From: Streptomyces sp. NBC_01231
GTDB lineage: Bacteria; Actinomycetota; Actinomycetes; Streptomycetales; Streptomycetaceae
Direction of reading: 5' to 3'
Assembly: GCA_035999765.1 (NCBI GenBank)
Contig: CP108521.1
Span: forward strand, 2,108,001 to 2,172,000
DNA length: 64,000 nt
This document shows, one piece after another, positions 1 through 64,000 of this stretch (its first letter is position 1; every line of letters starts with the position of its first letter). The translations under genes were made by a program, and so were the position numbers. A model generated the notes under the pieces. It did not search any database. It was not told the DNA's origin and saw only the letters and a list, made by a program, of their open reading frames with translations.

Positions 1-2
1 TG

Positions 3-620
3 GAGGGCCCCGGCGGCTACCAGTTCGTGGGCCGCACGACCCAGGTGTGGTCGGGCTGGCAGCAGCGCGGCGCGTTCGAGCCGGGTTCGCCCTGGCTGCT
101 GCGCTTCTTCGACCGGATCAAGTGGTATCCGGTCGACGCGGACGAGCTGGTCGACCTGCGCGCCGACATCACCTCCGGCCGGTTCGTGCCCCGCATCGAG
201 GAGGGCACGTTCTCGCTGGCCGAGTACCAGGCCTTCCTGGCCGAGAACGCCGGGTCCATCGCCGCGTTCAGGTCCCGGCAGCAGACCGCCTTCGCCGCGG
301 AGCGGGACGCGTGGGAGGCGGCGGGCGAGTTCACCCGGGCGCAGGCGGCCGCCGCACCGGCCCCTCCCCCGGCCGAGGTCACCGTCCCGCCCGGCGGGCG
401 CCTCGTGGAGGCCGAGTTCGCCGCCTCCGTCTGGCAGCTGAACGTCGAGCCCGGCGACGAGGTGTCGGCAGGTCAGCCGCTGCTCGCCCTGGAGGCGATG
501 AAGATGGAGTCCCGGGTGCACGCGCCGATGGACGGCGTGGTGGCTCAGGTCCTGGCCAGGACCGGGGACCAGGTGGAGGCGGGGACGGCACTGGTCGTCC
601 TGGCCCCGGCCGCGAACTGA
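3..620 (+). CDS. Urea carboxylase, C-terminal part (cut by window edge)
   Basis: The reading frame is open at the left edge and ends at a TGA, leaving about 205 residues. The visible part begins in the carboxyltransferase-like region (YQFVGRTTQVW and following, typical of urea amidolyase and urea carboxylase) and ends with a biotin-carrier domain carrying the biotinylation motif EAMKM around residue 165. In this family the biotin lysine shuttles CO2 to urea to make allophanate at ATP cost. The next gene, 14 bases downstream on the same strand, is allophanate hydrolase, so the two form the two-step ATP-dependent urea degradation pathway as separate polypeptides, not as the fused yeast-type enzyme. 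The N-terminal biotin carboxylase domain lies outside the window. Confidence 0.9.
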   Translation, partial: EGPGGYQFVGRTTQVWSGWQQRGAFEPGSPWLLRFFDRIKWYPVDADELVDLRADITSGRFVPRIEEGTFSLAEYQAFLAENAGSIAAFRSRQQTAFAAERDAWEAAGEFTRAQAAAAPAPPPAEVTVPPGGRLVEAEFAASVWQLNVEPGDEVSAGQPLLALEAMKMESRVHAPMDGVVAQVLARTGDQVEAGTALVVLAPAAN

Positions 621-634
621 AAGAGGAACAAGCA

Positions 635-2302
635 ATGTCCAGCACTCTCTCCCGTGTCCGCGCCGCCTACGCCCGCGTCGAGGCCGTGGACCGGCCCGAG
701 ATCTGGATCGACCTCCGCCCGCGGGCTCAGGTCGAGGCGGAGGCCCGGAGGATCGACGAGCTTGTCGCCTCCGGCGTTCGACTTCCGCTCGCCGGGCGCC
801 TGTTCGCCGTCAAGGGGAACATCGACGTGGCCGGCCTGCCCACGACCGCGGGCTGCCCGTCGTACGCCTACCGGCCCGACGCCGACGCGCCGGTCGTCGC
901 CCGCCTCCGCGCGGCGGGCGCCGTCGTCCTGGGCACCACGAACCTGGACCAGTTCGCGACCGGGCTGGTCGGCACCCGCTCCCCGCACGGCGCCGTACGG
1001 AGCGCGCACGACCCGGCCAGGATCAGCGGCGGCTCCAGCTCCGGCTCGGCCGTCGCGGTGGCCCTCGGCATCGTCGACTTCGCGCTGGGCACCGACACCG
1101 CGGGCTCGGGCCGCGTCCCGGCCGCCTTCAACGGCATCGTCGGCCTCAAGCCCACCCGGGGCCTGGTCCCGATCACCGGCGTGGTCCCGGCCTGCGCCTC
1201 CCTGGACTGTGTGACGGTCTTCGCCCGCACGCTCCCCGAGGCCGAGCAGGCCCTGGCCCACATGGCGTCCCCGCCGGCCCGCGATCTCCCCGCGCTCCCC
1301 CAGCGGGCCCCGGGCCCCTGGCGCGTCGCCGTCCCGGCACGGGAACAGCTTCTCGAGCTGGACGAGGGCTGGGCGGAGGCCTACGAGGCGGCCGTGGGCC
1401 AGCTCGTCACCGCTGGCGCCACGGTGCGGGAGATCGACCTCGGCCCCTTCACGGAGGCCGCGGCGATGCTGTACGAGGGCGCGTTCGTCGCCGAGCGCTA
1501 CACAGCCGTAGGGAGCTTTGTCGACAAAGCGCTGGCCGCGAACGACCCGTCTCTCGACGCCACCGTCGCCGGCATCATCACCCGGGCCCGGGACATCCCG
1601 GCCCACCAGCTGTTCGCCGACACCGATCGCCTGGCCGTCCTGCGCACCCGGGCGCTGGCCGCGCTCGCCGACGCGGACGCCCTGCTGCTGCCCACCGCAC
1701 CCGGCCACCCCACCCTCGCCGAGGTGGCCGCCGATCCCCTGGGCTCCAACGCCCGCCTGGGCCGCTTCACCAACTCCACCAACCTCTTCGACCTGGCCGC
1801 GGTGGCCGTCCCGGCGGGCGAGGCGAACGGCCTCCCCTTCGGCGTCATGCTGATCGGCCCGGCGTTCACGGACGAACGCCTGGCCACGATCGCCCGGCTG
1901 CTCCAGCCGCAGACACAGCTCGCGGTGGTGGGGGCACACCTGTCGGGCCAGCCCCTCAACCCGCAGCTCCTGTCCCTGGGCGCCCGTCTGGACCGCACGA
2001 CCACCACGGCCCCGTTCTACCGCCTGCACGCGTTGGCAACGACCCCGCCCAAGCCCGGCCTGGTGCACGTGGGCGAGGGCGGCGCGGAGATCGAGACGGA
2101 GGTCTGGCGCCTCCCGGCAGAGGGCCTCGGCCGCCTACTGGCCGCACTCCCCCGCCCGATGACCCTGGGCAGCGTGCACCTGGCGGACGGCACCCACGTG
2201 CCGGGCTTCCTCTGCGAACCAGGGGCGCTCGCCACCGCGGAGGACATCACCCAGTACGGCGGCTGGCGTTCCTACCTGGACCGTCATCCCACGGACGAGT
2301 AG
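635..2302 (+). CDS. atzF: Allophanate hydrolase
   Basis: A 555-residue amidase-signature enzyme that splits allophanate into ammonia and CO2, the second step after urea carboxylase. The N-terminal two thirds has the amidase Ser-cisSer-Lys machinery: a lysine in FAVKGNID near residue 60 and the glycine/serine-rich SGGSSSGSAVA signature near residue 130. The last 120 residues form the small C-terminal domain typical of AtzF/DUR1,2 proteins. The ATG is chosen because an AGAGG ribosome site lies 7 bases upstream, immediately after the carboxylase stop; the open frame upstream of it is only an overlap with that gene. The 3' end overlaps the end of the convergent helicase gene by 19 bases. Confidence 0.93.
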   Translation: MSSTLSRVRAAYARVEAVDRPEIWIDLRPRAQVEAEARRIDELVASGVRLPLAGRLFAVKGNIDVAGLPTTAGCPSYAYRPDADAPVVARLRAAGAVVLGTTNLDQFATGLVGTRSPHGAVRSAHDPARISGGSSSGSAVAVALGIVDFALGTDTAGSGRVPAAFNGIVGLKPTRGLVPITGVVPACASLDCVTVFARTLPEAEQALAHMASPPARDLPALPQRAPGPWRVAVPAREQLLELDEGWAEAYEAAVGQLVTAGATVREIDLGPFTEAAAMLYEGAFVAERYTAVGSFVDKALAANDPSLDATVAGIITRARDIPAHQLFADTDRLAVLRTRALAALADADALLLPTAPGHPTLAEVAADPLGSNARLGRFTNSTNLFDLAAVAVPAGEANGLPFGVMLIGPAFTDERLATIARLLQPQTQLAVVGAHLSGQPLNPQLLSLGARLDRTTTTAPFYRLHALATTPPKPGLVHVGEGGAEIETEVWRLPAEGLGRLLAALPRPMTLGSVHLADGTHVPGFLCEPGALATAEDITQYGGWRSYLDRHPTDE

Positions 2303-5091
2303 GCGACCACTCCCCGCAGCAGCCCGTCGACCGCCTTACGCGCGTTCTTCGCCACCGTCGAACCCCCGGAGGGCGCCGCGGCCGAGATCTGCCCCAGCAC
2401 GTCGATCACCTGCTTGCACCACCGCACAAAGTCCCCCGCGGGCATCTCCGCCTCACGCAGCACCTCGTCGAGGCCCTTCCCGGACGACCACATGTACGCG
2501 GCCCAGGCGAACCCGAGGTCGGGCTCGCGCTGCCCCACGCCCTCGCTCTGGGTGATCCGGAACTCCTCCTCCATGGCGTCCAGGCGCCCCCAGATCCGCA
2601 CCATCTCGCTGAGCGCGGCCTTGGCCTTGCCCGACGGCAGCTTCGGCGCCATCGCGTCGTCGCCGGCGCGGGACTCGTACACCAACGCGGAGACACACGC
2701 GGCGAGTTCGGCCGGGCCGAGGCCCTCCCACACGCCCGCGCGCAGGCATTCGCTGGACAGCAGGTCGAGCTCGCCGTACAGCCGGGCGAGCCGCTTGCCG
2801 TGCTCGGTGACCTCGTCACCGCGCAGGTAGTCCAGCTCCGTCAGCAGCGCGACGATGCGGTCAAACGTACGGGCGATGGTGTTCGTACGGCCCTCGATGC
2901 GCCGCTCCAGCTGTGAGGTGTCCCGCAGCAGCCGGTGGTAGCGCTCGGCCCAACGGGCGTGGTCCTCACGGTCGCTGCAGCCGTGGCAGGGGTGCGCCCG
3001 GATGTCGGTGCGCAGCCGGGCGATCTGCCGGTCGTCGGCGGCCTGGGCGCGCTTCTTGCGGGCCCGCTCCGGCGGGATGTGCCCGGCCTTGGTGCGCAGC
3101 GCCGAGGCGAGGTCCCGACGGGACTGCGGTGAGCGCGGGTTGAAGGACTTCGGGATCCGCATCCGCTCCAGCGGTTCGACGGGCACCGGGAAGTCCATCG
3201 ACGCGAGCCGCTTGACCTGCCGCTCGGCGGTCAGCACCAGCGGGCGCGGACCGTCGTGGTGCTCGAAACCGCGGTGGCCGTTGGACCGTCCGGCCGACAG
3301 CCCCGGGTCAAGGACCAGCGCGAGGCCGGCGTACTTGCCGGTCGGGACATGGATGACGTCACCCGGCTTGAGCTTCTCCAGCGCGACGGCGGCCTCGGCG
3401 CGCCGCTGGCTGGCGCCCTGCTTGGCCAGCTCGGTCTCGCGGTCCTTGAGTTCGCGGCGCAGTCGCGCGTACTCCTCGAAGTCGCCGAGGTGGCAGGTCA
3501 TGGAGTCCTTGTAGCCCTCCAGCCCCTCCTCGTTGCGCTGCACCTGCCGGGAGATCCCGACGACCGACTTGTCGGCCTGGAACTGCGCGAAGGACGTCTC
3601 CAGGAGCTCGCGCGAACGGTGCCGGCCGAACTGTTCGACCAGGTTGACCGCCATGTTGTACGACGGCTTGAAGCTGGAGCGCAGCGGATAGGTGCGGGTG
3701 CCGGCCAGTCCCGCCAGGTGGTCGGGGCTCGACCCGCGCTGCCACAGCACCACCGCGTGGCCCTCGATGTCGATGCCGCGTCGGCCCGCACGCCCGGTCA
3801 GCTGGGTGTACTCACCCGGTGTGATGTCGGCGTGCTGCTCGCCGTTCCACTTGACGAGCTTCTCCAACACCACCGACCGCGCGGGCATGTTGATGCCCAG
3901 CGCGAGCGTCTCGGTCGCGAACACGGCCTTCACCAGGCCGCGTACGAACAGTTCCTCGACGACTTCCTTGAACGTCGGCAGCATGCCCGCATGGTGGGCC
4001 GCGATACCGCGCTCCAGGCCTTCCAGCCACTCGTAGTACCCGAGGACGTGCAGGTCCTCGTTGGGGATGGAGGCCGTACGCTCCTCGACCAGGGCACGCA
4101 CCTTCTCCCGCGCCTCGTCGTCGTTGAGCCGAAGGCCCGCGTACAGGCACTGCTGTACGGCCGCCTCGCAGGCGGCGCGGCTGAAGATGAACGTGATGGC
4201 GGGCAGCAGGCCCTCGGCGTCCAGCCGTTCGATCACCTCGGGCCGGCTCGGTGTCCAGATCCGTGAGCGCTGTCGGCGCTCGCGCTCCCGGTCGGCCTCG
4301 CGCATGGCGCGGCCCCGCCTGCGGTCCTGGTAGGACGGGCGCTGCGCCTCCATGCGGGCCAGCCGCGTCAGGTCGGGGTTGACGGCCTTCTTCTGGCCCT
4401 CGCCCTCCTCGAACAGGTCGTACATCCGCCGCCCGGCGAGCACGTGCTGGAACAGCGGCACGGGCCGGTGTTCGGAGACGATCACCTCGGTGTCGCCGCG
4501 GACCGTGTCGAGCCAGTCGCCGAACTCCTCGGCGTTCGACACGGTGGCCGACAGCGAGACGAGGGTGACCGACTCAGGAAGGTGGATGATCACTTCCTCC
4601 CATACGGCGCCACGGAAGCGGTCGGAGAGGTAGTGCACCTCGTCCATCACCACGTAGCCGAGGCCGAGCAGGGTCTGCGAGCCCGCGTACAGCATGTTCC
4701 GCAGCACCTCGGTGGTCATCACGACCACCGGGGCGTCGGAGTTGACGCTGTTGTCGCCGGTGAGCAGGCCCACCTTGTCCGCGCCGTACCGGCGGCAGAG
4801 GTCGGCGTACTTCTGGTTCGACAGTGCCTTGATGGGCGTCGTGTAGAAGCACTTCTTGCCCTGCTGGAGGGCGAGGTGGACGGCGAACTCGCCGACGATC
4901 GTCTTGCCGGATCCGGTGGGCGCGGCCACCAGGACGCCCTTCCCCGATTCGAGCGCCTGACAGGCCTCGATCTGGAAGGGGTCGAGGCCGAAGTCGTACA
5001 TCTCGCGGAAGTCGGCGAGCGCGGTGGCCTGCTCGACAGCGCGCCTACGTGCTGCCGCGTACCGCTCGGCCGGTGAGAGGTCCTCTGTCAT
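2284..5091 (-). CDS. helY: DEVH-box superfamily 2 RNA/DNA helicase (HelY/Ski2/Mtr4-like)
   Basis: A 935-residue Ski2-like helicase. Seen: Walker A APTGSGKT at residues 57-64, the DEVH box at 150-153, motif III SAT, motif VI QLTGRAGRRG, and a DSHCT-type C-terminal region. Family members unwind structured RNA or act in nucleic-acid quality control; the in vivo substrate in actinobacteria is not settled. I start it at the ATG at 5091 (MTEDLSPAERY), not at the TTG at 5124, because the TTG is part of a near-perfect RecA-NDp (PafBC-type) promoter at 5102-5124. That promoter would put transcription start within a few bases of the ATG, giving an almost leaderless mRNA. The end overlaps the convergent allophanate hydrolase gene by 19 bases. 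Confidence 0.92.
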   Translation of the reverse strand: MTEDLSPAERYAAARRRAVEQATALADFREMYDFGLDPFQIEACQALESGKGVLVAAPTGSGKTIVGEFAVHLALQQGKKCFYTTPIKALSNQKYADLCRRYGADKVGLLTGDNSVNSDAPVVVMTTEVLRNMLYAGSQTLLGLGYVVMDEVHYLSDRFRGAVWEEVIIHLPESVTLVSLSATVSNAEEFGDWLDTVRGDTEVIVSEHRPVPLFQHVLAGRRMYDLFEEGEGQKKAVNPDLTRLARMEAQRPSYQDRRRGRAMREADRERERRQRSRIWTPSRPEVIERLDAEGLLPAITFIFSRAACEAAVQQCLYAGLRLNDDEAREKVRALVEERTASIPNEDLHVLGYYEWLEGLERGIAAHHAGMLPTFKEVVEELFVRGLVKAVFATETLALGINMPARSVVLEKLVKWNGEQHADITPGEYTQLTGRAGRRGIDIEGHAVVLWQRGSSPDHLAGLAGTRTYPLRSSFKPSYNMAVNLVEQFGRHRSRELLETSFAQFQADKSVVGISRQVQRNEEGLEGYKDSMTCHLGDFEEYARLRRELKDRETELAKQGASQRRAEAAVALEKLKPGDVIHVPTGKYAGLALVLDPGLSAGRSNGHRGFEHHDGPRPLVLTAERQVKRLASMDFPVPVEPLERMRIPKSFNPRSPQSRRDLASALRTKAGHIPPERARKKRAQAADDRQIARLRTDIRAHPCHGCSDREDHARWAERYHRLLRDTSQLERRIEGRTNTIARTFDRIVALLTELDYLRGDEVTEHGKRLARLYGELDLLSSECLRAGVWEGLGPAELAACVSALVYESRAGDDAMAPKLPSGKAKAALSEMVRIWGRLDAMEEEFRITQSEGVGQREPDLGFAWAAYMWSSGKGLDEVLREAEMPAGDFVRWCKQVIDVLGQISAAAPSGGSTVAKNARKAVDGLLRGVVAYSSVG

Positions 5092-5101
5092 CGTGCTTTC
5101 G

Positions 5102-5124
5102 AGCGTACCGGGCCCCACTGACAA
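5102..5124 (-). promoter_or_regulatory. RecA-NDp / PafBC-type promoter of the helicase gene
   Basis: On the minus strand the sequence reads TTGTCAGTG, then 8 bases, then TACGCT. This is an exact match to the mycobacterial DNA-damage promoter TTGTCRGTG-N8-TAnnnT, recognised by RNA polymerase with the WYL activators PafB and PafC. The -10-like hexamer ends 10 bases before the helicase ATG at 5091. PafB and PafC are encoded about 3 kb away in this window. The match is seen directly; its function is inferred. Confidence 0.75.
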
Positions 5125-5273
5125 CGGACGATCATTATCCGGATCCGGATCCGGCCGCCCACCGCGTGACGGCGACGTAGGACCTCAACGACAACGCCGT
5201 GGGCATCCACAACGGCCCTTCGTTCTCCCCGGCCGTGCTGGTCCCACCGGCCGTGGCGGTCCCGCGGTCCGGC

Positions 5274-6218
5274 TCAGGTGACGTCGTCGTAGCCGTTGAC
5301 CACCGAGGTGCCCTCGGCGCTCCCGCTCGCCTGGTGGGGCAGGGCCTTCGAGGCGGACACGGATTCGACCTCGCCGACGCCCTCCGGCGTGAGATCGAGA
5401 GGCGATGCCTCGTCGTCGTCCAGTTCTGCGTCGGGATCGGCGCGCCTGCGACGCCTGTCGTTCAGCAGCGCGATACCGACCGCGATGAAGTAGAGGATCA
5501 CGATCGGACCGGCGAGCGCGATCATGCCGAAGGGGTCGGTGGTCGGGGTCGCCACGGCGCCGAAGACGAAGACGCCCATGACCACACCACGCCACCATCC
5601 GGCCATCCGGCGGCCGGTCACCATGCCGCTGAAATTGAGCATGACGAGCAGCAGGGGCAGCTCGAAGGCGGCACCGAAGACGAGGATCATCCTGACGATG
5701 AAGTCCAGGATCTTGTCCATCGGGAGGATGTTCGCCGAGCCGTCGGGCGTGATCCCGAGGAGCACGCGCATGCTGATCGGCAGGACGCTGTAGGCCAGCG
5801 CGGCTCCACCCAGGAAGAGCGGCACGGCCGCGGCCACGAACCAGTACGTGTACTTGCGCTCATGCTTGTGCAGCCCCGGCGCGACGAACGCCCAGAGCTG
5901 GTAGAGCCAGACCGGACTCGAGATGATGATGCCCGCCATGAAGCACACCTTCACCGTGGTGGTGAAGGGGGACAGCAGGTCGGTGTACGCGATGACCGCG
6001 CAGGTACCGCCCGTGGACTCGCCCAGTCCGCTGGTACAACGCGGAACGGGGTCCATCAGGAAGTTCATCAGCTCCTGGCTGTAGAAGGCGACCACCACGG
6101 ACACGACCGTGATCGCCAACATGCCCTTCGCGAGCCGGTTGCGGAGCTCACGAAGGTGATCCGCGAGGGGCATCCGCCCCTCGGGGTCCTTCTCCTTCTT
6201 GCGGGCAGGCTTCAGCAA
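5274..6218 (-). CDS. tatC: Twin-arginine translocase subunit TatC
   Basis: A 314-residue polytopic membrane protein, the signal-peptide receptor of the Tat pathway for folded proteins. Seen: the conserved cytoplasmic N-terminal MPLADHLRELRNRL, multiple hydrophobic segments consistent with six membrane spans, and an acidic cytoplasmic tail extended beyond the usual family length. The start is a TTG with a GGGAACGTGGG purine stretch just upstream; an internal ATG in front of the PLADH motif would lose 15 basic residues. It lies 47 bases downstream of tatA on the same strand, as expected for an actinobacterial tatA-tatC unit. PafBC followed by tatAC is also the mycobacterial arrangement. Confidence 0.95.
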   Translation of the reverse strand: MLKPARKKEKDPEGRMPLADHLRELRNRLAKGMLAITVVSVVVAFYSQELMNFLMDPVPRCTSGLGESTGGTCAVIAYTDLLSPFTTTVKVCFMAGIIISSPVWLYQLWAFVAPGLHKHERKYTYWFVAAAVPLFLGGAALAYSVLPISMRVLLGITPDGSANILPMDKILDFIVRMILVFGAAFELPLLLVMLNFSGMVTGRRMAGWWRGVVMGVFVFGAVATPTTDPFGMIALAGPIVILYFIAVGIALLNDRRRRRADPDAELDDDEASPLDLTPEGVGEVESVSASKALPHQASGSAEGTSVVNGYDDVT

Positions 6219-6265
6219 CCCACGTTCCCATCTCGTGCGGCGGGCCGGAGGTCACCGGCCCTGCG

Positions 6266-6553
6266 TCAGCGCTTGGCGGTGTCCGTCGGCTCGGTGACCG
6301 GGCGCGAGCTGGTCACGTCGCCGGGGGATGCCTGGATGGTGCGCTGAACGGGGGGCTGCTGGTCGTCGTTCGGCGGGGCCGCGGCCGTGGACGCGTTGTC
6401 CTGGCCCTCGGACTTCATCGCCTTGGCCTCGCTCTTCAGGATGCGGGCGGACTTGCCGAGCGAGCGAGCCATGTCCGGAAGCTTCTTGGCGCCGAACAAC
6501 AGGATGACGATGACAAGGATGAGAATGATCTCTGTGGGGCCGAGCCTACCCAT
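6266..6553 (-). CDS. tatA: Twin-arginine translocase subunit TatA
   Basis: A 95-residue Tat pore-forming subunit: a short N-terminal transmembrane helix (TEIILILVIVILLFGAKKLP), the hinge and amphipathic helix (MARSLGKSARILKSEAK) and a Pro/Gln-rich, unstructured acidic tail. The ATG at 6553 has a good AAGAAGG ribosome site 7 bases upstream; an open frame continues 44 residues further but that part lacks family similarity. It is the first gene of the tatA-tatC pair and supplies the oligomeric channel that TatC recruits for exporting folded Tat substrates, which are abundant in Streptomyces. Confidence 0.95.
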   Translation of the reverse strand: MGRLGPTEIILILVIVILLFGAKKLPDMARSLGKSARILKSEAKAMKSEGQDNASTAAAPPNDDQQPPVQRTIQASPGDVTSSRPVTEPTDTAKR

Positions 6554-6785
6554 AGCTTTTACCTTCTTCACCGAGGCGACAGGAAGTTCTTGTGTTCGCC
6601 TGGTCGGACAGAGATCCGACCAGTTGGCTTTGGGCGATCGTAACCCGCAGGAGTAAACGTCAGGCAATGTCTGTGCGTACTCCATTTCCGGCCCGCGCCT
6701 CGTCCTCAGGCCGTGTCAATGAGCGTACCTGGCCCGGATGAGAAGTTGACAAGGCGCAGTGCCACAATCCCGCAGGACCCGCAAC

Positions 6786-6980
6786 TCACAGGGCATCCAC
6801 GGATCGGGCCGCGCTCAGCGACGCCCGCTCCAGATCCTCGGCGGCGCGGTTGATCCGCCGGGCGGAGTCCGTGACCTGCCTGCCCAGACGCTGCGCCTCC
6901 AGAAAGACCCGGACCGCGAACACACCGAGAACGGCGAGACCCAGAAAACCCACAGTTACCGCGAACATCGGCCAGAACAT
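6786..6980 (-). CDS. Small single-span membrane protein of unknown function
   Basis: A 64-residue protein with one N-terminal transmembrane segment (roughly residues 2-27, FWPMFAVTVGFLGLAVLGVF) followed by a charged helical segment rich in Arg, Glu and Ala. It resembles small proteins conserved at this position in Streptomyces between the zinc-ribbon gene and tatA. There is no catalytic motif. The shape, one membrane anchor plus an amphipathic cytoplasmic helix, is superficially TatA-like, but the TatA hinge motif (FG with lysines) is missing, so I do not call it a Tat component. The start ATG has only a weak AGG upstream. Confidence 0.7.
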   Translation of the reverse strand: MFWPMFAVTVGFLGLAVLGVFAVRVFLEAQRLGRQVTDSARRINRAAEDLERASLSAARSVDAL

Positions 6981-7102
6981 GAACCGAGCCTAGACGGTCC
7001 GGCACGGCGGCCGACGCCGACGGGTGCGCACGGTTCCCGCCGAGGGACCGCTGGAAGCAGTCGCCGCCAGGGAGCCGCCGGTGGAACCGACCGGCACAGG
7101 TC

Positions 7103-7390
7103 CTAGGGGGCCTGCAGCCGCAGGGTGCTGACCCCGCCGCCGGTGAGGAGTTCCACGATTCGCTCGCCGGCGGGCTTACGGACCGAGGCGCCGCACTCCG
7201 GGCAGGTGAAGGAGTAGAACGTGGTGCGGCTGCTGGCGCCGATGGCGAGGCGCAGGGCGCTCGCGGCGAGCTCGAAGCGACCCCGGCAGTCCGGGCAGCC
7301 CGCCCTGAACGTCACCGGCGTCACGCTTCTCATTCCGGCGAACGCGGAGGCCACGGTCATGTCCGCACCGGACGTCGACGACTCGCTCAA
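7103..7390 (-). CDS. Conserved zinc-ribbon protein next to pafBC
   Basis: About 95 residues with two CxxC knuckles, CPDC and CPEC, separated by about 33 residues, i.e. a zinc ribbon, followed by a short C-terminal tail. Function unknown. Start choice: a TTG at 7390 has a strong GAGGAG ribosome site 8 bases upstream; alternatives are ATGs at 7360 and 7333, which lack a ribosome site but keep the whole ribbon. The gene sits 124 bases downstream of pafC on the same strand, so it may be read with the DNA-damage activators. It could be a small nucleic-acid or protein-binding adaptor; that is only a guess from the ribbon. Confidence 0.75.
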   Translation of the reverse strand: MSESSTSGADMTVASAFAGMRSVTPVTFRAGCPDCRGRFELAASALRLAIGASSRTTFYSFTCPECGASVRKPAGERIVELLTGGGVSTLRLQAP

Positions 7391-7514
7391 AGCCCCTGCT
7401 CCTCTTCTTCTGGGCGTTCGCGGCCGGTACGCCACCCCCGGTTTCGAGGGGGAGCCGTGCTCAGTCGTCGGGTCACCGAACGGTCTCCCCTCACGACCGG
7501 CACTGGGCTGCGGC

Positions 7515-8540
7515 TCACGTGTGCCTGTCGTACTGCCCGTCATGCGTCCCGTGCGCCTCGACCCCGTCGTACGCCGCCAACGCCCCGCGGGCCGCCTCGC
7601 GGGCGCTGTCGGCGAGGTCGCGCGGCGACACGATCCGGCCATCACGCCCGAGGCGCAGCGCCAGCCGCCTGAGGGACGCCGGATCCGGGGTCCGCAGGGT
7701 GATACGCAGCCCACCGTCCGCAAGCTCATCCGCACTGTCGTGCGGGTAGTACTCGGCGACCCAGCGCCCGCCCGGGCCGACCTCGACGACGACCTCCGGG
7801 TCCTCTGCGGCGGGCTGCACCAGCGCCTCGGACAGGTCCCGCAGCTCGATCTCCGGCGGTGCGGCCGGCTCGTCGAGGATCTTGATCTCGGCGACCCGGT
7901 CGAGCCGGAAGGTGCGGCGCGCCTCGGAACGCCGGCACCAGGCCTCCACATAGGTGTGCCCGACGCTGACCAGCCGGATCGGGTCGATCTCGCGTTCGGT
8001 GACCTCGTCACGGGCGGGCGAGTAGTAGCGGATCCACAGGCGGCGCCGCTCGGAGATCGCCCGGTCGACGTCCGCGAAGACCCCGCCCTCGGACTCGAAG
8101 GTGACGGACAGCCGGGAGCTGGCGCCTGCCTGCTCACCGGCCGCGGCCTCCACCTTGGCGGTCGCACGCAGCAGCGCCTGCCGGTCGCTCTCCCGCAGGC
8201 CCGGCAGCGTGGACACCGCGCGGGCGGCGACCAGCAGCGCGGTCGCCTCGTCGGCGGCGAGCCTCAGCGGCTCGGCCGCCTCCGCGCCGAGGGCGGCGGG
8301 GTTGTGCCACCAGATCCGCTCACCGTCGGTGTCGATGTCGAGCAGGTCACCGCCCCGGAAACTGGTGCCGCACATGGGCAGGATGTCGAGGTCGGAGACC
8401 AGTTCGTCCTCGGTGATCCCGAAGGCACGGGCCACGTCCTCGACCCGGGCGCCGGGCCGCTCCCTCAGATACGTCACCAGGGACAGCATCCGCCGGGTCT
8501 GATCGATGGCGTTGCCCGGCCTGGCCGGTTTTCCCACCAC
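7515..8540 (-). CDS. pafC: WYL-domain transcriptional activator PafC
   Basis: A 341-residue protein with an N-terminal winged-helix region (ARVEDVARAFGITEDELVSDL) and a WYL domain whose signature appears as TYVEAWC, followed by RTFRLDRV and a C-terminal WCX extension. With PafB it forms the heterodimer that in mycobacteria activates most DNA-damage genes independently of LexA, by helping RNA polymerase recognise RecA-NDp promoters; the WYL domains are thought to sense a damage-linked signal. The GTG start has a GAGGGG ribosome site 10 bases upstream and lies only 14 bases after pafB, so the two are co-transcribed. Candidate target promoters are marked in this window at 5102, 25368 and 51451. 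Confidence 0.92.
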   Translation of the reverse strand: MVGKPARPGNAIDQTRRMLSLVTYLRERPGARVEDVARAFGITEDELVSDLDILPMCGTSFRGGDLLDIDTDGERIWWHNPAALGAEAAEPLRLAADEATALLVAARAVSTLPGLRESDRQALLRATAKVEAAAGEQAGASSRLSVTFESEGGVFADVDRAISERRRLWIRYYSPARDEVTEREIDPIRLVSVGHTYVEAWCRRSEARRTFRLDRVAEIKILDEPAAPPEIELRDLSEALVQPAAEDPEVVVEVGPGGRWVAEYYPHDSADELADGGLRITLRTPDPASLRRLALRLGRDGRIVSPRDLADSAREAARGALAAYDGVEAHGTHDGQYDRHT

Positions 8541-8554
8541 GTTCTTACGTCCCC

Positions 8555-9508
8555 TCAGCCCTTGGCCACGGCGCGCAGCCGGTCCACCACATCGGCCCGC
8601 AGCTCGGCGGGCTCCAGGACCAGCACGTCCGGCCCGAACTCCACCAGCCAGGCGTCCAGGCCATGACCGTACGGGATCTCCAACTCGTCCCAGCCGTCCC
8701 CCAGTTCCCGTACGGAGGTGGCCCTCGCCCGCAGCGGGTACCCCGAGCCGGTGCGCAGCCGGATCAGCGCGGAGCGTTCGGCGTTCTCCCCCGCCCAGCT
8801 CGCGACGGTCTCGCGCACGGTGACGACGTCCGGCACCGGGGCCGTGAAGCGCGCACCGCGTGAGCGCACCCGACCGGTGATCCGCGACAGCCTGAAGACC
8901 CGCTCGGCTCCCCGGTCACGGTCGAATCCGGCCAGGTACCAGTGGCCGCGCCAGCACTCCAGCGCCCACGGCTCGACATGGCGGGGTTCGGGGTGGGCCG
9001 CGTTGGCCTTGCGGTAGTCGAACACGACCGGGCGGCGGTCGCGGCAGGCGAGCATCAACGGTTCGAACGCGGCCTCGTGCACCGGGATCCGGGGCTCCAG
9101 CGCGCTGTGCGCCTCGTACGGGTCGACGTCCTCCGGAAGGCCCGCCGCGCGCAGCTTCTGCAGGGCGCCGCTGGCCGCGCCGGCCAGCCGGGCCTGCTGC
9201 CACACCTTGGCGGCCAGGCCCAGGGCCGCGGCCTCCTCGGCGTCGAGGGTGATGGGCGGGAGACGGTTGCTGTCGCGACGGGCCAGGTAGCCGACCTCGC
9301 CGTCGAGGTTCTCGACCGTTTCGATGACCAGGCCGAGTTCGCGCAGATCGTCCTTGTCGCGCTCGAACATCCGGTTGAAGGAGTCGTCGGACCCGGCTTC
9401 GAGGTAGGCCTCGATGGACTCACGCAGCTCGCGCTTGCTGAGCGGCCGCCGGGTCCCGAGCAGACACAGCGCAAGGTTCATCAGCCGCTCGGCCTTGGCA
9501 ATGGCCAT
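8555..9508 (-). CDS. pafB: WYL-domain transcriptional activator PafB
   Basis: A 317-residue WYL protein, paralogue and partner of the PafC encoded directly downstream. Seen: an N-terminal winged helix-turn-helix (SKRELRESIEAYLEAGSDDSFNRMFERDKDDLRELG) and a canonical WYL block, GHWYLAGFDRDRGAERVFRLSRI, in the second half. The ATG at 9508 (MAIAKAERL) is preferred over an upstream alternative because AGGGAGG lies upstream of it and the 27 extra residues look like untranslated sequence. The pafBC pair separates the Pup ligase region from tatAC, as in mycobacteria, where pafA, pafB and pafC were named for their shared location. Confidence 0.92.
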   Translation of the reverse strand: MAIAKAERLMNLALCLLGTRRPLSKRELRESIEAYLEAGSDDSFNRMFERDKDDLRELGLVIETVENLDGEVGYLARRDSNRLPPITLDAEEAAALGLAAKVWQQARLAGAASGALQKLRAAGLPEDVDPYEAHSALEPRIPVHEAAFEPLMLACRDRRPVVFDYRKANAAHPEPRHVEPWALECWRGHWYLAGFDRDRGAERVFRLSRITGRVRSRGARFTAPVPDVVTVRETVASWAGENAERSALIRLRTGSGYPLRARATSVRELGDGWDELEIPYGHGLDAWLVEFGPDVLVLEPAELRADVVDRLRAVAKG

Positions 9509-9581
9509 CGACGCCCTTCGCCTCCCTATGGTGCTTACGGACGTTGACCGTACCGCCCCGCAGTAGCGCGGCAAAAGCCGA

Positions 9582-9609
9582 GGGCCCATGCCCGGACAGG
9601 CATGGGCCC
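9582..9609 (-). terminator. Hairpin terminator after the FKBP gene
   Basis: Perfect 11-bp inverted repeat GGGCCCATGCC / GGCATGGGCCC with a 6-base loop, followed on the minus strand by a T-rich stretch (CTTTTGC). It lies 29 bases past the FKBP stop and before the pafB promoter region. Confidence 0.8.
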
Positions 9610-9637
9610 CAGGTGGTCGAGACCGGTCGTACGACGA

Positions 9638-10009
9638 TCAGACCCCGAGGAGGTCGACCACGAAGATCAGCGTCTCGCCGGGCTTGATCGCCGGAGTCGG
9701 GCTCTGGTTGCCGTAGGCGAGGTGGGCGGGGATGGTCAGCTGGCGGCGGCCGCCGACCTTCATGCCCTGCACACCCTGGTCCCAGCCCTTGATGACCCGG
9801 CCGCCACCCAGCGGGAAACGGAACGGCGCGCCACGGTTCCAGCTGGCGTCGAACTCCTCGCCCGTGCTGAAGGCGACACCCACGTAGTGGACGGTGACGG
9901 TCTGACCCGCCTGCGCCACCGCGCCGTCGCCCTCCCAGATGTCCTTGATCTCCAGGTCCGCCGGGGGCTCGCCGCCCGGGAAGTCGATCTCGGGCTTGTC
10001 GATGCTCAC
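9638..10009 (-). CDS. FKBP-type peptidyl-prolyl cis-trans isomerase
   Basis: A 123-residue cytoplasmic single-domain FKBP. Seen: family residues VTVHYVGV, GEEFDASW, VIKGWDQGVQGMKVGGRRQLTIPAHLAYG and the C-terminal LIFVVDLL strand, matching the isomerase fold and length. It speeds proline isomerisation during protein folding. The GTG start has an ideal AGGAG ribosome site 9 bases upstream. It follows the double-domain FKBP lipoprotein gene by 82 bases on the same strand and has its own terminator. Two FKBP genes beside the Pup ligase are usual in Streptomyces; a functional link with pupylation is not shown by the sequence. Confidence 0.93.
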   Translation of the reverse strand: MSIDKPEIDFPGGEPPADLEIKDIWEGDGAVAQAGQTVTVHYVGVAFSTGEEFDASWNRGAPFRFPLGGGRVIKGWDQGVQGMKVGGRRQLTIPAHLAYGNQSPTPAIKPGETLIFVVDLLGV

Positions 10010-10091
10010 GTCTCTAGCTCCTGCTTGTGTACGGAAAGGCAACGGACACAGTGTTGCATCTCGGCGCGATGACAACCGGCCAGGATGACGA

Positions 10092-11102
10092 CTACATCTT
10101 GGCCAGGATGTCCACCGAGAAGACCAGCGTGGAGTCCTTCTCGATGCCGCTGCCGGGCGGCGGGCTGTCCGCGTAGCCCAGCTTCGGCGGGATGACGACC
10201 AGGACGCGACTGCCGACCTTCTTGCCGGTCAGACCCTGCGCCCACCCCTTGACGACCTGCTGGAGCGAGAACGACGTCAGCTTGCCGCTGCTGTACGTCG
10301 AGTCGAACTCCTTGCCGGTGTCCCAGATCACGCCCTTGTACTGCACGAGCACGGTGCTGTCCGCCGCGAGCTCCTCGCCGTCGCCCTCGATGACGTAGTT
10401 CGCCACCAGCTTCGTAGGCGCGTCGGCCTTGGGGACGTCGATCGAGGGCGCCTTGCCGTCGGTGTTGGTCCCCACCTTCGGCAGGTCGGCGTCGTCCTGG
10501 GCCACGTCCTTGCCCCTGGCCGAACTCTTGGCGCTGAACGTCTCCTCGATGTCGAACACGAAGACCAGCGTGTCGGTGCCCTTGACGCCCAACTGCGCGT
10601 TACCCGCCTTGCCGAACCCCCAGGTCGGCGGCACCGAGAACTCCACCCGACTGCCGGCCTTCTTGCCCGTCAACGCGTAGCGCCAGCCCTCCATGGTGGT
10701 GCCCTGGGCGATCTGGGTCAGCAACGGCGACTTACGGTCCCAGGAGTTGTCGAGGACCTTCGCTGTGTCCCAGAGCTGCCCCAGGTAGTTCGCCGTGATG
10801 AAGTCGCCCTCCGCGACAACCTTCCCGCCGCCCGCGACGAGCGTCTTCACCGCCAACTGCTTCGACGGGTCTCCGCTGCCATTGGCGACGGTCGGCTTCT
10901 CACCGAACTTGGTGCCCGCGGTGATCGCCGGAAGCGGCCCGTCGACGATCTTCGGCGGGGGCGGGGGCGGTGCCGAGGCCGACTCCGACGCCGCAGGCGA
11001 CGCGCTGTCGCTCGCCTTACTCGTGTCGGACTCGTCGTCGCCGCATCCGGCGAGTGCGACCAGTCCTGTGGGTACGGCGATGAGCAGTGAGCGTCGGCGC
11101 AC
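10092..11102 (-). CDS. FKBP-type isomerase lipoprotein with two FKBP domains
   Basis: A 336-residue exported lipoprotein. The N-terminus is a short signal sequence (RRRSLLIAVPTGLVALAGC) whose lipobox places the lipidated cysteine at residue 20, followed by a Ser/Ala/Pro linker. Two FKBP-like domains follow, about residues 80-190 (YLGQLWDTAKVLDNSW, MEGWRYALTGKKAGSRVEFSVPP) and 225-336 (VQYKGVIWDTGKEFDSTY, VKGWAQGLTGKKVGSRVLVVIPP). It would assist folding of secreted proteins at the outer membrane face. The GTG start at 11102 has GAGG 9 bases upstream; a longer frame exists but lacks signal-peptide logic. Confidence 0.9.
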   Translation of the reverse strand: MRRRSLLIAVPTGLVALAGCGDDESDTSKASDSASPAASESASAPPPPPPKIVDGPLPAITAGTKFGEKPTVANGSGDPSKQLAVKTLVAGGGKVVAEGDFITANYLGQLWDTAKVLDNSWDRKSPLLTQIAQGTTMEGWRYALTGKKAGSRVEFSVPPTWGFGKAGNAQLGVKGTDTLVFVFDIEETFSAKSSARGKDVAQDDADLPKVGTNTDGKAPSIDVPKADAPTKLVANYVIEGDGEELAADSTVLVQYKGVIWDTGKEFDSTYSSGKLTSFSLQQVVKGWAQGLTGKKVGSRVLVVIPPKLGYADSPPPGSGIEKDSTLVFSVDILAKM

Positions 11103-11165
11103 AGCGGGGGCCTCATAATCGGTCGATCTTGTTGATGGAGTGCGCGCAACTCTACGACGTGAGAA

Positions 11166-11194
11166 GGGCGCCGTACGTGAAACGTACGGCGCCC
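11166..11194 (-). terminator. Hairpin terminator after pafA
   Basis: Perfect 12-bp inverted repeat GGGCGCCGTACG / CGTACGGCGCCC with a 5-base loop (TGAAA), 37 bases downstream of the pafA stop and ahead of the FKBP lipoprotein gene. Confidence 0.8.
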
Positions 11195-11230
11195 GTGTTG
11201 CGTTCCGCGTGGTACTTCGAAACGCGTTGC

Positions 11231-12592
11231 TCACATTCCGGCGATGAGCTTCTCCACCCTGTCGTCCACCGAACGGAACGGGTCCTTGCACAACACGGTG
11301 CGCTGTGCCTGGTCATTGAGCTTGAGGTGAACCCAGTCGACCGTGAAGTCACGGCGCTGTTCCTGCGCCCGCCGGATGAAGTCACCGCGCAGCCGCGCCC
11401 GAGTGGTCTGCGGCGGAACCGACTTGCCCTCGAAGATCTTCAAGTCGTTGCAGATCCTGGCGGCTTGACCCTTCTTCTCCAACAGGTAGTAAAGGCCACG
11501 ACGACGATGGATGTCGTGATATGCGAGGTCTATCTGCGCGACCCGCGGGTGGGACATGGTCATGTTGTGCTTGGCCCGGTACCGCTCGATGAGCTTGTAC
11601 TTCATGACCCAGTCGATCTCGGTGCCGATCCGGTCGAGGTCCTCGGCCTCGATCGCGTCCAGCGTGCGGCCCCACAGCTCCAGGACCTGCTCGACGGTGC
11701 CGGTGCGGATGCCGCGACGCTCACAGAAGTCCACGGCCTTCTCGTAGTACTCGCGCTGCACGTCCAGCGCGGAGGCCTCGCGGCCGCTTGCCAGACGCAC
11801 CTTGCGCCGCCCGGTGATGTCGTGGCTGACCTCACGGATCGCCCGGATCGGGTTCTCCAAGGTCAGGTCCCGCATCACGGTGCCCGCCTCGATCATGCGC
11901 AGCACCAGGTCGGTGGCGCCGACCTTCAGCAGCATCGTCGTCTCGGACATGTTCGAGTCGCCCACGATCACATGCAGACGGCGATAGCGCTCGGCGTCCG
12001 CGTGCGGTTCGTCGCGAGTGTTGATGATCGGCCGGGAGCGGGTCGTCGCCGAGGAGACCCCCTCCCAGATGTGCTCGGCCCGCTGGCTGACGCAGTACAC
12101 CGCGCCACGCGGGGTCTGCAGCACCTTGCCCGCCCCGCACAGAAGCTGACGGGTGACGAGAAACGGAATGAGAATGTCCGCGAGTCGGGAGAACTCGCCG
12201 TGCCGCGCCACCAGATAGTTCTCGTGGCATCCGTACGAGTTGCCCGCCGAGTCTGTGTTGTTCTTGAAGAGGTAGACGTCGCCCGCGATTCCCTCCTCGT
12301 GCAGGCGTCGTTCGGCGTCCACCAGGAGTCCTTCGAGAATGCGCTCGCCCGCTTTGTCGTGCGTGACCAGTTCGGTCACGTTGTCACATTCGGGTGTCGC
12401 GTATTCCGGATGTGACCCGACGTCGAGATAGAGGCGGGCGCCGTTTCGCAGAAAGACATTGCTGCTACGGCCCCATGACACGACACGGCGGAAGAGGTAC
12501 CGCGCCACCTCGTCGGGAGACAGGCGGCGCTGTCCCCTGAACGTACACGTGACGCCGTACTCGTTCTCCAGCCCGAAAATGCGGCGGTCCAT
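11231..12592 (-). CDS. pafA: Pup-protein ligase PafA
   Basis: A 453-residue carboxylate-amine ligase of the glutamine-synthetase-like family that phosphorylates the C-terminal glutamate of Pup and joins it to substrate lysines. Seen: the N-terminal metal-binding motif FGLENEYG (Glu9), [36 protein letters not shown] and [24 protein letters not shown], all diagnostic of PafA/Dop. It lacks the Dop-specific loop insertion seen in the paralogue at 17690. No clear ribosome site precedes the ATG; the upstream MFS gene ends 9 bases before it, so translation may be coupled. A hairpin terminator follows. Confidence 0.96.
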
Positions 12593-12601
12593 GAGTGAAC
12601 A

Positions 12602-13861
12602 TTACGCCCGATCCCCCGAGCTGAAACGGGGTTCGGCAGCACGGTTTGGATCATTTTCCGATGAAGACGCAACCACCGCACCTCCGCCGACAGCCGCGAG
12701 TACCCTCCCCGTGGCCAGCAGAACCACCAGCGACACAGCTCCCGCCGCACCAGGCACGGCGAAACCCCACAGCGCCCCGCCCGCCTCGACGACCGGCCCC
12801 GTCAGCCCCGCCCCGACGGACGTACCCACGGTGAACGTCGTCACAAGCCAGGAGAACGCCTCGGTGACCGTCCCGCGCGGAGCGTGCCGGTCGACCAGCA
12901 CGAAGGCACACGCGAGGACGGGCGCCAGGAAGACACCCGCCAGGACCGTCAGCAGCGTCATCGCGACCGCACCCGGCATCAGCGTCAGCGGCACGTAACA
13001 CACCGCCAGAAGCGCCACGAGGACCTGGAGTCGTCGTGCCGGCTCACCGGTCCACTGCCGCGCCCCGTAGAACAACCCCCCGATCAGCGCACCCAGCCCG
13101 ATGCCCGCCATCATCCAGCCGTACACCGCGTCACCGCCGTGGCCGTCCGCGTACGACACCGCCGCCACCGTGATGGAGCCGAGCGCGATACCGACGAACA
13201 GGAACGCTCCGAGCATGGCCAGCAGCCCGGTCGAACGCAGCGCACCGAGCCAGTGCGCCTCACGCGGCGCCGAACGCCACGCACGCGAGGGCGGCGACAC
13301 GACCACGGACAGCGCGCCCAGCACGCCGACGGCGTTCAGGGCGAGCAGCGCCGCCGCCTCCGACCACAGCGACACGCACAGCGTGACGAGCAGCGGCCCG
13401 ACGGCGAACATCACTTCCTGCGCTATGGCGTCCATGGCGTACGCCGTGAGCACCTTGTCCTCCTTGCCGAGGACAGAGGGCCACAGCGCCCGCAGGCCGC
13501 CCTCCAGAGGCGGCGTGAAGAGCCCGGCGGCGGCCACCGCGGCATAGGCGAGCGGCAGCGGCTCGACGCCCGTGAAGGCGAAGACGGCCATCGCGAGGCC
13601 CGACAGGACCGCCGCCGAGAGCTGGACACGCGGCTGGCCGTGCAGATCCACCAGTCGCCCCAGCACCGGCTGCCCCACCGCGTTGGCCACGCCGTAGACG
13701 GCAACCAGCCCGCCGCCGAGGGTGTACGAACCGCCCTCCGCGCGCACGAACAGCATGACCGCGATCGCGGCGGTGGCGTTCGGCAACCGCCCCACCAGCG
13801 TCCCGACCAGCAGCCGGACGGCGTGCCTCGCCCTGAGGATGTCCAGGTATCCCGCGGCCAT
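12602..13861 (-). CDS. MFS transporter upstream of pafA
   Basis: A 419-residue protein with about 12 predicted membrane spans and major-facilitator loops (for example GRLVDLHGQPR between spans 2 and 3). The family moves small solutes by proton exchange; the substrate here is not evident, though the overall pattern resembles drug/sugar efflux members. It starts at an ATG with AAAGGGTGGG upstream and ends 9 bases before pafA, so the two are probably one transcript. The divergent LacI-family gene, with tandem operators in the intergenic region at 13903-13935, probably controls it, and with it perhaps part of pafA expression. Confidence 0.88.
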   Translation of the reverse strand: MAAGYLDILRARHAVRLLVGTLVGRLPNATAAIAVMLFVRAEGGSYTLGGGLVAVYGVANAVGQPVLGRLVDLHGQPRVQLSAAVLSGLAMAVFAFTGVEPLPLAYAAVAAAGLFTPPLEGGLRALWPSVLGKEDKVLTAYAMDAIAQEVMFAVGPLLVTLCVSLWSEAAALLALNAVGVLGALSVVVSPPSRAWRSAPREAHWLGALRSTGLLAMLGAFLFVGIALGSITVAAVSYADGHGGDAVYGWMMAGIGLGALIGGLFYGARQWTGEPARRLQVLVALLAVCYVPLTLMPGAVAMTLLTVLAGVFLAPVLACAFVLVDRHAPRGTVTEAFSWLVTTFTVGTSVGAGLTGPVVEAGGALWGFAVPGAAGAVSLVVLLATGRVLAAVGGGAVVASSSENDPNRAAEPRFSSGDRA

Positions 13862-13902
13862 GTCCCACCCTTTGTTCGCCCGGTGCGCCGGTGACGCATG
13901 AG

Positions 13903-13935
13903 GTTGTACGTATAACTTCCCCGGTCATACGTACC
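13903..13935. promoter_or_regulatory. Tandem TACGTA palindromes, candidate LacI-family operators
   Basis: Two similar palindromic sites lie between the divergent MFS and LacI-family genes. The first is GTTGTACGTATAAC (13903-13916), 6 of 7 base pairs symmetrical. The second is GGTCATACGTACC (13923-13935). Both share a TACGTA core, and the core centres are 21 bp apart, two helical turns, placing both on one face of the DNA. A central CpG palindrome is typical of LacI/GalR operators. Autoregulation and control of the MFS gene are inferred. Confidence 0.6.
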
Positions 13936-13977
13936 ATGTGCGCTGTTCACACGTCCAGACGAAAGCGCAGGCAGCCG

Positions 13978-14994
13978 GTGGCCCGAGGCAGCACCCGCCC
14001 CACCAGCCGAGACGTCGCCCAGGCCGCCGGCGTCTCCCAGGCCGCGGTCTCCCTGGTCCTCGGCGACAAATGGCGAGGCCGAGTATCGGAGAGCACCGCC
14101 GAACGCGTCCGGGAAGCCGCACGCGAACTCGGCTACCGGCCCAACCTGGCAGCCCGCAACCTCCGCCTCGGCCACACCCGCACCGTCCTCCTCGTGGTGC
14201 CCGCCCTCACCACCGAGTTCTTCGCCGGCGTCTACACGGGCGCCGCCCGCGTCGCCGCCGAACACGGCTTCGGCGTCGTCCTGTACCCCTCCCCCGAGGG
14301 CGTCGGCCCCGCCCGCGACCCCTTCGCCTCCGCCCAGGCCGCCCTCGACGGCGTCATCGCCTCCTCCATGGCCGCCGACGCCCTCACCGCCATCCGCGGC
14401 GACCAACTCCCCCTCGTGATGCTGGACAGCGACCCCTCCGGAAGCCTCGGCGCCGCCACCGTCAACCTCGACATCACCGACGGAGTACGACAGGTCGCCG
14501 AACACCTCCTGGACCTGGGCCACCGCCACTTCCTCCACCTCGCCGCGGACGTACCCTCCTGGACCTTCGAGATCCGCGCCCGCGAACTCGCCGCCCGCAC
14601 CGCCATGATCCCCGGCACCACCGTCCGCACGATCCGCGCGCCCCTCTCCATCGAAGACGCCACGGCCGCCGTCCAGACCGCGCTCTCCGACCCAGGACCC
14701 CGACCCACCGCCCTGGTCTGCGACGACGACAAACTCGCCGCCGGCGCCTACAAGGCCCTGCGCCGCCTCGGCCTGCGCATCCCCGACGACATCTCCGTCA
14801 CCGGCCTCGACGACCTCGCCCTCGCCACCGCCATCGACCCCGAGCTGACGACCGTACGCCTCGACGCCGAACTCTTCGGCGAACGCGGGATGCACGCCCT
14901 CCTGGCGGTCCTGGAGGGCCGTACACCGCAGGCAGGGGACATTCCCGTCGAGCTGGTCGTCCGGAGCTCCACGGCACCCCCCAGGGCCTCCTGA
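13978..14994 (+). CDS. LacI/GalR-family transcriptional regulator
   Basis: About 338 residues: an N-terminal LacI helix-turn-helix with the hinge (TSRDVAQAAGVSQAAVSLVL, then VREAARELGYRPNLAARNL) and a periplasmic-binding-protein-like effector domain (VVPALTTEFFAGVYTGA, PTALVCDDDKLAAGAYKALRRLGLRIPDDISVTGLDD). It would bind a sugar-like ligand and repress the divergent MFS gene and itself. Start codons at 13891 and 13936 are also in frame, but they overlap the operator-like repeats; the GTG at 13978 leaves six residues before the DNA-binding domain, usual for the family. The 3' end meets the prcA terminator. Confidence 0.88.
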   Translation: MARGSTRPTSRDVAQAAGVSQAAVSLVLGDKWRGRVSESTAERVREAARELGYRPNLAARNLRLGHTRTVLLVVPALTTEFFAGVYTGAARVAAEHGFGVVLYPSPEGVGPARDPFASAQAALDGVIASSMAADALTAIRGDQLPLVMLDSDPSGSLGAATVNLDITDGVRQVAEHLLDLGHRHFLHLAADVPSWTFEIRARELAARTAMIPGTTVRTIRAPLSIEDATAAVQTALSDPGPRPTALVCDDDKLAAGAYKALRRLGLRIPDDISVTGLDDLALATAIDPELTTVRLDAELFGERGMHALLAVLEGRTPQAGDIPVELVVRSSTAPPRAS

Positions 14995-15002
14995 AAACGA
15001 CC

Positions 15003-15034
15003 TGTGCCCCGGCCGAGTGGTCGACCGGGGCACA
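15003..15034. terminator. Bidirectional terminator between the LacI-family gene and prcA
   Basis: Perfect 10-bp inverted repeat TGTGCCCCGG / CCGGGGCACA with a 12-base loop, placed between two convergent genes: 8 bases past the regulator stop and 30 bases past the prcA stop. Confidence 0.8.
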
Positions 15035-15064
15035 CAAGACGTTCAACAGACGAGACGCGAGGCG

Positions 15065-15802
15065 TCACTCCTCCTCGGAGCTCTCCGCCTCCGTGGTCGC
15101 CCCGCCCGTCTCCAACAGCCGACCGAGCTGACGGCCGACGATCCGCTTGAACTTGCGCTTCTGCGGCCGCGTACGGTCCAGCACCGCGACCTCCAGACGC
15201 TCCGCGGGAATCTCCCGCTCACTGCCGTTCGTGTCCCGGGACAGCGCCTGCACAGCGAGCTCGAGAGCCCCCGCCAGACTCATACCGTCCTGATGACGCT
15301 GGTCCAGATAAGTGCTGATCTGCTCGGCGTTGCCGCCGACCGCGACCGAACCGTGCTCGTCCACGATCGAACCGTCATGCGGCAACCGATAGATCTGATC
15401 ACCCTCCGCGGTCTCCCCGACCTCGGCGACCACCAACTCCACCTCGTACGGCTTCTCGGCCGAACTGGAGAAGATCGTGCCCAGCGTCTGGGCATAGACA
15501 TTGGCCAGACCACGAGCGGTCACATCGTCCCGGTCATAGGTGTAACCACGCAGATCCGCGTAGCGCACACCACCGATCCGCAGATTCTCGTACTCGTTGT
15601 ACTTACCGGCGGCCGCGAAACCGATCCGGTCATAGATCTCGCTGAACTTGTGCAGCGCACGGGACGGGTTCTCGCCGACGAACACGATGCCATCGGCATA
15701 CTGCAGCACGACGAGGCTGCGACCACGAGCGATGCCCTTACGGGCGTACTCCGCCCGGTCGGCCATCGCCTGCTGGGGGGAGACATAGAACGGCGTCGAC
15801 AC
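15065..15802 (-). CDS. prcA: 20S proteasome subunit alpha
   Basis: A 245-residue alpha subunit forming the outer rings and gate of the 20S core. Seen: the N-terminal gate and helix H0 region ([31 protein letters not shown]), the Ntn fold body and an acidic tail ([11 protein letters not shown]). It has no catalytic threonine, as expected of alpha subunits. The GTG start has AAAGGGA about 10 bases upstream and follows prcB by 63 bases. The Arc/Mpa ATPase docks on this ring through its C-terminal GQYL tail. A bidirectional terminator closes the unit. Confidence 0.96.
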
Positions 15803-15865
15803 CGGTTATCCGTCCCTTTCTGTCGAAGTCACTGGACCACCTGGCAGGAAAACCGAACCCGCCGA

Positions 15866-16711
15866 CTAGAGAAGCGCGGCACGCGGCCCGTCGGGCTGCT
15901 CAAGCCGCCGCTGCAGAATCGAACGGGCGATCTCGGAGGACTCGTCCTCAGTGAGCCGACGGAAGCCGTCCTCGGTGATCACAGTGACGATCGGATAGAT
16001 CCGGCGCGCGACATCGGGACCACCGGTCGCCGAGTCGTCGTCTGCCGCGTCGTACAGAGCCTGCACCACGAGAGTGGTGGCCTCGGCCTCGCTCAGGTCG
16101 TCACGGTAGAGCTTCTTCATGGCACCCCGCGCGAAGACCGACCCGGAGCCGGTCGCGGCGAAGTTGTGCTCCTCGGAACGACCACCGGTCACGTCATAGG
16201 AGAAGATCCGGCCCTTGTCCCGGTCCACGTCGAACCCGGCGAACAGCGGAACCACGGCCAGCCCCTGCATGGCCATGCCGAGGTTGGAGCGGATCATGGT
16301 CGACAGCCGGTTCGCCTTGCCCTCCAGGGACAGCTGCGCCCCCTCGACCTTCTCGAAGTGCTCCAGCTCCAGCTGGAACAGCTTCACCATCTCGACCGCA
16401 AGACCCGCGGTGCCGGCGATACCCACGGCCGAGTACTCGTCGGCCGGGAAGACCTTCTCGATGTCCCGCTGCGCGATGACATTGCCCATCGTGGCGCGAC
16501 GGTCACCGGCGAGCACGACACCACCCGGGAACGTCACGCCCACGATCGTGGTGCCGTGCGGCGCCTCGATCACACCCTGGGTGGGCGGCAGCTGCCGGTT
16601 GCCGGGCAGGATCTCCGGCTGGTGCTCCGACAGGAAGTCCATGAAGGAGGACGACCCAGGCGTCAGGAAGGCAGCTGGTAGACGCCCGGTGCTACGAGTG
16701 TTGGCTTCCAC
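15866..16711 (-). CDS. prcB: 20S proteasome subunit beta
   Basis: A 281-residue catalytic subunit made as a proprotein. The propeptide is 53 residues; autocleavage before the conserved TTIVGV sequence exposes Thr54 as the N-terminal nucleophile. The supporting residues are present (GDRRAT lysine/arginine region, [16 protein letters not shown]). The GTG start at 16711 has an AAGGA ribosome site 7 bases upstream; this start lies inside the upstream endonuclease VII-like gene, giving a 49-base overlap that suggests coupled translation. Together with PrcA it forms the core that degrades pupylated proteins. Confidence 0.96.
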
Positions 16712-17274
16712 GCGATTCCTTCCACGTAAGCAGCAGCCCGCCTTATGGCATCGGGCCGATCCTTGAACTGCCCCAGTGCGGCGTTGCAGCTGAAGCACAG
16801 TACGCCTCGGACCCTACCCGTCTTATGGCAGTGATCCACATGTGCGGCCGGGGCGGACAAACATATGCAGCAGACGCCCCCTTGAGAGGCGATCAATTCG
16901 TCGCGCTGAGCTTCGGTGATGCCGTACTGGCGCTTCAGGTGATCTTGCCGCCCGCGCTCGGCCCGGCAGGCCTTGCAGCGCGTCGACAGACCATCCGAAG
17001 CGGTCGCATTGCGATGCCATTCGCTGTGTGGCTTGACCTCGCCGCAGGTCCTGCAGAGCTTGTGCCCAGCCGGAACCTCCACCTTCTCCCGGACCTGCTT
17101 GCCCATGACCTCCCGGCGGCGCCGGTAGTGCGCGGCGCTGTACTCCGCCACGCACTCCCGGCAGTGCACCTGGAGACCGTCACGCCGATTCTTGTCCCGC
17201 GCGAATGCAGCCAGGGGAAGGTCCCGCTTGCATTTCCTGCAGTGCTTCGCGCTCGAGTCGCCAGCTACCCTCAT
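16663..17274 (-). CDS. Endonuclease VII-like zinc-binding protein inside the proteasome operon
   Basis: A 203-residue protein of three Cys-rich modules. The first two are repeats of one zinc-finger type: C12xxC15...C38xxC41 and C74xxC77...C100xxC103. The third matches the phage T4 endonuclease VII (HNH/His-Me finger) core: CCIC at 135-138, [13 protein letters not shown] at 145-157 with the catalytic Asp147-His148 pair, C160xxC163 and Asn164. The active-site residues look intact. It starts at an ATG with GAAGG 9 bases upstream, 44 bases after pup, and overlaps prcB by 49 bases. From memory the gene occupies the same place in other Streptomyces, so it is not a random insertion; its role is unknown. 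Confidence 0.85.
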
Positions 17275-17318
17275 CCCCCGCAACCTTCAGTTCGAAGGCA
17301 AAAGCGGCCCAGTAACCT

Positions 17319-17534
17319 TTACTGTCCACCTTTTTGCACGAAGGACCGCACGAAATCCTCGGCGTTTTCCTCGAGTACGTCGTCGATCTCGTCCAGTACC
17401 GAGTCCACGTCGTCGCTCAGCTTCTCCTGGCGCTCCTTGAGGTCTTCGGATGCCTGCGCCTCGGGCGCCTCCTCGACCTCCTCGGTGTTGCGCGTCGCCT
17501 TCTGCTGTCCGCCGCCGGTGTCCTTGGTCGCCAT
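17319..17534 (-). CDS. pup: Prokaryotic ubiquitin-like protein Pup
   Basis: A 71-residue, highly acidic, largely disordered protein, the degradation tag. It ends in GGQ, so Dop must deamidate the last residue to glutamate before PafA can ligate it. Residues 20-50 carry the Arc/Mpa-binding helix (DLKERQEKLSDDVDSVLDEIDDVLEENAEDFVRSFV). The ATG at 17534 has GTGAGGG just upstream and gives the expected MATKDTGGG N-terminus. It is followed by the endonuclease VII-like gene and prcBA in one leftward unit; 155 bases separate it from dop. Confidence 0.97.
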   Translation of the reverse strand: MATKDTGGGQQKATRNTEEVEEAPEAQASEDLKERQEKLSDDVDSVLDEIDDVLEENAEDFVRSFVQKGGQ

Positions 17535-17689
17535 AACCCTCACCCCGCTCGGTTCGACGTTCTTGATCAGACCCTACAAGCAGGGTCCGACATCGGCCCC
17601 GCAGTTTGCTCAACGTCCGGGGACCACCTCGATGATTCCCGGACGCCGAGGATTCCACCCTGTGGGGCCGAGTCGGCCCCGAGTACCCC

Positions 17690-19201
17690 TCAGCCGCCGG
17701 ACAGCACCCTGACCAGGTCTTCCGCCGTGCGACAGCGGTCCAGGAGCTCCTTTACGTGATTACGCGTTCCGCGAAGCGGTTCCAGGGTTGGGACCCGCTG
17801 GAGCGAGTCCCGCCCCGGCAGGTCGAAGATGACCGAGTCCCAGGAGGCCGCCGCCACGTCGTCCGCGTACTGCTCCAGGCAGCGTCCGCGGAAGTACGCG
17901 CGGGTGTCCTCCGGCGGCTTCGTGCGGGCCCGCTCGACCTCGTTGTCGTCCAGCAGCCGCTTCATCCGGCCACGGGCCGCCAGCCGGTTGTAGAGCCCCT
18001 TCTCGGGGCGTACGTCGGCGTACTGGAGGTCGACCAGGTGCAGCCGCGGCGCGTCCCAGTCGAGGTCGTCCCGGCGCCGGTAGCCCTCCATGAGCTCCCG
18101 CTTGGCGACCCAGTCCAGTTCACCGGCCAGGCTCATCGGGTCGTTCTCCAGGCGGTTGAGGGTGTCCTCCCAGCGGACCAGGACGTCCTTGGTCTGGTCG
18201 TCGGCGTCCGCGCCGAACCGCTCCTCCACGTACTTGCGCGACAGTTCGAAGTACTCCATCTGCAGCTGGACCGCGGTGAGTGTCCGGCCGCTGCGGAGCG
18301 TGACCAGGCGCTTGAGGGTCGGGTCGTGGGAGACCTGGTGGAGCGTGCGGACGGGCTGGTCCACGGCCAGGTCGACGGCGATGAAGCCGTCTTCGATCAT
18401 GGACAGGACGAGCGCTGTCGTGCCCAGTTTCAGATAGGTCGAGATCTCCGAGAGGTTCGCGTCGCCGATGATCACGTGCAGGCGGCGGTGCTTCTCGGCG
18501 TCGGCGTGCGGTTCGTCCCGGGTGTTGATGATGGGGCGCTTGAGGGTGGTCTCGAGGCCCACCTCCACCTCGAAGTAGTCGGCGCGCTGACTGAGCTGGA
18601 AGCCGTGCTCGTGCCCGTCCTGGCCGATGCCTACCCGGCCCGCTCCGGCGAAGACCTGACGGGAGACGAAGAACGGCGTGAGGTGGCGCACGATGTCCGA
18701 GAAGGGGGTCTCCCGCTTCATCAGGTAGTTCTCGTGCGTGCCGTAGGAGGCGCCCTTGTTGTCGGTGTTGTTCTTGTAAAGGTGGATCGGCTGGGCGCCG
18801 GGGAGCTGTGCGGCCCGTTCCGCGGCCTCGGCCATGATGCGTTCGCCGGCCTTGTCCCACAGGACGGCGTCCCGGGGGTTGGTGACCTCGGGGGAGCTGT
18901 ATTCGGGGTGTGCGTGGTCGACGTAGAGACGCGCGCCGTTGGTGAGGATCACGTTGGCGAGGCCGATGTCCTCGTCGGTGAGCTGGCTGGAGTCGGCGGC
19001 CTCGCGGGTGAGGTCGAAGCCTCGCGCGTCCCGTAGCGGGTTTTCCTCCTCGAAGTCCCAGCGGGCGCGTCGGGCCCGGTGCATCGCCGCCGCGTAGGCG
19101 TTGACGATCTGGGATGAGGTGAGCATGGCATTGGCGTTGGGGTGGCCGGGGACGGAGATCCCGTACTCCGTCTCGATGCCCATTACTCGCCGTACGGTCA
19201 T
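17690..19201 (-). CDS. dop: Pup deamidase/depupylase Dop
   Basis: A 503-residue paralogue of PafA. It converts Pup Gln71 to Glu and also removes Pup from substrates. Seen: [20 protein letters not shown] with the metal-binding Glu10, and the Dop-loop region (about residues 40-80) that PafA lacks; also [15 protein letters not shown] and [19 protein letters not shown]. The ATG has GGAGG 8 bases upstream. It lies 155 bases before pup and 245 bases after the end of arc, each on the minus strand, so it may have its own promoter in 19202-19402, where I see no other gene. Confidence 0.96.
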
Positions 19202-19402
19202 GCGGCCCTCCTTGCCCGGCGGCGCCCTCGGTCGGGGGCGCCGCTCAAGTACCGCTTGCGCTCCGGTGCGTGTGCGGTGCCCGTCCCCGCACTGCGCGAC
19301 TCGGCGGTATGGAAGAGCCTAGAACGCCTCTGCGCTGGTGGGGAGATCATTTGCGTCATTGCCTTGCACGCCTCTGGTCACGGCCCTCGCCTGGAAAACA
19401 GT

Positions 19403-19437
19403 CGGCTGCGGGTACCCGGTGTGGGCACCCGCAGCCG
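19403..19437 (-). terminator. Hairpin terminator after arc
   Basis: Perfect 11-bp inverted repeat CGGCTGCGGGT / ACCCGCAGCCG, 10 bases past the arc stop, followed on the minus strand by an ACTGTTTTCC tail. Confidence 0.85.
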
Positions 19438-19446
19438 CCCTGTGTT

Positions 19447-21213
19447 TTACAGGTACTGACCGGTGTTTGCCACCGTGTCGATGGAGCGTCCGGTGTCTGC
19501 GCCCTGCTTTCCGGTGATGAGGGTACGGATGTACACGATCCGTTCGCCCTTCTTTCCGGAGATGCGGGCCCAGTCGTCCGGGTTGGTGGTGTTCGGCAGG
19601 TCCTCGTTCTCCTTGAACTCGTCCACGCAGGCCTGGAGGAGGTGGGAGACGCGGAGGCCCTTCTGGCTGTGTTCCAGGAAGTCCTTGATCGCCATTTTCT
19701 TGGCGCGGCCCACGATGTTCTCGATCATGGCGCCTGAATTGAAGTCCTTGAAGTAGAGGACTTCCTTGTCGCCGTTGGCGTAGGTGACTTCCAGGAAGCG
19801 GTTTTCCTCGGATTCGGCGTACATGTGTTCCACGGCCGTCTGGATCATGCTTCCGACGGTGGTGGCCTTGCTGCCGCCGTGCTCGCCGACGTCGTCGGAG
19901 TGCAGCGGGAGGCGCTCGGTCAGGTACTTGCCGAAGATGTCCTTGGCCGCTTCGGCGTCCGGACGTTCGATCTTGATCTTCACGTCGAGTCGGCCGGGCC
20001 GCAGGATGGCGGGGTCGATCATGTCCTCACGGTTGGAGGCGCCGATCACGACCACGTTCTGCAGGCCCTCCACGCCGTCGATCTCGGCGAGCAGCTGCGG
20101 GACGATGGTGTTCTCCACGTCCGAGCTGACACCCGAGCCTCGGGTGCGGAAGAGGGACTCCATCTCGTCGAAGAAGACGATGACGGGGGTGCCCTCGCTG
20201 GCCTTCTCACGAGCACGCTGGAAGACGAGGCGGATCTGCCGCTCGGTCTCGCCGACGTACTTGTTCAGGAGCTCGGGGCCCTTGATGTTGAGGAAGAAGC
20301 TCTTGCCCGTGGCCTGTCCGGTCACCTCGGCGACCTTCTTGGCCAGCGAGTTGGCGACGGCCTTGGCGATGAGCGTCTTGCCGCATCCAGGGGGCCCGTA
20401 CAGCAGGACGCCCTTGGGCGGCCGCAGTTCGTGCTCCTTGAAGAGGTCGGGGTAGAGGTACGGGAGCTCGACGGCGTCGCGGATGGCCTCGATCTGGCCG
20501 CCGAGGCCGCCGATCTGCTCGTAGCCGATGTCCGGGACCTCTTCGAGGACGAGTTCCTCGACCTCGCTCTTCGGTACGACCTCGTACACGTAGCCGGAGC
20601 GCGGTTCGAGCAGCAGGGCGTCGCCGGGGCGGATGGTGACGTCCAGCAGCGGCTCGGCGAGCCTCACCACCCGTTCCTCGTCGGTGTGCCCCACCACAAG
20701 GGCGCGGTCGCCGTCCTCGAGGATCTCCTTGAGGGTGACGATGTCGCCGACGCTCTCGTACTCCATGGCCTCGACCACGTTGAGTGCTTCGTTGAGCATC
20801 ACCTCCTGGCCGCGCCGGAGGTCTTCGAGTTCCACGCTCGGGCTGACGTTCACCCGGAGTTTGCGGCCGCCGGTGAAGATGTCGGCGGTGCCGTCCTCGT
20901 TCGCCATGAGGAAGACGCCGAAGCCGGCCGGCGGCTGTGCGAGCCGGTCGACCTCCTCCTTGAGGGCCACGATCTGGTCGCGGGCCTCACGGAGCGTGTT
21001 GGCGAGTCGCTCGTTCTGGGCGGACACGCCGGCCAGGTTGGTCTGCAGCTCGACGATCCGCTCTTCGAGAATCCTCGTGTGTCGCGGAGAGTCGGCGAGC
21101 TTGCGTCGCAGGACGGCGATCTCCTGCTCAAGGTAGGCAATCTGCCCGGCGGGGTCTTCGGACCCTCGTCCCGGGCGGATGCCGCGGTTCATGTCGTCGT
21201 CGTGGGCTGCCAC
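19447..21213 (-). CDS. arc: Proteasome-associated AAA ATPase Arc/Mpa
   Basis: A 588-residue hexameric unfoldase that threads pupylated proteins into the 20S core. Domains: an N-terminal coiled coil (about residues 25-95) that captures Pup, two OB folds (about 95-230), and the AAA module with Walker A GPPGCGKT at 273-280 and Walker B acidic pair at 349-350. The last four residues, GQYL, form the penultimate-tyrosine tail that opens the alpha-ring gate. The GTG at 21213 is chosen for the GGAGG and GAGG purines directly upstream; a TTG six codons earlier is possible. A minus-strand TAGGGT -10-like box lies at 21252-21257. The divergent neighbour is ferredoxin. Confidence 0.96.
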
Positions 21214-21251
21214 GGTCCTCACCTCCTCCAAGGGGAGCTGGACGCTTCCAG

Positions 21252-21257
21252 ACCCTA
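21252..21257 (-). promoter_or_regulatory. Candidate -10 box for arc
   Basis: TAGGGT on the minus strand, 39 bases before the arc GTG, resembles the Streptomyces housekeeping -10 (TAGRRT). No convincing -35 hexamer is visible at the usual spacing. Confidence 0.4.
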
Positions 21258-21457
21258 CCTGGGTGGGTGTCGATTGAAACCCCTAGATCACAAAGACGGT
21301 CGGGGTGTGTCCGATCTTCACCCTTGCGCTCTCCCTCACGCCAGGGGAATACCCACCGAACATGGTTGGGAAGCCGCCGGAGGTAGGGTCGAACTGTTCA
21401 ACACCCGTCAGAGCTGGCCGGATTCCCGGTCGGATCGGCGCAGAAGCGGCAGGAGAG

Positions 21458-21763
21458 ATGGACGTGCAGCAGGAGGCCGGGACCGGCGGCGAGGCGCTGG
21501 AGGTCTGGATCGATCAGGATCTCTGTACCGGTGACGGCATCTGTGCCCAATATGCGCCGGAGGTGTTCGAGCTGGACATCGACGGGCTGGCCTATGTCAA
21601 GGGTACGGGCGAGGAGCTGCTGCAGGACAGGGGTGCCACAACGCCCGTACCACTGCCGCTTCTCACGGATGTCGTGGACTCCGCGAAGGAGTGTCCGGGC
21701 GAGTGCATCCATGTGCGTCGGGTTTCGGACCTGGTCGAGGTGTACGGGCCCGACGCGGAGTGA
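21458..21763 (+). CDS. Ferredoxin, single-cluster type
   Basis: A 101-residue electron carrier. Seen: CTGDGICAQYAPEVFELD near the N-terminus and AKECPGECI near the C-terminus, the cysteine layout of actinobacterial 3Fe-4S or 4Fe-4S single-cluster ferredoxins that usually serve cytochromes P450 or reductases. The ATG has AGGAG 3 bases upstream; a TAGGGT -10-like box lies at 21384-21389, about 70 bases ahead. It diverges from arc; no redox partner gene is adjacent, so its partner cannot be told from context. Confidence 0.9.
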   Translation: MDVQQEAGTGGEALEVWIDQDLCTGDGICAQYAPEVFELDIDGLAYVKGTGEELLQDRGATTPVPLPLLTDVVDSAKECPGECIHVRRVSDLVEVYGPDAE

Positions 21764-21821
21764 CCGTACTGACACGTGTTGTGATCACTGTCTGATTCCT
21801 CACACGCGCTGGTGGCGCGGG

Positions 21822-22400
21822 TCAGACGGTGTGTGAGCCGGCGGGTGTCGAGCGGACGAACGCGCCGTTCTTCCATCGCCACTTCGCGCTGTCCTTCACG
21901 TCCGGGCAGCAACTGGGCACGTCGGCGGTCGAGTAGCCGAGGAGCGTGGCGACGACGGCGTGGTCCCGCAGGGCGAAGTCGGTGACGGTCTTGCGGTCCT
22001 TGGGGGCGACCAGGGTGGCGACCACGCGGGGCTTGCCGGTGTCCGCGGACCGGGTGAGGACGTACACGCCGTCGGGTGGGGTGCCCATGGGGGCGTCGCA
22101 GTGCACCACGGCGACTGTTTCCGGCCTGCCGTCGCCGTCGAGGTCTCCGGTGGCCTTCTTCACCACGAGTGCCTTGACGGGGCCGCATTCGATCGGGAAG
22201 TCGACGTCCGCGGGGTCGGGGGGCGCGATGACGGCCGGCGCGGATTTGGTCTGGGGGTCGGCTGCCTGGGCCGCGGTGGCCGGATTGGGCTGTAGGACCG
22301 ATGAGAGTGCCACCACGCCGGCGACCGCCGTCGCGGTGGCGACCCAGTGGATGGGTCGGGTGTGGGTGTGTGCCAGTTCCGGGACGGCGGGTTGCTGCAC
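21822..22400 (-). CDS. Predicted exported protein of unknown function
   Basis: A 192-residue protein with an N-terminal hydrophobic segment (about residues 14-32, HWVATATAVAGVVALSSVL), an Ala/Pro-rich linker and a compact domain with several cysteines (IECGPVK, VVHCDAP, PSCCPDVKDSAKWRW). A GDLDGDGRPE stretch resembles a calcium-binding FG-GAP loop. Function unknown. The GTG start at 22400 has AGGAGA 8 bases upstream. It is convergent with ferredoxin (58-base gap) and 212 bases downstream of trmI, beyond that gene's terminator, so it is probably expressed separately. Confidence 0.75.
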   Translation of the reverse strand: MQQPAVPELAHTHTRPIHWVATATAVAGVVALSSVLQPNPATAAQAADPQTKSAPAVIAPPDPADVDFPIECGPVKALVVKKATGDLDGDGRPETVAVVHCDAPMGTPPDGVYVLTRSADTGKPRVVATLVAPKDRKTVTDFALRDHAVVATLLGYSTADVPSCCPDVKDSAKWRWKNGAFVRSTPAGSHTV

Positions 22401-22541
22401 TAGGAGCGTCTCCTGGGGGCTGTGCCGGTGGGGGTGGCCTGCATGGTGCCACACGTCACAGTCCGGGGGGAACGGCGGGGTGGGGGTTCGGCCCGCCCTG
22501 GGGGTTACGGATTCTGGTGCCGTGTCAACACGGATACGGCG

Positions 22542-22578
22542 TGGCCCAGTTCCCGGGTGTGGCATGGGAACTGGGCCA
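22542..22578 (-). terminator. Hairpin terminator after trmI
   Basis: Perfect 13-bp inverted repeat TGGCCCAGTTCCC / GGGAACTGGGCCA with an 11-base loop, 34 bases past the trmI stop. Confidence 0.85.
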
Positions 22579-22612
22579 GGGTGTTCCTGCGTTGGCGCGG
22601 CTGTCGGCCGCC

Positions 22613-23515
22613 TCAGCGGGTGGCGCCGCCGTCGGCGTTGGGGCCGGAGTAGTCCTCGCCGTAGGCGCCCTTGGCGGGGCGGCGGCGGCGCATGGGGGGT
22701 TCGACACCGTCGGCGAGGCGGCGGGCGGTGAGGAGGAAGCCGGTGTGGCCGATCATCCGGTGGTCCGGGCGGACGGCCAGGCCTTCCACGTGCCAGTTGC
22801 GGATCATCGACTCCCAGGAGGTCGGCTCGTTGAAGGAGCCGATCTCGCGGATGGACTCGACGGTCCGGGCGAGCTGTGTGGTGGTGGCCACGTAGCAGCA
22901 CAGGATGCCGCCGGGCACGAGGGCCTTGGAGACGGCCTCCAAGCACTCCCAGGGGGCGAGCATGTCGAGGATGACGCGGTCGACGTCGGCGTCGGACAGG
23001 TTGTCCTGGAGGTCGCCGACGGTGAGCTGCCAGGCGGGGTGCGGCCCGCCGAAGTAGCGCTCCACGTTCTGCCGGGCGATGTCGGCGAAGTCCTCGCGGC
23101 GTTCGTAGCTGTGCAGCATGCCCTGGTCGCCGATGGCGCGCAGCAGGAAGCTGCTGAGCGAGCCGGAGCCGACGCCGGCCTCGACGACGCGTGCGCCGGG
23201 GAAGATGTCGGCGAAGGCGAGGATCTGCCCCGCGTCCTTGGGGTAGACCACGGCGGCGCCGCGGGGCATGGACAGGACGTAGTCGGGGAGCAGGGGGCGC
23301 AGCGCGAGGTAGGCGACGTTTCCGGTGGTGCGGACAACGCTGCCCTCGGGAGCACCGATCAGTTCGTCGTGCGGGAAGGAACCCTTGTGGGTGTGGAAGT
23401 TCTTCCCGGCTTCGAGCGTGAACGTGTAGTGGCGGCCCTTGGGGTCGGTCAGCTGAACCTGGTCCCCGACCTTGAAGGGCCCGCGACGGCGGGCGGCACC
23501 GGTCGGTTCGGACAT
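22613..23515 (-). CDS. trmI: tRNA (adenine58-N1)-methyltransferase TrmI
   Basis: A 300-residue class I methyltransferase that methylates A58 in the T-loop of tRNA. Seen: an N-terminal beta domain (PFKVGDQVQLTD), the SAM-binding motif I VVEAGVGSGSLSSFLLRAIG, acidic VHSYERREDF and VDRVILDMLAPWE, followed by the family C-terminal strand. A basic, disordered tail (MRRRRPAKG) extends past the core. From memory, in actinobacteria it commonly lies close to the proteasome genes, as here. The ATG start begins MSEPTGAARRRGPF. Confidence 0.93.
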   Translation of the reverse strand: MSEPTGAARRRGPFKVGDQVQLTDPKGRHYTFTLEAGKNFHTHKGSFPHDELIGAPEGSVVRTTGNVAYLALRPLLPDYVLSMPRGAAVVYPKDAGQILAFADIFPGARVVEAGVGSGSLSSFLLRAIGDQGMLHSYERREDFADIARQNVERYFGGPHPAWQLTVGDLQDNLSDADVDRVILDMLAPWECLEAVSKALVPGGILCCYVATTTQLARTVESIREIGSFNEPTSWESMIRNWHVEGLAVRPDHRMIGHTGFLLTARRLADGVEPPMRRRRPAKGAYGEDYSGPNADGGATR

Positions 23516-23565
23516 GTGAACAGACTACCGGTCCCGGCGAGGGCCGCCGACCATCACAGCGAGTG

Positions 23566-25224
23566 CTAGGAGGGCCTGGCCATCGCCTTCACGAAGGCGC
23601 GTTCCACGTCGGCGGCGGAGAGGACTCCGTAGATCTCGCCGGTGTCCTCGACGACGAGGTACTCGGTGGCGGGGGTGGTGCGCAGGGCGTCCAGGAGGTC
23701 TTCTCCGGCCAGCTCCGCGGAGACGCGCATGCCGTCGGTGAGGTCCTGGGCGAGGCCGCTGACGGCGACCCAGGGGCGGCGGTGTTCGGGTACGCCGACG
23801 ATGGCGGCCTCGCGCACGAGGGAGAGGGGGTGTCCGTCGGTGTCGACGACGACGAGGGCGCGGGCTCCGGCGGCGTTGGCGCGGCGCAGGGCCTCCGAGA
23901 GGGGGGTGTGGGTCTCCACGGGGACGGCGCGGCGGGTGAGGGTGCGGGCGCGCAGGTCGGGCAGGTGTTCGCGCAGCCGTGCCACGCGCAGGCTGTTGCC
24001 GGCGCCGGTCCAGATGATGGCGGCGAGGATGGCGGCCAGCAGGGCGTCCATGACGGTGTCCATGCCGACGTTGTCCTCGGCGTTGGAGCCGAGCGCCCCG
24101 GACTGGGTGAGCAGGGGCAGGCCGATGAGGACGGAGACGGCGAGGAAGCGGCCGATCCAGGCGGCGGCGACGGTGCCGGTCATGGGCCTGCCGGTGATCT
24201 TCCAGACGACCGCGCGGAGCATCCGGCCGCCGTCGAGGGGCAGGCCGGGCAGCAGGTTGAAGGCGGCGACGATCAGGTTCGAGATCATCAGGCCGGCCAG
24301 CAGGACGCCGGGGACGGTGCCGGGCTCGACGGGCTGCATGGCGAGGTAGAACAGGCCAGCGAGGACGAGGGAGAGCAGGGGGCCGACGAAGGCCAGGACG
24401 AACTCGCGGCCCGGGGTCTCGGCCTCCTTCTCGATCTCGGAGACACCGCCGAAGAACTGGAGCTGGATGCGGCGGACCGGGAGCTTGAAGCGGAGGGCCG
24501 CGACGGTGTGGGCGAGTTCGTGGACGAGGACGGAGGCGTAGAAGGCGATCGCGAAGAAGAGGGAGACCAGGTAGCGGGCCGCGCCGAGTTCGGGCAGTAC
24601 GCGGTCGAGTTGTCCGCCGAACACCCAGGTGATCAGGGCGGCGACGAGGAACCAGCTGGGCGCGACGTACACGGGCACGCCGAACGGCCGCCCCATCAGC
24701 AGGCCGCCTCCGGGGCCTCGCTCGCGGCGGGGCGGGCGGCCCTTGGTGACACCGGCGTCGGCGAGGGTGCGGCCGTCGTCCGTGTGGGGGTGGGAGTGGG
24801 GGTGGGCGGCGGTGTTCTCGGGAGCGCCGGGGGGTGCTTCGGGGTGCTGAGGTTCGGCGTCCTGGGGGTGGCGGGCCGCGGTGTCGTTCGCGGGGGTCTC
24901 GTCGGTGGGCTTGTCCGCGTCCGCGTTCTCGGTCTTGGCCGCAGCGTCCTTGGCGGCCTGGTCCTTGGCGGCCTGATTCTCCGTGACGTCGTCGTCGGTG
25001 GTCCGGTCGGTGGCGTCGTCGTCGTGCGGGGGCTGCTGTGAGGGGTCCAACCGGCGTACGACCATGGTGGGTTCGTCGGGCGGCGGGGTCTCGGAGGCGT
25101 CGGTGCCGTGGGGGGGCCGGCCGGGGCGTGCGGGGCCGGTGGCCGGGGTCGCAGGTGTTGCGGGGCGCTCGGTCGGCTCGTCGTTGCCGGACCGCGGCTG
25201 CCCGCTCCCGCCGCTCTCGTCCAC
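23566..25224 (-). CDS. Site-2-type intramembrane metalloprotease (M50) with CBS domains
   Basis: About 552 residues. A long disordered Asp/Pro/His-rich N-terminal region (about 1-165) precedes a polytopic peptidase M50 core with the zinc motif HELAH in VLVHELAHTVAALRF and the second ligand motif NLLPGLPLDGGRML. Two C-terminal CBS domains (RTLTRRAVPVETHTPLSEALRRA and TPATEYLVVEDTGEIYGVLSAADVERA) likely sense adenosyl nucleotides. The family cuts membrane-bound regulators such as anti-sigma factors. The GTG at 25224 has GAGGGG 8 bases upstream. It lies 50 bases downstream of trmI's start side and may be read ahead of trmI in one unit. Confidence 0.9.
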   Translation of the reverse strand: MDESGGSGQPRSGNDEPTERPATPATPATGPARPGRPPHGTDASETPPPDEPTMVVRRLDPSQQPPHDDDATDRTTDDDVTENQAAKDQAAKDAAAKTENADADKPTDETPANDTAARHPQDAEPQHPEAPPGAPENTAAHPHSHPHTDDGRTLADAGVTKGRPPRRERGPGGGLLMGRPFGVPVYVAPSWFLVAALITWVFGGQLDRVLPELGAARYLVSLFFAIAFYASVLVHELAHTVAALRFKLPVRRIQLQFFGGVSEIEKEAETPGREFVLAFVGPLLSLVLAGLFYLAMQPVEPGTVPGVLLAGLMISNLIVAAFNLLPGLPLDGGRMLRAVVWKITGRPMTGTVAAAWIGRFLAVSVLIGLPLLTQSGALGSNAEDNVGMDTVMDALLAAILAAIIWTGAGNSLRVARLREHLPDLRARTLTRRAVPVETHTPLSEALRRANAAGARALVVVDTDGHPLSLVREAAIVGVPEHRRPWVAVSGLAQDLTDGMRVSAELAGEDLLDALRTTPATEYLVVEDTGEIYGVLSAADVERAFVKAMARPS

Positions 25225-25367
25225 GGTGTCCCCTCGTTCGAAGCGTCTCCCGCGCCTGCCGACGGGAGGGTCTCCGGTCGATGGTATGCGGCCGTCGCGA
25301 TGCGTTCCGCCCGGCACCCCCTGTGTCTCCCCGGTCGTCGCGCCGGTTAGCGCCGGGGGTTGGGTCA

Positions 25368-25390
25368 CTGTCAGTGGCGGGCCCTATGGT
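25368..25390 (+). promoter_or_regulatory. RecA-NDp / PafBC-type promoter of the RecB-like nuclease gene
   Basis: Reads CTGTCAGTG, 8 bases, TATGGT. This matches TTGTCRGTG-N8-TAnnnT at every position except the first, which is weakly conserved. The -10-like box ends 8 bases before the ATG at 25399, so the transcript would start at or next to the initiation codon (leaderless); no ribosome site precedes that ATG, which fits. Confidence 0.7.
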
Positions 25391-25398
25391 CTGTGGTC

Positions 25399-26532
25399 AT
25401 GGAGACGAGCACGGAGGGCGTGGCGGAGAACGCCGACCGAGGCACCGCGCAGGCGGCCCCGCCGGTCCCGGCCGAGGCGGCGGCGGCCGCGACGGTGACC
25501 GGGCCTGCCGAGGTCGCGGTGGCGGGCCCGGCCGAGGACGCGGCGGCGGGGCCCGCTGTGGTCATCGCGGCGGACACGGCGACGGCAGTGATCACGACGA
25601 CCGCGGACACAACGACGACGGCGGACACAGCGGCGGCGGACACAGCGGCGGCGGACGAGGTGGCCCCGGTCGCGCCGACCGCCATAGCGCCGTCCTCACT
25701 GTCCCCCTCGCGTGCCGGCGACTTCATGCAGTGCCCGCTGCTGTACCGGTTCCGGGTGATCGACCGGCTGCCCGAGAAGCCGAGCGAGGCGGCCACGCGC
25801 GGCACGTTGGTGCACGCGGTCCTGGAGCGGCTCTTCGACGCCCCGGCGGCCGAACGGACGGCGCCCCGTGCCAAGTCGCTCGTCCCCGGTCAGTGGGACC
25901 GGCTGCGGGAGACCCGGCCGGAGGTGGTCGAGCTGTTCGCCGACGATCCGGAGGGGGAGCGGCTGACGCGCTGGCTCGGCGAGGCGGAGCGGCTCGTGGA
26001 GCGGTGGTTCACGCTCGAGGATCCGACCCGGCTCGAACCGGTCGAGCGGGAGCTGTTCGTCGAGACGGAGCTGGACTCGGGGCTGCGACTGCGCGGGATC
26101 ATCGACCGGGTCGACGTGGCGCCGACCGGCGAGGTGCGGATCGTCGACTACAAGACGGGAAAGGCGCCCCGGCCCGAGTACGCCGAGGGTGCGCTGTTCC
26201 AGATGAAGTTCTACGCCCTGGTGGTGTGGCGGCTGAAGAACGTGGTCCCGCGTCGGCTGCAGCTGGTCTATCTGGGCAGCGGTGACGTCGTGACGTACGA
26301 CCCCGTCGTCGCCGACCTGGAGCGGGTCGAGCGCAAGCTGCACGCGTTGTGGGAGGCGATCCGGCAGGCCACGGAGTCCGGTGACTGGCGGCCGCGTCAG
26401 ACCAAGCTGTGCGGCTGGTGCGACCACCAGGCGCACTGTCCGGAGTTCGGCGGTACTCCCCCGCCGTATCCGCTCCCCGTGAGGGCGGCCGAGTCCGAGG
26501 CCGGGGCTCAGGGCAGAATGGGGCCGGACTAG
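25399..26532 (+). CDS. RecB/Cas4-like PD-(D/E)XK nuclease with predicted Fe-S cluster
   Basis: A 377-residue protein. The first 100 residues are a low-complexity Ala/Thr-rich stretch; the rest is a RecB-family nuclease domain. Seen: SPSRAGDFMQCPLLYRFRVI, the active-site GIIDRVD (Asp236) and VRIVDYKTGK (Asp250, Lys252). Four cysteines, Cys112 and C338/C341/C347 in CGWCDHQAHC, match the iron-sulfur staple of AddB/Cas4 nucleases. It probably acts in DNA break processing. It has no ribosome site, but a RecA-NDp-type promoter ends 8 bases upstream, implying a leaderless damage-inducible mRNA. The response regulator follows after 14 bases. Confidence 0.9.
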   Translation: METSTEGVAENADRGTAQAAPPVPAEAAAAATVTGPAEVAVAGPAEDAAAGPAVVIAADTATAVITTTADTTTTADTAAADTAAADEVAPVAPTAIAPSSLSPSRAGDFMQCPLLYRFRVIDRLPEKPSEAATRGTLVHAVLERLFDAPAAERTAPRAKSLVPGQWDRLRETRPEVVELFADDPEGERLTRWLGEAERLVERWFTLEDPTRLEPVERELFVETELDSGLRLRGIIDRVDVAPTGEVRIVDYKTGKAPRPEYAEGALFQMKFYALVVWRLKNVVPRRLQLVYLGSGDVVTYDPVVADLERVERKLHALWEAIRQATESGDWRPRQTKLCGWCDHQAHCPEFGGTPPPYPLPVRAAESEAGAQGRMGPD

Positions 26533-26546
26533 CGAAGGAGACTTAC

Positions 26547-27221
26547 GTGGCCATCCGTGTCCTACTGGTCGACGACCAGCCCCTGCTGCGCACCGGCTTC
26601 CGGATGATCCTGGAGGCCGAGCAGGACCTCGCGGTCGTCGGCGAGGCCGGAGACGGCCTCCAGGCTCTGGACCAGGTGCGGGCGCTGCAGCCCGACGTGG
26701 TCCTGATGGACATCCGTATGCCGCGGATGGACGGTGTGGAGGCGACCCGGCAGATCACCGGCCCGGGTCGGGACGGCCCGGCCAAGGTGCTGGTGCTGAC
26801 CACCTTCGACCTCGACGAGTACGTGGTGGAGGCTCTGCGGGCGGGTGCCAGCGGCTTCCTGCTGAAGGACGCCCCGGCCAATGAGCTGGTGCAGGCCATC
26901 CGCGTGGTGGCGGCCGGTGAGGCGATGCTCGCGCCGAGCATCACGCGTCGGCTGCTCGACAAGTACGCCACGCATCTGCCGTCCGGTGACGAGCCGGTTC
27001 CGGACACCCTGCACACGCTCACCGACCGTGAGGTGGAGGTGCTGAAGCTGGTGGCGCGGGGGCTGTCGAACGCCGAGATCGCGGCGGATCTGTTCGTCAG
27101 TGAGACCACCGTCAAGACGCACGTCGGCCATGTCCTCACCAAGCTGGGGCTGCGCGACCGGGTGCAGGCCGCGGTGTACGCGTACGAGAGCGGGTTGGTG
27201 CGCCCCGGCGCGCCGCAGTAG
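26547..27221 (+). CDS. NarL/FixJ-family response regulator
   Basis: A 224-residue regulator: an N-terminal receiver domain with acidic pocket DD (9-10), phospho-acceptor Asp55 in DVVLMDIRMP and Lys107 in GFLLKDAP; a C-terminal LuxR-type helix-turn-helix (LTDREVEVLKLVARGLSNAEIAADLFVSETTVKTHVGHVLTKLGLRDRVQAAVYAYE). The GTG start has an ideal GAAGGAG site 7 bases upstream. It directly follows the nuclease gene (14 bases), so it may be co-transcribed from the damage-type promoter. No histidine kinase is nearby, so it is an orphan here. Confidence 0.93.
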   Translation: MAIRVLLVDDQPLLRTGFRMILEAEQDLAVVGEAGDGLQALDQVRALQPDVVLMDIRMPRMDGVEATRQITGPGRDGPAKVLVLTTFDLDEYVVEALRAGASGFLLKDAPANELVQAIRVVAAGEAMLAPSITRRLLDKYATHLPSGDEPVPDTLHTLTDREVEVLKLVARGLSNAEIAADLFVSETTVKTHVGHVLTKLGLRDRVQAAVYAYESGLVRPGAPQ

Positions 27222-27257
27222 GCGATGTACGACCGCGGTCGGGCGGTCCTACGACAT

Positions 27258-27291
27258 GGCGGGCGCCCCCTGTGAGAAGGGGGCGCCCGCC
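27258..27291. terminator. Bidirectional terminator
   Basis: Perfect 13-bp inverted repeat GGCGGGCGCCCCC / GGGGGCGCCCGCC with an 8-base loop, between the convergent response regulator and peptide-binding protein genes. Confidence 0.85.
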
Positions 27292-27310
27292 GTGTGTGTG
27301 CGACCGGGTG

Positions 27311-28888
27311 TCAGTCCTTGCTGAGTTCCCAGAAGCGGAAGACGGTCGAGGCGTCGAGGCAGTACTCGAGGCCGTAGACGCCTTCGCGGGTGACGGCGTA
27401 CTGCTTGGCCTGCCAGACCGGGAGTATGGGCAGGTCGTCGGCGACGATGTCCTGGAGCTTGCCGTAGTCCGCGTCGGTGGCGGCGCGGTCGCTCTGGGCG
27501 GCGGTCTGCGGGATGAGCGTGCCGGTGATGGTGTTGTTGCCGTAGTTGTTGTCCAGCACGTTGCCCTTGCCGAAGAAGGGGGCCGTGAAGTTGTCGGCGT
27601 CCGGGTAGTCGGGGACCCAGCCCTTCACGTAGACGCCGTACTTGCCGGCCTTGATGTCCTTCTCGTACTGGTCGAAGGCGACGGACTGCACGTCGGCCTC
27701 GAACAGGCCGCTGGCGTTGAGCTGTGCGGCGATGGCCTTCAGCAGGGAGTCGGTGGCCGGACCGTAGCGGGCCGGGGTCGACCACAGGGTCAGCTTCACC
27801 TTGCCGCTGATGCCGTCGGCATCCAGCGCGGCGGCGGCCCTGGCCTTGGAGGGGCGGTCGCCGTAGGTGTCGAAGAAGGCCGTGTTGTGGCCGGTGATAC
27901 CGGCCGGGATGATCGAGTACAGCGGGGTGGCCGTCCCCTGGTAGACGTCGTTGACGAGGGCGTCCCGGTCGATCAGGTGGGCCATGGCCTTGCGTACGCC
28001 GAGTTGTCCGGCGATCGGGTCGTTCATGTTGAAGACCAGGTGCTGGACCTCGGCGCTGGTGCCCTCGACGAGTTCGACGCCCGAGTCGTCGCCCTGCTCG
28101 ATGTCCGCGATGTCGCTCGCGCCGAGGCCTCGGTAGGCGATGTCGATCTTGTTGTCGCGCAGGGCCTGCTTCAGCGCTTTCTGGTTGCCGTGGAAGAGCT
28201 TCAGCGTGACGCCGGAGTTCTGTACGTCGGCGGTGCCCTCGTAGTTCTCGTTGACCGAGAAGACGGCCTCGTCCTTGCTGAAGGAGTCCAGCTTGTAGGG
28301 GCCGGAGCCGACCGCCTCGCCGTCCTCGCGCAGTCCGTCGGCGTCGTACTGGGTGTGGTCGACGAGGGAACCGGCGCCTGAGGCGATCTTGCTGGGGAAC
28401 GTGGCGTCGGGTGTGTTGAGGCGGAAGACCACCGTCTTCTCGTCCGGCGTCTCGACCTTGGAGAGCATGGGGAACATGATCGCCGGGCCCGCGTCGTCGT
28501 TGATCTTCAGCAGGCGGTCGAAGGAGAACTTCACGTCCTGCGAGGTGAGCGGGTCACCGTTGCTGAACTTGAGGCCGTCCTTCAGCGTGCACTCGTAGAC
28601 CTTGGTCGCCGCGTCCGTGAAGCCGCAGCTCTTGGCGGCCTCCGGCTGTGGTTCGGTGCTTCCCTTGGGGAAGCTGAGCAGCGACTGGAAGACGTTGTTG
28701 AACAACAGCCAGGAGCCCGGGTCGTAGCCGGAGGCGGGGTCGGTGGCCAGGACGTCGTCGGACATCCCCATGACCACGGACGAGCCGCTGCCCCCGGAGC
28801 CCCCCGACTCCGTTCCGCAGGCGGTCAACAGGCCGAAGGCCAGCCCTGCCACGATGGGCAGGACCGGCCACTGGTTGCGCAGGTTCAC
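27311..28888 (-). CDS. ABC-type peptide substrate-binding lipoprotein (family 5), copy 1
   Basis: A 525-residue DppA/OppA-like extracellular solute-binding lipoprotein. The signal sequence ends in the lipobox LLTACG, lipidated Cys24. Family 5 signature regions are clear: YECTLKDGLKFSNGDPLTSQDVKFSFDR, GSGPYKLDSF, VRKAMAHLIDRDALVN. It is a paralogue of the next gene upstream (28956-30560), in the same orientation, 67 bases apart. No permease or ATPase genes are present in the window, so both must use transporters encoded elsewhere. The start is a GTG with AAGGC upstream. Confidence 0.9.
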   Translation of the reverse strand: MNLRNQWPVLPIVAGLAFGLLTACGTESGGSGGSGSSVVMGMSDDVLATDPASGYDPGSWLLFNNVFQSLLSFPKGSTEPQPEAAKSCGFTDAATKVYECTLKDGLKFSNGDPLTSQDVKFSFDRLLKINDDAGPAIMFPMLSKVETPDEKTVVFRLNTPDATFPSKIASGAGSLVDHTQYDADGLREDGEAVGSGPYKLDSFSKDEAVFSVNENYEGTADVQNSGVTLKLFHGNQKALKQALRDNKIDIAYRGLGASDIADIEQGDDSGVELVEGTSAEVQHLVFNMNDPIAGQLGVRKAMAHLIDRDALVNDVYQGTATPLYSIIPAGITGHNTAFFDTYGDRPSKARAAAALDADGISGKVKLTLWSTPARYGPATDSLLKAIAAQLNASGLFEADVQSVAFDQYEKDIKAGKYGVYVKGWVPDYPDADNFTAPFFGKGNVLDNNYGNNTITGTLIPQTAAQSDRAATDADYGKLQDIVADDLPILPVWQAKQYAVTREGVYGLEYCLDASTVFRFWELSKD

Positions 28889-28955
28889 GTAGTGCCTTGT
28901 CGTTGTTGTCGGACGCCGGGGCCGCCCTCCCGGGCCCCGGACAGGGCTGGCTGTG

Positions 28956-30560
28956 TCAGCCGCTGACGCCGCGGCCGAGTTCCCACAGCTGAAGCGTCGA
29001 GGAGGAGTTGAGCACGTAGGCGGTGCCCGTGACGTCGTCGCGGGCGGCGACGTACTGCTTGCCCTGCCACAGCGGCAGGACGGGGACGTCGCCGGCGACG
29101 ATGTCCTGAATATCCGTCAGGCTGGCAGCGGCGGCGAGCCGGTCGGACTCGCGGCGGGACTCCGGGATCAGCGTGTTGCGGATGACGCTGTTCGCGTAGG
29201 GCGAGCCGATGGTGTTGTCCTTGTCGAGGAACGGCGCCAGGTAGTTGTCGGCGTCCGGGAAGTCAGGGAACCAACCCATGCCGTAGACGTCGTACTCGCC
29301 CTTCTGCTCGGCCGGGCGGTAGGTCTCCCAGGGAGTGCCCTTGGTGCTGACGTCGAACAGGCCGGTGTCGTTGAGCTGCTTCTGCAGGACCTCGAACTCC
29401 TGCTTGGTGGCCGGACCGTAGTGGTCGGTCGTGTAGTGCAGGGTCAGCTTCACCGGAGTGGTGATGTTGGCCCGGCTCAGCGCGGCCTTGGCCTTGGCGG
29501 TGCTGGGTTCGCCGTAGGTGTTGAAGAACGAGTTGGAGTGGCCGGTGATGCTGGCCGGGACCATCGAGAACAGCGGCTCGGCCTGTGAGCCGTACACCTT
29601 GGCGACGAGTTCGCTGCGGTTGATGACCTGGGCCATCGCCTCGCGGACCGCCTTCGACTTCACGGACGGCGCGTTGGTGTTGAAGCCGAGGTAGCGGATC
29701 TCCAGACCGGGCAGCTCGACCAGGTCGACGTTGCTGTCCGAGCCGTCCGCGAGCTTGTCGATCTGCTCCGGCGACATGGTGCGGGTCATCAGGTCGAGGT
29801 CGCCCTTGTCGAGCGCGGCGCCCATGGCGTCGGCGTCCGTGTAGGAACGCATCTCGACCTTGTCGTTGTTCACCTTCAGCGTCCCCTTGTAGTTGGGGTT
29901 CTTGGTGAACACGGCGTCGACGAGCTCGTTGTTCTTGACGTCGGCCTGCAGCGTGTACGGGCCGGAGCCGTCGACGTCGAAGCCGTCGCGCAGCTTGCCC
30001 TCGCCGTAGTCGGCTGGGTTGACGATGCCCGCGACCGGGGTCGACAGCTTGTACGGGAAGGTGGCGTCGGCCGTCTTGAGGTGGAAGATCACCTCGCGGT
30101 CGCCCTGGGTCTCGACGGTGTCGACCGTGGACAGCAGGGCGAAGACACCGCTGTCGGCCTTCAGCGCGCGGGCGCGGTCGATGGAGAACTTCACGTCCTT
30201 CGCGGTGACGGCGTCACCGTTGGCGAACTTGAGGCCGTCGCGCAGGGTACAGGCGTAGCGCTCGTTGCCGCTGTCGGTGAAGCCGCACTTCTCGGCGGCC
30301 TCGGGCACCGGGTCGCCGTCGCCCTTCGGCATGATCATCAGGGTCTGCACGGTCTGGCGCAGGATGTTCCAGGTACCGACGTCGTAGGCGTAGGCCGGGT
30401 CGAGCGGCGCCGGGGCGTCCTTCGTGGCGGTGAACCGGTCCGTGGTGCCGACGACGATCGCGCCGTCACTGTCGCTCCCACTGTCGGACCCACCGCAGGC
30501 TGCGAGCACCGGCGCCAGCAGGCCGATCACGGCCGGCAGCACCAAAGTCTTGCGGTTCAT
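28956..30560 (-). CDS. ABC-type peptide substrate-binding lipoprotein (family 5), copy 2
   Basis: A 534-residue paralogue of the downstream lipoprotein. Signal sequence MNRKTLVLPAVIGLLAPVLAAC with lipidated Cys22, then a Gly/Ser/Asp linker and the family 5 fold (YACTLRDGLKFANGDAVTAKDVKFSIDRA, GSGPYTLQ, VREAMAQVINRSELV, GMGWFPDFPDADNY). The ATG at 30560 has GGAG 11 bases upstream; the frame stays open 49 codons further without signal-peptide features. Likely binds oligopeptides or similar cationic ligands. The 448-base region upstream carries its promoter and possibly a tiny divergent gene. Confidence 0.9.
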   Translation of the reverse strand: MNRKTLVLPAVIGLLAPVLAACGGSDSGSDSDGAIVVGTTDRFTATKDAPAPLDPAYAYDVGTWNILRQTVQTLMIMPKGDGDPVPEAAEKCGFTDSGNERYACTLRDGLKFANGDAVTAKDVKFSIDRARALKADSGVFALLSTVDTVETQGDREVIFHLKTADATFPYKLSTPVAGIVNPADYGEGKLRDGFDVDGSGPYTLQADVKNNELVDAVFTKNPNYKGTLKVNNDKVEMRSYTDADAMGAALDKGDLDLMTRTMSPEQIDKLADGSDSNVDLVELPGLEIRYLGFNTNAPSVKSKAVREAMAQVINRSELVAKVYGSQAEPLFSMVPASITGHSNSFFNTYGEPSTAKAKAALSRANITTPVKLTLHYTTDHYGPATKQEFEVLQKQLNDTGLFDVSTKGTPWETYRPAEQKGEYDVYGMGWFPDFPDADNYLAPFLDKDNTIGSPYANSVIRNTLIPESRRESDRLAAAASLTDIQDIVAGDVPVLPLWQGKQYVAARDDVTGTAYVLNSSSTLQLWELGRGVSG

Positions 30561-30757
30561 GCTCGAAGTTCTCCAGAGCTGTCGAGTCCGTGTACCCGGC
30601 ATGCAGGGGTGTCGATGCGGATCACGGGGTGAGGGCGATGTTCTCGATAGGAGATTAGTCCGCACCAGCATGAAGGTTCGCGGCGACCGGAGTTGAGGGG
30701 CCATCACGCTGCGAAACCAGCTGTGGACGGACCGAAAACCCGAGGGGGGAAGGATTC

Positions 30758-30976
30758 GTGCAGGCTCTCACCAATCGGGACACAAAGGCGCGTCCGTACC
30801 GCTCGAACGGGGGTGAGCTGCACACCTCCACCACCCTGTCGAGCCCCGGAGGCGTGGGGAACGTCACATACCCGGCGGTGTGGAGTTGCACCGGAATTCA
30901 GCCATCCGGTGCGGTTCGAATTACCTCGTACGCGGCCCGTGGAATTCGCGCGCAATCGCCGCCGCACACTGGGTGA
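30758..30976 (+). CDS. Possible small protein of unknown function
   Basis: Weak candidate. A 72-codon frame starting at a GTG with a strong GGGGGAAGGA ribosome site 3-4 bases upstream, in the 448-base gap (30561-31008) between the divergent lipoprotein gene and the convergent HAD gene. The product would be basic, Ser/Thr/Gly-rich, with one Trp-Ser-Cys segment and no recognised domain. Codon third positions are only moderately GC-rich, and a competing minus-strand frame exists. Otherwise I see nothing in this gap besides the expected promoter of the lipoprotein pair. Confidence 0.28.
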   Translation: MQALTNRDTKARPYRSNGGELHTSTTLSSPGGVGNVTYPAVWSCTGIQPSGAVRITSYAARGIRAQSPPHTG

Positions 30977-31008
30977 ACACCCGGGCGCATTTCCGTCATC
31001 AAGAGCCG

Positions 31009-31704
31009 TCAGAGCGGCATCAGACCGCGCAGAAAAGCCAGGTCCACGTCTTCGAGCGAGGACACGACGGTGCGCCGGACGGCCGGGGCGATGGGCGCGA
31101 CGGACGGCACCGCCACGACGTGGCAGCCGGCCGCCTCGGCCGCGGCGACGCCGGTCGCGGTGTCCTCGACGACGGCGCATCTGGCCGGCTCCGCGCCGAG
31201 TCCGGCGGCGGCGAACAGGTAGGGGTCGGGGTGCGGCTTGGTGCGCCCCACCTCGTCGCCGGCGACGGTGAGCGCGAAGTGCTGGGGGCCGAGCGAGGTG
31301 AGGACCCGGTCGATGATGCGCCGGTGCGAGGCGGAGACCAGCGCCGTGGGGATCTCGTGCGCGGCCAGTTCGGCCAGCAGCCGGGCGGCTCCGGGCATGA
31401 TCGGCAGCGCCCGGTCGATGCGGTCCTCGAAGCCCTGGTTGAGCAGCACCGTGAGTTCGGCGAGGGTGATGTCGGCGCCGGTGGCCTCGATCAGGAAGCC
31501 GGCACTGCGGGTCATGGGGCCGCCGACGACGACATGGCGCCAGGAGTCGTCGAGGGTGTGTCCGAGACGGGCGAAGACCTCGGCCTCGACGTCCCACCAG
31601 AAACCCTCGGTGTCGACCAGGGTGCCGTCCATGTCGAGGAGCACGGCCTGCAGGGCGGAGCCTTCGGCCGTACGGGTCACTGGTGCCGGAATCGTGCTGG
31701 TCAT
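31009..31704 (-). CDS. HAD-superfamily phosphatase (phosphoglycolate phosphatase/beta-phosphoglucomutase-like)
   Basis: A 231-residue haloacid dehalogenase-type hydrolase. Seen: motif I LLDMDGTLVDTEGFWW with nucleophile Asp24 and Asp26, motif II ALVSASH, motif III GRTKPHPDPYLF and motif IV VVEDTATGVAAAEAAG. The family removes phosphate from sugar or nucleotide metabolites; substrate unknown. The ATG has a perfect AAGGAGG site upstream. A hairpin separates it from metH, which is transcribed in the same direction just before it; some read-through from metH is possible. Confidence 0.9.
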   Translation of the reverse strand: MTSTIPAPVTRTAEGSALQAVLLDMDGTLVDTEGFWWDVEAEVFARLGHTLDDSWRHVVVGGPMTRSAGFLIEATGADITLAELTVLLNQGFEDRIDRALPIMPGAARLLAELAAHEIPTALVSASHRRIIDRVLTSLGPQHFALTVAGDEVGRTKPHPDPYLFAAAGLGAEPARCAVVEDTATGVAAAEAAGCHVVAVPSVAPIAPAVRRTVVSSLEDVDLAFLRGLMPL

Positions 31705-31727
31705 CCACGTACCTCCTTGAGGGACCA

Positions 31728-31760
31728 GCAGGCCGGCTCCCGCTGGGGGAACCGGCCTGC
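31728..31760 (-). terminator. Hairpin terminator after metH
   Basis: Perfect 9-bp outer stem GCAGGCCGG / CCGGCCTGC with additional inner pairing, 96 bases past the metH stop and directly before the HAD gene's ribosome site. Confidence 0.65.
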
Positions 31761-31855
31761 AGTGGACCGACCAGTGTACGACTTATCCGATCAGCGCGCC
31801 GGGTGAGACACATCGCACCGGGACGGGAAGCGGATGTCGCGTGGTGACTCGCGCC

Positions 31856-34800
31856 TCACCGGGCGTTGAAGTACTTCGCCTCCGGGTGGTGGATCACGAT
31901 GGCGTCGGTGGACTGCTCCGGGTGCAGCTGGAACTCCTCCGACAGCTGGACGCCGATGCGCTCGGGCTGGAGCAGGTCGGCGATCTTGGCGCGGTCCTCC
32001 AGGTTCGGGCAGGCACCGTAGCCCAGGGAGAAGCGGGCGCCCCGGTACTTCAGGGCGAACATGTCCTCGATGTCGTTCGGGTCCTCGCCCGCGTAGCCCA
32101 GCTCCGAACGTACGCGTGCGTGCCAGTACTCGGCGAGCGCCTCCGCCAACTGCACGGACAGGCCGTGCAGTTCGAGGTAGTCGCGGTAGGAGTTGGCCTC
32201 GAAGAGCTTCGCGGTCTCCTCGCCGATCCGGGAGCCGACGGTGACGACCTGGAGGCCGACCACGTCCGTCTCGCCGGACTCCTCGGGGCGGAAGAAGTCG
32301 GCCAGACACAGCCGGCGGCCGCGGCGCTGGCGCGGGAAGGTGAAGCGGGTGCGCTCGTTGCCCTGCTCGTCCAGGATGATCAGGTCGTCGTCCTTGGACA
32401 CGCACGGGAAGTAGCCGTAGACGACGGCCGCCTCCAGCATGTTCTCGGTCTGCAGCCTGTCCAGCAGGCCGCGCAGCCGCGGCCGGCCCTCGGTCTCGAC
32501 CAGTTCCTCGTACGACGGTCCCTCGCCGGTGCGGGCCTGCTTGAGGCCCCACTGGCCCTTGAACAAGGCGCCCTCGTCGAGCCAGCTGGCGTACTCCTTG
32601 AGCTGGACGCCCTTGATGACCCGGGTGTCCCAGAACGGCGGGGCGGGGACCGGGTTGTCGGTGGCGACGTCGGAGCGGACGGCGCCCTCCTCGGGGCGCT
32701 CCTCGACCTCGACGGCGGCGCTCGCGCGGACCCGGCGCTGCTTCAGCTCCGGCAGCTTCGCTCCGGGGACACCGCGCTTGACGCCGATGAGGGCGTCCAT
32801 GAGGCGCAGGCCCTCGAACGCGTCGCGGGCGTAGCGGACCTCGCCCTGGTAGATCTCGTGCAGGTCCTGCTCTACGTACGCCCGGGTCAGGGCCGCGCCG
32901 CCGAGGATGACCGGGAAGTCGACGGCCAGGCCGCGCTGGTTGAGCTCCTCCAGGTTCTCCTTCATGATCACCGTGGACTTGACCAGCAGGCCGGACATGC
33001 CGATGACGTCGGCGCGGTGCTCGGCGGCGGCGTCCAGGATCGCGGAGACCGGCTGCTTGATGCCGAGGTTGACGACGTTGTAGCCGTTGTTGGACAGGAT
33101 GATGTCGACGAGGTTCTTGCCGATGTCGTGCACGTCGCCGCGGACGGTCGCCAGCACGATGGTGCCCTTGCCGGCCTCGTCGCCCTCGACCTTCTCCATG
33201 TGCGGTTCCAGGTGGGCCACCGCGGTCTTCATCACCTCGGCCGACTGCAGCACGAACGGCAGCTGCATCTGACCGGAGCCGAACAGTTCACCGACGACCT
33301 TCATGCCGTCCAGCAGGGTGTCGTTGACGATGGCGAGGGCGGGGCGCGTCCGGAGCGCCTCGTCGAGGTCGGCCTCCAGGCCGTTCTTCTCGCCGTCGAT
33401 GATGCGGCGCTTGAGGCGCTCGTCCAGCGGCAGGGCGGCCAGTTCCTCGGCCCGGCCCGCCTTGAGGGACTTGGTGGTGGCGCCCTCGAACAGCGCCATC
33501 AGCTTCTGCAGGGGGTCGTAGCCCTCGGCCCGACGGTCGTGGACGAGGTCGAGAGCGGTCTGGACCTCCTCCTCGGTGAAGCGGGCGATCGGCAGGATCT
33601 TCGACGCGTGCACGATCGCCGAGTCCAGGCCCGCCTTCACACACTCGTCCAGGAAGACGGAGTTGAGCAGGATGCGGGCGGCCGGGTTGAGGCCGAAGGA
33701 GATGTTCGACAGGCCCAGCGTGGTCTGTACGTCGGGGTGGCGGCGCTTGAGTTCGCGGATCGCCTCGATGGTGGCGATGCCGTCCTTGCGGGACTCCTCC
33801 TGACCGGTACAGATGGTGAAGGTCAGGGTGTCGATGAGGATGTCCGACTCGTGGATGCCCCAGTTGCCGGTCAGGTCGTCGATGAGCCGTTCGGCGATCT
33901 CGACCTTCTTCTCCGGCGTGCGGGCCTGGCCCTCCTCGTCGATGGTCAGCGCGATCAGCGCGGCGCCGTGCTCCCGCGCCAGCTTGGTGACCTTCGCGAA
34001 CCGGGACTCGGGGCCGTCGCCGTCCTCGTAGTTGACCGAGTTGATGACCGCGCGTCCGCCGAGCTTCTCCAGGCCGGCCTCGATGACGTCGACCTCGGTG
34101 GAGTCCAGGACGATCGGCAGGGTGGAGGCGGTGGCGAAGCGCCCGGCCAGTTCCTCCATGTCGGCGACGCCGTCACGGCCGACGTAGTCCACGCACAGGT
34201 CCAGCATGTGGGCGCCCTCGCGGATCTGGTCGCGGGCCATCTCCACGCAGTCGTCCCAGCGGCCGTCCAGCATGGCCTCGCGGAACTTCTTCGAACCGTT
34301 GGCGTTGGTGCGCTCGCCGATGGCGAGGTACGAGGTGTCCTGGCGGAACGGGACCGTCTGGTAGAGGGAGGCGGCGCCCGGCTCCGGGCGGGGGCTGCGC
34401 TCTCCGGGCGTGAGGTCGCGGACGCGTTCGACGACCTGGCGCAGGTGCTCGGGGGTGGTGCCGCAGCAGCCGCCGATCAAGGAGAGGCCGTAGTCGCGGA
34501 CGAAGTTCTCCTGCGCGTCGGCCAGGCCCTCGGGGTCGAGGGGGAAGTGCGCGCCGTCCTTGGTGAGGATCGGCAGGCCCGCGTTCGGCATGCACAGCAG
34601 AGGGATGCGGGAGTGCCGGGTGAGATAGCGCAGGTGCTCGCTCATCTCCGCCGGTCCGGTGGAGCAGTTCAGGCCGATCATGTCGACGCCGAGGGGTTCC
34701 AGCGCGGTCAGCGCGGCGCCGATCTCGGAGCCGAGGAGCATCGTGCCGGTCGTCTCGAACGCCATCGAGACCACCAGCGGCACGTCGACGCCGGTCGCCT

Positions 34801-35377
34801 CGATGGCGCGTCGGGCGCCCAGGACGGAGGCCTTCGTCTGGAGCAGGTCCTGGGTGGTCTCGACGATCAGGGTGTCGGCGCCGCCGGCGAGCAGTCCCTC
34901 GGCGTTGGCCTGGTAGCCGTCACGGATCGTGGCGAAGTCGATGTGGCCGAGGGTGGGCAGCTTGGTGCCGGGCCCGACGGAGCCTAGGACCCAGCGGGGG
35001 CGGCCGTCACGGGCCGCGTACTCGTCGGCGACCTCCCGGGCGATGCGGGCACCGGCCTCGGACAGTTCGTGCACGCGGTCGGCGATCTCGTACTCCGCCG
35101 CAGCCGTGTGATTCGCCCCGAAGGTGTTCGTCTCCACGCAGTCGACGCCCACGGCGAAGTACGCGTCGTGGACGGAGCGGACGATGTCGGGGCGGGTCAG
35201 GTTGAGGATCTCGTTGCAGCCTTCGAGGTTCTCGAAGTCCTCCAGGGTCGGATCCTGAGCCTGGAGCATCGTGCCCATCGCTCCGTCGGCCACCACCACA
35301 CGGGTGGCGAGCGCCTCGCGGAGCGCGGACACACGGGCCCGGCTGTCGGCGGAAGGGGTCGGTGGCAACGAGGCCAT
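31856..35377 (-). CDS. metH: Cobalamin-dependent methionine synthase
   Basis: An 1173-residue enzyme transferring the methyl group of 5-methyltetrahydrofolate to homocysteine through B12. Domains: homocysteine-binding (about 20-330) with zinc ligands Cys238, Cys304 and Cys305; pterin-binding (about 345-610, IGERTNANGSKKF); cap and B12-binding (about 640-880) with the cobalt ligand His750 in DVHDIG; and a C-terminal reactivation domain (about 930-1173). The ATG has an AAGGGAG site 8 bases upstream. It diverges from gylR across 286 bases, in which I could not recognise a cobalamin, SAM or SAH riboswitch. Confidence 0.97.
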   Translation of the reverse strand: MASLPPTPSADSRARVSALREALATRVVVADGAMGTMLQAQDPTLEDFENLEGCNEILNLTRPDIVRSVHDAYFAVGVDCVETNTFGANHTAAAEYEIADRVHELSEAGARIAREVADEYAARDGRPRWVLGSVGPGTKLPTLGHIDFATIRDGYQANAEGLLAGGADTLIVETTQDLLQTKASVLGARRAIEATGVDVPLVVSMAFETTGTMLLGSEIGAALTALEPLGVDMIGLNCSTGPAEMSEHLRYLTRHSRIPLLCMPNAGLPILTKDGAHFPLDPEGLADAQENFVRDYGLSLIGGCCGTTPEHLRQVVERVRDLTPGERSPRPEPGAASLYQTVPFRQDTSYLAIGERTNANGSKKFREAMLDGRWDDCVEMARDQIREGAHMLDLCVDYVGRDGVADMEELAGRFATASTLPIVLDSTEVDVIEAGLEKLGGRAVINSVNYEDGDGPESRFAKVTKLAREHGAALIALTIDEEGQARTPEKKVEIAERLIDDLTGNWGIHESDILIDTLTFTICTGQEESRKDGIATIEAIRELKRRHPDVQTTLGLSNISFGLNPAARILLNSVFLDECVKAGLDSAIVHASKILPIARFTEEEVQTALDLVHDRRAEGYDPLQKLMALFEGATTKSLKAGRAEELAALPLDERLKRRIIDGEKNGLEADLDEALRTRPALAIVNDTLLDGMKVVGELFGSGQMQLPFVLQSAEVMKTAVAHLEPHMEKVEGDEAGKGTIVLATVRGDVHDIGKNLVDIILSNNGYNVVNLGIKQPVSAILDAAAEHRADVIGMSGLLVKSTVIMKENLEELNQRGLAVDFPVILGGAALTRAYVEQDLHEIYQGEVRYARDAFEGLRLMDALIGVKRGVPGAKLPELKQRRVRASAAVEVEERPEEGAVRSDVATDNPVPAPPFWDTRVIKGVQLKEYASWLDEGALFKGQWGLKQARTGEGPSYEELVETEGRPRLRGLLDRLQTENMLEAAVVYGYFPCVSKDDDLIILDEQGNERTRFTFPRQRRGRRLCLADFFRPEESGETDVVGLQVVTVGSRIGEETAKLFEANSYRDYLELHGLSVQLAEALAEYWHARVRSELGYAGEDPNDIEDMFALKYRGARFSLGYGACPNLEDRAKIADLLQPERIGVQLSEEFQLHPEQSTDAIVIHHPEAKYFNAR

Positions 35378-35593
35378 GAAGGGGCTCCCTTAGGTGCGAC
35401 GGCTGTCGGCTTTTGCGGGCGCCCGCGCGACGTTCCGCGCTCGGCGCACCACGCCAGAGTAACCGGGACCCGGTCCCGATGGTCAGGACGTCCACGGGAC
35501 GGACCAGGATGGCGGACAGCTGGCCCGCGCGACACGGGGTGCCGCAACAGATGTGCGCCGACTATTAGCGGGAGGTCGGCATGGACCGGTAGT

Positions 35594-35610
35594 GTTCGAC
35601 ATTGCCGAAC
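35594..35610. promoter_or_regulatory. Candidate GylR operator upstream of gylR
   Basis: GTTCGACATTGCCGAAC, an imperfect palindrome sharing TCGACATTGYCGAAC with the site before glpF at 36611. It overlaps a TAGTGT -10-like box (35590-35595), 54 bases before the gylR ATG. A site shared by the two promoters of one regulon suggests binding by GylR itself; inferred, not proven. Confidence 0.6.
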
Positions 35611-35663
35611 GGCGGCAGCGGCGTCGCGGGTCGACGGTCGAAGGGGACGGAGGCAGGACGGCG

Positions 35664-36428
35664 ATGGCACGGAACATCCAGTCGCTGGAACGCGCGGCCG
35701 CGATGCTGCGGCTTCTCGCGGGCGGCGAGCGGAGACTCGGCCTGTCCGACATCGCCTCGTCACTGGGCCTCGCCAAGGGCACCGCGCACGGCATCCTGCG
35801 CACCCTCCAGCAGGAGGGCTTCGTCGAGCAGGACGACACCTCGGGGCGCTATCAGCTGGGTGCCGAACTGCTACGCCTGGGCACCACCTATCTCGACGTG
35901 CACGAGCTCAGGGCGCGCGCCCTGGTGTGGACCGACGACCTGGCCCGCTCCAGCGGGGAGAGCGTCCACCTGGGCGTCCTGCACCAACAGGGCGTGCTGA
36001 TCGTGCACCACGTCTTCAGGCCCGACGACAGCCGGCAGGTCCTGGAGATCGGGGCCATGCAACCGCTGCACTCCACGGCCCTGGGCAAGGTGCTGTCGGC
36101 GTACGACCCGGTGGCGCACAGCGAGGCCCTGGAGAGCGACCGCAAGGCGTTCACCGACCGGACCGTCTGCGACCTCGACGATTTCGAGCACGTCCTCGAC
36201 ATCACGCGCGCGCGTGGGTACGCCGCCGACGTCGAGGAGACCTGGGAGGGCGTCGCGTCCATCGCCGCGCCCATCCACGACCGGCGCCGCATGCCGGTCG
36301 GCGCGGTCGGCGTCACCGGGGCCGTGGAGCGGCTGGGCCGGGACGGCGAGCTGCGCCCCGAACTGATCGCGGCGGTGCGGGACTGCGCCCGCGCGGTGTC
36401 GCGGGACCTGGGCGCCGGGCGCTTCTGA
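35664..36428 (+). CDS. gylR: IclR-family glycerol operon regulator GylR
   Basis: A 254-residue IclR protein: N-terminal winged helix (IQSLERAAAMLRLLAGGERRLGLSDIASSLGLAKGTAHGILRTLQQEGFVEQ) and a ligand-binding domain (GESVHLGVLHQQGVLIVHH, LHSTALGKVLSAY). In S. coelicolor GylR represses the glycerol operon and is lifted by glycerol or glycerol-3-phosphate. The ATG has GGAGGCAGGA upstream. It is followed by glpF after 279 bases on the same strand; a hairpin at 36494-36509 lies between them. Shared operator-like sequences at 35594 and 36611 support self-control and operon control. Confidence 0.94.
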   Translation: MARNIQSLERAAAMLRLLAGGERRLGLSDIASSLGLAKGTAHGILRTLQQEGFVEQDDTSGRYQLGAELLRLGTTYLDVHELRARALVWTDDLARSSGESVHLGVLHQQGVLIVHHVFRPDDSRQVLEIGAMQPLHSTALGKVLSAYDPVAHSEALESDRKAFTDRTVCDLDDFEHVLDITRARGYAADVEETWEGVASIAAPIHDRRRMPVGAVGVTGAVERLGRDGELRPELIAAVRDCARAVSRDLGAGRF

Positions 36429-36493
36429 CCGACGCGGGACGCGCGCAGACCGGGACGCCGCAGAACGTTCCGGTTCTCGTCACGCGCCGGCAT

Positions 36494-36509
36494 GCCCGAG
36501 TTCTCGGGC
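36494..36509 (+). terminator. Hairpin between gylR and glpF
   Basis: GCCCGA-GTTC-TCGGGC, a 6-bp stem with a tetraloop, 65 bases past the gylR stop. No T-run follows, so it may be a weak terminator or an mRNA end-stabilising hairpin; it would allow separate gylR and read-through transcripts. Confidence 0.4.
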
Positions 36510-36549
36510 GGGCGCAAGATCGATAGCACACAGCAATCAGTAACGATCG

Positions 36550-36563
36550 TGTTTTCGAGAACA
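36550..36563. promoter_or_regulatory. Imperfect palindrome upstream of glpF
   Basis: TGTTTTCGAGAACA, six of seven base pairs symmetrical, just before a TTGACG -35-like hexamer at 36570. It could be a second binding site for an IclR-type or other regulator of the glycerol operon; evidence is symmetry and position only. Confidence 0.35.
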
Positions 36564-36610
36564 GAACCCTTGACGTGCCCGTGACCTCGGAGCGAGACTC
36601 CCGTCCATCG

Positions 36611-36625
36611 GTCGACATTGTCGAA
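36611..36625. promoter_or_regulatory. Candidate GylR operator upstream of glpF
   Basis: Contains TCGACATTGTCGA (36612-36624), symmetrical around a central T, and shares TCGACATTGYCGAAC with the gylR promoter site at 35594. A TACAGT -10-like box follows at 36645, so the site would cover the -35 region of the glpF promoter. Confidence 0.62.
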
Positions 36626-36707
36626 CACCGACCGGCAATAGGCGTACAGTGATACGACGCCAAGGGCCGGCAGCTCTTCCCCTGGACGAAGGACAAAGGA
36701 GTCGCGG

Positions 36708-37502
36708 GTGTCCAGCTCCGACATCTTCATCGGCGAGACCATCGGTACCGCCATACTCATCCTGCTCGGCGGCGGCGTGTGTGCCGCCGTCACGCTGAAG
36801 GCCTCCAAGGCCCGCAACGCCGGCTGGCTCGCCATCACCTTCGGGTGGGGTTTCGCCGTTCTGACGGCCGTGTACACCTCGGCGCCGCTCTCCGGCGCCC
36901 ACCTCAACCCGGCAGTGACGCTCGCGCTCGCCATCAAGGACGGCGACTGGAGCAATGTCCCGGTCTACTGGGGCGGCCAGATGCTCGGCGCCGCGATCGG
37001 CGCGGCACTGGTCTGGGTGGCCTACTACGGCCAGTTCCACGCGCACCTCACCGACAAGGAGATCGTCGGCGGCCCGGGCGCACAGGACACGAGGGTCAAG
37101 GCCGTCGAGGCCCAGGAGAAGGGCGCCGGCCCGGTCCTGGGAATCTTCTCCACCGGTCCCGAGGTCCGTGTCGTGTGGCAGAACCTCGCCACGGAGATCA
37201 TCGGCACGACCGTGCTGGTGCTCGCCATCCTCACGCAGGGCCTGAACGACAGCGGCAAGGGGCTCGGCACGCTGGGCGCCCTGATCACCGCGCTCGTGGT
37301 CGTCTCGATCGGTCTGTCCCTCGGCGGCCCGACCGGCTACGCGATCAACCCGGCCCGTGACCTCGGCCCGCGCATCGTGCACGCTCTCCTGCCCCTGCCC
37401 AACAAGGGCGGCTCCGACTGGGGCTACGCCTGGATCCCGGTGGTGGGTCCGCTGATCGGCGGCGCCATCGCGGCAGGCATCTACAACGTCGCTTTTGCTT
37501 AG
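36708..37502 (+). CDS. glpF: Glycerol uptake facilitator
   Basis: A 264-residue aquaglyceroporin (MIP family; gylA in the older Streptomyces naming) letting glycerol diffuse into the cell. Seen: six membrane spans with the two half-helix signatures, HLNPAVT near residue 67 and YAINPARD near residue 220, whose asparagines line the pore. The GTG start has AAGGAG 7 bases upstream. It is the first gene of the operon glpF-glpK-glpD, with glpK beginning 71 bases later. Candidate GylR site upstream at 36611. Confidence 0.95.
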
Positions 37503-37573
37503 AAACAGGACTTCGAAGCACTGAGCAGCAGTAGAACCAGTCCCACACCCACGGAACCTCCCAGGAGCACACA

Positions 37574-39112
37574 GTGACCGACGCCCACACCGCCGGCCCT
37601 TTCATCGCCGCGATCGACCAGGGCACCACCTCCAGCCGCTGCATCGTCTTCGACCGGGACGGCCGTATCGTCTCCGTGGACCAGAAGGAACACGAGCAGA
37701 TCTTCCCGAAGCCGGGCTGGGTCGAGCACAACGCCACCGAGATCTGGACCAACGTCGAGGAGGTCGTCGCCGGAGCCATCGCGAAGGCCGGCATCACGCG
37801 CGACGACATCAAGGCCATCGGCATCACCAACCAGCGCGAGACCACTCTCCTCTGGGACAAGAACACCGGTGAGCCCGTCCACAACGCCATCGTCTGGCAG
37901 GACACCCGCACCGACGCCCTCTGCAAGGAACTCGGCCGCAACGTCGGCCAGGACCGCTTCCGTCGCGAGACCGGTCTGCCGCTGGCGAGCTACTTCGCCG
38001 GCCCCAAGGCCCGCTGGCTGCTGGACAACGTCGAGGGCCTGCGCGAGCGCGCCGAGGCCGGCGACATCCTCTTCGGCACCATGGACAGCTGGGTCATCTG
38101 GAACCTGACCGGTGGTGTCAACGGCGGCAAGCACGTCACCGACGTCACCAACGCCTCCCGCACCCTCCTGATGAACCTGCACACCATGGAGTGGGACGCG
38201 AAGATCGCCGAGTCGATCGGCGTGCCGCTGGCGATGCTGCCCGAGATCCGCTCCTCCGCCGAGGTGTACGGCGCGGTCACCGGCGGCAAGCTCGGCGACG
38301 TCCTCGGCGGCATTCCCGTCGCGTCCGCGCTCGGCGACCAGCAGGCGGCCCTGTTCGGCCAGACCTGTTTCGCGGAGGGCGAGGCCAAGTCGACGTACGG
38401 CACCGGCACCTTCCTGCTGATGAACACCGGTGAGAAGCCGGTCAACTCGTACAACGGCCTGCTGACCACGGTCGGCTACCGCATCGGCGACGACAAGCCG
38501 GTCTACGCCCTCGAGGGCTCGATCGCCGTCACCGGTTCGCTGGTGCAGTGGATGCGCGACCAGATGGGCCTGATCTCGACGGCCGCCGAGATCGAGACGC
38601 TCGCGCTCTCGGTCGAGGACAACGGCGGCGCGTACTTCGTGCCGGCCTTCTCCGGCCTGTTCGCCCCGTACTGGCGCTCCGACGCCCGTGGTGTCATCGC
38701 CGGTCTCACCCGGTACGTCACCAAGGCGCACCTCGCGCGTGCCGTCCTGGAGGCCACGGCCTGGCAGACCCGTGAGATCACCGACGCCATGACGAAGGAC
38801 TCCGGCGTCGAACTCGCGGCGATCAAGGTCGACGGCGGTATGACCTCCAACAACCTGCTGATGCAGACCCTCTCGGACTTCGTGGACGCCCCTGTGGTGC
38901 GCCCGATGGTCGCCGAGACGACCTGCCTCGGTGCCGCGTACGCCGCCGGCCTCGCCGTCGGCTTCTGGACCAGCACCGACGACCTGCGCGCCAACTGGCG
39001 CCGGGCCGCCGAGTGGACCCCCAACATGGCCGCGGAGAAGCGCGACCGTGAGTACAAGAGCTGGCTCAAGGCCGTTGAGCGGACCATGGGCTGGCTCGAG
39101 GACGAGGAGTAA
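37574..39112 (+). CDS. glpK: Glycerol kinase
   Basis: A 512-residue FGGY-family kinase that phosphorylates glycerol to sn-glycerol-3-phosphate, trapping it in the cell and producing the likely GylR inducer. Seen: [17 protein letters not shown] (ATP/phosphate motif), [46 protein letters not shown], and [14 protein letters not shown]. Length matches the family. The GTG has AGGAG 7 bases upstream. It is the middle gene of the glycerol operon; glpD starts 8 bases after its stop. Confidence 0.97.
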
Positions 39113-39120
39113 GAAACCGC

Positions 39121-40737
39121 ATGACCACTCAGTCCACCCTGCAGTCCGTGCCTGCCCTGGGGACGCGCCCGGCGTCCGGCTCGAACCCGAGCCGAGCCGA
39201 GACCCGGGAGCAGCTTTCCAAGGCGTCGTACGACCTTCTCGTGATCGGCGGCGGCATCCTGGGCATCTCCACCGCCTGGCACGCCGCGCAGTCCGGCCTC
39301 AGGGTGGCCCTGGTCGACGCCGGCGACTTCGCCGGTGCCACCTCCTCCGCCTCGTCCAAGCTGCTCCACGGCGGCCTGCGCTACCTCCAGACCGGCGCGG
39401 TGAAGCTGGTGGCGGAGAACCACTTCGAGCGCCGTGCGGTCTCCCGCCAGGTGGCTCCCCACCTGGCGAACCCGCTCACGTTCTACCTCCCCGTGTACAA
39501 GGGCGGGCCGCACGGCGCGGCGAAGCTCGGAGCCGGTGTCTTCGCGTACTCGATGCTGTCGGCGTTCGGCGACGGGGTGGGACACCTGCTGTCCCCGGGG
39601 AAGGCGCAGCGGGACGTGCCCGAGTTGCGCACCGAGAACCTCAAGGCCGTGGCGGTGTACGGCGACGACCAGATGAACGACGCGCGCATGGCGCTGATGA
39701 CGGTCCGCGGGGCCGTCGAGGCGGGCGCCGTGGTCCTGAACCACGCCGAGGTCACCGGCCTGCGCTTCACGAAGGGCCGGGTGACGGGCGCGGACCTGCG
39801 CGACCGGACCTCGGGGGACGAGTTCGGCGTGAGCGCCCGGCTGGTGCTGAACGCGACCGGCCCGTGGGTCGACCACCTGCGCAGGATGGAGGACCCGAAC
39901 GCGGCTCCGTCCATCCGCCTGTCCAAGGGCGCGCACCTGGTCCTGAAGCGCACCTCCCCGTGGAAGGCCGCGCTGGCGACGCCCATCGACAAGTACCGGA
40001 TCACCTTCGCCCTCCCCTGGGAGGACATGCTGCTGCTCGGCACGACCGACGAGGAGTTCGAGGGCGACCCGGCGGATGTCGCGGTCACCGAGAAGGACAC
40101 CGCCCAGATACTCGACGAGGCCGCGTTCTCCATCCGCGACCAGCAGCTCGACCGTGACCTGATCACCTACTCGTTCGCCGGTCTGCGGGTCCTGCCGGGC
40201 GGGCCCGGCAGCACCGCGAAGGCCAAGCGCGAGACGGTGGTGACCGAGGGCAGGGGCGGCATGCTGTCCGTCGCGGGCGGCAAGTGGACGACGTTCAGGC
40301 ACATCGGCCGTACGGTCATGCAGAAGCTGGAGGCGCTGCCCGGGCACCCGCTGGGCGACGCCTTCGAGCCGATCTCCTCGCTGCCGAAGAAGCTGCCGCT
40401 GCCCGGTGTCGCCAACCCGCGCGCGGTCGCCCACCGCCTGCTGGTCGACCACCCGGCGACCGGCACCCGGATGACCGCCGACACCGCCAGGCACCTGGCC
40501 ACGCACTACGGTTCGCTGGCCTTCGACATCGCCCGGCTGGCCAACGAGAACCCGGAACTCGCCGAGCGGGTCCACCCGGACGCCCCGGAGATCTGGGCGC
40601 AGGTCGTCTACGCCCGGGACAACGAGTGGGCCCAGACGCCGGACGACGTGCTGCGCCGCCGTACCACGCTGACGATCCGGGGCCTTGCCACAGACGACGT
40701 CCGCGCGAAGGTGCAGGACCTGCTCGACAAGAACTAG
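39121..40737 (+). CDS. glpD: Aerobic glycerol-3-phosphate dehydrogenase (FAD)
   Basis: A 538-residue membrane-associated flavoenzyme oxidising glycerol-3-phosphate to dihydroxyacetone phosphate and feeding electrons to quinones. Seen: FAD dinucleotide fold DLLVIGGGILGISTAWHAAQSGLRVALVDAGDFAGATSSASSKLLHGGLRYL, the substrate region PWEDMLLLGTTDEE, and the C-terminal helical DAO_C domain. An N-terminal extension of about 38 Ser/Pro-rich residues precedes the fold. The ATG lies 8 bases after glpK. A hairpin terminator at 40744-40783 ends the operon. Confidence 0.96.
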   Translation: MTTQSTLQSVPALGTRPASGSNPSRAETREQLSKASYDLLVIGGGILGISTAWHAAQSGLRVALVDAGDFAGATSSASSKLLHGGLRYLQTGAVKLVAENHFERRAVSRQVAPHLANPLTFYLPVYKGGPHGAAKLGAGVFAYSMLSAFGDGVGHLLSPGKAQRDVPELRTENLKAVAVYGDDQMNDARMALMTVRGAVEAGAVVLNHAEVTGLRFTKGRVTGADLRDRTSGDEFGVSARLVLNATGPWVDHLRRMEDPNAAPSIRLSKGAHLVLKRTSPWKAALATPIDKYRITFALPWEDMLLLGTTDEEFEGDPADVAVTEKDTAQILDEAAFSIRDQQLDRDLITYSFAGLRVLPGGPGSTAKAKRETVVTEGRGGMLSVAGGKWTTFRHIGRTVMQKLEALPGHPLGDAFEPISSLPKKLPLPGVANPRAVAHRLLVDHPATGTRMTADTARHLATHYGSLAFDIARLANENPELAERVHPDAPEIWAQVVYARDNEWAQTPDDVLRRRTTLTIRGLATDDVRAKVQDLLDKN

Positions 40738-40743
40738 CCCCCG

Positions 40744-40783
40744 CGGTCCCGGCCCGGCCCTCCCCTGACCAGGGTCGGGACCG
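40744..40783 (+). terminator. Terminator of the glycerol operon
   Basis: Outer stem CGGTCCCG / CGGGACCG with inner CCCT/AGGG pairing, starting 7 bases past the glpD stop. Confidence 0.7.
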
Positions 40784-40885
40784 TGGAGGCTTCGTCGGCC
40801 CGGACGCCCACCCGGTGCCCCTCGGCGAGGTAAAAGGTGATCGCCGATCTGGCGGCGCTCATCTGACCTGCCCCCATAATGTGCT

Positions 40886-40902
40886 GAGACATCCGATGTC
40901 TC
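40886..40902. promoter_or_regulatory. Palindromic operator before the GntR-family gene
   Basis: GAGACATCCGATGTCTC is a perfect 8+1+8 palindrome; flanking TGC/GCA extends the symmetry to 25 bp with one mismatch (40882-40906). It lies 33 bases before the ATG at 40936, the usual place for an autoregulatory FadR-type site. Confidence 0.65.
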
Positions 40903-40935
40903 GGCACAGCATGAGTACGACAGGGAGGCCAGGTC

Positions 40936-41607
40936 ATGGCAGTCACCGATGAGGCGATCGAGAAGATCAAGGGCATGATCGTCTCCGGCGCGCTGCGCCC
41001 CGGCGACCGGCTCCCCAAGGAGAGCGAGCTCGCCGCCGAGCTGGGGCTGTCCCGCAATTCGCTGCGAGAGGCCGTGCGCGCCCTGTCCCTGATCCGGATC
41101 CTGGACGTACGCCAGGGCGACGGCACGTATGTCACCAGCCTGGACCCCCAGTTGCTGCTGGAGGCGCTCAGCTTCGTCGTGGACTTCCACCGCGACGACA
41201 CGGTCCTGGAGTTCCTCGCGGTGCGTCGCATCCTGGAGCCGGCCGCGACCGCGATGGCGGCCCTGCGCATCAGCGAGCAACAGCTGAACGCGCTCTCCGC
41301 CCAGATGGACAAGCTCGGCGACAGCCCGTCCGTGGAGGAGCTCGTCGCCTGCGATCTGGACTTCCACCGCGGCATCGTGCAGAGCTCCGGGAACTCGGTG
41401 CTGTGTTCCCTCCTCGACGGCCTGTCCGGCCCCACCACCCGGGCCCGGATCTGGCGCGGACTGACCCAGGAGGACGCGGTCGTCGGCACCCTGCGCGAGC
41501 ACAGGGCGATCCTGGCGGCGCTGCGCGACCGGGACGCGGAGGCGGCCCGGTCCTGGGCCACCGTGCACATCGCGAGCGTGGAGCAGTGGCTGCGGTCGAG
41601 CCTGTGA
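40936..41607 (+). CDS. GntR-family (FadR subfamily) regulator
   Basis: A 223-residue regulator with an N-terminal winged helix (IVSGALRPGDRLPKESELAAELGLSRNSLREAVRALSLIRILDVRQGDGTYV) and a C-terminal FCD ligand domain with metal-binding-type residues (DLDFHRGIVQSSGN, REHRAILAALRDRD). FCD proteins usually sense small carboxylic acids. The ATG has a strong GGGAGG upstream. It sits between the glycerol operon and parJ, where I recall S. coelicolor having no such gene; its target is unknown, perhaps only itself through the palindrome at 40886. Confidence 0.9.
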   Translation: MAVTDEAIEKIKGMIVSGALRPGDRLPKESELAAELGLSRNSLREAVRALSLIRILDVRQGDGTYVTSLDPQLLLEALSFVVDFHRDDTVLEFLAVRRILEPAATAMAALRISEQQLNALSAQMDKLGDSPSVEELVACDLDFHRGIVQSSGNSVLCSLLDGLSGPTTRARIWRGLTQEDAVVGTLREHRAILAALRDRDAEAARSWATVHIASVEQWLRSSL

Positions 41608-41747
41608 GGACCGCGGGGCGGGGTGTCCGGGGCCGGCGAACGGGGCAGTGATCCGTTCACTCCCCCGTGCAAGGGGGCTGCGGGCGCCCCCGCCACACGC
41701 CGTAAGGTTGGGTCGTTAAGCGAGGGCACGTCGGAAGGAGGCGCTGG

Positions 41748-42743
41748 GTGATCGAGCTCGAGGGGGTTCCCGAGCTGATCGACCCGGTCATGGTGGCCGC
41801 GTTCGAGGGCTGGAACGACGCCGGCGACGCCGCTTCCACCGCGGTCGCGCATCTGGACAGGGAGTGGAAGGGCGAGGTGTTCGCGGCGCTGGACGCCGAG
41901 GACTACTACGACTTCCAGGTGAACCGACCCACGGTGTGGCTGGACGGTGGCGTACGGAAGATCACCTGGCCGACGACCAGATTGTCGGTGGTCCGGGTCG
42001 GCGGTGACAAGCCCCGCGACCTGGTTCTCGTCCGAGGTATCGAACCGTCGATGCGGTGGCGCTCGTTCTGCAACGAGCTGCTGGGCTTCGCCCATGAGCT
42101 GGGCGTGGAGCTGGTGGTGGTCCTGGGCGCCCTGCTCGGCGACACCCCGCACACCCGTCCGGTCCCGGTCAGCGGGGTCACGTCCGACCCGGACCTGGCC
42201 CAGCGCATGGATCTGGAGGAGACCAAGTACGAGGGCCCCACGGGCATCGTCGGCATCCTCCAGGAGGCGTGCACGCACGCGGGCGTCCCGGCCGTGTCGT
42301 TGTGGGCGGCCGTACCGCACTACGTGTCGCAGCCACCGAACCCGAAGGCGACGCTGGCCCTCCTGAACCGTCTGGAGGACCTGATCGACGTGCGCATCCC
42401 GCTGGGCGAGCTGCCGGAGGACGCGCGCGCCTGGCAGGTGGGCGTGGACCAGCTGGCCGCCGAGGACAGCGAGGTCGCCGAGTACGTCCAGTCGCTGGAG
42501 GAGGCCCGGGACACCGCGGAGCTGCCGGAGGCGTCGGGCGAGGCGATCGCCCGCGAGTTCGAACGGTATCTGCGGCGCCGGGACGGGTCAGGACCGGGCG
42601 GCTCCGGCGGGCACGCCACGGCGGACGGCAGCGACAGCACGCCCTATCTGCGGGACAACCCCAGCGGTCGTACCAAGCCGCCGAAACCGCCGAAGCCGCC
42701 GACAACCGAGGCGGACGACGACGATTCGCCATCGGAGGACTGA
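41748..42743 (+). CDS. parJ: PAC2-family protein ParJ
   Basis: A 331-residue protein with a PAC2 (proteasome assembly chaperone-like) fold: VMVAAFEGWNDAGDAASTAVAHL at the N-terminus, VLVRGIEPSMRWRSFCNELLGFA and GPTGIVGILQEACTHAGVPAVSLWAAVPHYVSQPPNPKATLALLNRLEDL. The S. coelicolor homologue SCO1662 is ParJ, which binds ParA and tunes its polymerisation during sporulation septation. The C-terminal 70 residues are disordered and Pro/Asp-rich. The GTG has an ideal GGAAGGAGG site upstream. A strong bidirectional terminator separates it from mshC. Confidence 0.9.
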   Translation: MIELEGVPELIDPVMVAAFEGWNDAGDAASTAVAHLDREWKGEVFAALDAEDYYDFQVNRPTVWLDGGVRKITWPTTRLSVVRVGGDKPRDLVLVRGIEPSMRWRSFCNELLGFAHELGVELVVVLGALLGDTPHTRPVPVSGVTSDPDLAQRMDLEETKYEGPTGIVGILQEACTHAGVPAVSLWAAVPHYVSQPPNPKATLALLNRLEDLIDVRIPLGELPEDARAWQVGVDQLAAEDSEVAEYVQSLEEARDTAELPEASGEAIAREFERYLRRRDGSGPGGSGGHATADGSDSTPYLRDNPSGRTKPPKPPKPPTTEADDDDSPSED

Positions 42744-42935
42744 GCCGGTTCCCGGATCCAGGCGGCCGTCGCCTTCGGCCATCGGGTGATCGGCGTATGG
42801 GCGTATGGGGCGCCCTGTCCCCGAACGTCCTGCGAAGCGTCCGGGTCCAGAGCGCGTCCGACCCGCCGTCGAGAGCCGGTCGGCCCGCCCCCGGGAGCCG
42901 GGTCGGATCGGCTCGGATCAGCTCGCGAGAACGAG

Positions 42936-42969
42936 AGGGGCGCTTCCTCCGCGTGGAGGAAGCGCCCCT
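42936..42969. terminator. Strong bidirectional terminator between parJ and mshC
   Basis: Perfect 15-bp stem AGGGGCGCTTCCTCC / GGAGGAAGCGCCCCT with a GCGT tetraloop, followed by TTTT on the plus strand, between convergent genes. Confidence 0.92.
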
Positions 42970-42990
42970 TTTTCCGTGCAGTCCCGTGGC

Positions 42991-44220
42991 CTACAGAGCC
43001 ACGCCCAACAGTGCGTCCACCGCCCGCGACACAACACCGGGCGCGCCCTCGTCCGTACCACCCCGCTCCTCCTGGAGCGCCGCCCACCGGTCGACGGCGG
43101 CCAGCGCGGCCGGGGCGTCCAGGTCGGAGGCGAGGGCCTCGCGGATCTCCTCGACGAGCGCCTCGGCGGGCGGGCCGTCGGGGCGGGAGACGGCGGCACG
43201 CCAGCGGCCGAGCCGGTCGACGGCGTCCTGGAGGACCTGGTCGGTCCACTCCCAGTCGGCCCGGTAGTGGTGGGCGAGCAGCGCCAGCCGTATGGCGGCC
43301 GGGTCGACGCCGTCGCGCCGCAGCTTCGACACGAAGACCAGGTTGCCCTTGGACTTGGACATCTTCTCGCCGTCGAGGGCGACCATGCCGGCGTGGACGT
43401 ACGCCTTGGCCATGGGGAACTCGCCGGTGAGGGCCTGGGCGTGCGAGGCGCCCATCTCGTGGTGCGGGAAGGCGAGGTCGGAGCCGCCGCCCTGCACGTC
43501 GAAGCCCATCCCGAGGTGGTCCAGGGCGATGGCCACGCACTCGATGTGCCAGCCGGGGCGACCGCGTCCGAGGGAGGCGCCGTCCCAGCTGGGCTCGCCC
43601 TCACGGGCGGCCATCCACAGCATCGGGTCGAGCGGGTTCTTCTTGCCCGGCCGGTCCGGGTCACCGCCGCGCTCGGCGGACAGCAGCCGCATGGCGCCGG
43701 CGTCCAGGTTGGACACCTTGCCGAAGTTCGGGTCGGACTCGACGGAGAAGTAGACGTCGCCTTCGAGTTCGTAGGCGGCGCCCGCGTCCCGCAGCCGTTC
43801 GACGAGCGGCACGATGCCGGGTATCGCCTCGACCGCGCCGATGAATTCGCGCGGGGGCAGCATGCGCAGGGCGGTCATGTCCTCGCGGAAGAGGGTCGTC
43901 TCCTTCTCGGCCAGGGCGGCCCAGTCGATGCCGTCCCGCTGTGCGCGCTCCAGCAGCGGGTCGTCGACATCGGTGACGTTCTGGACGTAGTGGACCTGCC
44001 GCTTGGTGTCGAGCCACACGCGCTGAACGAGGTCGAACGCGTTGTAGGTCGCCGCGTGACCGATGTGGGTGGCGTCGTACGGCGTAATGCCACAGACATA
44101 GATTCGGGCGACGGGACCGGGGGCGGTGGTGACCAGGCCGCCGGTCGCGGTGTCGTGGATCCTCAGGTCGCGGCCCTGACCAGACAGGGCGGGGACCTCG
44201 GAAGCGGGCCAGGCATGCAT
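42991..44220 (-). CDS. mshC: Cysteine:glucosaminyl-inositol ligase MshC (mycothiol synthesis)
   Basis: A 409-residue class I aminoacyl-tRNA-synthetase-like enzyme that joins cysteine to glucosaminyl-inositol, the penultimate step of mycothiol. Seen: the HIGH-type motif [20 protein letters not shown], including a zinc-ligand cysteine; the KMSKS motif GEKMSKSKG; and [31 protein letters not shown]. The length and the MshC-specific N-terminus ([12 protein letters not shown]) distinguish it from true cysteinyl-tRNA synthetase. Upstream in the same direction is the uncharacterised kinase/DUF3090/phosphomutase trio. Confidence 0.94.
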
Positions 44221-44370
44221 GTCATGAGCCTAACCGGACGGATGTTCCGCATACGAACCGGACCGCGCAGATGTCCGGTAGGGCGTTCTTGCGCCGTGCC
44301 GGCCGTTGTGCTGTCGGCGGTAGTGGTCCGTCGAGGGGCCAGTGGTCGACGTGTCCCCGGTCGGCATCTC

Positions 44371-45201
44371 CTAGACGGGCGGCCAGGGGATCGCCGGCCA
44401 CTCCCCGCTCGGTTCCGGGTGCTTCCCGGAGGCCAGCAGCGCGTCGACACGTGCGCGTACGGCGTCGATCTCGGCGGCGGTGATCAGCGCGGTCAGTCTC
44501 GCGGTCAGCGCGCCCGACTCCCCGAGCGACTCCTTGAGCCCCTTGAGCACGTCGACGGCCTCGCCCGTCAGGGGCTCCCCGGCCCATCCCCACAGCAGCG
44601 TGCGCAGTTTGTTCTCGGCGTTGAAGGTCACCCCGTGGTCGATGCCGTACAGACGCCCGTCGGCGGTCGGCAGCAGATGCCCGCCCTTGCGGTCGGCGTT
44701 GTTGATCACGGCGTCGAGTACGGCCAGCCGGCGCAGCCGCTCGTCGTCGGCGTGCACGAGCAGCGCGGTCCGCCCCTCACCGACCTCGGCGAACCCGATC
44801 GCCTTCCAGCCGGGCTCCGGTTCCTCCGCGTCGACGAGCGCGAGCAGTTCACTCTCGGGCGTCACCTCGATCCACAGCTGGCACATGCCCTCGCCGTACG
44901 GTCCGTCGCGCAGCACGGTGGGCGGTACGAGGCTCCAGCCGGTCGCCTCGGAGACCGCGTACGCGGCGACCTCGCGCTGGGCGAGGGTCCCGTCGGGGAA
45001 GTCCCACAGGGGCCGCTCCCCGGCCACCGGCTTGTAGATGCAGGTGGCTTCCTGGCCCTGGTGCGAGACCGTGCAGTACAGCGCCGCGTTGGACGCCTCC
45101 CGGATGCGGCCGCGCACGGTCAGCTCGCCCTCGGCGAGCAGCTCGGCCGACATCGCCCCGGCGGTCACGCGTCGCGTCGGTATCCGTTCTGGCGCGGACA
45201 T
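44371..45201 (-). CDS. SCO1664-family protein, distant phosphatidylinositol-kinase-like
   Basis: A 276-residue actinobacterial protein (TIGR03843 family as I recall). Distant kinase features are visible: an ATP-anchoring lysine region (CIYKPVAGERPLWDFPDG), a catalytic-loop-like VLDAVINNADRKGGHLL and an IDHG segment (DFG-like) in LYGIDHGVTFN, resembling PI3/4-kinase and HipA-type folds. Substrate unknown. The ATG at 45201 has GGAAGGA 6 bases upstream and overlaps the end of the DUF3090 gene by 37 bases, so translation is coupled. It is one of three genes that travel together in Actinobacteria. Confidence 0.88.
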   Translation of the reverse strand: MSAPERIPTRRVTAGAMSAELLAEGELTVRGRIREASNAALYCTVSHQGQEATCIYKPVAGERPLWDFPDGTLAQREVAAYAVSEATGWSLVPPTVLRDGPYGEGMCQLWIEVTPESELLALVDAEEPEPGWKAIGFAEVGEGRTALLVHADDERLRRLAVLDAVINNADRKGGHLLPTADGRLYGIDHGVTFNAENKLRTLLWGWAGEPLTGEAVDVLKGLKESLGESGALTARLTALITAAEIDAVRARVDALLASGKHPEPSGEWPAIPWPPV

Positions 45202-45755
45202 ACGTGTCCTTCCGGGTCGAGCGGGAGGCTGCACAGCGGACACGGCGGCCGCCCGGCGTTGACGACGTCCAGGGCACGCTTGGCGAAGGCTCTCGCCTGC
45301 GCGCCGGTGAGCCTGACCCGCAGCATCGGGGGCCCGTTCTCCTCGTCCTGGAGCAATCGCTCCTCGGCCTCGGCGAGGTCCTCCTCGGAGGCGGCGTCGA
45401 GCTCGACGAGAGCCTGCGCCTCGACGATCATGCGCTGCTCGTCGCCGTCCCAGGCGAGGGCCATGGTGCCGACCCGGAACTCCTCCTCGACGGGGGCGTC
45501 CAGAGGGCCGGTGTCGGCGACTTCGGTGGGCGGCACGGCCGGGACGGCGGCGCTGCCGCCACTACGGCGTACGACCTCGTCCAGCAGCTCGTCCATCCGC
45601 TCGGCGAGCGCGGCGACCTGGGTCTTCTCCAGAGCCACGCTGGTCACCCGGGGGCCGGCCGTGGCCTGGAGGAAGAACGTACGGCGTCCGGGCAGTCCGA
45701 CCGTACCGGCCACGAAGCGGTCCGGGGGGTCGTAGAGGAACACCTGACGGGACAC
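45165..45755 (-). CDS. DUF3090-family protein
   Basis: A 196-residue protein of unknown function (DUF3090, TIGR03847-type). Starts SRQVFLYDPPDRFVAGTVGLPGRRTFFLQA and ends with a probable zinc knuckle, CPLCSLPLDPEGHVC. Conserved next to SCO1664-type kinase-like proteins throughout Actinobacteria. The GTG at 45755 has GGAGA-CAGGA upstream. Four degenerate tandem 14-bp repeats lie just upstream at 45773-45828, a candidate control region. Overlaps the kinase-like gene by 37 bases. Confidence 0.88.
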   Translation of the reverse strand: MSRQVFLYDPPDRFVAGTVGLPGRRTFFLQATAGPRVTSVALEKTQVAALAERMDELLDEVVRRSGGSAAVPAVPPTEVADTGPLDAPVEEEFRVGTMALAWDGDEQRMIVEAQALVELDAASEEDLAEAEERLLQDEENGPPMLRVRLTGAQARAFAKRALDVVNAGRPPCPLCSLPLDPEGHVCPRQNGYRRDA

Positions 45756-45772
45756 GTCCTGTCTCCATTGAA

Positions 45773-45828
45773 ATCGTGAGTCCGTGGTCGTGATTGCGGA
45801 GTCGTGGTTGCGGGGTCGTGAGTGCGGA
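45773..45828. repeat. Four tandem 14-bp repeats upstream of the DUF3090 gene
   Basis: ATCGTGAGTCCGTG, GTCGTGATTGCGGA, GTCGTGGTTGCGGG, GTCGTGAGTGCGGA: head-to-tail units with core TCGTGNNTNCG, 18-73 bases before the GTG start. Period 14 is not helical; could be a regulator array or slippage product. Confidence 0.6.
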
Positions 45829-45871
45829 ACGTCCGTGTGCGCGGACCGCTTCACCCTACTGCGCCCGACGA

Positions 45872-46558
45872 TCACGGTGCGCCCGCACCACCCCCCACGG
45901 GGGCGTCCCCGGCCGGAGGTTCCTCGTGCGGCGCCAGCGACGCGAAGTCACCGGTGTCGCCGAGGCGGACGAGAAACGGCCTCAGACGTGTGTAACGGAT
46001 CGCGGTGATGGAACACGGTTCAACAGAAATCCGCTGGAAGAGGTCGAGATGAAGTCCGAGTGCGTCCGCCACGAGCGATTTGATGACGTCGCCGTGAGAG
46101 CACATCAGATAGACGGCCTCGGCTCCGTGATCGCGCTCCACGCGCGCGTTCCACTCGCGCACCGCCTCGGCGGCACGGGTCTGCATCGCCCGCATCGACT
46201 CACCGCCGGGGAACGCGGCCGCCGAGGGGTGCGCCTGCACGACCTCCATCAGCGGCTCCCCGCTGAGCTCGGCGAGCTTGCGTCCGGACCAGTCGCCGTA
46301 GTGGCACTCCCCGATCCGCTCGTCGGTGTGGGCCGTGAGACCGGGCCTGGCCTCCAGCAGCGGCCGGATCGTCTCCTGGCAGCGCTGCAACGGGCTGGCG
46401 ACGACCTCGGAGAGCGGCAGCTCGGCGAGCCTCCCGGGCAGCGCGGCGGCCTGCGTGGCACCGCGCTCGTCCAGGGCGACGCCGGGCGTCCAGCCGGCGA
46501 GCAGGCCCTCGGTGTTGGCGGTGGATCGTCCGTGACGGACAAGGATCAGCGTGGGCAT
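45872..46558 (-). CDS. Histidine-phosphatase-family protein, MSMEG_4193-type probable phosphomutase
   Basis: A 228-residue phosphoglycerate-mutase superfamily protein. Seen: the phospho-histidine motif LILVRHGRSTAN (His9), SPLQRCQETI, ERIGECHYGDWSG and the second catalytic histidine in CSHGDVIK. In TIGRFAM classification MSMEG_4193 proteins are one of a three-gene actinobacterial set with the kinase-like and DUF3090 proteins encoded next downstream here. I start at the ATG at 46558; an ATG 6 codons earlier is equally close to a weak purine run. Starts divergently from corA, 62 bases apart. Confidence 0.88.
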   Translation of the reverse strand: MPTLILVRHGRSTANTEGLLAGWTPGVALDERGATQAAALPGRLAELPLSEVVASPLQRCQETIRPLLEARPGLTAHTDERIGECHYGDWSGRKLAELSGEPLMEVVQAHPSAAAFPGGESMRAMQTRAAEAVREWNARVERDHGAEAVYLMCSHGDVIKSLVADALGLHLDLFQRISVEPCSITAIRYTRLRPFLVRLGDTGDFASLAPHEEPPAGDAPVGGGAGAP

Positions 46559-46620
46559 GCCGCCCAGCGTAGGCATACCGCCGCGTGCGGCGGACCGCGG
46601 GCGACGGGAGAATACGCTCC

Positions 46621-47616
46621 GTGATCGTCGACTGCGCCATCTACCGTGACGGGCACCGGACGGAGGGCCCCGAGGACCTGTCCGACGCCCTTGCCGAGGC
46701 CCGGTCCGCGCACGGGTTCGTCTGGATCGGCCTGCACGAACCCTCCGAGCAGGAGTTCGACCACGTCACCCAGGAGTTCGGACTGCACCCCCTGGCTGTC
46801 GAGGACGCCCTCAAGGCCCACCAGCGGCCCAAGTTGGAGGTCTACGACGACTCGCTCTTCGTGGTCCTCAAGCCCGTGGTGTACGAGCCTGAGAGCGACG
46901 CCGTCTCGACCGGCGAGGTGATGCTGTTCCTCGGCGACTCCTTCGTGGTGACCGTCCGGCACGGCGAGGGCTCCCCGCTCGGCGATGTCCGGCGACGGCT
47001 GGAGCACGAGCCGGAGCTGCTCGGCAAGGGCCCCACGGCTGTGCTGTACGCGGTCGCCGACGCCGCCGTCGACCACTACCTCGACGTGGCCACCGAGCTG
47101 CAGACCGACCTCGAGGAGCTGGAGGCGGAGGTGTTCTCGCCGGACGGCGGGGGCTCGCGGCACACCGCCTCCCGGATCTACACCTTCAAGCGGCAGGTCC
47201 TGGAGTTCCGCCGGGCCTGCGGCCCGCTGGCGGTGCCGTTGAACCGGCTCGCGGACGTGGGGCAGTTCGGCGGGGCGGTGCCCTTCGTCAACGAGAAGGC
47301 GCGGCCCTTCTTCCGTGACGTCAACGACCACCTCACGCGCGTGAACGAGTCCGTGGAGGGCCTGGACCGGCTGGTCTCGGACATCCTGTCCGCGCATCTC
47401 GCGCAGATGAGCGTCCGGCAGAACGACGACATGCGGAAGATCTCCGCGTGGGCGGCCATGGCGGCGGTCCCCACGATGATCGCGGGCATCTACGGCATGA
47501 ACTTCGAACACATGCCGGAGTTGCGTTGGGTGTGGTCGTATCCGGCGGTGATCGCGTTGATGGCCGGCCTGGAGGTGCTGCTGTACCGGCTGTTCAAGCG
47601 CCGGGGGTGGTTGTAA
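46621..47616 (+). CDS. corA: Magnesium/cobalt transport protein CorA
   Basis: A 331-residue pentameric divalent-cation channel. Seen: large N-terminal cytoplasmic domain, long stalk helix (YLDVATELQTDLEELEAEVF), and two C-terminal membrane spans bearing the selectivity motif GMN in IYGMNFEHMPEL. The GTG start has GGGAG 11 bases upstream; a 12-codon longer frame exists. Its transcript runs into the G-rich minisatellite at 47630-47990. Confidence 0.94.
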   Translation: MIVDCAIYRDGHRTEGPEDLSDALAEARSAHGFVWIGLHEPSEQEFDHVTQEFGLHPLAVEDALKAHQRPKLEVYDDSLFVVLKPVVYEPESDAVSTGEVMLFLGDSFVVTVRHGEGSPLGDVRRRLEHEPELLGKGPTAVLYAVADAAVDHYLDVATELQTDLEELEAEVFSPDGGGSRHTASRIYTFKRQVLEFRRACGPLAVPLNRLADVGQFGGAVPFVNEKARPFFRDVNDHLTRVNESVEGLDRLVSDILSAHLAQMSVRQNDDMRKISAWAAMAAVPTMIAGIYGMNFEHMPELRWVWSYPAVIALMAGLEVLLYRLFKRRGWL

Positions 47617-47629
47617 GCGGCTTTGGGGT

Positions 47630-47990
47630 GGGGGGCGCGGGTGCGGGCGCTCGGGGGTGCGCTCGGGGGTGCGGGCGCTCGGAGGTGCGGGCGCTCGGGG
47701 GTGCGGGTGTTCGGGGGTGCGGGTGTTCGGGGGTGCGGGTGCTTGGGGGCGCGGGTGCTTGGGGGCGCGGGTGCTTGGGGGCGCGGGTGCCGGGTGCGGG
47801 TGCTTGGGGGCGCGGGTGCCGGGTGCGGGTGCTTGGGGGCGCGGGTGCCGGGTGCGGGTGCTTGGGGGCGCGGGTGCCGGGTGCGGGTGCCGGGTGCGGG
47901 TGCTGGGGGGGGGACGCTGGCGGGTGCGGGTGCGGGTGCGGGTGCGGGTGCCGGTGCGGGTGCCAGGTGTTTGGGGGTGCGGGTGTGGGG
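47630..47990 (+). repeat. G-rich minisatellite between corA and the ferritin-like gene
   Basis: This fills nearly all of the 396-base gap between two convergent genes. Units of 16 bp (CTTGGGGGCGCGGGTG and variants such as TTCGGGGGTGCGGGTG) repeat from about 47640 to 47774; then three nearly identical 29-bp units begin at 47774, 47803 and 47832; then GGGTGC hexamers to about 47960. The plus strand is almost free of A and has many runs of 3-8 Gs, so G-quadruplexes are likely. Open frames across it on both strands are artefacts of the repeat. Confidence 0.9.
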
Positions 47991-48012
47991 GCGGGCCGCG
48001 TCGCGGTTCGGT

Positions 48013-48801
48013 TCAGGCGAATTCGTGGGCCGGGGTCGCGGGGCCGCCGAGCGCGTCCCGGCGTTCCGGCATCCTCAGCGACACCATTCGGCGCCAGCCG
48101 CCCAGCCGCTCGTACGCGTACATCGCGTGGATACCCACCGCGAGGAGCGCCGACTTGCCCTTCGACCAGCCGAGGATGCGGCCCATGTGGGCCATGACCG
48201 CCAGGCTGACGTCCCGGTGGACGCGGATCTCGGCGAGGGCGCACTCGCGCAGCATGCGCTGGATGAACCGGCCGTGCCCGGCGGCCGCGAAGCGCAGCAG
48301 CTCCTCGTGGGTGTACGCGAGATGGTTGTCCTCGTCGTTGGAGATCATCCGGACCGCCTTGCCGACCTCGGGGTGGTCCCCGAAGTACTTTCGCAGCATC
48401 GCCATCTGGTCGGCGGCGCGCTGCTCCGTGACCCGGCTGTGCGCCAGGTACGTGATGACGTCGTCCACCGTGAGCGGCTGGTCGGCCTTGAGCCTCTCGT
48501 GCGCCAGACCGATGCCCCGCCTCTCCAGGAGCATCGTGTAGTCGGTCTCGGACGGGACCCCGACGGGCTGCAGGCCGCGCTTGCTGAGCAGGGCGTTGAA
48601 GATTCGCCCGTGCTTGTCCTCGTCTGCTCCGTGCCGGGTGATCTTGGGGGCGAGTGCGCGCTCGCTCGCCGGCACGAGCGCCGCGATGCGCCCGTTCTCC
48701 CAACCTCCCTGTGACTCCCCGCTGGCCGCGATGGAGCAGAAGAGCTGGAACGACTCGTCGTTGTCGACGATCTCCTTGAACAGACTCTTGGCCGAAAGCA
48801 T
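48013..48801 (-). CDS. Ferritin-like diiron-fold protein
   Basis: A 262-residue helical protein with ferritin-like Glu/His motifs: HGADEDKHGRIF near residue 60 and NDEDNHLAYTHEEL near residue 155. Family members range from oxygenases to stress proteins; function here unknown. The ATG at 48801 has GAGAGGC 6-9 bases upstream. Transcribed toward the minisatellite and convergent with corA. The 304 bases upstream (48802-49105) hold its promoter and the hairpin at 48957, and otherwise nothing I can identify. Confidence 0.85.
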   Translation of the reverse strand: MLSAKSLFKEIVDNDESFQLFCSIAASGESQGGWENGRIAALVPASERALAPKITRHGADEDKHGRIFNALLSKRGLQPVGVPSETDYTMLLERRGIGLAHERLKADQPLTVDDVITYLAHSRVTEQRAADQMAMLRKYFGDHPEVGKAVRMISNDEDNHLAYTHEELLRFAAAGHGRFIQRMLRECALAEIRVHRDVSLAVMAHMGRILGWSKGKSALLAVGIHAMYAYERLGGWRRMVSLRMPERRDALGGPATPAHEFA

Positions 48802-48956
48802 CGAAGGCGCCTCTCTGCAGGGTTCCCGCAAAGAACGAGTCAAGTGCGGTAAGAGAGGTGCGGCAACAGCTGTGTCCGACAACTCCGCCGAAAGGGGGAC
48901 CCGAGGTCTCGTCGGGGGCTCAGCCGTGCGGGCTCGGGTGCGTTGTCCCCCGTGAC

Positions 48957-48995
48957 GGCCGTGGCGGGGTGGGCCTCCGAGTCCCCACCACGGCC
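48957..48995 (-). terminator. Hairpin after the F420-type oxidoreductase gene
   Basis: GGCCGTGGCGGGG / CCCCACCACGGCC, 13-bp stem with one G-U pair and a 13-base loop, 110 bases past the stop at 49106; the only notable structure in the 304-base gap 48802-49105. Confidence 0.5.
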
Positions 48996-49105
48996 GCGGA
49001 GACCTCCGGTGGTTGAACCGGGTTACGTCGGGTCTGGTGGTCGCCGGTTCGGTGTTCGCGGGTTCAGGCTGTCGGTTCAGGTCGTTGGTTCAGGTGCGTT
49101 CGGTG

Positions 49106-50161
49106 TCACGCGAGTCCGGCCTGTTCCAGGGCTTCGATGCCGGCGCGGAGCGAGGCGAGCCGCTCGTCGAGTGAGAAGCCCGCGGGAGACAGGCTGAGGG
49201 TGGTGACACCGGCCTGGGCGTAGGCCTTCATGCGGTCCGCGATGCGGTCCACGGAGCCCAGCAGCGTCGTCTTGTCGATCAGGTCGTGCGGAACCGCGGC
49301 CGCAGCGCCCTGCTTGTCGCCGGCCAGGTACTTGTCCTGGATCTCGGCGGCCTCCTTCTCATAGCCCATGCGCCGGGCGAGCTGGTTGTAGAAGTTCTGC
49401 TTGGGGCTGCCCATGCCGCCGACGTACAGCGCGGTGTACGGGCGGAAGGTGTCGGCGAGCGTGCTGACGTCCTTGTCGTCACCTACGGCGAGCGGAAGGG
49501 TCGGGCACACGTCGAAGCCGTCGAGCGTCTTCCCGGCCTTCTCCCGGCCGGCCCGCAGGTACTTGATCGCCGTGTCCTCGATGTGGTCGGCGGAGGGGAA
49601 GATGAGCAGGGCGCCGTCGGCGATCTCGCCGGTCTGCTCGAGGTTCTTCGGGCCGATGGCGGCGATGTAGAGCGGGATGTGCTCGCGCTGGGGGTGCACG
49701 GTGAGCTTGATGGGCTTGCCGGGGCCGCCGGGCAGGGGCAGGGTCCAGTGCTCTCCGTCGTGGGTGAGGCGCTCGCGGGTCATCGCCTTGCGGACGATCT
49801 CCACGTACTCGCGGGTGCGGGAGAGCGGCTTGTCGAACTTGACGCCGTACCAGCCCTCGGAGACCTGCGGGCCGGAGACACCGAGGCCCAGGCGGAAGCG
49901 GCCGCCGGAGAGGGAGTCGAGGGTGGCGGCGGTCATCGCGGTCATCGCCGGCTGGCGGGCCGGGATCTGGAAGATGGCCGAACCCACGTCGATGCGTTCG
50001 GTCTGGGCGGCGACCCAGGTGAGGACGGTGGCCGCGTCGGAGCCGTAGGCCTCGGCGGCCCAGCAGACGGCGTAACCGAGGCGGTCGGCCTCCTTGGCCA
50101 CCGCGAGATTGTCCGCGTCCATTCCGGCACCCCAGTAGCCGAGGTTGATACCGAGCTGCAT
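49106..50161 (-). CDS. LLM-class F420-dependent oxidoreductase
   Basis: A 351-residue luciferase-like TIM-barrel oxidoreductase. Seen: MQLGINLGYWGAGMDADNLAVAKEADRLGYAVCWAAEAYGSDA, SAIFQIPARQPAMTAMTAATLDSLSGGRFRLGLGVSGPQVSEGWYG, typical of F420-using actinobacterial members (F420-dependent methylene-H4MPT reductase-like). Substrate unknown. The ATG has AAGGGG 7-8 bases upstream. Divergent from the aldo/keto reductase across a 410-base repeat-rich spacer. Confidence 0.9.
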   Translation of the reverse strand: MQLGINLGYWGAGMDADNLAVAKEADRLGYAVCWAAEAYGSDAATVLTWVAAQTERIDVGSAIFQIPARQPAMTAMTAATLDSLSGGRFRLGLGVSGPQVSEGWYGVKFDKPLSRTREYVEIVRKAMTRERLTHDGEHWTLPLPGGPGKPIKLTVHPQREHIPLYIAAIGPKNLEQTGEIADGALLIFPSADHIEDTAIKYLRAGREKAGKTLDGFDVCPTLPLAVGDDKDVSTLADTFRPYTALYVGGMGSPKQNFYNQLARRMGYEKEAAEIQDKYLAGDKQGAAAAVPHDLIDKTTLLGSVDRIADRMKAYAQAGVTTLSLSPAGFSLDERLASLRAGIEALEQAGLA

Positions 50162-50233
50162 GCCGCATCCCCTTACCGATCAGTAACGTCCCTTGGGGAG
50201 ACCATAGCGTGTGCCTTCGGCGGTGCGGTGAGG

Positions 50234-50320
50234 TGCCTGCGGTGGTCTGTGCGGGTTCGGTGGCGGGCGATGCCTGCGGCGGCCTGTGCGGGTTGTGGGG
50301 GTGCGTGTAGCGCCTGCGGT
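50234..50320 (+). repeat. Degenerate tandem repeat in intergenic spacer
   Basis: TGCCTGCGGTGGTCTGTGCGGGTT (50234-50257) recurs as TGCCTGCGGCGGCCTGTGCGGGTT (50271-50294), with a truncated third copy (GCCTGCGGT at 50312). Part of the 410-base gene-free spacer 50162-50571. Confidence 0.7.
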
Positions 50321-50338
50321 TGGGTGGGGGTCGGGGCC

Positions 50339-50437
50339 GGGACGGGGGTGTCCGTCCTCGGAACGTCGCGGAATCGGTTTCTTGGCGAGTGGGTGTGTGG
50401 TGACGCGACAACGGCTGCGGGCGGACACCCCCGTCCC
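50339..50437. repeat. 16-bp perfect inverted repeat in intergenic spacer
   Basis: GGGACGGGGGTGTCCG at 50339-50354 pairs exactly with CGGACACCCCCGTCCC at 50422-50437 across a 67-base loop, between two divergent genes. Not a simple terminator, since neither gene ends here; the rest of the spacer 50162-50571 holds a degenerate direct repeat and a G-run cluster. Confidence 0.7.
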
Positions 50438-50463
50438 GTCCCCTTCCCGCCGTACGCGAGCGC

Positions 50464-50484
50464 GGGTGGGTGGTGGGTGGTGGG
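50464..50484 (+). other. G-quadruplex motif upstream of the aldo/keto reductase gene
   Basis: Four GGG runs separated by loops of 1, 4 and 4 bases, on the coding strand 88 bases before the ATG at 50572. It fits the standard G3+N1-7 pattern and could affect promoter or leader RNA folding. Confidence 0.5.
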
Positions 50485-50571
50485 TCGTGGTCTCAACAGG
50501 GCTGCCGCTGACGGGAACTGGTTATCCACAGGCACCCACATGGCAGGTTCTGGCCAGTAATCTCGGCGTCC

Positions 50572-51555
50572 ATGGAGCAGAGGCATCTCGGCCGCACCGG
50601 CCTGCGTGTGTCCCGGATCGGGCTCGGCACCCTGACCTGGGGGCGGGACACCGATGAACATGACGCCGCGGACCTCTTGAAGACGTTCTGGGAAGCGGGC
50701 GGGAGTCTTGTCGACACGGCGGACGTGTACGGCGACGGGGAGGCCGAGTATCTGCTCGGGCGCCTCATAGAAGGCCTGGTGCCTCGTCGGGACCTGGTCA
50801 TCTCCACGAAGGCCGGCAGTGTGCCGGATCCCGATCGTCGCTTCGACGGTTCGCGCGGGCATCTGCTCTCCGCGCTGGACGCCTCGCTGGCCCGGCTCGG
50901 CACGGACTACGTCGATGTGTGGCACATCCACGCCTTCGATCCGGACACCCCGCTGGAGGAGAGCCTCCAGGCGCTGGATCTGGCGGTGAGCAGTGGACGG
51001 GCCCGGTATGCCGGGGTGTCGAACTTCTGTGGCTGGCAGCTCGCCAAGGCGGCGACGTGGCAGATTTCCGCGCCGGGCACCCGGACCCGGCTGGCGAGCA
51101 CGCAGCTGGAGTACTCGCTGCTCCAGCGCGGTGTCGAGCGGGAGGTGCTGCCGGCCGCGCTGGACCTGGGGATCGGCATGCTTCCCTCGTCGCCGCTCGG
51201 GCGCGGGGTGCTCACGGGCAAGTACCGGTACTCGACGCCGACCGACTCGCGGGGCGCCTCGGAGCATCTGGCGCCGTTCGTCGCGCCGTATCTCGACGAC
51301 ACGGCGACGCGGATCGTGGACGCCGTGACGACGGCGGCGGACGGGCTCGCTGTGACGCCGCTCCAGGTGGCCCTCGCCTGGGTCCGGGACCGGCCCGGGG
51401 TGGCCGCGCCGATCGTGGGGGCGCGCAACGCGCAGCAGCTCACGGCGGCGTTGTCAGTGGAGGCCCTTAGTCTTCCTGACGAGATCTGCCGGGCGCTCGA
51501 CGACGTGTCGGCGCCCGTGCACCGCTATCCCGATCACGACTGGAGCACGCTGTGA
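50572..51555 (+). CDS. Aldo/keto reductase
   Basis: A 327-residue NADPH-dependent TIM-barrel reductase. Seen: GLRVSRIGLGTLTWGRDTDEHDA, VDTADVYGDGEAE (catalytic Asp and Tyr), ISTKAG (Lys), DVWHIHAFDP (His), and the C-terminal cofactor motif PIVGARNAQQL. Substrate unknown. The ATG lacks a clear ribosome site. Its stop TGA overlaps the GTG start of the next gene, so the two are coupled. Codons 294-300 are unusually rare (TTG TCA GTG GAG GCC CTT AGT) because they contain a RecA-NDp-type promoter for that gene. Confidence 0.92.
   Translation: MEQRHLGRTGLRVSRIGLGTLTWGRDTDEHDAADLLKTFWEAGGSLVDTADVYGDGEAEYLLGRLIEGLVPRRDLVISTKAGSVPDPDRRFDGSRGHLLSALDASLARLGTDYVDVWHIHAFDPDTPLEESLQALDLAVSSGRARYAGVSNFCGWQLAKAATWQISAPGTRTRLASTQLEYSLLQRGVEREVLPAALDLGIGMLPSSPLGRGVLTGKYRYSTPTDSRGASEHLAPFVAPYLDDTATRIVDAVTTAADGLAVTPLQVALAWVRDRPGVAAPIVGARNAQQLTAALSVEALSLPDEICRALDDVSAPVHRYPDHDWSTL
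51451..51473 (+). promoter_or_regulatory. RecA-NDp / PafBC-type promoter inside the aldo/keto reductase gene
   Basis: TTGTCAGTG, 8 bases, TAGTCT: exact match to TTGTCRGTG-N8-TAnnnT. It lies within the coding sequence of the reductase, 78 bases before the RecD2-like GTG start, and is written in rare Streptomyces codons, suggesting selection for the DNA motif over codon bias. Confidence 0.72.
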
Positions 51556-53699
51556 GCACGGAGCCGGAGCCCGCTGAGGACCTGGAGGCCACCGAGCCGG
51601 GTGCCGCCGCGACCGCGCAGGAGGGTGTCGATGCCAAGGCACCGGATGCCGCGGACGCTGGTGAGGACGCGGGGAAGGTGTCCGAGGCCGCCGCCGAGCT
51701 CGCCGCGCAGCGGCTGGAGCGGGAGCGGATCGCGAAGCGGAAGGCCGAGAAGGCGCCGATCGCCGCTGGGACCAAGCTCAGCGGCACGGCCGCCGATCTG
51801 CTCGCGGCCGTGCGGGCCGTGGAGAGTGGTGAGAAGCCCGCGGCGGCCGTCGTCGAGGAGCCCGCGCCTCGAAGGTCCGCGCCGGAGCCGAAGCCGCAGC
51901 CCGTCTCGGCCGAGGTGGCTGCCGTCCCGGCGCCGGACCTCGTCGAGGCCGTACGGGGTGTCCTGGTCGAGGGAGGTGCGCCGGACGGGCTCGCGGGGCA
52001 GGTCGCCGCGGTGCTCGGCGCGGGCGCCGGTGACCGGCTGCGGGCGGACCCCTGGCAGCTGTTGCGGGTGGGCGGGGTGCGGCCCGAACAGGCCGACGGG
52101 TTCGCGCGGGCGCTCCTGGGCGCGGAGTGCGGGCCGGACGACGAGCGGCGTGGGCGGGCGGTCACGGTATGGCTGCTGGAGCAGGCCGCCCTGGCGGGGC
52201 ACACGGTCCTGGAGATGCCGGCCCTTGTCGCGGCGCTCTCCCAGCGGGGCGTGCCGGATCCGGATGCGGCCGTCCAGGAGACCCTCGCCGAGGGTGAGGC
52301 CCTGGCCTTCCAGGACGCCCTGGAGGAGCCCGTCGCGCCCGCCCAGGGGGACGACGACGAGGACGAGGAAGAGGAGCGGCCGGTCCGTGTCCTCGTGGGG
52401 CTGGAGCGGTACGCCCTCGCGGAGGAGAGCCTCGCCGACGGTCTGGCCCGGCTGATCAACTCCGTGCCGAAGGAGGACGGTTCGGACGCGGAGTGGGAGC
52501 GGATCGCGGACTCGGCCGGCGGGTCCGCCGCAGAGCTGATCCGCGCGGTCGCCCGCCACGGTCTCGTGCTGCACACCGGTGGCGAGGCCTCACTGGCCGA
52601 ACCCGCGGCGTTGCTGCGCGGCGCCGGGGAGCTCGGGCTGCGGGCCTGGGCCGCCGCCCACGGTCCGCTGGGGCGCGATCGGTTCGCGGCCCTGCCGGGC
52701 GTGACGGAGGAGCGGCGGGAGTCGTCCGTCGACGGCGGCTCCCCCGGTGTCGTCACCGTCGCCGGGCTGCTGTCCGGTGCCGAGGGGCCGGGACGGGACG
52801 CCGAGGGCACGTTCGACCTCGACCTGCTCGTCGTCCTGGACGCTCCTCAGCTGGACGTCGAGGCGGCGGCCCTGCTGTCGGAGTCGCTGCCCGACGGAGC
52901 CCGGCTGGTGCTGGCGGGGGACCCCGCGGTGCTGTCGTCCGTCGGTCCCGGGCGGGTGTTCGCGGATCTGCTGGCCGCCCGGGTCTGTCCCCAGGTCGCC
53001 TCGCGGCGGCCGGATCCCGGGCCGCTGGGCGAGCTGGTGTCCGGCGTCGGGATCGGCGAGCTGAACCAGGTCGAGGCCCCTGGCAAGGAGGTCGTGATCG
53101 TGCCGGTGCGAGACGCGGGAGAGGCAGTGCACCGGACCGTGCAGCTCGTCGCGGACTCGGTGCCGCGGGCCATCGGCGTGCCCGCCGAGGACACCCAGGT
53201 GATCACGCCGGGCCACGGCGGTGCGGCGGGCACCCGCGCGCTGAACACGGTTCTCAAGGAGCGGCTCAACCCGGGCCCCGGCCGCTTCGGTGGTTTCGAT
53301 CCCGGTGACCGGATCGCCTACTCCCCCACGCCGGGGCGTACGTTGCCGGGCCACGTGGTCAAGGCCGACACCGAAGGGCTGCACCTGTCGTGCAGCGGCG
53401 AGGCAGTCGTCGTGCCGAAGGAGCGGGTGGAGCAGGATCTGCGGCACGGATGGGCACTGACCGCGCATCAGGCCGTGGGCGGCCGGTGGCCCGCGGTGGT
53501 CGTGGTGCTGCCCGGTGACGCGGCGCAGGCGCTCAGCCGACCGTGGGTCTACACGGCGTTCGGGCGGGCGGAGCGGCATCTGTCCGTGGTGCACGGCGCG
53601 GAGCAGGCTCTGCCAAGGGCGGTCGCCGAGGTCCTCGCCAAGCCCCGTACGACTCGGCTGCCCGTTCTGCTGGCGCCCCAGGTGCCGGTGTCCGGCTGA
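51552..53699 (+). CDS. RecD2-like helix-hairpin-helix protein lacking helicase motifs
   Basis: A 715-residue protein. After a disordered Ala/Glu-rich region (1-125) it follows the RecD2 plan: HhH region (DLVEAVRGVLVEGGAPDGLAGQVAAVLG, ADPWQLLRVGGVRPEQADGFARALLG), a helicase-like middle, a C-terminal SH3-like segment (FDPGDRIAYSPTPGRTLPGHVV) and motif VI-like LTAHQAVGGRWPAVVVVLPGD. There is no Walker A GxxGxGKT/S, and the Walker B position reads LLVVLDAPQLD instead of DEAxM, so ATP-driven unwinding is unlikely. It may be a DNA-binding regulator derived from RecD2. Translation is coupled to the aldo/keto reductase; a damage-type promoter lies inside that gene. Confidence 0.85.
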   Translation: MSTEPEPAEDLEATEPGAAATAQEGVDAKAPDAADAGEDAGKVSEAAAELAAQRLERERIAKRKAEKAPIAAGTKLSGTAADLLAAVRAVESGEKPAAAVVEEPAPRRSAPEPKPQPVSAEVAAVPAPDLVEAVRGVLVEGGAPDGLAGQVAAVLGAGAGDRLRADPWQLLRVGGVRPEQADGFARALLGAECGPDDERRGRAVTVWLLEQAALAGHTVLEMPALVAALSQRGVPDPDAAVQETLAEGEALAFQDALEEPVAPAQGDDDEDEEEERPVRVLVGLERYALAEESLADGLARLINSVPKEDGSDAEWERIADSAGGSAAELIRAVARHGLVLHTGGEASLAEPAALLRGAGELGLRAWAAAHGPLGRDRFAALPGVTEERRESSVDGGSPGVVTVAGLLSGAEGPGRDAEGTFDLDLLVVLDAPQLDVEAAALLSESLPDGARLVLAGDPAVLSSVGPGRVFADLLAARVCPQVASRRPDPGPLGELVSGVGIGELNQVEAPGKEVVIVPVRDAGEAVHRTVQLVADSVPRAIGVPAEDTQVITPGHGGAAGTRALNTVLKERLNPGPGRFGGFDPGDRIAYSPTPGRTLPGHVVKADTEGLHLSCSGEAVVVPKERVEQDLRHGWALTAHQAVGGRWPAVVVVLPGDAAQALSRPWVYTAFGRAERHLSVVHGAEQALPRAVAEVLAKPRTTRLPVLLAPQVPVSG

Positions 53700-53714
53700 C
53701 CGCGACCGCAACGC

Positions 53715-53757
53715 AAGGCGGTGGTCCCGGAGGTTCAACCTCCGGGACCGCCGCCTT
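53715..53757. terminator. Bidirectional terminator
   Basis: A 19-bp stem with one G-U pair (AAGGCGGTGGTCCCGGAGG / CCTCCGGGACCGCCGCCTT) and a TTCAA loop, followed by GATTCTC, between convergent genes. Confidence 0.88.
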
Positions 53758-53776
53758 GATTCTCAGACCTGGTCGC

Positions 53777-54448
53777 TCAGCGGTCCGCGTCCAGGGGTTC
53801 CAGGTCCTCGTCCTCGTCCAGGTCGTCCACCACGTCGTCGATCTCGTCGTCGAAGACCGCGCTGACGTCGAAGCGGCAGATCACTCGCTGGGCGTCGGCC
53901 TGCTCGAACGGGGCCTCCAGCCACTCGCCGGGTTCGGGTGCTTCGTCGGCGGCCGTCACCCAGAGGGTGGAGTCGCCCTCCTCCAGTCCGAACTCCTTGT
54001 GCCGGGAGGCGATCTCGTCCGGTTCGAACTCGCCGAACAGCAGCCCCAGGGCACCGTGGACCGTGCCGGATGCCCCCGCGCCGCTGCCGGCCTCCTCGTC
54101 CGCCGCCTCGATCCGCTGGGCCTGCGCCAACAGCCGCTGGGGCTCCACCACGGAGTAGTCGCGGCGGATCAACACGCTGAGGGCGTTCGGTTCCTCGGGG
54201 CCCGTGTACGGCGGGAGCGAGTCGTCCGCTCCGGGGATCTCGAAGGGTGTGACCTCGTCGTATCGGTCGTAGAGAAGTTCGTCGTACGTTTCGGCGGCCG
54301 CGGCCAGCTCGTTGAACGCTTCGTAGACAGCCGGGTCGTCCTCCCCCGACCTGCGTTCGACCGCGGCCAGGTGGCGGTCGAGCGCGGTCTTGACCGCCTC
54401 GGCGGCGGCTCGTACCTCGGCAGCGGTGGGCTGCGCAGCATCAGACAT
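53777..54448 (-). CDS. Acidic hypothetical protein
   Basis: A 223-residue, strongly acidic protein with no catalytic motif I recognise. The N-terminal half is helical (AEVRAAAEAVKTALDRHLAAVERRSGEDDPAVYEAFNELAAAAETYDELLYDRYDEVTPFEI), the middle contains a conserved-looking LSVLIRRDYSVVEP, and the tail is Asp/Glu-rich (DEIDDVVDDLDEDEDLEPLD). Codon use is normal for the genome. The ATG at 54448 has no obvious ribosome site. Divergent from the DUF5703 gene, 47 bases apart. Confidence 0.75.
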   Translation of the reverse strand: MSDAAQPTAAEVRAAAEAVKTALDRHLAAVERRSGEDDPAVYEAFNELAAAAETYDELLYDRYDEVTPFEIPGADDSLPPYTGPEEPNALSVLIRRDYSVVEPQRLLAQAQRIEAADEEAGSGAGASGTVHGALGLLFGEFEPDEIASRHKEFGLEEGDSTLWVTAADEAPEPGEWLEAPFEQADAQRVICRFDVSAVFDDEIDDVVDDLDEDEDLEPLDADR

Positions 54449-54495
54449 AGTGCAGACGCTATCCGTACCGGGCCCCAGCCCGCACAATAGATGCG

Positions 54496-54684
54496 ATGCC
54501 GGAATACGAATTTGTCGACGTCTACGTACCGCGCGGGGTCTCCCGCCAGGACGCCACACGTCTACTGACGGACCATGCCGAGTACGGTCACTGGGAGTTG
54601 GACCGCCTGAGCCTGATGCGCGACGGCAGCCGCCGGGTGCGGCTGCGACGGAGGATCATCCGTCAGGTTCGCGCCACCTGGTGA
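54496..54684 (+). CDS. DUF5703-family small protein
   Basis: A 62-residue basic protein, very conserved in Streptomyces as I recall: EYEFVDVYVPRGVSRQDATRLLTDHAEYGHWELDRLSLMRDGSRRVRLRRRIIRQVRATW. The size and Arg-rich C-terminus suggest a nucleic-acid or protein-binding role, but function is unknown. The intergenic region before it is short (47 bases) and shared with the acidic protein gene. A 13-bp hairpin terminator follows at 54700-54735. Confidence 0.82.
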   Translation: MPEYEFVDVYVPRGVSRQDATRLLTDHAEYGHWELDRLSLMRDGSRRVRLRRRIIRQVRATW

Positions 54685-54699
54685 GCTGAGGCGACGCAA

Positions 54700-54735
54700 A
54701 CGGAGCGGGCCCCGCCGAGGCAGGGCCCGCTCCGT
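54700..54735. terminator. Bidirectional terminator
   Basis: Perfect 13-bp inverted repeat ACGGAGCGGGCCC / GGGCCCGCTCCGT with a 10-base loop, between the convergent DUF5703 and chpC genes. Confidence 0.88.
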
Positions 54736-54794
54736 CGTACGCACCGCGGGGGAGAGAACGCGGTGCTGTCGGTCGCCGTGCGGCTTGTGTGCGT

Positions 54795-55742
54795 CTACGC
54801 GGAGGCGCGGCCCTTCCGGTAGAGCACGGTGCCCGCCAGCAGCGCCCCCGCACCCATCGGCAGGGCGAGGCCCATCGGCAGCTCGCTGCCGGTCTGCGCG
54901 AGCTGCGCTGAGCCCGTCGGCCGGGTCGCCACGAACCGGGCTCCGGGCTGGTTGGCGTGCGCGGAGCCGACCTGCGTCCCATCGACCGGGGTGGTCGGAA
55001 CACCGGGGCGGCTGGGTTCCACCGGGTTGCCGGGGGTCCCGGGGTGGCCCGGAGTGCCGGGGTGGCCGGGGGTGCCAGGGTGGCCGGGGTGGCCCGGCTG
55101 CTGGGGACCACTGGGCGGGGTCGTCCTGTCGCCGCCGCCCGGAGGCGTGCTCGAGTGTCCGCCGCCGGCAGCGTCGCCGTTCGCACAGCCGTCGGCCGTG
55201 GTGGCGTTGCCGATCCCGATGATGTCGACGCTGTTGCCGCAGACGTTCACCGGTGCGTCGATCGGCACCTCGACGTGGTTGCCGGATCCGACGCCTGGCG
55301 AGCCGCCGGCGTGCGAGCCCCCAGAGCCCCCGTGACCACCGTGACCTCCGTGACCGGAGTGACCGCCATGGCTGCCGTGACCACCCGAGCCGCCGTAGCC
55401 GCCCGAGTCACCGTCTCCGCCCGAGCCGCCGTAACCACCCGAGTCACCGTCCTCGCCCGAGTCGCCGTAGCCACCGGACCCGCCGCCCCCGGTCCTGACG
55501 TCGGTGTTGACGCACTTGTTGCCCATCGCCGGGTTGAGGAGCCCGACGACGTTGACCGTGTTGCCGCAGACGTTCACCGGTGCGTGCAGCGGCGCCTGCA
55601 CCGAGTTGCCCGACAGCACGCCGGGCGAGTCGGCGCTCGCCCCGCTCGCGAACGAGCCGGCGTGCGCGGCACCGCCGGTGGCGGCGATCACGCCGGTCGC
55701 GGCGGCCACGGTCATCAGGCCCTTGCGGGTGACCTGTCGCAT
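54795..55742 (-). CDS. chpC: Long chaplin with sortase signal (ChpC-like)
   Basis: A 315-residue secreted surface protein. A signal sequence ends near residue 29. Two chaplin domains follow, about 41-79 and 150-189, each with a paired cysteine (Cys59/Cys77, Cys168/Cys186). Between them is a Gly/Ser/His/Asp-rich linker of repeats (GGYGGSGGDGDS and GGHGGHGG types); after them a PGHPGT collagen-like repeat, then the sortase motif LAQTG at 281-285, a hydrophobic span and a basic tail (RKGRASA). Sortase anchors long chaplins to the wall, where with short chaplins they coat aerial hyphae. Encoded 160 bases downstream of chpH. Confidence 0.94.
   Translation of the reverse strand: MRQVTRKGLMTVAAATGVIAATGGAAHAGSFASGASADSPGVLSGNSVQAPLHAPVNVCGNTVNVVGLLNPAMGNKCVNTDVRTGGGGSGGYGDSGEDGDSGGYGGSGGDGDSGGYGGSGGHGSHGGHSGHGGHGGHGGSGGSHAGGSPGVGSGNHVEVPIDAPVNVCGNSVDIIGIGNATTADGCANGDAAGGGHSSTPPGGGDRTTPPSGPQQPGHPGHPGTPGHPGTPGHPGTPGNPVEPSRPGVPTTPVDGTQVGSAHANQPGARFVATRPTGSAQLAQTGSELPMGLALPMGAGALLAGTVLYRKGRASA
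55035..55092 (-). repeat. 18-bp coding repeat in chpC (PGHPGT units)
   Basis: Three tandem 18-base units encoding PGHPGT near residues 215-238 of the long chaplin; slippage-prone, so repeat number may vary between strains. Confidence 0.6.
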
Positions 55743-55902
55743 TTGCTGAATTCCTGCCTTCGACCTTGTCCCGAAATCTCGACGTTCGGAAAGAACGGTA
55801 AGAACCGTGAAGAGCTCTTCCGAAATGGCCGGTCGGCCCCGGGGCGCATGGCGTGCGCTCCGGGGCCGATCAGCTCAGCCCCTCACGGGGCGACGCACAA
55901 CG

Positions 55903-56136
55903 TCACTTGTTGATGCAGGTGTTGCCGAACGCGGGGTTCAGCAGCCCGATCACGGAGACCGTGTTGCCACAGGCGTTCACCGGGACGTGAACCGGAACCT
56001 GGACCACGTTGCCGGACAGGACGCCCGGGGAGTGCACGGCGGCACCCTGGGCACCGGAGTCGGCAACGGCCATGCCCGCACCCGCGAGAACCAGACCACC
56101 AGTGACAGCAGCAGCGGCGAAAACGTTCTTGATCAT
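55903..56136 (-). CDS. chpH: Short chaplin ChpH
   Basis: A 77-residue secreted chaplin: signal sequence about 1-26 (MIKNVFAAAAVTGGLVLAGAGMAVA), then one chaplin domain with Cys56 and Cys74 forming a disulfide. Short chaplins assemble into the amyloid rodlet layer that makes aerial hyphae and spores hydrophobic. Length equals S. coelicolor ChpH. The ATG has an ideal GAGGAGG site 5 bases upstream, but the leader can fold so that this site is base-paired (feature at 56137-56203). Confidence 0.95.
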   Translation of the reverse strand: MIKNVFAAAAVTGGLVLAGAGMAVADSGAQGAAVHSPGVLSGNVVQVPVHVPVNACGNTVSVIGLLNPAFGNTCINK

Positions 56137-56203
56137 TATTCCTCCTCGTTGGCAATGCGATCCCATGTAGCGGATCGCATCACCTGTAACGAGGAAGGAG
56201 TAA
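56137..56203 (-). promoter_or_regulatory. chpH leader with self-complementary ribosome site
   Basis: Read 5' to 3' on the minus strand, the leader holds TCCTTCCTCGTT (56200-56189), a perfect 9-bp hairpin ATGCGATCC / GGATCGCAT (56180-56155) and AACGAGGAGGA (56150-56140), which includes the ribosome site. The first and last can pair over 11 bp with one bulged base, enclosing the hairpin and hiding the ribosome site. Base pairing is seen in the sequence; control of translation is inferred. Confidence 0.55.
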
Positions 56204-56292
56204 TCGAGCTACGAGCTTATCGTCGCATTCACTCTTCTCAGTCGATTCCGTACGGGCGCGCGAATGCTGAAGTTTCGTTTCAGTGGGCGAAT

Positions 56293-57618
56293 TCAGGACG
56301 CGTCGAGGAACCTGTCGAGCACCCGCACGCCGAACTTGAGCCCCTCCACCGGGACGCGCTCGTCGACTCCGTGGAACATGCCGGCGAAGTCCAGCTCCGG
56401 CGGCAGCTGGAGCGGGGCGAAGCCGAAGCCCCGGATTCCCAGGTCGTCGAAGGACTTGGCGTCCGTCCCGCCGGAGAGCATGTAGGGGATGGCCTTCGCG
56501 GTCGGGTCCTCGGCGAGCAGCGAGGACTGCATCGCCTCCACCAGCGCCCCGTCGAAGCTGGTCTCCAGGGCCTTGTCGGAGTGCACGTCCTCGCGTCGCA
56601 CGTTCGGACCGAGGATGCGGTCGAGGTCGGCGAGGAACTCCTCCTCGTGCCCCGGCAGGAAACGTCCGTCCACATGCGCGGTCGCTTCGCCCGGGATGAC
56701 GTTGACCTTGTAACCGGCGCCCAGCTGAGTCGGGTTGGCCGTGTTACGGAGGGTCGCGCCGATGAGCTTGGCGATGCCGCCGAGCCGGGCGAGGGTGGCC
56801 TCCATGTCCTCCGGGTCGAGCTCGGTGCCGAGCGCGTCGCCGAGTTCGTCGAGGAAGGCCCGGGTCGTCTTGGTGACCCGCACCGGGAACGTGTGCCGGC
56901 CGAGCCGGGCGACGGCCTCGGACAGTTCGGTGATGGCGTTGTCCCGGTGGATCATCGACCCGTGCCCGGCGGTGCCGGCCACCTTCAGCTTCATCCAGTG
57001 CATGCCCTTCTCGGCCGTCTGGATCAGATAGAGCCGCCGCTGCTCGCTCACGGTGAACGAGAACCCGCCGACCTCGCTGATCGCCTCCGTGACGCCCTCG
57101 AAGAGATCGGGGTGGTTCTTGACGAGGTGCTTGGCGCCGTACGTGCCGCCCGCCTCCTCGTCGGCGAGGAAAGCGAGGACGATGTCGCGCGGGGGCCTGC
57201 GCCCGCTGCGCAGCCGGTCGCGGACGACCGCCAGGGTCATCGCGTCCATGTCCTTCATGTCGACCGCCCCGCGCCCCCACACGCACCCGTCGGCGATCTC
57301 GCCGGAGAAGGGGTGGTGGGTCCAGTCGTCGGCGTTGGCCGGTACGACGTCGGTGTGGCCGTGGATGAGCAGGGCGGGCCGGGACCGGTCCTCGCCCTCG
57401 ATCCGGGCCACCGTGGAGGCGCGCCCCGGGTGCGATTCGAAGATCTGCGGTTCGAGCCCCACCTCGGCGAGCTTCTCGGCGACGTACTCGGCCGCCTTGC
57501 GCTCGCCGGGTCCCGAGTGGTCGCCGTAGTTGCTGGTGTCGATCTGGATCAGTTCGCGGCAGAGGTCCACGACCTCGTCCTCGCCGGTGACGCCCCTGGC
57601 CGTGTCCGTCTCGCTCAC
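56293..57618 (-). CDS. M20-family metallopeptidase (dipeptidase/ArgE/DapE-like)
   Basis: A 441-residue dizinc peptidase. Metal-binding motifs are in order: HGHTDVVPANADDW, GRGAVDMKDMDAM with bridging Asp, the catalytic pair in FLADEEAGGTYG, and C-terminal SGGTDAKSF. A dimerisation lid (KGMHWMKLKVAGTAGHGSM) interrupts the catalytic domain as in the family. Substrate unknown; related actinobacterial enzymes act on dipeptides or acylated amino acids. The GTG at 57618 has an ideal GGGAGGA upstream; an ATG at 57660 is an alternative. Upstream 210 bases to the tRNA contain its promoter. Confidence 0.92.
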   Translation of the reverse strand: MSETDTARGVTGEDEVVDLCRELIQIDTSNYGDHSGPGERKAAEYVAEKLAEVGLEPQIFESHPGRASTVARIEGEDRSRPALLIHGHTDVVPANADDWTHHPFSGEIADGCVWGRGAVDMKDMDAMTLAVVRDRLRSGRRPPRDIVLAFLADEEAGGTYGAKHLVKNHPDLFEGVTEAISEVGGFSFTVSEQRRLYLIQTAEKGMHWMKLKVAGTAGHGSMIHRDNAITELSEAVARLGRHTFPVRVTKTTRAFLDELGDALGTELDPEDMEATLARLGGIAKLIGATLRNTANPTQLGAGYKVNVIPGEATAHVDGRFLPGHEEEFLADLDRILGPNVRREDVHSDKALETSFDGALVEAMQSSLLAEDPTAKAIPYMLSGGTDAKSFDDLGIRGFGFAPLQLPPELDFAGMFHGVDERVPVEGLKFGVRVLDRFLDAS

Positions 57619-57828
57619 GCTGCTTCCTCCCGCACTGTCGCCGCTGGTGGTCCCTGCCATCCTCCCCCTCCCCCGGTCGCACCCCAAGAGCGGTCCCGGC
57701 CCGTCACACCGCGTTCACGCACGAAGGGGGTGAGATCAGCGGGGCGGGGGGTGATCAGGGGCCTGTCCAAAGCCTGGTAATGTTTCCTGTGTCGCCGCGG
57801 GGTCACTCCCGCACGCGACAGACACCTT

Positions 57829-57913
57829 GTCCGGGTGGCGGAATGGCAGACGCGCTAGCTTGAGGTGCTAGTGCCCTTTATCGGGCGTGGGGGTTCAAGT
57901 CCCCCCTCGGACA
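57829..57913 (+). tRNA. tRNA-Leu (anticodon GAG)
   Basis: An 85-nt class II tRNA. The acceptor stem GTCCGGG/CTCGGAC pairs with one G-U; the anticodon stem CTAGC/GCTAG encloses TTGAGGT, anticodon GAG, reading CUC/CUU; a long variable arm (TGCCC-TTTA-TCGGGCG) and the T arm GGGGG-TTCAAGT-CCCCC are intact. CCA is not encoded. A strong hairpin follows. Confidence 0.96.
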
Positions 57914-57931
57914 CTGACGAATGAAACTGAC

Positions 57932-57958
57932 GAAGACCCCTGTTGACCAGGGGTCTTC
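57932..57958 (+). terminator. Terminator after tRNA-Leu
   Basis: Perfect 11-bp inverted repeat GAAGACCCCTG / CAGGGGTCTTC with a 5-base loop, followed by TGCTTTTCC. Confidence 0.9.
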
Positions 57959-58232
57959 TGCTTTTCCGGGACTCAGGATCCGCAATCGGGCTCGTGCGGC
58001 CGCCCTTTGATGTGTGCGATCTCTCCTTCCGTGGACGAACCTGCTGGTCAGCACCCGTTCGCTGGGCTCCCGGGCCGCCTCGGACGGCCGCCCCGACTGG
58101 CCGTTCGAGGCGGCCGAACCTAGCTTCGTACTAAAATTTCCGGCTTGTTACGTGAGCTGGACCGGACAACCCCAGGCAGACCTGCGGACCCGCCGGCGCC
58201 CCGGGCTTCCGGGAACGAGACGCGAGGACCCG
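57959..58232 (+). other. Leader/promoter region of the Pls-like gene
   Basis: Together with the tRNA terminator this fills the 319-base gap 57914-58232. The only notable element is an unusual AT-rich patch, TACTAAAATTT at 58128-58138, about 95 bases before the ATG, which could supply a -10 box; no matching -35 is clear. No other gene seen. Confidence 0.4.
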
Positions 58233-61200
58233 ATGGCAGCCACACACGAGAGCAGCGCTCTCGGTCTGCTCGACGAAGAGATCCGCGAACGGTTCGGCGA
58301 CACGGCACGCTTCTCCGGAGGGCCGGCCGCCTCCCCGCGCACGCTCGTGGACGTCTTCGACGCTTCCGTACGGTCGTATCCGAACGAACTCGCCCTGGAC
58401 GACGGCACGACGCAGCTCACCTACCGCGCGCTGGCCGGGGAGGTGGAGCGACTGCGGCGGCGGCTCGCGCACGCCGGGGTGGGACTGGGTGACCGCGTGG
58501 GCGTCCGGGTGCCGTCCGGGACCAATGACCTGTACGTGGCGGTCCTCGCGGTGCTGGCCGCGGGCGCCGCCTATGTGCCCGTGGACGCGGAGGACCCGGA
58601 CGAGCGGGCCGAGTTGGTGTTCGGGGAGGCGGCCGTGCGGGCCGTCGTCGGGGGCGGTCACGAACTGACCGTCCACGGTCGGTCCGAGATTCCCGCCGCG
58701 CGTCCCGGCATCGAGCACGACGCCTGGATCATCTTCACCTCCGGGTCCACCGGGAAGCCCAAGGGTGTCGCCGTCAGCCACCGCAGTGCCGCCGCCTTCG
58801 TGGACGCCGAGGCCGCGCTGTTCCTCACCGAGGACCCGATCGGCCCCGGGGACCGGGTCATGGCCGGGTTGTCGGTCGCGTTCGACGCGTCCTGCGAGGA
58901 GATGTGGCTGGCGTGGCGGTACGGGGCCTGTCTGGTGCCGGTGCCGCGTGCCCAGGTCAGGAGCGGTGCCGATCTCGGGCCCTGGCTGGTCGAGCAGGAG
59001 ATCACCGTCGTGTCGACGGTACCGACGCTGGCCGCGCTGTGGGAGCCCGAGACCCTCAACGACGTACGGCTGCTGATCTTCGGCGGTGAGGCGTGCCCGC
59101 CCGAGCTGACACAGCGGCTGGTGACGGAGGGGCGCGAGGTGTGGAACACCTACGGGCCCACCGAGGCGACCGTCGTGGCCTGTGCCTCGCTGCTGAGCGG
59201 CGAGGAGCCGATCCGGATCGGGCTGCCGCTGGACGGCTGGGAGCTGGCGGTCGTCGACGAGGCCGGGGAGCCCGTGCCGATGGGCTCCAGCGGTCAGCTG
59301 GTGATCGGCGGGGTGGGCCTCGCCCGGTACCTCGACGCAGAGAAGGACGCGGAGAAGTACGCGCCGCTGGAGTCCCTGGGCTGGGAGCGGGCGTACCGCA
59401 GCGGTGACCTGGTCAAGGCGGAGCCCGAAGGCCTGGTGTTCCTCGGGCGGGCCGACGAGCAGATCAAGCTCGGCGGGCGGCGCATCGAGCTCGGCGAGGT
59501 GGACGCGGCACTGCAGGCGCTGCCCGGTGTCGCCGGGGCCGCCGCCGCCGTACGGACCGCTCGCAGCGGCAATCAGCTCCTCGTCGGGTATGTCGTCACC
59601 CAGGAGGGCTGGGACCACGCGACGGCCGTCGAGAAGCTGCGCGCCGAGTTGCCCGCGGCCCTGGTGCCGCTGCTCGCGCCGGTCGCCGAGCTGCCGACCC
59701 GGACCAGCGGCAAGGTCGACCGGGCCGCCCTGCCCTGGCCGTTGGAGGAGCTGGACGGCAAGGGTCCCGCCGAGCAGCTCTACGGCACCGAGGCCTGGCT
59801 GGCCGAGCAGTGGAGCGAGGTGCTCGGCATCCCCGTGACGAGCGCGCGGGACGACTTCTTCGCCATCGGCGGTGGCAGTCTCGCCGCCGCCCAGCTGACG
59901 ACCCGGCTGCGTACCCGCCACCCGAGCGCCGCCGTCCTCGACATCTACCAGCAGCCGGTGCTGCGGAAGCTGGCCCGGCATCTGGAGGAATCGGCACAGG
60001 ACGACGGTGCCGTGCGGGTGATCGCTCCGGTTCCGGTGCGGGCCCAGGTGGTCCAGCTCCTCCTGCTGCTTCCCCTGTTCACCGTGCTCGGGCTGCGCTG
60101 GACCGTCGTGCTGGCCGCGCTCGGGAACCTGCTGCCCGGGTACGCCTGGCTGCCGACCGCCCCGTGGTGGCTCGTCGGCGCCGGGGCACTGCTCTTCTTC
60201 AGCCCGCCGGGTCGGCTCGCGATCGCCGCGGGCGGGGCACGGCTGCTCCTCAAGGGGGTCAGGCCGGGGCGGTACGCGCGCGGTGGCAGCGTGCACCTGC
60301 GGCTGTGGGCCGCCGAACGGCTGGCCGAGTTCAGCGGGGCGACCTCGCTGACCGGGTCGTGGCTGGAGCGGTACGCGCGGGCGCTGGGCGCCAAGGTCGG
60401 ACCGGACGTGGACCTGCACTCGCTGCCGCCGGTCACCGGCATGCTCAAGCTGGGCCGGGGCGCGGCCGTCGAGTCCGAGGTGGACCTGTCCGGCTGGTGG
60501 CTGGACGGCGACCGGCTGGAGATCGGCCCGGTCAAGGTGGGCGCGCACGCCGTCGTCGGCACCCGCGGCATCCTCTTCCCGGGGGCCCGGGTCGGCAAGC
60601 GGGCCGAGGTGGCGCCGGGTTCCGCGGTCACCGGTCAGGTTCCGACCGGGCAGCGGTGGGCGGGCGCCCCCGCGGCCAAACTCGGCAAGGCCAAGCGCAA
60701 CTGGCCCAAGGAACGGCCGGCGCGGGGCACGTACTGGCGCGTGATGTACGGCCTGTCGGGCTTCGCGCTGAGCGCGCTGCCGGTACTGGCGGGCGCCGCC
60801 GCGCTCCTGGTGGGCCGCTTCTTCGTCACGCCCGAGGTGACGGCCTCGGGTGTCGCGCTCGGCCTCGTTCCGGCGACCCTCGCCTTCGGGCTGGCGTACG
60901 CGCTGCTGCTCCTGGTCGCCGTACGGCTGCTCAGCCTGGGCCTGCGCGAGGGCACGCATCCCACGCACAGCCGGATCGGCTGGCAGGCGTGGACGGTCAC
61001 GCAGCTGATGGACCGCTCCCGCGAGACGCTGTTCCCGCTGTACGCCGGGCTGGTCACGCCGGTGTGGCTGCGGCTGCTGGGGATGCGGATCGGGCGGGGC
61101 GCCGAGGTGTCGACCGTGCTGGCGCTGCCCAGCCTGACGACGGTCGGTGAGGGCGCGTTCCTGGCCGACGACACGCTGACCGCGCCGTACGAGCTCGGTG

Positions 61201-62105
61201 GCGGCTGGATGCGGATCGGCCGGGCGGAGATCGGACGGCGGGCCTTCCTCGGGAACTCGGGGATGACCGCGCCGGGACGGTCCGTGCCGGACGGCGGGCT
61301 GGTCGGGGTGCTGTCCGCCACGCCGAAGAAGGCGAAGAAGGGCAGCTCGTATCTGGGGCTGCCGCCGATGAAGCTGCCGCGTGCGGCGACCGGCGGCGAC
61401 CAGAGCCGGACGTACGACCCGCCGGCCCGGCTGCTGTGGGCGCGTGGGCTGGTGGAGCTGTGCCGGCTCGTGCCGGTGTTCTGCTCGGCCGCGCTGGCCG
61501 TGCTGACGGTGGCCGCGCTGTGCGCGCTCGGGTCCGCCGGCGCGCTGGGCGCGTGGGCGCCGCTGCTCTCGGGGCTGGTGTTGCTCGGGGCGGGATTCGT
61601 GGCGGGCCTGGTGTCCGTCGTCGCCAAGTGGGTGCTCGTGGGGCGCCACCGCAGCGGGGAGCATCCGCTGTGGAGCGGGTACGTGTGGCGCAACGAGCTG
61701 GCGGACACCTTCGTGGAGGTGCTGGCGGTGCCGTGGCTGGCGGGTTCCGTGCCCGGTACGCCGGTGCTGACGGCGTGGCTGCGCGGGCTCGGGGCGCGGA
61801 TCGGCCGGGGGGTGTGGGTGGAGAGCTACTGGCTGCCCGAGACCGACCTGGTGACGCTGGAGGACGCGGCGACCGTGAACCGGGGCTGTGTGCTCCAGAC
61901 GCACCTCTTCCACGACCGGATCTTGCGGACGGATACTGTGGTCCTCCGTGAGGGCGCGACGTTGGGCCCTGGCGGAATCGTCCTGCCCGGCAGCACGATC
62001 GGCGCCCGTACGACACTGGGGCCGGCATCGCTGGTGATGGCGGCGGAGTCCGTTCCCGACGACACCCGCTGGCTGGGCAACCCGATCGAGTCATGGCGTT
62101 CCTGA
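58233..62105 (+). CDS. Pls-like single-module nonribosomal peptide synthetase (membrane)
   Basis: A 1290-residue protein with the layout of epsilon-poly-L-lysine synthetase. An adenylation domain (about 20-510; A3 FTSGSTGKPKG 168-178, A5 NTYGPTE 305-311, A8 GRADEQIKLGGRRIE 405-419, TSGK 491-494) is followed by a carrier domain whose pantetheine serine is Ser549 in GGGSL. The C-terminal half alternates membrane spans with three hexapeptide/acyltransferase-like domains (PGARVGKRAEVAPGSAV, IGRGAEVSTVLALPSLTTVGEGAFL, IGRGVWVESYWLPETDLVTLEDAATVNRGCVLQTHLF). Such enzymes polymerise one amino acid iteratively; the monomer cannot be read by eye. The ATG has GAGG 5 bases upstream. Confidence 0.9.
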   Translation: MAATHESSALGLLDEEIRERFGDTARFSGGPAASPRTLVDVFDASVRSYPNELALDDGTTQLTYRALAGEVERLRRRLAHAGVGLGDRVGVRVPSGTNDLYVAVLAVLAAGAAYVPVDAEDPDERAELVFGEAAVRAVVGGGHELTVHGRSEIPAARPGIEHDAWIIFTSGSTGKPKGVAVSHRSAAAFVDAEAALFLTEDPIGPGDRVMAGLSVAFDASCEEMWLAWRYGACLVPVPRAQVRSGADLGPWLVEQEITVVSTVPTLAALWEPETLNDVRLLIFGGEACPPELTQRLVTEGREVWNTYGPTEATVVACASLLSGEEPIRIGLPLDGWELAVVDEAGEPVPMGSSGQLVIGGVGLARYLDAEKDAEKYAPLESLGWERAYRSGDLVKAEPEGLVFLGRADEQIKLGGRRIELGEVDAALQALPGVAGAAAAVRTARSGNQLLVGYVVTQEGWDHATAVEKLRAELPAALVPLLAPVAELPTRTSGKVDRAALPWPLEELDGKGPAEQLYGTEAWLAEQWSEVLGIPVTSARDDFFAIGGGSLAAAQLTTRLRTRHPSAAVLDIYQQPVLRKLARHLEESAQDDGAVRVIAPVPVRAQVVQLLLLLPLFTVLGLRWTVVLAALGNLLPGYAWLPTAPWWLVGAGALLFFSPPGRLAIAAGGARLLLKGVRPGRYARGGSVHLRLWAAERLAEFSGATSLTGSWLERYARALGAKVGPDVDLHSLPPVTGMLKLGRGAAVESEVDLSGWWLDGDRLEIGPVKVGAHAVVGTRGILFPGARVGKRAEVAPGSAVTGQVPTGQRWAGAPAAKLGKAKRNWPKERPARGTYWRVMYGLSGFALSALPVLAGAAALLVGRFFVTPEVTASGVALGLVPATLAFGLAYALLLLVAVRLLSLGLREGTHPTHSRIGWQAWTVTQLMDRSRETLFPLYAGLVTPVWLRLLGMRIGRGAEVSTVLALPSLTTVGEGAFLADDTLTAPYELGGGWMRIGRAEIGRRAFLGNSGMTAPGRSVPDGGLVGVLSATPKKAKKGSSYLGLPPMKLPRAATGGDQSRTYDPPARLLWARGLVELCRLVPVFCSAALAVLTVAALCALGSAGALGAWAPLLSGLVLLGAGFVAGLVSVVAKWVLVGRHRSGEHPLWSGYVWRNELADTFVEVLAVPWLAGSVPGTPVLTAWLRGLGARIGRGVWVESYWLPETDLVTLEDAATVNRGCVLQTHLFHDRILRTDTVVLREGATLGPGGIVLPGSTIGARTTLGPASLVMAAESVPDDTRWLGNPIESWRS

Positions 62106-62298
62106 GCGCGGCTCGGCCGGGATCGGGACCGGTCCGGCGGATCAGGTCGCGGGAAGGCCGGCGGGGCCCCGTGAACGCCGGTGAGCGGGGGCGGTCACGC
62201 GTGCCGGCCTCCGCGCCTGCGGCATGATCTACCGGACAAACCCTCAGTACGGCACACCGGCACGACGTCCGAGCACAGCGCAGGGAGCAGACGCAGCA

Positions 62299-63678
62299 GT
62301 GACCGTTCAGCAGGCAGTGGGTCCGGACCCGTACTTCCCGGCCAACGGCGATCCCCGCTACCGGGTGCACCGCTACGAACTCGCGCTGGACTACCGCCCG
62401 GCTCCCAACCGGCTGTCGGGGACGGCGCGGATCAACGCCATAGCGGGACGGTCGCCGCTGGCCGAGTTCCAGCTGAACCTGGCCGACTTCAAGATCGGCC
62501 GGGTCCGGGTGGACGGCCGGCAGCCGCAGTACACGCACCGGGGCGGTCGGCTGCGGGTGCGTCCGGCCAAGCCCGTCCGGCCCGGTGCCGCCTTCACCGT
62601 GGAGGTGCACTGGTCGGGAAACCCCAAGCCGGTGAACAGCCCCTGGGGCGGACTCGGTTGGGAGGAGCTGGAGGACGGGGCGCTGGTGGCGAGCCAGCCG
62701 ATCGGGGCGCCGTCCTGGTACCCGTGCAACGACCGGCCCGCCGACAAGGCGTCGTACCAGATCTCGATCACCACGCCGTCCGCGTACGCGGTGGTGGCGG
62801 GCGGGCGGCTGCTGACCCGGACGACGAAGGCCTCGACGACCACCTGGGTGTACGAGCAGGCGGCGCCCACGTCCAGCTATCTGGTGGGGCTGTCGATCGG
62901 CAAGTACCAGACGGTGCTGCTGGGCGATCCGGGGCCGGGCGGCGTGCCGCAGCACGGGCACATCCCGGCGCACCTGCTGCCTGATTTCTCGCGGGACTTC
63001 GCGCGCCAGCCCCAGATGATGGACCTCTTCCAGGAGTTGTTCGGTCCGTACCCGTTCGACGAGTACGCGGTGGTGGTGACCGAGGAGGAGCTCGATGTCC
63101 CCGTCGAGGCACAGGGGTTGTCGCTGTTCGGCGCCAACCATGTGGACGGGGCGCGGGGTTCGGAGCGGCTGGTGGCCCACGAGCTGGCGCACCAGTGGTT
63201 CGGCAACAGTGTGTCCATCGCCGACTGGCGGCACATCTGGCTGAACGAGGGGTTCGCCAAGTACGCGGAGTGGTTGTGGTCGGAGCGGTCGGGGGGCCGT
63301 ACGGCGCATCAACTCGCCGCGGCGGCCCACCGGTTGCTGTCCTCCCTGCCCCAGGACCTGCGGCTGGCCGATCCGGGGCGCAAGTCGATGTTCGACGACC
63401 GGCTCTACCAGCGCGGCGGGCTGGCCCTGCACGCGGTGCGGTGCGCGACGGGCGACGAGGCGTTCTTCCGAATCCTGCGCGGGTGGGCCACGCTGCACCG
63501 GGGCGGGGCCGTGAGCACGACGACGTTCACGGCGCACGCGGCCCGTTTCGCGCCGGAGCCGCTGGACGAGGTGTTCGAGGCGTGGGTGTACGGCACCGCG
63601 CTGCCGCCGCTGCCGGCACCGGACGCCCGGATACCGGCCCGCCCCGCGCATCCGCCGACCAACGCCGGGCCTGCGTAG
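62299..63678 (+). CDS. M1-family zinc aminopeptidase, possible poly-amino-acid hydrolase
   Basis: A 459-residue M1-type metallopeptidase. The zinc motif is His294-Glu-Leu-Ala-His298 with the third ligand Glu317 in [10 protein letters not shown]; the exopeptidase GAMEN motif is replaced by VEAQG. It lacks the large C-terminal HEAT-like domain of aminopeptidase N, so is near the minimal catalytic form. The GTG start has GGGAG 12 bases upstream. It follows the Pls-like synthetase on the same strand after 193 bases; in polylysine producers a zinc aminopeptidase (Pld) that degrades the product is encoded next to pls, which makes a matched role plausible but unproven. Confidence 0.88.
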
Positions 63679-63851
63679 GGGTCGCCGGTGGGCGGGGCAG
63701 GGTCGATGCCCCCGGGTCAATGCCCCACCACGTCGGTGTCCGCCGAGTCGGGACGGTCGGCCGTTCGGTGGGGACCTGGTGGTACCGCCGCTCGTGCCCC
63801 GGTGACGGACCGGGTGGGCTCGCACCGTGGGGCCGGCGGCACAATGGGCGC

Positions 63852-64000
63852 ATGTCCCGACGCAGCACCCGCCCCGCCCGACCCGCCGGACCTGCCCTCA
63901 CCTGCCCCTGCGGGCGTGCCGAGCCGTACGACGCGTGCTGCGGCCGGTTCCACGCGGGCGCCGCCGCCCCCACCGCCGAGGCGCTGATGCGGTCCCGCTA
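63852..64000 (+). CDS. SEC-C (YchJ/UPF0225-type) zinc protein, 5' part only
   Basis: The reading frame starts at the ATG at 63852 and runs off the right edge. The visible 49 residues carry the SEC-C-type zinc motif CPCG...YDACCGRFH and TAEALMRSR, the start of the YchJ/UPF0225 family, whose role is unknown. No ribosome site is obvious; the 173-base gap to the aminopeptidase holds only spacer sequence. Confidence 0.85.

Follow-up and report, generated by a model that had tools for sequence, protein, structure and literature searches.

The helY gene of Streptomyces sp. NBC_01231 is preceded by a PafBC-type (RecA-NDp) box and −10 element in exact consensus form, with a WblC-type element in register just upstream of the box. 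We consider it fairly probable that these elements form a real sigma-HrdB PafBC promoter joined to a WblC element, so that two activators would serve one near-leaderless helY start. On the minus strand, TTGTCAGTG is followed by the spacer GGGCCCGG, the −10 element TACGCT and the ten bases CGAAAGCACG, after which the ATG occupies positions 5091-5089 (Table 1). The printed PafBC/RecA-NDp consensus is tTGTCRgtg-8 nt-TannnT, in which TGTCR and TA...T are capitalized (PMC5656591), and the element at 5124-5102 matches it with the right orientation and spacing, as the original prediction had stated. That prediction had also placed the end of the motif 10 nt ahead of the helY ATG, with which the coordinates agree. 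Given this 10-nt gap, the leader should be about 3-5 nt long, which would make the helY mRNA near-leaderless by position; at the WblC-activated promoters of S. coelicolor, transcription mostly begins 7-8 bp past the −10 element (PMC7157823). The TTG at 5124, which had already been disfavored as the helY start, is rejected because the promoter element covers it and because conservation favors the ATG: all 110 Streptomyces helY genes compared have it, with TANNNT ending 10 nt (100 genes) or 9 nt (10 genes) upstream.

Table 1. Features at the helY promoter, neighboring genes and further motif matches in the window.
Feature	Position	Strand	Basis or remark
helY, Ski2/Mtr4-like DExH helicase, 935 aa, ATG at 5091	2284..5091	−	DEAD, DSHCT and MTR4-like stalk domains; start conserved
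Predicted transcription start, 6-8 nt past −10	5094..5096	−	inferred
−10 element TACGCT	5102..5107	−	TANNNT 9 or 10 nt 5' of ATG in 110/110 Streptomyces
8-nt spacer GGGCCCGG, box to −10	5108..5115	−	read from sequence
PafBC-type −26 box TTGTCAGTG	5116..5124	−	sequence; core TGTCR in register in 104/110 Streptomyces
Weak −35 CGTCCG	5125..5130	−	3 bp after GATAAT, 17 bp before −10
WblC-type element GATAAT, 5/6 to GAAAWY	5134..5139	−	in register; 9 bp upstream of PafBC box
tatC, upstream neighbor of helY	5274..6218	−	TIGR00945 above cutoff; 182-nt gap to helY ATG
pafC	7515..8540	−	HTH_PafC, WYL, WCX
pafB	8555..9508	−	WYL, WCX in 8558-9511; adjoins pafC
Third site CTGTCAGTG-N8-TATGGT, one mismatch	25368..25390	+	8 nt before ATG of PD-(D/E)XK nuclease gene
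Second perfect site TTGTCAGTG-N8-TAGTCT	51451..51473	+	upstream of RecD2-like helicase gene 51552-53699

Domain matches identify both pafB and pafC in the same genome (the pafB start codon at 9508 was picked by eye, and its open frame extends to 9589). These genes had been described as lying next to helY; they are close by, but tatC and a small ORF, by eye tatA, intervene.

Two matches to the strict pattern TTGTCRGTG-N8-TASNNT are found in the window (the whole 64-kb stretch of DNA analyzed), at 5102-5124 on the minus strand and at 51451-51473 on the plus strand, and none in 100 dinucleotide shuffles of it. When one mismatch and TANNNT were allowed, three matches were found, a number that the shuffles never reached (mean 0.06). 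The three spacing-correct matches reported originally therefore hold only with one mismatch, because the third has C at position 1; the strict pattern gives two. The accompanying statement that all three precede nucleic-acid-processing genes is fair, these being helY and the genes for a PD-(D/E)XK nuclease and a RecD2-like helicase (a match below the NCBIfam cutoff for RecD2). The site at 51451-51473 falls within the terminal part of an ORF (50572-51555), by eye aldo/keto reductase-like, and a near-exact form of it is present in 83 of 121 Streptomyces genomes, to which coding constraint may contribute.

Beyond the window, the 11.34-Mb genome contains 27 strict matches and none of the reversed pattern. 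Across 121 Streptomyces genomes, 2562 strict sites were counted versus 9 reversed, with at least one strict site in every genome, and at least one strict match was found in 135 of 196 genomes of the class, including all 19 Streptomyces among them. Because strict sites outnumber reversed ones so clearly, both in the genome itself and across the genus, the helY match is not a chance one. Together with the empty shuffles and the conservation at helY described below, these counts lead us to reject a chance resemblance, in favor of which nothing was found and whose probability we regard as negligible. Two genomes of one other family (G248 and G266) carry 58 and 115 strict matches; many of the G248 matches listed are an identical TTGTCGGTGCCCGCCCGTAGGGT, suggesting a dispersed repeat.

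Twelve of the 27 sites precede genes for nucleic-acid proteins or their operons, as judged from domain or family matches. These genes encode uracil-DNA glycosylase (ung), RarA/MgsA (rarA), RuvC, UvrA, alkylguanine methyltransferase (ogt), UvrB, RecA, a PhoH-like protein, ribosomal protein S6 (presumably from the gene before ssb), a DinG-like helicase, the RecD2-like helicase and HelY. Genes for other kinds of protein follow further sites, namely two MFS transporters, an FAD oxidoreductase, a HAD hydrolase, a DUF4253 protein, a SWIM-domain protein, a glyoxalase-like protein, a YjbR protein and a CoA-transferase (start 131 nt off), and six sites have no clear gene or domain after them. By eye, a start codon stands 6-7 nt past the −10 element in 12 of the 27 sites, one of which opens 58 codons only; the 10 nt at helY is slightly longer. 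Among sites of this genome with a single mismatch and an intact −10 element, 17 deviate at position 1 and 7 by A to G at position 6; deviations at positions 8 and 9 are rare, with one each by eye. A further 32 TTGTCAGTG sites, counted by eye, have one mismatch in the TANNNT 8 nt on: CA, GA or AA replaces TA in 25 and TT or TC in 7, and the last T is always kept. As the reversed pattern gives only 3 in all, these sites may represent a second use of the 9-mer.

We compared the helY promoters of 110 of the 121 Streptomyces genomes drawn, counting related genomes separately. Left out were G079 (no strong match listed), G050 (N-terminal part missing), G106 (two pieces, with a perfect site), G035, G039, G047, G071, G087, G105, G109 and G120; outside the 110, the G087 box is TTGTCAGCG, with one mismatch. 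At helY, 104 of the 110 promoters retain the core TGTCR-N11-TANNNT, versus 0 of 19,800 slid positions. The complete TTGTCRGTG is found in 41 and absent from 69, and it separates by identity of HelY to the query: 41 of 46 promoters at 91% identity or above have the full box, versus 0 of 64 below 91% (30 promoters with 93-100% identity were all entered as 95). Of these 64, 43 have C at position 1 and 53 have A at position 8, a change that probably weakens the site, since mismatches at positions 8 and 9 are rare in the strain's own genome. The consensus capitals thus extend across nearly the whole genus, whereas the full consensus characterizes one group.

In actinomycetes of other families, represented by 51 helY upstream regions from the 196 class genomes (in two of which no start was found), TANNNT lies 6-7 nt before the helY start in 42 (versus 0.00085 per control position), whereas a TGTC box is in register in 3. 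The close-set −10 element is therefore widespread and the PafBC-type box is chiefly found in Streptomyces; its placement suggests that transcription starts at or adjoining the helY start codon in much of the class. At helY homologues, the motif recurs as a core in nearly all Streptomyces compared, but neither as the full box throughout Streptomyces nor, in most cases, beyond the genus. The same comparison bears on the idea that helY is mainly read through from the pafBC-tatAC genes, with the 5124-5102 element playing a minor part. The genes are collinear and the gap between tatC and helY is short, but a −10 element keeps a nearly fixed distance from the ATG in all 110 Streptomyces and, among the 51 other actinomycetes, stands 6-7 nt ahead of the start in 42, which makes this improbable.

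The helY gene of S. coelicolor is, we assume, the one tagged SCO1631. It is among the WblC/WhiB7-activated genes of that species, with 5.1-fold more helY RNA in the tetracycline-treated wild type than in the tetracycline-treated wblC mutant; HelY is enriched with ribosomes under tetracycline, and its loss is reported to cause only a marginal, twofold change in tetracycline sensitivity (PMC7157823). The WblC promoter is described there as GAAAWY, 3 bp, a weak −35, 16-19 bp and TANNNT (PMC7157823). An in-register counterpart, GATAAT-GAT-CGTCCG-17 bp-TACGCT, is present at helY in our strain; its 17 bp falls within the WblC spacer range, and its −35 CGTCCG fits TKGM at 2 of 4 positions. When WblC elements were scored across the 110 helY promoters, 48 reached at least 5/6, versus 1.3% of slid positions, and 96 reached at least 4/6, versus about 11%; in 62 the best match is only 3-4/6. 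The promoters also share an A-rich footprint at −46/−45 from the ATG, and their −49 to −41 region is 75% A+T, versus 24% in the upstream flank. WblC/WhiB7, which the original prediction missed, is the sole experimentally supported regulator of Streptomyces helY that we found.

This regulation raises the alternative that helY is a WblC/WhiB7 gene only, in which the TGTC box would aid polymerase or WblC contacts in the spacer and its perfect form in this group of species would be neutral or weak, giving no damage response. Such an account agrees with WblC control as the only regulation found to have been shown experimentally, with the ribosome association of HelY and the slight effect of its loss in S. 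coelicolor (PMC7157823), and with the prevalence of A at position 8 in the less similar HelY group (53 of 64). The corresponding YTGTCRGAG forms are also much rarer in the 121 genomes than the full consensus (295 versus 2562 sites), at least 30 of the 295 being helY itself and 50 coming from G047, G050 and G105. Yet these forms exceed their reversed control (295 versus 27), the consensus capitals TGTCR and TA...T are retained in 104 of 110 promoters, and the complete 9-mer with exact spacing is present in 41 of the 46 genomes whose HelY is at least 91% identical; we therefore judge a WblC-only helY to be unlikely. In G047 and G050, many of the variant sites listed are one repeated CTGTCAGAG/TTGTCAGAG sequence ending TACCCT. 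The 41 genomes with a perfect helY box contain a mean of 28.6 strict sites (3.06 per Mb) and the 67 with an imperfect TGTC box at helY a mean of 17.3 (2.09 per Mb), in statistics that ignore kinship.

Reading the helY promoter as a damage promoter is plausible, and better supported than the original prediction could show, but incomplete, as the gene is known in S. coelicolor above all as a WblC target. The originally proposed status of helY as a DNA-damage gene draws on an exact consensus beyond chance, the company of repair genes and the core kept in 104 of 110 promoters, but the full box is restricted to 41 of 110 and is absent from all 64 below 91% identity. According to PMC11804915, PafBC activated by single-stranded DNA inserts between promoter DNA and sigma domain 4, with the −26 motif bound by PafB and sigma by PafC, and a cooperation of WblC with HrdB upstream of the −35 has been proposed (PMC7157823). 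In the combined promoter that we favor, accumulating single-stranded DNA would bring PafB to TTGTCAGTG, around −26, and PafC to region 4 of the main sigma factor, so that polymerase starts from TACGCT and the helY mRNA has a leader only some 3-5 nt long. TACGCT would also serve the WblC/WhiB7 promoter and so carry the antibiotic-stress input known for S. coelicolor helY. Since the PafBC box sits between the WblC −35 and the common −10 element, and both activators would have to engage the same sigma factor, their inputs would be exclusive and the two would take turns at one helY start point. We infer, then, the use of one −10 by both factors in this strain, the damage response and the mutual exclusion; the DNA itself shows the elements, how they are spaced and conserved, and the start codon. 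Another reader of P1-type promoters, such as ClgR, might act on the box instead, and PMC5656591 refers to earlier work on recognition of the mycobacterial P1 promoter region by ClgR; later papers, however, assign the motif to PafBC, with binding in vivo seen by cross-linking and immunoprecipitation, and we hold a ClgR-type reader to be very improbable.

Composite promoters of the same design were sought at other genes. The S. coelicolor PhoH-like gene SCO2532 is also WblC-activated (PMC7157823), and phoH was taken as its counterpart by family name. Of the phoH promoters read in 50 of the 121 genomes, 28 (counted by eye) combine a WblC score of at least 5/6 with a TGTC-containing site in register, and the strict PafBC box occurs in 15 (two rows, G017 and G032, lack a proper start, and the G032 site is strict). 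For an MFS gene, the promoters of the best 30 of the 118 genomes with a match were compared; 13 have a strict box and an ATG 6-7 nt past the −10 element, and 9 of these 13 (counted by eye) also score at least 5/6 for the WblC element; many matches beyond the best 30 are distant paralogues, and G017 and G059 lack a proper start. Across the 121 genomes, GAAA stands in register upstream of 48 PafBC sites, versus 27 when shifted by 4 nt. Of the 48, 19 are phoH and 10 the MFS gene, and 6 resemble the strain's own uvrA site by sequence only. The genome-wide enrichment of the composite is thus weak, with 29 of 48 sites coming from phoH and the MFS gene, and at 48 versus 27 a general class of WblC and PafBC composites is not established. 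In the strain itself, 4 of the 27 sites score at least 5/6 for the WblC element (background 2.45%, binomial P 0.004), at a threshold chosen after the list had been seen. About 20 of the 121 Streptomyces genomes encode a PhoH-like protein interrupted near residue 243 by about 1 kb of sequence, most often within an open frame of at least 700 codons (for example G036:C1:1847106-1849190), and this insert is probably an intein.

A more specific reading spans helY, phoH and the MFS gene. At all three, the PafBC box would be nested in the WblC spacer, with exclusive inputs from DNA damage and translation stress at one −10 element; the helY mRNA would be nearly leaderless, and the box would have been perfected in one Streptomyces group on an older promoter, either the close-set −10 alone or the −10 with the WblC element. 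We advance this tentatively, as a possibility somewhat short of probable.

RecA-NDp promoters were already known in Streptomyces: PMC5087735 reports the macrodomain gene SCO6735 of S. coelicolor as UV-inducible, 5-fold, notes the RecA-NDp promoter in several other species as well, and cites work of 2002 on RecA-NDp at S. rimosus recA. A 2022 study of DNA damage in S. venezuelae reported that an initial search suggested non-conservation there of the mycobacterial (M. smegmatis) PafBC motif, and left open whether Streptomyces has a RecA/LexA-independent response (PMC9380542). Our motif counts speak against non-conservation for the genus; S. venezuelae was not identified among the genomes compared. 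The name helY does not occur in PMC5656591, nor helY or Rv2092c in the main text of the mitomycin paper on M. tuberculosis, and among the largely open-access papers searched, titles and abstract openings revealed neither a link between helY and PafBC nor a composite of PafBC and WblC. The 2562 versus 9 sites in 121 genomes argue that the motif is common in Streptomyces, and they yield a testable gene list. The overlap with the promoter of a second stress regulator at helY and phoH makes competing sigma adaptors directly testable, and one helY start may answer two alarms, DNA damage and antibiotic stress.

The helY promoter resembles the PafBC-dependent (RecA-NDp, P1) promoters of mycobacteria and of Streptomyces recA in sequence, spacing, orientation and regulon neighbors, and in the presence of pafB and pafC. 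It differs from them in lying before the gene for a DExH RNA helicase, which was not found named in the PafBC papers searched, in having a −10 in common with a WblC-type element, and in carrying a perfect box in only part of the genus. SCO6735 provides a like case of a RecA-NDp promoter within Streptomyces, although the passages of PMC5087735 that describe it mention no WblC element. With the WblC/WhiB7-activated promoters reported for S. coelicolor, the helY promoter shares an A-rich element, here a partial match to GAAAWY, a weak −35, a spacer within 16-19 bp and TANNNT; unlike those described there, it holds a complete PafBC box within the spacer in this strain (PMC7157823). The proposed mechanism also parallels the sigma adaptation of AfsR/SARP, in which an activator sits between promoter DNA and region 4 of sigma-HrdB (PMC10936776), whereas the helY case involves another protein family, another box and other genes.
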